This document shows, piece by piece, positions 1 to 14,546 of a DNA stretch of 14,546 nucleotides; positions within the stretch are counted from its first letter, which is position 1, and each line of letters begins with the position of its first letter. The notes beneath the pieces are model-generated. The model had not been told where the DNA came from. It worked only from the letters and a program-made list of their open reading frames with translations, and made no database searches. The position numbers and the translations under genes are program-made. Origin of the DNA: Treponema sp. (GTDB taxonomy: Bacteria > Spirochaetota > Spirochaetia > Treponematales > Treponemataceae); the NCBI GenBank assembly GCA_003455655.1, contig DMQP01000171.1, forward strand, positions 1 to 14,546. The letters run 5' to 3'.

Positions 1-558
1 ACAAACCTTCTTGCTATGAATGCTGCAATCGAATCTGCACACGCTGGTGAAGCAGGTCGCGGTTTTGCTGTTGTTGCAGACGAAATTCGTAAACTTGCAG
101 AACAGTCAAATACTCAGGGTAAGGCAATCAATACAAACCTTAAGACATTGTCTGAATCTATTACTCAAATTACCGAAAGTATTTCTTTGGTTCAGCAGCA
201 GTTTGATGTTATTTACGATCTTGCACAGACAGTTCGCTCTCAGGAACTGGTTGTTAAAAATGCAATGGATGAACAGAACGAAGGTAATAAACAAGTTCTC
301 GAAGCCATGAAGAGCATTAACGATTCAACAACTTCGGTTCGCGACAGTTCTACCGAAATGCTTGAAGGTGCAGACCAGGTTGTTAAAGAAATGGAAGTGC
401 TGGCAGAAGTTACTCGCCGTATTACCGACAGTATGCAGGCAATGAGCCACAGTATTGAAGGCATTACAAAATCTGTTAGAGAAGTTCAGAATAGCTCTGA
501 TCAAAACCAGAGCGACACTGAAAATCTTGCACAAAAGATTGATACTTTCAAACTGTAG
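1..558 (+). CDS. Methyl-accepting chemotaxis protein, C-terminal signalling part (5' truncated)
   Basis: The reading frame is open from base 1, so the start lies outside the window; about 185 residues are visible. The first 35 residues contain the almost invariant tip of the chemoreceptor signalling hairpin ([20 protein letters not shown], then [15 protein letters not shown]), the site that binds CheA and CheW. The rest is the descending heptad-rich helix (coiled coil) rich in S/T/E/Q, as expected of the methylation region, ending in DTFKL. No NWETF-type CheR/CheB docking pentapeptide is present. The sensor domain, HAMP and membrane segments are not in the window, so the ligand cannot be inferred. 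The stop lies 10 bp from the convergent stop of the neighbouring aldolase gene. The family call is near certain. Confidence 0.97.
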
Positions 559-568
559 TTTTAAGAAA

Positions 569-1534
569 CTATCTGCGTTTTAAGTGTATGTCAAATCCGC
601 ATAAGGATTTGTTCAACTGCACAAAAGAAAGGGCTTTGTTTTCACCGGTTCCCGCATACTGTTGGGTTCCGTCTACGAGAGCAAAGCCTTTTTTGTTTAA
701 GTAGTGCAGGGCTCTTTCTATATTGTTTGCTAGAATAGTAATGTGATTTTTTTCTTTACTTGCTGGCTTTAGAATTTCAAAATCGCTTCCGCAGAAAATT
801 GAATCTTCTTTTTCGACTGGCAAAAAACCAAAAGCCTTTAACAAAACAGCCGCATCTTGAACTTGACTTTCGTTTGTACTGTTCATGCCTACATGAGCAA
901 ATTCAAATCCCTGCAAAGAAAGTAATGCTCTTTCTGAAGCAAGTGTTATAGATTCCCAGTCTTGAGACGCAATGTTTTGCTTTGTTGCAATCCATGAACC
1001 ACTTATGGCAATAACATTTTTCTTTTTTGCGTACAAAGTCATATTGTCTGCGTTAATTCCGCCGGTGGGCATAAACATACACTGAGCGAAGGGACCTGCA
1101 AAAGCATCCAGCACTTTTGTTCCCCCTAAAGATTCTGCAGGAAAGAGTTTTAAAACATGCAAGCCTTTTTTGAGTGCTTTTTGAATTTGACTTGCATCAG
1201 CAATACCTGGAATGACTGCAACATTGTTTTTTATGCACCAGTCAACAACTTCTTCATCGTAACCTGGAGAGACAATACATTTTGCTCCTGCACTAACAGC
1301 ACTTTGAGCCTGTTCAACCGAAAGAACAGTTCCCGCAAGAACAAGCATGTCTGGACAGTGTTTGCTTATATTGCGTATGCTTTCTTCGGCAGCAGCAGTG
1401 CGATAGGTTATTTCTGCAATGTCAATTCCTCCGTCTAAAAGCGAGGCTGCCAACTGTACTGCAAGAGATGCATCTTCAAGCTGAATTACGGGAACTATGC
1501 CTGTGTTGCGTATGCGTTCAAAAACTGTATTCAT
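569..1534 (-). CDS. eda: KDPG/KHG aldolase fused to a C-terminal VOC (glyoxalase-like) domain
   Basis: Residues 1-208 form a class I 2-keto-3-deoxy-6-phosphogluconate aldolase TIM barrel, which cleaves KDPG to pyruvate and glyceraldehyde-3-phosphate. Visible active-site residues are E41 and R45 (in AEITYRT), T69 (LAGT), the Schiff-base lysine K129 (HVLKLFPAE) and the phosphate-binding PTGGI (156-160). Typical Eda proteins are about 205-215 residues; this one is 321. Residues about 210-321 look like a VOC/glyoxalase half-barrel (AHVGMNS, NHITI, GFDIHL), with possible metal ligands H214, H264 and E253 or H317. Similar extensions occur on KDPG aldolases of some anaerobic Firmicutes (from memory); their role is unknown to me. 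The start is the ATG giving MNTVFERIRNTGIVPVI, typical of the family; no Shine-Dalgarno precedes it. It probably serves sugar-acid breakdown. It is divergent from galT across 45 bp. Confidence 0.92.
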   Translation of the reverse strand: MNTVFERIRNTGIVPVIQLEDASLAVQLAASLLDGGIDIAEITYRTAAAEESIRNISKHCPDMLVLAGTVLSVEQAQSAVSAGAKCIVSPGYDEEVVDWCIKNNVAVIPGIADASQIQKALKKGLHVLKLFPAESLGGTKVLDAFAGPFAQCMFMPTGGINADNMTLYAKKKNVIAISGSWIATKQNIASQDWESITLASERALLSLQGFEFAHVGMNSTNESQVQDAAVLLKAFGFLPVEKEDSIFCGSDFEILKPASKEKNHITILANNIERALHYLNKKGFALVDGTQQYAGTGENKALSFVQLNKSLCGFDIHLKRR

Positions 1535-1549
1535 AATTCTAGTATATCA
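1535..1549 (-). promoter_or_regulatory. Promoter of the aldolase gene, leaderless geometry
   Basis: Read on the minus strand, TATACT (1546-1541) is preceded by TGA, an extended -10 (TGn) element, and is followed by exactly 6 nt (AGAATT) before the ATG at 1534. RNA polymerase normally initiates about 7 nt past the -10, which places the start site on the A of the ATG. No Shine-Dalgarno is present. No convincing -35 is seen at 16-18 bp (TTGTAG sits at a long 20 bp spacing), consistent with dependence on the extended -10. Confidence 0.6.
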
Positions 1550-1564
1550 CGATTGCGTGCTTTG

Positions 1565-1579
1565 TGCTACAATAAAATC
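1565..1579 (+). promoter_or_regulatory. Promoter of galT, leaderless geometry
   Basis: TACAAT (1568-1573) is preceded by TGC, another extended -10 (TGn) element, and is followed by 6 nt (AAAATC) before the galT ATG at 1580. No Shine-Dalgarno lies upstream. No good -35 is seen. The region where a -35 would fall (about 1545-1550) coincides with the -10 of the divergent aldolase promoter, so the two polymerases could not bind at the same time. Confidence 0.6.
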
Positions 1580-3091
1580 ATGGACATTTATGAAGCAATC
1601 AATGCATTAACAGGTTATGGCCTTACTACAGGTCTTATTGAACAGGAAGATATTATTTACACTCAAAACCGCCTTTTGGAAACTTTACAACTTGATGGTT
1701 TTGAAAGCGCAGAAAAAGCAGAAAGAATTCCAGACACTAAGCGTGAAGAACTCGAAGGAATTCTTAAGGTTATGCTCGATTATGCTGCAAGTCATAAACT
1801 CATTGCAGAAGACAGTGTTGTCTATCGTGATCTCTTTGACACAAAACTCATGGGTTGCCTTGTTGCTCGCCCTTCTACTGTTGAACAAAAATTTCTTGAA
1901 GAATACAAAAAGTCTCCCGTGCAGGCAACTGACTGGTACTACCGTTTTTCTCAAGACACCGACTACATTCGCCGTTACCGCATTTGCAAAGATGTAAAGT
2001 GGAAGACAAAAACAGAATACGGTGATATAGACATTACAATCAATTTGTCTAAACCAGAAAAAGATCCCAAAGCTATAGCTGCAGCTCGGAATGCTCCACA
2101 AGGTGGATACCCTGCTTGTCTTTTGTGTAAACAGAATGTGGGTTATGCAGGTCGCGTAAATCATGCAGCTCGTCAAAATCATAGAACCATTGCATTAAAA
2201 CTTGCTGGTAAAGAGTGGGGTTTACAGTATTCGCCTTATGTGTATTACAACGAACACTGTATTGTTTTTAGTGCAGAACATACCCCTATGAAAATTTGTC
2301 GCGAAACTTTTATGAGTCTTTTTGATTTTGTAAAATTGTTTCCTCATTATACCATTGGCAGTAACGCAGATCTTCCTATTGTTGGCGGTTCTATTTTGTC
2401 GCACAATCACTTTCAGGGCGGTCGCTATGAGTTTGCAATGGCAAAGGCTCCTGTTGAAGAAACATTTTCTGTTCACGGTTATGATGATGTAACTTGTGGA
2501 ATTGTTAAATGGCCCATGAGTGTTATTCGTTTAAGTTCAACAAACTCAGATCGCATTGTCTTGCTTGCAGATAAAATTCTTTCTGTGTGGAGAGCCTACA
2601 CTGATGTCGAAGCCTTTATTTATGCAGAAACTGACGGTGAAAAACATAACACAATTACACCTATTGCTCGTATGCGCGATGACCGATTCGAACTTGATTT
2701 AGTTTTGCGTAACAACATAACTACCGACGAACATCCGCTGGGAGTTTTCCATCCTCATGCAGAACTGCATCATATTAAGAAAGAAAACATTGGTCTTATA
2801 GAAGTTATGGGTCTTGCTGTTCTTCCTTCACGGCTTAAAACTGAACTTGCAGACTTGGGTGAAGCAATTGTAACAGGACGAGACATTGCTTCTGATCCTC
2901 AGTTGAATAAACATGCAGATTGGGTTAAAAGTTTTCTTCCCAAGTATGAAAGTATTACCACAGAAAATATAGAAGAAATAATCCATAACGAAACAGGTCT
3001 TGTTTTTGCTCAGGTTTTGGAACATGCTGGTGTGTACAAACGAAATGAGCAAGGCAAAAAAGCATTTAGAAAATTTATTTCAGCATTATAA
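1580..3091 (+). CDS. galT: UDP-glucose--hexose-1-phosphate uridylyltransferase, class II
   Basis: The 503-residue protein matches the Firmicutes-type (class II) GalT family in length and start (MDIYEAINALTGYGL). It transfers UMP from UDP-glucose to galactose-1-phosphate in the Leloir pathway, in the cytoplasm. The active-site motif SHNHFQGG is at residues 274-281, with H275/H277 equivalent to the HxH nucleophile region of the HIT-related fold. A YPACLLCKQNVGYAGR segment (177-191) and the C-terminal HAGVYKRNEQGKKAFRKF block are also family hallmarks. The ATG at 1580 is chosen over an in-frame TTG at 1553, because family members begin here and the -10 element overlaps the upstream extension. 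asnA follows after 25 bp. galK and galE are not in the window. Confidence 0.95.
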   Translation: MDIYEAINALTGYGLTTGLIEQEDIIYTQNRLLETLQLDGFESAEKAERIPDTKREELEGILKVMLDYAASHKLIAEDSVVYRDLFDTKLMGCLVARPSTVEQKFLEEYKKSPVQATDWYYRFSQDTDYIRRYRICKDVKWKTKTEYGDIDITINLSKPEKDPKAIAAARNAPQGGYPACLLCKQNVGYAGRVNHAARQNHRTIALKLAGKEWGLQYSPYVYYNEHCIVFSAEHTPMKICRETFMSLFDFVKLFPHYTIGSNADLPIVGGSILSHNHFQGGRYEFAMAKAPVEETFSVHGYDDVTCGIVKWPMSVIRLSSTNSDRIVLLADKILSVWRAYTDVEAFIYAETDGEKHNTITPIARMRDDRFELDLVLRNNITTDEHPLGVFHPHAELHHIKKENIGLIEVMGLAVLPSRLKTELADLGEAIVTGRDIASDPQLNKHADWVKSFLPKYESITTENIEEIIHNETGLVFAQVLEHAGVYKRNEQGKKAFRKFISAL

Positions 3092-3116
3092 AACAAAAAT
3101 AGAAGGAGGCACCTGT

Positions 3117-4151
3117 ATGTCAAAAATTACTATTCCCGCCGGATACAAACCCTTGTTGGGAAAAAAAGAAACCGAAAACGCAATTGTTATGCTAAAGAAT
3201 TTTTTTCAGCTTGAACTTTCTACCGAACTGAGTCTTACTCGTGTTACTGCGCCACTTTTTGTGCGTTCGGGTTTAGGTATTAACGATGATTTAAACGGCG
3301 TTGAACGTCCTGTTTCTTTCCCTGTAAAAGATTTGGGAGAAGCAAAACTTGAAATTGTTCATTCGCTTGCAAAGTGGAAGCGCATGAAAGTTTCAGAACT
3401 GTCACTTGCTCCTGGTTTTGGAATCTATACTGATATGAATGCAATTCGCGCTGACGAAGAATTAGACAACTTACATTCACTTTATGTAGATCAGTGGGAC
3501 TGGGAACTGTGTATTCGTAAAGAAGACAGAAACATTGCTTTCTTAAAAGATATTGTTTCTAAAGTGTACCGTTGTCTTAAACGCACAGAATTTTACATTT
3601 ATGACCGTTACGAAAACATTACTCCTGTTTTGCCTGAACATATTACTTTTGTCTATGCAGATGATTTGCAGCGAGAATATCCAAATCTTACGCCAAAAGA
3701 ACGCGAAACAGAAGTTACTAAAAAGTATGGTGCAGTCTTTATTATTGGCATTGGCGGAAAACTTCCCGACGGAACAATTCACGACGGTCGTGCTCCAGAT
3801 TATGACGACTGGATTACTGAATGTGACGGTCACCGTGGTTTAAACGGAGATATCATGGTGTGGAACCCAGTGCTTAATTCTGCTATGGAACTTTCATCAA
3901 TGGGTATTCGCGTAAGTCCAGAATCTCTTAAAGCACAACTTGCAGAACGAGGTTGCCCAGAACGCGCAAAGTTAGAGTTCCACCAGAAGCTGTTAAGTGG
4001 AAAATTGTCTCAGACCTTAGGTGGAGGAATAGGTCAGTCTCGTTTGTGTATGTATTTTTTACGAAAGGCACATATTGGAGAAGTTCAAGTAAGCACTTGG
4101 CCCGAAGATATGCTTGCAACTTGTGACAAAGCAGGAGTTCCTATTCTCTAA
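3117..4151 (+). CDS. asnA: Aspartate--ammonia ligase (asparagine synthetase A)
   Basis: The 344-residue cytoplasmic enzyme makes asparagine from aspartate, ATP and ammonia, using a class II aminoacyl-tRNA-synthetase-like fold. It aligns end to end with E. coli AsnA as I remember it. Conserved blocks include GINDDLNG (54-61), EIVHSLAKWKR (79-89), YVDQWDWE (123-130), GIGGKLPDG (211-219), RAPDYDDW (225-232), GLNGDIMVWNPVL (241-253), ELSSMGIRV (258-266) and GGGIGQSR (302-309). The ATG at 3117 is preceded by a strong Shine-Dalgarno, AAGGAGG (3103-3109), with 7 nt spacing; earlier in-frame ATGs lie inside galT and lack this. Its TAA overlaps the ATG of the next gene by one base (TAATG), indicating translational coupling. 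Pairing with galT is metabolically unexpected. Confidence 0.96.
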   Translation: MSKITIPAGYKPLLGKKETENAIVMLKNFFQLELSTELSLTRVTAPLFVRSGLGINDDLNGVERPVSFPVKDLGEAKLEIVHSLAKWKRMKVSELSLAPGFGIYTDMNAIRADEELDNLHSLYVDQWDWELCIRKEDRNIAFLKDIVSKVYRCLKRTEFYIYDRYENITPVLPEHITFVYADDLQREYPNLTPKERETEVTKKYGAVFIIGIGGKLPDGTIHDGRAPDYDDWITECDGHRGLNGDIMVWNPVLNSAMELSSMGIRVSPESLKAQLAERGCPERAKLEFHQKLLSGKLSQTLGGGIGQSRLCMYFLRKAHIGEVQVSTWPEDMLATCDKAGVPIL

Positions 4152-5140
4152 TGCAAAGTACAAAAGGTGAGGTCGCGTTTTCTATAGATTCTCTGCTTGA
4201 ACAGCCAGGAAAACTTTCTGAACGCGGTGTCACCGAATTGTATTTACACGACGAAGCACTTTCTAAAGATCGAAAAAAAATTATACAAGTTCTAGAACTT
4301 CTTTCGCAAAAAGATTCTCCCTTTGTGTCTATACTTACAAATGTACAAACAATAGATCGAGAACTTGCACAAAAAGCTGCAGACTCTTTGTGTTCACTTG
4401 AAATACCACTTGTTGCAAGTGTTAAAGGAGAGGCTTTGCTTTTCGATAAACATTTGTTTGCAAAAAAAGCCGTACTCTTAAATGAAGCAGGTGCTGTTTT
4501 TGGTTTTTCTTTAGACTGGGGCCTTTTAGCTAATGACCGTGCAAAACTTTTTCGCGAACGTTTAGATTTTGCCATAGACCAGTATCCGAATCATATTGAT
4601 TTTCCGCAATTAGAATCTGGAGAAATTGCAAAGAGTACCGCAGTTTTTTCTTCTCGTGATATGGAACTGTGTGCAGATCTTGCCTTTGCCTGTCAAACTT
4701 TTTATTCAGAAGGAAGGGCAGTTCCTTGGTTTAAGACTGTGCTTGAAAGTTTACGCATAAAACCAGCAGCTTTCTTTTCTGATTTTTCTGAATGGCAGCG
4801 ATGCAATAACTGTGGTCGTAGTGACACTTCTTTTGACCCTTATAAAATTCCACATGCTGAACTTGAAAAAATGCAGCTTTTATTTCTTGAACAAAAATAC
4901 GAAGAGAAAAATCGTTCTATGTGGTTTTCTGCTGTAAGTGATATTGTTCGCATTAACGGAGCTTTTTCGAGAGTTGTTGCAGAACACGAAGACTGTGAAC
5001 TTGAACTTTCCTATAACCCCGATGATTTACTTTCTCCAGATGCATACGACATTGCACATTTTTGTGATACTGTTCCTATGGAAAATTGTCGTGTTTCCGT
5101 TTATGACGCTGGAGATGCACCTGACTATCGCCTTGTGTAA
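4151..5140 (+). CDS. Conserved-looking cytoplasmic protein, faintly like a radical-SAM C-terminal region without the cluster motif
   Basis: I do not firmly recognise this 329-residue protein. No signal peptide or membrane helix is visible. Residues 1-145 have alternating strand/helix patches (VTELYLHDE, FVSILTNVQ, IPLVASVKG) compatible with a TIM-barrel-like fold. Residues 137-222 (LDFAIDQYPNHIDFPQL, FSSRDMELC, ACQTFYSEGRAVPWF, WQRCNNCG) recall the C-terminal part of some B12-binding radical-SAM proteins from memory, but there is no CxxxCxxC iron-sulfur motif. The only paired cysteines are C174/C181 and a CxxC at 218-221. Translation is coupled to asnA through TAATG, so it belongs to the galT-asnA operon. 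No separate Shine-Dalgarno is evident. Function unknown. Confidence 0.75.
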   Translation: MQSTKGEVAFSIDSLLEQPGKLSERGVTELYLHDEALSKDRKKIIQVLELLSQKDSPFVSILTNVQTIDRELAQKAADSLCSLEIPLVASVKGEALLFDKHLFAKKAVLLNEAGAVFGFSLDWGLLANDRAKLFRERLDFAIDQYPNHIDFPQLESGEIAKSTAVFSSRDMELCADLAFACQTFYSEGRAVPWFKTVLESLRIKPAAFFSDFSEWQRCNNCGRSDTSFDPYKIPHAELEKMQLLFLEQKYEEKNRSMWFSAVSDIVRINGAFSRVVAEHEDCELELSYNPDDLLSPDAYDIAHFCDTVPMENCRVSVYDAGDAPDYRLV

Positions 5141-5167
5141 AATAATTTTTTTAGCTATACTTTTTTT
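5133..5167 (+). promoter_or_regulatory. Promoter of the VWA/caspase/papain cluster, leaderless geometry
   Basis: TTGTGT (5133-5138) and TATACT (5156-5161) are separated by 17 bp. The -10 is followed by six T residues and then the ATG at 5168, placing the predicted start site at the A of the ATG. The -35 overlaps the stop codon of the preceding gene. No Shine-Dalgarno and no GC-rich terminator hairpin lie between the two genes. Read-through from galT-asnA is therefore possible, but it would reach this ATG without a ribosome binding site. Confidence 0.65.
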
Positions 5168-6982
5168 ATGTCTTTAAGTGAACAATCTGTTATTATTTTA
5201 CTTGATGATCCTTTTCTTTTAACAACGGAACAAAAACTGCTTACTCGATGTTTAAGAAATTGTGTGCATGCACTCCGTGGTTACGCCTATGCAAAAAAGA
5301 AACATTTGTCTATTGCTTTTGCAACACTTTCTTCAGATGCACAATATGATGTTGCTCAAACACTTTCTTTTTCTGATTTTGATAGCTTTTGTGTAGATGA
5401 CAAACTGGTGCCTGCTTATTTTAATACGTGTGGCTTTTCTGCTCTCAACTATTACTTTAGCATGTTGCCGAACAAAACAGCAAATCTTCCCCTTGTTCTT
5501 GTGCTACATGGGAAGGCTGTTGACAGTCAGCAAAATTATATACGATTGTGTTCACTTTCGCAGTTTGTGCATTCAAAAAAAGTGCTTGCTTTTAAATCTG
5601 ACTGGGAGACTGTTCATAAACTTATTTATTCTCCGAAGTCTCTGCCTTTTGCGGATGCAGTTTTAAAACTTTCTTCATTTGTTCAGTCTGCTTCACAGAA
5701 AAAAATCTTTAAGCCACTGTTAATTGCATTGGGCTCAGTATTAGTTTTGTCGATAGCACTTATGCTTGTTGTTCCCCGTGTAAAATCAATTCACAATCCA
5801 TTTGAAGTTTTTACACCAGTGGTTTACAAGACTGTCTATACTGGTGACGGTGACCGCCTTATTCTGCGTGATGCTCCTTCTCGTTCAGGCTTAGAATTGT
5901 TGCGTCTTAACGAAGGTGAAGTTCTTAGAGTTCTTGAAGAAAATATAGCAGATGAAGAAAATGAATTGTGGGACAAAGTTGTTTATCATGGTTTTGAAGG
6001 TTATGTTCACACTGAATATCTTTCTGAAGGAACAGAAGAAAATTACGAAATAACAAATCCTGACACCATGTACACTTACGGTAAGGCTTTGCTTCAAAAT
6101 AATCTGGAAGATGAACATGACGGTTACTACTGGATTCAGACAGCTGCAGATTCTGGCGAAATAACTGCTCAGTGGGAAATGTTTAAATTTTATGACAACG
6201 GTGCTTTCCCAAAAATTGAAAAAGATCCAGACAAAGCGCTGGAGTATTTGCTTGCGATTGATTCAAATGAAAATCCTTATGAACAAGATGAAGCTCTTTA
6301 TTGTAAAAACAAAGCAACTGAAGTTGAAGCAAGTGGAAATAAAGAGCTTGTAGAAAAGTATAAAGCAAAAGCTGCTAAAAAAGAAAGCGATGTAAAAGTG
6401 GTGCGTCGTTCTGCTGCAAAAAAATTAAGTCAGTGGTATTTTTCTTCAAACATAGATCTTGCATCTGAGTATTACAAAAAAGCTTTGTCCTACGGTTTGG
6501 AAGGTGACGCTGACTATATGTATTCACTTGCAATAGGAACTGAATTAAACGAAACAGAAAGTTTAGAATGGCTCAAAAAAGCTTCTGCTTTGGGACATTA
6601 CAATTCTACCGATGTGCTTGCAACCTATTACTGGAATCAAAATATTTATGATGAAGCGTTAAAATGGTTTAAAGAAGCAACAAAATTAACTAACAGTGCA
6701 GAACCTTCTTACTACTGTGGATGGATTTACTATCATCAGTATAAAAATTATTCTTCAGCATTTTCTTATTTTTATAAAGCCTATCAAAGTTATGATTATA
6801 CAGATGAATTTTACAGAGCTTGTTATTACTTAGGTTGGTGTTATGAATACGGGCAAGGAACATATGAAAGTGACTATTATGCACTTGATTTTTACAATCT
6901 TGCACGCGGTCATGTTTCAAATGCAGATGAAGCCTACAATCGCGTTTACAACAGATTATATGGAGGTTCGTCATGGTGGTAA
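5168..6982 (+). CDS. Membrane protein: degenerate VWA-like domain, TM helix, SH3-like domain, Sel1/TPR repeats
   Basis: The product has 604 residues. Residues 6-175 follow the von Willebrand A strand/helix order: VIILLDD where a domain starts, LSIAFATLSSDAQ, GFSALNYYF in place of the GGT-helix, and LVLVLHGKAVD in place of the LLTDG strand. The DxSxS MIDAS motif and the other metal ligands are absent, so it is probably a non-metal scaffold. One TM helix (183-203) follows a basic stretch (QKKIFK), predicting N-in, C-out. Residues about 219-286 resemble a bacterial SH3 domain (RLILRDAPS, GEVLRVLE, WDKVVYHGFEGYVHTEYL). Residues 300-600 carry Sel1/TPR-like helical repeats (for example ALLQNNLEDEHDGYYWIQTAADSG), becoming very tyrosine-rich towards GGSSWW. 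It overlaps the caspase gene by 10 nt. The VWA assignment is inference from pattern; TM and repeats are clear. Confidence 0.85.
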   Translation: MSLSEQSVIILLDDPFLLTTEQKLLTRCLRNCVHALRGYAYAKKKHLSIAFATLSSDAQYDVAQTLSFSDFDSFCVDDKLVPAYFNTCGFSALNYYFSMLPNKTANLPLVLVLHGKAVDSQQNYIRLCSLSQFVHSKKVLAFKSDWETVHKLIYSPKSLPFADAVLKLSSFVQSASQKKIFKPLLIALGSVLVLSIALMLVVPRVKSIHNPFEVFTPVVYKTVYTGDGDRLILRDAPSRSGLELLRLNEGEVLRVLEENIADEENELWDKVVYHGFEGYVHTEYLSEGTEENYEITNPDTMYTYGKALLQNNLEDEHDGYYWIQTAADSGEITAQWEMFKFYDNGAFPKIEKDPDKALEYLLAIDSNENPYEQDEALYCKNKATEVEASGNKELVEKYKAKAAKKESDVKVVRRSAAKKLSQWYFSSNIDLASEYYKKALSYGLEGDADYMYSLAIGTELNETESLEWLKKASALGHYNSTDVLATYYWNQNIYDEALKWFKEATKLTNSAEPSYYCGWIYYHQYKNYSSAFSYFYKAYQSYDYTDEFYRACYYLGWCYEYGQGTYESDYYALDFYNLARGHVSNADEAYNRVYNRLYGGSSWW

Positions 6983-8703
6983 AAAATAAAATAAAACAAT
7001 TTCTTTTGTTCTGTGCGATACTTTCATTTTCTAGAGTTAGTCTTTTTGCTGCACAGTTTGATGCAGAAGAACAAAATGTAATTGTTCAGGAAAATAATCA
7101 AAGCGACGCTTCTCATTCAGAAAGTCAGAAAAAAATTGCTCTTGTTATAGGAAATGCTCGCTACAAAGGAACTTTTGATTCTCTTGCTAATCCTGTCAAT
7201 GACGCAAAAGATTTACAAGGAAAACTTATTGATATTGGTTTTGAAGTAAATTGTATTACCGATGCAGACCGAAAGACAATGTATGAAGCCTTTAAAAAAT
7301 TCTACACAGAATGTCAGACAGCAGATATAGCGCTTTTGTATTATTCAGGTCATGGTGTTGAGTCTAATGGAGAAAATTATCTTATACCGGTGCAAGCAAA
7401 TATATCTTCTGAAGCAGATTTAGACAGTGATGCTGTGCTTTTAAATCGTGTTGTTGAACAAAGCCTTGATGTCTTAGGTGGAGCAAGCGGCGGAAATTTA
7501 GTTGTAATTCTTGATGCTTGTCGTTCAAATCCTCTTGCAAAAACGAGAGGTGCTTCTCGTGGACTTGCCGTTATTGATGCTACTCCTGTTGCAGGTTATA
7601 TCATTGCCTATTCTTGTAGACCAGGTACATTTGCCCTAGACGGTGATGGTAGACATAGTCCCTTTACTGCCGCTCTTTTAAATCATATTGACGAACCCAA
7701 TGTTTCTTTTACAGATATTTTAGGAGTTGTTCGTGGTGAAGTTCAGGAGGCAACGCAAAATATGCAGCTTCCGTCTTATACCGCAGAAATAAGTAGCCCT
7801 CTGTATCTAAACGGAAAAGGAAAAGTCAGTCCTCGAAAAACAACAGGCTCTGTTACAGCAAGTGCTTCTGCACTTTATGTTGTAGTTATTGTTCTTTTGT
7901 GTGTACTGCTTGTTGCAACCGTTACTCTTTTTCTTTTGCTTACAGAACGTGGTCGACTAGCAGTTGCAAAAGCATCTGAATCTGTAGCCCGTGGGGTAAG
8001 TGCTGGTAGAAAAAAAGCAACAGCTTTTGCTCAAGTAGCACAGCAAAAAATCAGCAATGTTAAACAAAGTGTTTTGTCGAAAACAGAATCTAAAAAGGAA
8101 GAACTTGTTCAGCCTGAGATTCAATCAAAAGTGCTTGATTCTGTTGTTGTAGGTAAAAGTCTTATTGTTGCAAAAACACCAGTTACCCTTGCTCAGTGGA
8201 ATGAAGTTATGCAGCAAAATGTCGCTTTGGAAACGGTACAGAAAGACTATCCGGTGACAGGTGTTTCTTGGTATGATGCGCTTTCTTTCTTAAATGCATT
8301 AAGTGTAAAAGATAATCTTGAACCTGTTTACAATCTTTCTGATCCAAATAATGTTCTTGTTGATAACAGTAAAAACGGCTGGCGTCTTCCTTCAAAAAAA
8401 GAATGGCTCAGTGCTGCAGGTCATGCTTCGTTAGTAAATGCAGACAGTCAAATGTGGTATGACAAAAATGCAGAAGGAAGTCTTCATGCCTGTGCACAAA
8501 AAGAAGCAAATAAAGCAGGCTTGTATGATATGTTTGGCTTAGTTTGGGAATGGTGTAGCGACAGCCCTTGTTTAGGTCAGCGTGCTCTTATGGGCGGTTC
8601 TTGGGACTGTGACTGTTCGTGGGCTCTTTCTCGAAAAATGCAATCTGTTCTTGCTTCTTACAAAAGCGATAATACTGGCTTTAGAGGAGTGCGTTCTATA
8701 TGA
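6973..8703 (+). CDS. Exported caspase-family (C14) peptidase with TM helix and C-terminal FGE/sulfatase-modifying-like domain
   Basis: The product has 576 residues. An N-terminal signal sequence (KNKIKQFLLFCAILSF, cleavage near LFA-A, residue 26-27) precedes a caspase/metacaspase p20-like domain (54-280). Its catalytic dyad is visible: H127 in YYSGHG and C183 in ILDACRSNP. Other family marks are KIALVIGNARY, LANPVNDAKDL and SPFTAALL. A TM helix (about 299-323) is followed by a basic linker (324-387), so positive-inside topology places the caspase outside and the rest in the cytoplasm. Residues about 388-576 are a compact FGE/SUMF1-type domain (VTGVSWYDALSFLN, GWRLPSKKEW, AGLYDMFGLVWEWCSD, MGGSWD, TGFRGVRS). 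The start overlaps the upstream gene by 10 nt; GGAGG at 6962-6966 sits 6 nt before the ATG. The FGE cysteine spacing is C546/C548 rather than CxxxxC, so it is probably non-catalytic. Confidence 0.92.
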   Translation: MVVKNKIKQFLLFCAILSFSRVSLFAAQFDAEEQNVIVQENNQSDASHSESQKKIALVIGNARYKGTFDSLANPVNDAKDLQGKLIDIGFEVNCITDADRKTMYEAFKKFYTECQTADIALLYYSGHGVESNGENYLIPVQANISSEADLDSDAVLLNRVVEQSLDVLGGASGGNLVVILDACRSNPLAKTRGASRGLAVIDATPVAGYIIAYSCRPGTFALDGDGRHSPFTAALLNHIDEPNVSFTDILGVVRGEVQEATQNMQLPSYTAEISSPLYLNGKGKVSPRKTTGSVTASASALYVVVIVLLCVLLVATVTLFLLLTERGRLAVAKASESVARGVSAGRKKATAFAQVAQQKISNVKQSVLSKTESKKEELVQPEIQSKVLDSVVVGKSLIVAKTPVTLAQWNEVMQQNVALETVQKDYPVTGVSWYDALSFLNALSVKDNLEPVYNLSDPNNVLVDNSKNGWRLPSKKEWLSAAGHASLVNADSQMWYDKNAEGSLHACAQKEANKAGLYDMFGLVWEWCSDSPCLGQRALMGGSWDCDCSWALSRKMQSVLASYKSDNTGFRGVRSI

Positions 8704-10199
8704 AACGAAGCGTCTTGTGTATAAGTGTTCTTTTAGGCCTTTTGGTAACTTCTTGTTCTCGTAAACTTCCTCATGCAACAGGTCTTTTATTTGATGAACA
8801 AAAGTACGACAGTCTTCCTCGCAAAGCACGCTTAGTAACTCGTTCGTACGAAAATCTTCCCCAGTCGGTAAGTCTTCTTCCTTACACACCTTACCCCGGA
8901 GATCAGGGAAATTATGGAACGTGTGTAGCCTGGTCTACAACTTATGCAGGAATGACAACAGCAGCCTCTGTTATGCAAAACAGAACTTCTCGTTCGTTAA
9001 CTTCAGCAAATGTTTTTTCTCCTTACTATATGTTTCAAATGTGTAACCCAGATTCTGACGGACAAGATGGCATGTATACAGAAGATGCGCTTTTGTTTTT
9101 AAAAGAAGTTGGTGTTCCGCTTAGATCAGAAAAAGAAAAACGCTATGTAGATTATTTTGAAAACTTTGATGCTCCTCATGAATATGAAAAAAGTAAAATG
9201 TTCAAAATAGGTTGGTATGCCACTCTCTTTTACTATTCCGCAGATTCGCAGACAAAAATTCTTTCGGTTAAAAAAAGTCTTTCTGAAAAACATCCTGTCA
9301 TTATTTCTTTTTTAGCAACAGATTCTTTTTGTTATTCAACAGGATACTGGAAACCTTCTGCTTCAGATTCTCCTTCTAAAGGAGGAGGTCATGCAATGCT
9401 TGTTGTGGGTTACGATGATAATACCTATGGCGGAAGTTTCCTTATTCAAAACTCTTGGGGAGAAGACTGGGGTAAGAACGGCTATGTGTGGGTCGCTTAC
9501 GAAGACTTTGCAGAATATACTCGTGGTGCCTATGAAATGGGTTCTTCAATTTTTGAATCAAGCCCACATCCTATTGATGACCCTGTGCCAGAACCAGCTC
9601 CGACTCCCAAACCGCAACCAGTTCCAGAGCCTAAAAAAGAAGTTCTTTATAAAGGTAGTTTTGATTTGCCTGTTAAGTTTGAAGATGGTGGAATGAAACT
9701 TTCGTTTAGTAATGGCATTTATAAAACGACAAAAGCTTACGAGTCACTTACAAAGTTTCAACTGTATATGACTAACACAAAGCCTTGCTATGTCTATGCC
9801 TTTGCATCAGATGAGTCAACGGGAAAAACAAATGTTATTTTCCCTTTAGATAATACTTCGCCTGTGTTAGACTATTCGGAAAACACGGTCGTTTATCCTG
9901 CAGAAGATAAGTATATTCAAATGGATATGGAAGAAGGAACAGACTACTTTGTTGTTCTTTATGCAAGTCATGAATTAGATTTAGAACAAATAATGCAGCA
10001 GTATGAAAATGCAGTAGCAAGTGGAATGTCGGGTCCAGAACATTTTAGTGAACGAGTGACTTATGCTTTGGGAAAAGAAAATGTCATTGATTCAAATATG
10101 GTCACTTTTGAAAAGAATCGAGTAGACTTTACTGCATACATAAGTGCAAATCAAAAACCAAAAGTTCTGCCTATTTTGATCCAGATTGAACATAAGTAG
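8700..10199 (+). CDS. Papain-like (C1A) cysteine protease lipoprotein with DUF4384-like C-terminal domain
   Basis: The product has 499 residues. The first 19 residues form a lipoprotein signal ending LLVTSC, with C19 the predicted lipidated cysteine. Residues about 50-285 are a papain-fold peptidase. Q69 of the oxyanion hole (GDQGNYG), nucleophile C75 (TCVAWS), H231 (GGGHAMLVVGYDD) and N251 (LIQNSWGEDWG) are all present, so it should be active. A Pro/Glu/Lys-rich linker (291-313, PEPAPTPKPQP) leads to a domain (about 315-499) resembling DUF4384 (CYVYAFASDESTG, VIFP, DYFVVLYA), a family often found with caspase-like proteins. There is no inhibitory propeptide of normal length. The ATG overlaps the caspase stop (ATGA), with GAGGAG just upstream. 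It ends inside the convergent MEMO gene. The likely location is the outer face of the inner membrane or the outer membrane. Confidence 0.92.
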   Translation: MKRSVLCISVLLGLLVTSCSRKLPHATGLLFDEQKYDSLPRKARLVTRSYENLPQSVSLLPYTPYPGDQGNYGTCVAWSTTYAGMTTAASVMQNRTSRSLTSANVFSPYYMFQMCNPDSDGQDGMYTEDALLFLKEVGVPLRSEKEKRYVDYFENFDAPHEYEKSKMFKIGWYATLFYYSADSQTKILSVKKSLSEKHPVIISFLATDSFCYSTGYWKPSASDSPSKGGGHAMLVVGYDDNTYGGSFLIQNSWGEDWGKNGYVWVAYEDFAEYTRGAYEMGSSIFESSPHPIDDPVPEPAPTPKPQPVPEPKKEVLYKGSFDLPVKFEDGGMKLSFSNGIYKTTKAYESLTKFQLYMTNTKPCYVYAFASDESTGKTNVIFPLDNTSPVLDYSENTVVYPAEDKYIQMDMEEGTDYFVVLYASHELDLEQIMQQYENAVASGMSGPEHFSERVTYALGKENVIDSNMVTFEKNRVDFTAYISANQKPKVLPILIQIEHK

Positions 10200-11745
10200 C
10201 ATCTTCTTCTTCTGCAAATTGAGCTATTGCAGGAACAAGACCTGTTTCGCTTGTGTATTCAAACAACTCTGTCTTAATGTCTGAATTGTGCCAGTCTAAT
10301 GCAAGAAGTGCACCTTCTATGCTTTTGCCTTCACTGTCATACAAAACTCCTAAGTTCCATACGGTGTGCAGTGCGCTAACATATACCAGTGTGTCGTTTC
10401 TTGCATCATTGTATCGAAGAATGAGTACATCATAATTTGTTTGAAACATAAATAAATCTTTTATGTCTGTTGTCTCATTATTCTGTGCGGTAACAACAAG
10501 AATGCTTACTGTTTGTGCATTGCTTTTTTGAGGAACAAAAGAAGTAAGTTCACTTGCGCTTATGCTTTGAACAAAAAGAGTAGTACCATGTTTTGTTTGT
10601 GTAAAGTTTGTTCCTACTTTAGGGTCAAAGATAAGTGCATCAAAGCCAGACAAAAAGCGTGCTTCCTTACCTGCAAGATCTCGCAGTAAAACTTCTGCAC
10701 TGTCGCTTGCATTTTTGTTTCTGTCCCAAATCCAGTAAGTTCGTATGCCTGCATTTACTTGACCAGAACCTGCAATAAGTATTGTTTGATTTTTTGTACT
10801 TTGGTAATAACCTGTGTCTGTTCTCTGTGTTAAAGTAGAAGTTTTTTGTTTGAATCTGTGTATTTGTTCACGGTAAGTATCGTTGTAAAAAGCCCAGTAT
10901 AAGTGCGAGGTAGATTCAACATCATCTCGGGGAATGAAATCGTAAGTGCTTGTCATGTCTATAAGCACAGGAAGATTAGCTTTTGTAAGGCGATTGTATT
11001 CAGTTAAAAAAGTAAGCGTTTCAGGACTGTCTACTTCTATGTAGCGTGGATCTTCTTTGTTTGCAATTGTGTTTTTTGTAACGCTGTCGTGTAAGGCGGT
11101 CATGCGTGGAATCTGATAGTGTGAACAGTCAACAGATGCAACAATAAGTGCGTCTTCGGGAAGTATATCAGAAAGTACGCGCGCTAAAACTTTCATGCTT
11201 TCAAATTCACTGTCGCTTGCAAGCGGTTTAAGCACTATGGGTAAAAGTGCTGCTTGGGGAAAATACTTTCCTAAAAATGGTGTGTGCGCATAAATGGCAT
11301 GTTCTTGTTGCCATAGATCAGACTGAACGCTTATGCTGTTTGAAAGTTCACTTTGGCAAAGTTTGTGCAGTAAGTCTTTTGCAAGTTCAAGTTTTCCTTG
11401 GGGAGTGCAATAGCTTATGTCGTCTGTGGGAATAGTTATGCAAGCTTTTCCTTTTTCGTAATGATCTGGCCCTATAACAACAATAACAGAAGGTTGTAGT
11501 TTTTGTGCAATCGCTTTGTACATACTGTTTTGTTGTGCAGTTGTTATGTCATGGTGGGGAATCATAACAGAGCGCGGTTTTGCATCTGGCATAATGTATG
11601 CAGCTGATTTTTCGTAAATATGTTGCCACATGCCAATGTCGCCTGGATATTGATACAGAACTTCTGTTTGCGCGTAAGAGTAAGCTGTAAAGAAAAGAAG
11701 AGCAGCACTTAAAACAAGCACTGCTCTTTTTGTATTAAATGTCAT
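10171..11745 (-). CDS. Exported MEMO-family (AmmeMemoRadiSam protein B-like) protein with extra C-terminal domain
   Basis: The product has 524 residues. Residues 1-26 are a signal peptide (MTFNTKRAVLVLSAALLFFT, cleavage near YSYA-Q). Residues about 45-290 carry MEMO motifs: PHHD (63-66, usually PHAG), VVIGPDHY (89-97), EHAIYAHTPFLGKYFP (148-163) and ASVDCSHY (203-210), with H64/H65, H96, H149 and H209 as likely metal ligands. Residues about 295-524 are additional. A few segments (TILIAGSGQVNAG, FDALIFD, YDVLILRY) faintly recall CapA/PgsA-type proteins, but I cannot assign the domain. Usual MEMO proteins are about 260-300 residues and cytoplasmic. The start at 11745 is chosen because it gives the ATGA overlap with the upstream stop; an ATG 21 nt earlier is possible. 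It is the last gene of a two-gene operon, with a 29 bp convergent overlap with the papain-like gene. Function unknown. Confidence 0.85.
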   Translation of the reverse strand: MTFNTKRAVLVLSAALLFFTAYSYAQTEVLYQYPGDIGMWQHIYEKSAAYIMPDAKPRSVMIPHHDITTAQQNSMYKAIAQKLQPSVIVVIGPDHYEKGKACITIPTDDISYCTPQGKLELAKDLLHKLCQSELSNSISVQSDLWQQEHAIYAHTPFLGKYFPQAALLPIVLKPLASDSEFESMKVLARVLSDILPEDALIVASVDCSHYQIPRMTALHDSVTKNTIANKEDPRYIEVDSPETLTFLTEYNRLTKANLPVLIDMTSTYDFIPRDDVESTSHLYWAFYNDTYREQIHRFKQKTSTLTQRTDTGYYQSTKNQTILIAGSGQVNAGIRTYWIWDRNKNASDSAEVLLRDLAGKEARFLSGFDALIFDPKVGTNFTQTKHGTTLFVQSISASELTSFVPQKSNAQTVSILVVTAQNNETTDIKDLFMFQTNYDVLILRYNDARNDTLVYVSALHTVWNLGVLYDSEGKSIEGALLALDWHNSDIKTELFEYTSETGLVPAIAQFAEEEDATYVQSGSK

Positions 11746-12749
11746 CGGTAACGGCGTCCGCCCCATTCAACAACAGCAAAGCCTGAACGACTTGCAGGCG
11801 TCAGTGTTTGTTCCTTTGTTTGAATAGGAGCATCGAGCACTTTGTGATCAAAATACACTCGAATTACAGAATCTGGTTTTGGAGAAACAGTAAGCGGTGC
11901 TTCTGCATTTATTCTTTCTGGTGAGTAGAAGGTAATGAAGATGTAAGGTTTGTTTTGCTTTGTCAGTTCGGGAATCCAGTATTCAATAAAATCTGCAATT
12001 TCTTTTTCGTTTAGTCCGAGAATGGAAAGTTTTTCGGTAAAGAAAGTGTTTAGTTCTGAAGCTTTAACCACAAAACCTTCGCTTGTGTCTATAGGACTTT
12101 CACTGTCTTTGCTTTCCCAGTACAAGTAAGGGTATGTTTCTTTTGTTTTTTGGTCAACAATAGTTCCATCGGGATTAGCAGTTACTTTCCAACCTTTTCC
12201 CATTTCTGGAATTGATTCGGTAAGTCCACCTTGGGGAGCAACACTAACTTTTACCGTTTGTGTTTTTTTGGGGTAAAGGTAAATAACTGGTTTTGCTCTT
12301 TCTGCCATTCCGCCTTGGTACACATAGAACACATAGTTAAAGCGCTTGTAGCGTCCGTCTTTAAACTTTGCAATAAAACGATAGTAGTTTGCCCCAAAAG
12401 TAAGATTGTCGAGTTTACCACCAACGTTGTACATAAATTCAGTTTCTCCTGCTTTGTACTGGGTGAGTGTAAAGTCGTCTATGGGAACTCCAGGAATTTT
12501 CTTTGAACCGTTTTCTAAGTATTCGTCAATGTTTTCTGCAGTTCCACTTGTCCAAATGACGCGTATAGAAACACAATCTGAAGAAACACTACCAGTAAAG
12601 GTGTAGCGGTAGTTGTCAAGATTGTCGGTGTTGTAAACGTATTCGTCATCTCCGTTTTCAGGGTCGGTAATGGTGATGTAAGAGTAACCAGCACCAAAAG
12701 CGGCCGTCAATACTGCCATACAGGCAAAAAAGGCAAAAAATTTCTTCAT
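11742..12749 (-). CDS. Secreted protein of the 'KPVIYLYP' family, function unknown
   Basis: The product has 335 residues. MKKFFAFFACMAVLTAAFGA is a signal peptide, so the protein is exported. Residues about 22-147 are beta-rich and may form an Ig-like sandwich. Residues 152-335 belong to a conserved bacterial family I remember only by its motifs: AKPVIYLYPKKTQTV, GKGWKVTANPDGTI, YPYLYWES, FVVKASELNTFFTEKLSILG, IADFIEYWIPEL, IRVYF and GFAVVEWGG. No catalytic motif is obvious. The ATG at 12749 is chosen over an in-frame one at 12809, because it begins the signal peptide and because the upstream region is a consensus promoter and terminator. Its stop overlaps the ATG of the MEMO gene (ATGA), so the two are translationally coupled and probably act together. 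Confidence 0.85.
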   Translation of the reverse strand: MKKFFAFFACMAVLTAAFGAGYSYITITDPENGDDEYVYNTDNLDNYRYTFTGSVSSDCVSIRVIWTSGTAENIDEYLENGSKKIPGVPIDDFTLTQYKAGETEFMYNVGGKLDNLTFGANYYRFIAKFKDGRYKRFNYVFYVYQGGMAERAKPVIYLYPKKTQTVKVSVAPQGGLTESIPEMGKGWKVTANPDGTIVDQKTKETYPYLYWESKDSESPIDTSEGFVVKASELNTFFTEKLSILGLNEKEIADFIEYWIPELTKQNKPYIFITFYSPERINAEAPLTVSPKPDSVIRVYFDHKVLDAPIQTKEQTLTPASRSGFAVVEWGGRRYR

Positions 12750-12784
12750 ACAGATAGAGTAGAAAAAAAAAGACTGCATGTCAA
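12750..12784 (-). promoter_or_regulatory. Consensus promoter of the KPVIYLYP-MEMO operon, leaderless geometry
   Basis: On the minus strand a perfect TTGACA (12784-12779) is followed by a 17 bp spacer, TACTCT (12761-12756), 6 nt (ATCTGT) and the ATG at 12749. The predicted transcription start is the A of the ATG, and there is no Shine-Dalgarno. The spacer contains the T-tract of the htrA terminator. Confidence 0.75.
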
Positions 12785-12818
12785 TAATGAAGTTCCCCTC
12801 ATAAAGCATGCAGCCTTT
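12763..12818 (-). terminator. Rho-independent terminator of htrA
   Basis: Read on the minus strand, AAAGGCTGCATG (12818-12807) pairs over 12 bp (one G-U) with CATGCAGTCTTT (12780-12769). The 3' arm runs into nine consecutive T residues (12771-12763). The 26-nt loop can fold again as a 6 bp hairpin closed by a GGAA tetraloop (ATGAGG...CTTCAT). It starts about 20 nt after the htrA stop. The 3' arm and T-tract overlap the next promoter. Confidence 0.85.
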
Positions 12819-12838
12819 ATACTTACTGTCAGTCTGTT

Positions 12839-14329
12839 TTAGTTAGGTATACGATAACGGGCGGTTGAAATGGTATGACCGTCAGAATAGACATCAAAGT
12901 AAACTTGAGAATTCTTTTGGGTATCAAGAGCGGCATAGAATTCTTTTACGTTGCTGACACTTGTTCCGTTAACCGCAGTTATAACATCTCCTGTTTGAAG
13001 ACGAAGAGCTGCCGCAGGTGATTTTTCCTGAACACTGGTAATAACCACACCTTTAACGCCTTTTTCTACAGAGAGTCTGTTTCTGAGTGCATCTGTAAGC
13101 GGAGAAATAGTGAATCCTGGCCACAGTTTAGAATTGTCTGCAGAAACTTCTTCGTCGCGACTGTCAATTTTAACCGTAATGGTAACAGTCTGTTTTGCAC
13201 GGCGAACAGTAAAGCTTGCCGTTTGTCCTGCACGCAAGTTTCCAACATCGCGCACTAACTGATCGGTGTCTTTTACTGTTTTTCCGTTAAGAGCGGTAAT
13301 GTAGTCTCCTGCCTGAAGTCCGCCTTTCATTGCTGGGCTTCCTATAAACACTTGTGAAACAAATGAACCTGAAACATCTTCAACTTCCAGTTCCTTTTTG
13401 AAGTCTGTAGTAATATCGGCAAGACTTGCACCCAACCAACCGTATGTTATTTTTCCGTCGCTTATAAACTGGTCAATGGCAGTTTTAATGTTGTTGATAG
13501 GAATAGAAAAGCCTAAGCCTTGACTTCCACCAGATTGAGAGGCAATCCAGGAGTTAATGCCTATGACTTCACCGTAAATGTTTATTAAGGGACCGCCAGA
13601 GTTTCCTTGGTTAATGTCTGCATCTGTCTGAATAAAGTCACTTATAGAACCAATTTGAGCTCCACTACGACCTGTTGCACTAACAATTCCCTGAGTAACA
13701 GAGGCAAAGTATCCCAAAGGGCTTCCCATGGCAAGACAAATGTCTCCCTGTTGAACAAGGTCACTGTCACCCAGTGTTGCAACTGTTATGCTAGAAGGAT
13801 CATCGCACTGGAAAGAGACTAAAGCTATATCCATTCGTTCATCTTTTCCTACTAGAGTGCCTTCGAATTCCCGTTCATCGTTAAGTCTGATAGTGATTTT
13901 TTTAGCATCTCCTGCTACATGTTCATTTGTAAGAACATATACCGTCTTTCCTGTTTTACGCACTATAAAGCCTGAACCCAAACCTTGAGATTCGTATTCG
14001 CGAGTTCCGCTTCCAGAGTCTCCGTTACCAAAGTTAAAAAAGTATTCAAAAGGATTATATGTTTGTACAGTCTGTGTTGTGGTAACATCAACTTCAACAA
14101 CTGCTGGTAACACTTCTGAACTTATGGAACGAAATGTCGTCTGTAGGGCTTGCGTTACCGCCAGTGCATCTGCCGGTATTTTTACTGCCGCTTCTGAAGC
14201 AGAGCGATTTTCTTGAGCAAAAGCTACATTTGCTGAACCTTTATTGACTTTGCATGAAAGTGCAAAAATGCCGAATGCTACAGCTGTTGCAGCGGTAACT
14301 GTTAGTATGCCTTTAGTCCATTTTTTCAT
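12839..14329 (-). CDS. HtrA/DegP-family periplasmic serine protease with two PDZ domains
   Basis: The 496-residue envelope quality-control protease has an N-terminal export signal. It may be cleaved after AFA (residue 38), or processed as a lipoprotein at C26 (FALSC, a loose spirochaete-type lipobox), or remain as an anchor. The trypsin-like domain (about 60-290) has the full triad: H137 (LTNEHVAG), D167 (ERMDIAL) and S244 (QGNSGGPL). A glycine/serine-rich LA-loop-like insert is at 100-112. PDZ1 spans about 296-388 (YGWLGASL, GGLQAGDYITALNG) and PDZ2 about 405-485 (AALRLQTGDVITAVNG). It degrades or refolds misfolded exported proteins, and the PDZ domains bind exposed C-termini. The start is fixed by GGAGG (14343-14339), 9 nt before the ATG. 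It is followed by a strong terminator. Symbol left blank, since degP, degQ and htrA cannot be separated here. Confidence 0.96.
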   Translation of the reverse strand: MKKWTKGILTVTAATAVAFGIFALSCKVNKGSANVAFAQENRSASEAAVKIPADALAVTQALQTTFRSISSEVLPAVVEVDVTTTQTVQTYNPFEYFFNFGNGDSGSGTREYESQGLGSGFIVRKTGKTVYVLTNEHVAGDAKKITIRLNDEREFEGTLVGKDERMDIALVSFQCDDPSSITVATLGDSDLVQQGDICLAMGSPLGYFASVTQGIVSATGRSGAQIGSISDFIQTDADINQGNSGGPLINIYGEVIGINSWIASQSGGSQGLGFSIPINNIKTAIDQFISDGKITYGWLGASLADITTDFKKELEVEDVSGSFVSQVFIGSPAMKGGLQAGDYITALNGKTVKDTDQLVRDVGNLRAGQTASFTVRRAKQTVTITVKIDSRDEEVSADNSKLWPGFTISPLTDALRNRLSVEKGVKGVVITSVQEKSPAAALRLQTGDVITAVNGTSVSNVKEFYAALDTQKNSQVYFDVYSDGHTISTARYRIPN

Positions 14330-14361
14330 GGGAAGAAACCTCCGTCTATTTTCTTACTGCT

Positions 14362-14370
14362 AATATAACA
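14362..14370 (-). promoter_or_regulatory. Probable extended -10 promoter of htrA
   Basis: On the minus strand TGT (14370-14368) precedes TATATT (14367-14362), giving an extended -10. The start site would be near 14355, leaving a leader of about 26 nt that carries the GGAGG ribosome binding site. No good -35 is seen at 16-18 bp, and no recognisable heat-shock operator such as CIRCE is present. Confidence 0.4.
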
Positions 14371-14445
14371 ACTTTTCTGCCATTTGTGTTACTGTTTCTA
14401 TACTAATAACAAAGTTTTATTTTGTTAAGAAATCCTTACTACTTA

Positions 14446-14475
14446 TTGACTAAGACCGTTAAAATCCGCTATTAT
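14446..14475 (+). promoter_or_regulatory. Sigma-70-type promoter for a gene at or beyond the right edge
   Basis: TTGACT (14446-14451), an 18 bp spacer and TATTAT (14470-14475), or the overlapping TATATC (14473-14478), predict a start site near 14482-14486 on the + strand. It is divergent from htrA. The stretch between the two promoters (about 14371-14445) is AT-rich, and I see no gene in it. Confidence 0.6.
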
Positions 14476-14485
14476 ATCCTACATT

Positions 14486-14536
14486 ATGTTTTTGCTTGTA
14501 GGGACCCGCTACTCCCTGCAGGAAATATGTTATTAG
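14486..14536 (+). other. Possible 16-residue leader peptide
   Basis: An ATG lying a few bases after the predicted start site opens a 16-codon frame (MFLLVGTRYSLQEICY) ending at TAG 14534-14536. The stop overlaps AGAGG (14535-14539), a plausible Shine-Dalgarno for a gene starting at or just past base 14547. No single amino acid dominates, so classical amino-acid attenuation is not supported. An alternative is that the next gene itself starts at ATG 14527, whose frame is open to the window end. Low confidence. Confidence 0.25.
14495..14522 (+). other. Leader RNA hairpin
   Basis: CTTGTAGGGA (14495-14504) pairs with TCCCTGCAGG (14513-14522) over 10 bp, including two G-U pairs, around an 8-nt loop CCCGCTAC. 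It lies in the predicted 5' leader and is not followed by a U-tract, so it is not a terminator. It could be a binding site for an autoregulatory protein or a translation-control element. I cannot assign it to a known RNA family. Confidence 0.5.
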
Positions 14537-14546
14537 AGGTTTTTAA

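Follow-up and report, generated by a model that had tools for sequence, protein, structure and literature searches.

Three overlapping genes on a Treponema sp. contig form a gene unit whose folds, intact catalytic residues, conserved pairing and trio-specific tethering could be shown computationally. The core of this unit is a pair of proteases, a caspase and a papain-like protein, which more widely is exported without an internal transmembrane (TM) helix; the Treponema trio is the membrane-tethered variant of the pair. All coordinates below refer to the window, that is, the whole stretch of 14,546 nucleotides that we analyzed.

Results

A gene unit with two intact protease sites

The three genes (hereafter A, B and C) and the domains of their products are as follows.

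Gene A, positions 5168-6982, + strand, 604 aa: VWA-like domain at residues 1 to ~158 (predicted side: cytoplasm), TM helix at 184-202, SH3 domain at 230-286 and Sel1/TPR-like repeats (predicted side of SH3 and Sel1: periplasm)
Gene B, positions 6973-8703, + strand, 576 aa: signal peptide at 9-27, caspase p20 at 53-277, TM helix at 303-321, FGE-like domain at 387-574 (Pfam and hydropathy)
Gene C, positions 8700-10199, + strand, 499 aa: lipoprotein signal (C19), putative pro-like segment at ~20-53, papain-like domain at ~54-285, Pro-rich linker, DUF4384 domain at the C-terminus

The coordinates of the open reading frames bear out the overlaps of 10 nt (A/B) and 4 nt (B/C) described in a first-pass annotation of this DNA. 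The same annotation had placed the genes behind one promoter, and this part was not confirmed: a consensus scan gave no sigma-70-type site directly 5' of A on the + strand, and the 15 matches in the region, against 16.9 expected, are at chance level. Since A starts only 27 nt 3' of the stop of the preceding gene, read-through from that gene is possible.

To place B and C among their relatives, we scanned species genomes with a profile of C and kept the best 80 loci of at least 523 relatives, which together with the window make 81 loci. In B, Pfam located Peptidase_C14 at 53-277 (E 6e-38), and the caspase active site proposed for it, H127/C183, proved complete. The caspase His and Cys are both present in 53 of the 54 partner caspases beside C in these loci, the exception (L005) being truncated. 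Sequence profile comparison identified MALT1 as the closest solved caspase-fold relative of B. MALT1 is a human cytoplasmic signalling protease without FGE or TM. Two aspartates of B align to its pocket, D77, kept in 54/54 partner caspases, and D181, kept in 53/54; taking them as the counterparts of the MALT1 P1-pocket residues, with the roles that we assume for those residues, B is predicted to have an acidic S1 pocket (D77/D181) for Arg or Lys.

The C-terminal domain of B matches the Pfam family FGE-sulfatase at 387-574 with an E-value of 1.5e-19, above the cut-off. Its closest solved relative is TvpA, the Treponema denticola variable protein (PDB 2y3c, E 1e-50). A search for a diversity-generating element at the 3' end of the FGE-like region found no repeat of that end within the window. 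When B was aligned by eye to what we take to be the positions of the Cys pair in human FGE, the window's B had one of the two catalytic cysteines, and the pair was complete in just one of 11 trio B proteins (L004), which disfavors a catalytic FGE and suggests that the domain in the window is probably a ligand-binding module. Because the B homologues P0014-P0016 also carry the full pair, some relatives may have an FGE-like enzyme.

In C, Peptidase_C1 was found at 68-268 (E 1e-17), and DUF4384 at 351-422 with an E-value of 7.5e-5 and a score of 23.2 bits, under the cut-off of 27. The papain active site assigned to C earlier, Q69/C75/H231/N251, was confirmed, as was its lipobox, which ends at C19; the N-terminal signal is the sole hydrophobic segment by hydropathy. 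Across the 81 loci, the catalytic Cys, His and Asn are conserved in all and the Gln in 80, the single copy without it being cut by a contig end. A fold search with the whole of C gave matches covering the papain part, and the catalytic set and the papain fold are both present. In the alignments of the model of C, the match to xylellain starts at residue 25, and the matches to several cathepsin pro-forms start at residues 6-25. The N-terminal segment (~20-53) lies within the range aligned to these proteins and is, we infer, pro-like.

Pfam recognized SH3_3 at 230-286 and the Sel1 repeats in A, and hydropathy a single TM helix at 184-202, whereas the VWA-like region had no Pfam match; the fold assigned to it in the first pass thus received moderate support from fold prediction and none from Pfam. 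The metal site (MIDAS) of VWA domains has the form DxSxS...T...D. The DxSxS motif is missing from the window's A and is not conserved in alignments of the A family.

The caspase/papain pair beyond Treponema

A caspase gene lies at most 400 nt from C in 49 of the 81 loci and at most 4 kb away in 55, six of which fall between 0.4 and 4 kb; none was found nearby in the other 26. Among the 49 close caspases, 26 are upstream on the same strand, 20 downstream on the same strand and three upstream on the opposite strand. A broader caspase profile applied to the 26 caspase-less loci added one match, ~6 kb away (L042). The paired loci are labelled Spirochaetota, Bacteroidota, Chlorobiota, Campylobacterota, Pseudomonadota and Verrucomicrobiota, and one more, with its caspase 0.5 kb from C, Ignavibacteriota; as some loci are contigs of metagenome-assembled genomes whose label may be wrong, we speak of at least six phyla. 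On a quick tree of C, the side of C on which the caspase lies switched at least three times (starred branches), five contig-edge cases among the 26 caspase-less loci having been left out of this count. The linkage thus outlives rearrangement.

Because the 80 loci are the best matches to a Treponema profile, we also drew 296 Bacteroidota genomes, 19 of which had matches to C at E 1e-40 or better. Nine had a C with E <1e-120, and a caspase was within ~600 nt in seven of them, 2.8 kb away in G330 and absent in G438; without the centre genome of the draw (G008), which had been picked for having the pair (L024), the figure is six of eight plus G330. By contrast, none of the five more distant C relatives (E 1e-76 to 1e-95) had a caspase nearby. 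Among the five remaining weaker or split matches, G394 has a caspase ~3 kb away on the same contig. The absence from the five distant relatives suggests that pairing is a trait of this clade of C and not of its distant kin, and together with the 26 caspase-less loci it indicates that C can do without a caspase.

Elsewhere, six of eight partner caspases scanned are fused to repeats, namely WG plus Sel1, MORN (2), and WD40 or TPR (2). A scan of 10 proteins showed that Sel1 or FGE-like proteins adjoin C at some caspase-less loci. The neighbors of C also include a subtilase with a T9SS tail (L041). No close C was found on plasmids or phages; two plasmid matches with at least 80% coverage were only 25-26% identical.

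The trio in Treponema

We then drew 196 genomes of one Treponema genus, the one to which G003 belongs, and searched them with the profile of C. It matched 19 genomes: 11 with a full-length C, one with a contig-end fragment (G200, counted as without C) and seven with the protease core only (E ~1e-24), taken as other C1 proteins. Five of the 11 full-length genomes were already among the best loci of the species-genome scan and six were additional. A caspase-FGE gene, B, lies directly upstream of C in all 11, and an A-family gene lies directly upstream of B in all 10 genomes whose contig extends far enough; G001 is outside this count, as its contig starts ~50 bp before B. The order A-B-C is therefore syntenic in other genomes of the genus, which supports A, B and C as one unit. 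Comparison of the 11 loci with enough flanking sequence, the window's included, showed nine flanking proteins in common between G003 and G189, eight between G113 and the window, three between G009 and G037, and zero to two for other pairs. Since three pairs of loci share flanks, we count about eight distinct trio neighborhoods, the window's included.

Caspases (PF00656) were detected in at least 52 of the 196 genomes, in 11/11 with a full-length C versus at least 41/185 without; these counts are lower bounds, as the search missed the caspase beside C in G008 (L024). The Fisher p-value for this co-occurrence is 2e-7, with the 196 genomes treated as independent although they are related. B is the only caspase detected in 10 of the 11 C-positive genomes, and G002 has two.

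Tethering and topology

By hydropathy, and with one truncated partner left out of the comparison, an internal TM helix is present in 6/6 trio partner caspases versus 0/47 non-trio caspases, several of which are incomplete at contig ends and may have a TM helix outside their visible part. The helix is also present in 11/11 trio B proteins of the genus set. A lipobox was found in C of all 12 trios (11 genomes plus the window) compared with at most seven of 75 others under a lenient pattern. Since every trio caspase has a TM helix and every trio C a lipobox, both proteases of the trio are membrane-bound. Several of the seven non-trio matches look like ordinary signal peptides.

The single TM helix that the first-pass annotation had assigned to each of A and B was borne out by hydropathy, and B has a signal peptide as well. 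That annotation further placed the caspase outside and the VWA-like and FGE-like domains inside. As a prediction, this topology is consistent with the signal peptides and with the charge after the TM helix of B, where K+R exceeds D+E in 10 of 11 trio B proteins (L104 is the exception, and the excess in L102 is weak). The Treponema form thus adds gene A to the pair and, by prediction, has the FGE-like domain on the cytoplasmic side.

Discussion

A putative protease cascade in the envelope

Our preferred reading, offered tentatively and with slightly less than even confidence, is that the exported caspase and papain/DUF4384 pair, which is widespread, takes a membrane-tethered form in the Treponema trio and acts there as a caspase-controlled envelope cascade. 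A and B would sit in the inner membrane. Their VWA-like and FGE-like domains would face the cytoplasm, the SH3/Sel1 part and the caspase would face the periplasm, and C would be lipid-anchored beside them, perhaps in a physical complex of all three. The periplasmic SH3/Sel1 part of A, or the cytoplasmic domains, would sense a change, upon which caspases may be brought together and activated, either by clustering or by A. From its MALT1-like pocket, we predict that the caspase cleaves on the C-terminal side of Arg or Lys. Acting before the papain-like protease, it might then trim the N-terminal segment of C (~20-53), where basic residues are frequent and the cleavage site would presumably lie. 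Trimming would unblock the active site of the papain-like protease, whose candidate substrates are proteins of the envelope or surface, while A and the FGE-like domain may link the cascade to the cytoplasm.

A caspase neighbor goes with only a modest rise in the frequency of basic residues in this segment. Position 42 is K/R in 85% of the 55 caspase-paired C proteins versus 69% of the 26 unpaired ones, and position 48 in 65% versus 46%, which is suggestive only. Given such a modest difference, the basic residues may be structural, and trimming of the segment by the caspase is a guess worth testing. We consider it rather unlikely that the findings extend to a new class of envelope cascade in at least six phyla, in which an exported, Arg/Lys-specific paracaspase-like protease would activate a papain/DUF4384 protease. 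The Treponema form would then be a trans-membrane caspase-to-cathepsin relay acting outside the cytoplasm, its tethered caspase and lipid-anchored papain gated by the cytoplasmic VWA-like and FGE-like domains and the periplasmic SH3/Sel1 scaffold.

Alternative readings

The strongest alternative, to which we give a real but minor probability, is that the two enzymes are independent envelope or surface proteases, merely co-expressed for surface-protein processing or peptide digestion, with A and the FGE-like domain just serving as anchors. The 26 of 81 loci where C lacks a caspase neighbor, the other neighbors of C (the subtilase at L041, Sel1 or FGE proteins) and the families flanking seven trio loci, which look mainly housekeeping (among 25 of 110 families listed), fit such independence. 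Against it, the two genes stay paired in six phyla and through at least three changes of gene order, and the caspase next to C is the only one detected in 10 of the 11 C-positive genomes of the genus.

We regard as improbable a role of the trio in anti-phage or inter-bacterial conflict, with the caspase detecting an attack and the papain-like protease killing or disarming the envelope. In its favor, conflict systems repeatedly contain VWA, caspase, FGE-like and Sel1 domains according to the accessible part of PMC7159879, the trio is patchy (11/196 genus genomes), and one trio (L004) adjoins type I restriction genes. Those genes are, however, the strong defence matches among 55 proteins flanking seven trio loci (among 25 of 151 families listed); the remaining defence matches in this set are partial or unassigned, and AAA matches occur in 3/55 flanking proteins of the other trio loci. 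Neither a MoxR AAA+ ATPase nor an inactive STAND was matched in the trio and four neighboring genes (the scan covered window genes from 4151 on). With PADLOC 2.0, B alone had a match, a weak one to a generic caspase model (38 bits), and the trio corresponds to none of its anti-phage systems in all components. Plasmids and phages carried no close C. With listed flanking families that are mainly housekeeping, apart from the restriction genes at L004, a defence role is possible but not favored.

A sulfatase-modifying operon, with B as a working formylglycine-generating enzyme or a related iron enzyme through its FGE-like domain, is very improbable, given the incomplete Cys pair, the kinship with TvpA and a trio without a sulfatase, even though the Pfam match is above the cut-off, L004 and P0014-P0016 have both cysteines, and PMC3501461, in the part accessible, speculates on combined proteolysis and formylglycine modification.

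Relation to known systems

Caspase-FGE fusions, caspase-DUF4384 fusions and conflict systems with vWA, caspase, FGE-like and Sel1 domains are already known. The first-pass annotation was right that such domains recur together: VWA, caspase and FGE-like domains do so in conflict systems (PMC7159879), and fusions of DUF4384 with caspases are on record (PMC6426788, PMC7475262), as far as the accessible parts of these sources show. The metacaspase/orthocaspase-FGE proteins (Asplund-Samuelsson 2012, PMC3501461) resemble B in that an FGE-like domain follows the caspase. In a cyanobacterial variant two TM helices separate these domains, where the trio B has one. According to the accessible part of that paper, Sel1 and WD40 fusions are common among these proteins, and proteolysis domains other than C14 occur in 23 of 217 metacaspase operons. 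This part names no papain-like DUF4384 partner, and operon table S2 may hold the pair unnamed. Compared with those systems, the trio has an exported caspase, a co-conserved protease and a VWA-SH3-Sel1 gene.

The vWA-centric iSTAND ternary and EACC1-caspase systems (Kaur 2020, PMC7159879, as far as accessible) share vWA, TM, Sel1, FGE-like (FGS) and caspase domains with the trio and, like it, link a caspase to the membrane together with a second TM protein. The trio differs from them in having no MoxR AAA+ ATPase, STAND NTPase or recognized EACC1, in exporting both proteases and in its papain-like partner. In EACC1-caspase System 4 of that paper, the 5' gene encodes an EACC1 TM domain and the 3' gene a caspase. 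A of the trio is VWA-TM-SH3-Sel1, and the NCBIfam model of EACC1-associated caspases scored 64.7 bits against B, below its cut-off of 140 bits. Compared with the xylellain-type bacterial C1A peptidase (PDB 3ois), C adds a lipid anchor, DUF4384 and an adjoining caspase. In agreement with the first-pass remark that no described system with this exact arrangement was known to its author, neither the pair nor the trio is described among the full-text literature matches listed, a set from which subscription journals are largely missing.

The role of prokaryotic caspase homologues is a long-standing question, and to our knowledge the partners and substrates of exported ones are largely unknown. A conserved neighbor with its own intact active site is a concrete candidate substrate or effector for such a caspase, and the Treponema trio shows a route by which a protease pair may come to be anchored in the inner membrane with a connection to the cytoplasm.

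Genes flanking the trio

Three further genes of the window lie around genes A, B and C:

4151-5140, +, 329-aa protein, no hit to Pfam at E 1
10171-11766, -, Memo-like/AmmeMemoRadiSam B-type protein (Pfam Memo, E 7e-19)
12839-14329, -, DegP/HtrA-like protease with PDZ domains

The 329-aa gene begins where the gene before it, asnA-like by eye, has its stop, and ends 27 nt before gene A; it also adjoins the trio in the Treponema genome G113 (locus L100). On the other side, gene C and the Memo-like gene are convergent, their tails overlapping by 29 nt, and the C-terminal ~290 residues of the Memo-like protein gave no strong match. With the DegP/HtrA-like protease, no more than 5 kb from the trio, the window encodes a third exported protease; a similar gene lies close to the trio in L100. 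At the Treponema trio locus L004, type I restriction genes follow ~3 kb downstream:

L004 14508-19261, type I restriction genes

Relatives of gene C in other settings

At two loci from Treponema-labelled MAGs, the caspase was not found and C has a PPC-domain neighbour:

L055 9749-11296, Treponema-labelled MAG
L054 11432-12625, Treponema-labelled MAG

In both, this exported PPC-domain protein is a recurrent convergent neighbour of C, and by eye L069 resembles their arrangement. At L138, from genome G217 of the Bacteroidota draw, a caspase gene and a caspase-FGE gene adjoin two tandem C genes: the caspase-FGE partner is not confined to Spirochaetota.
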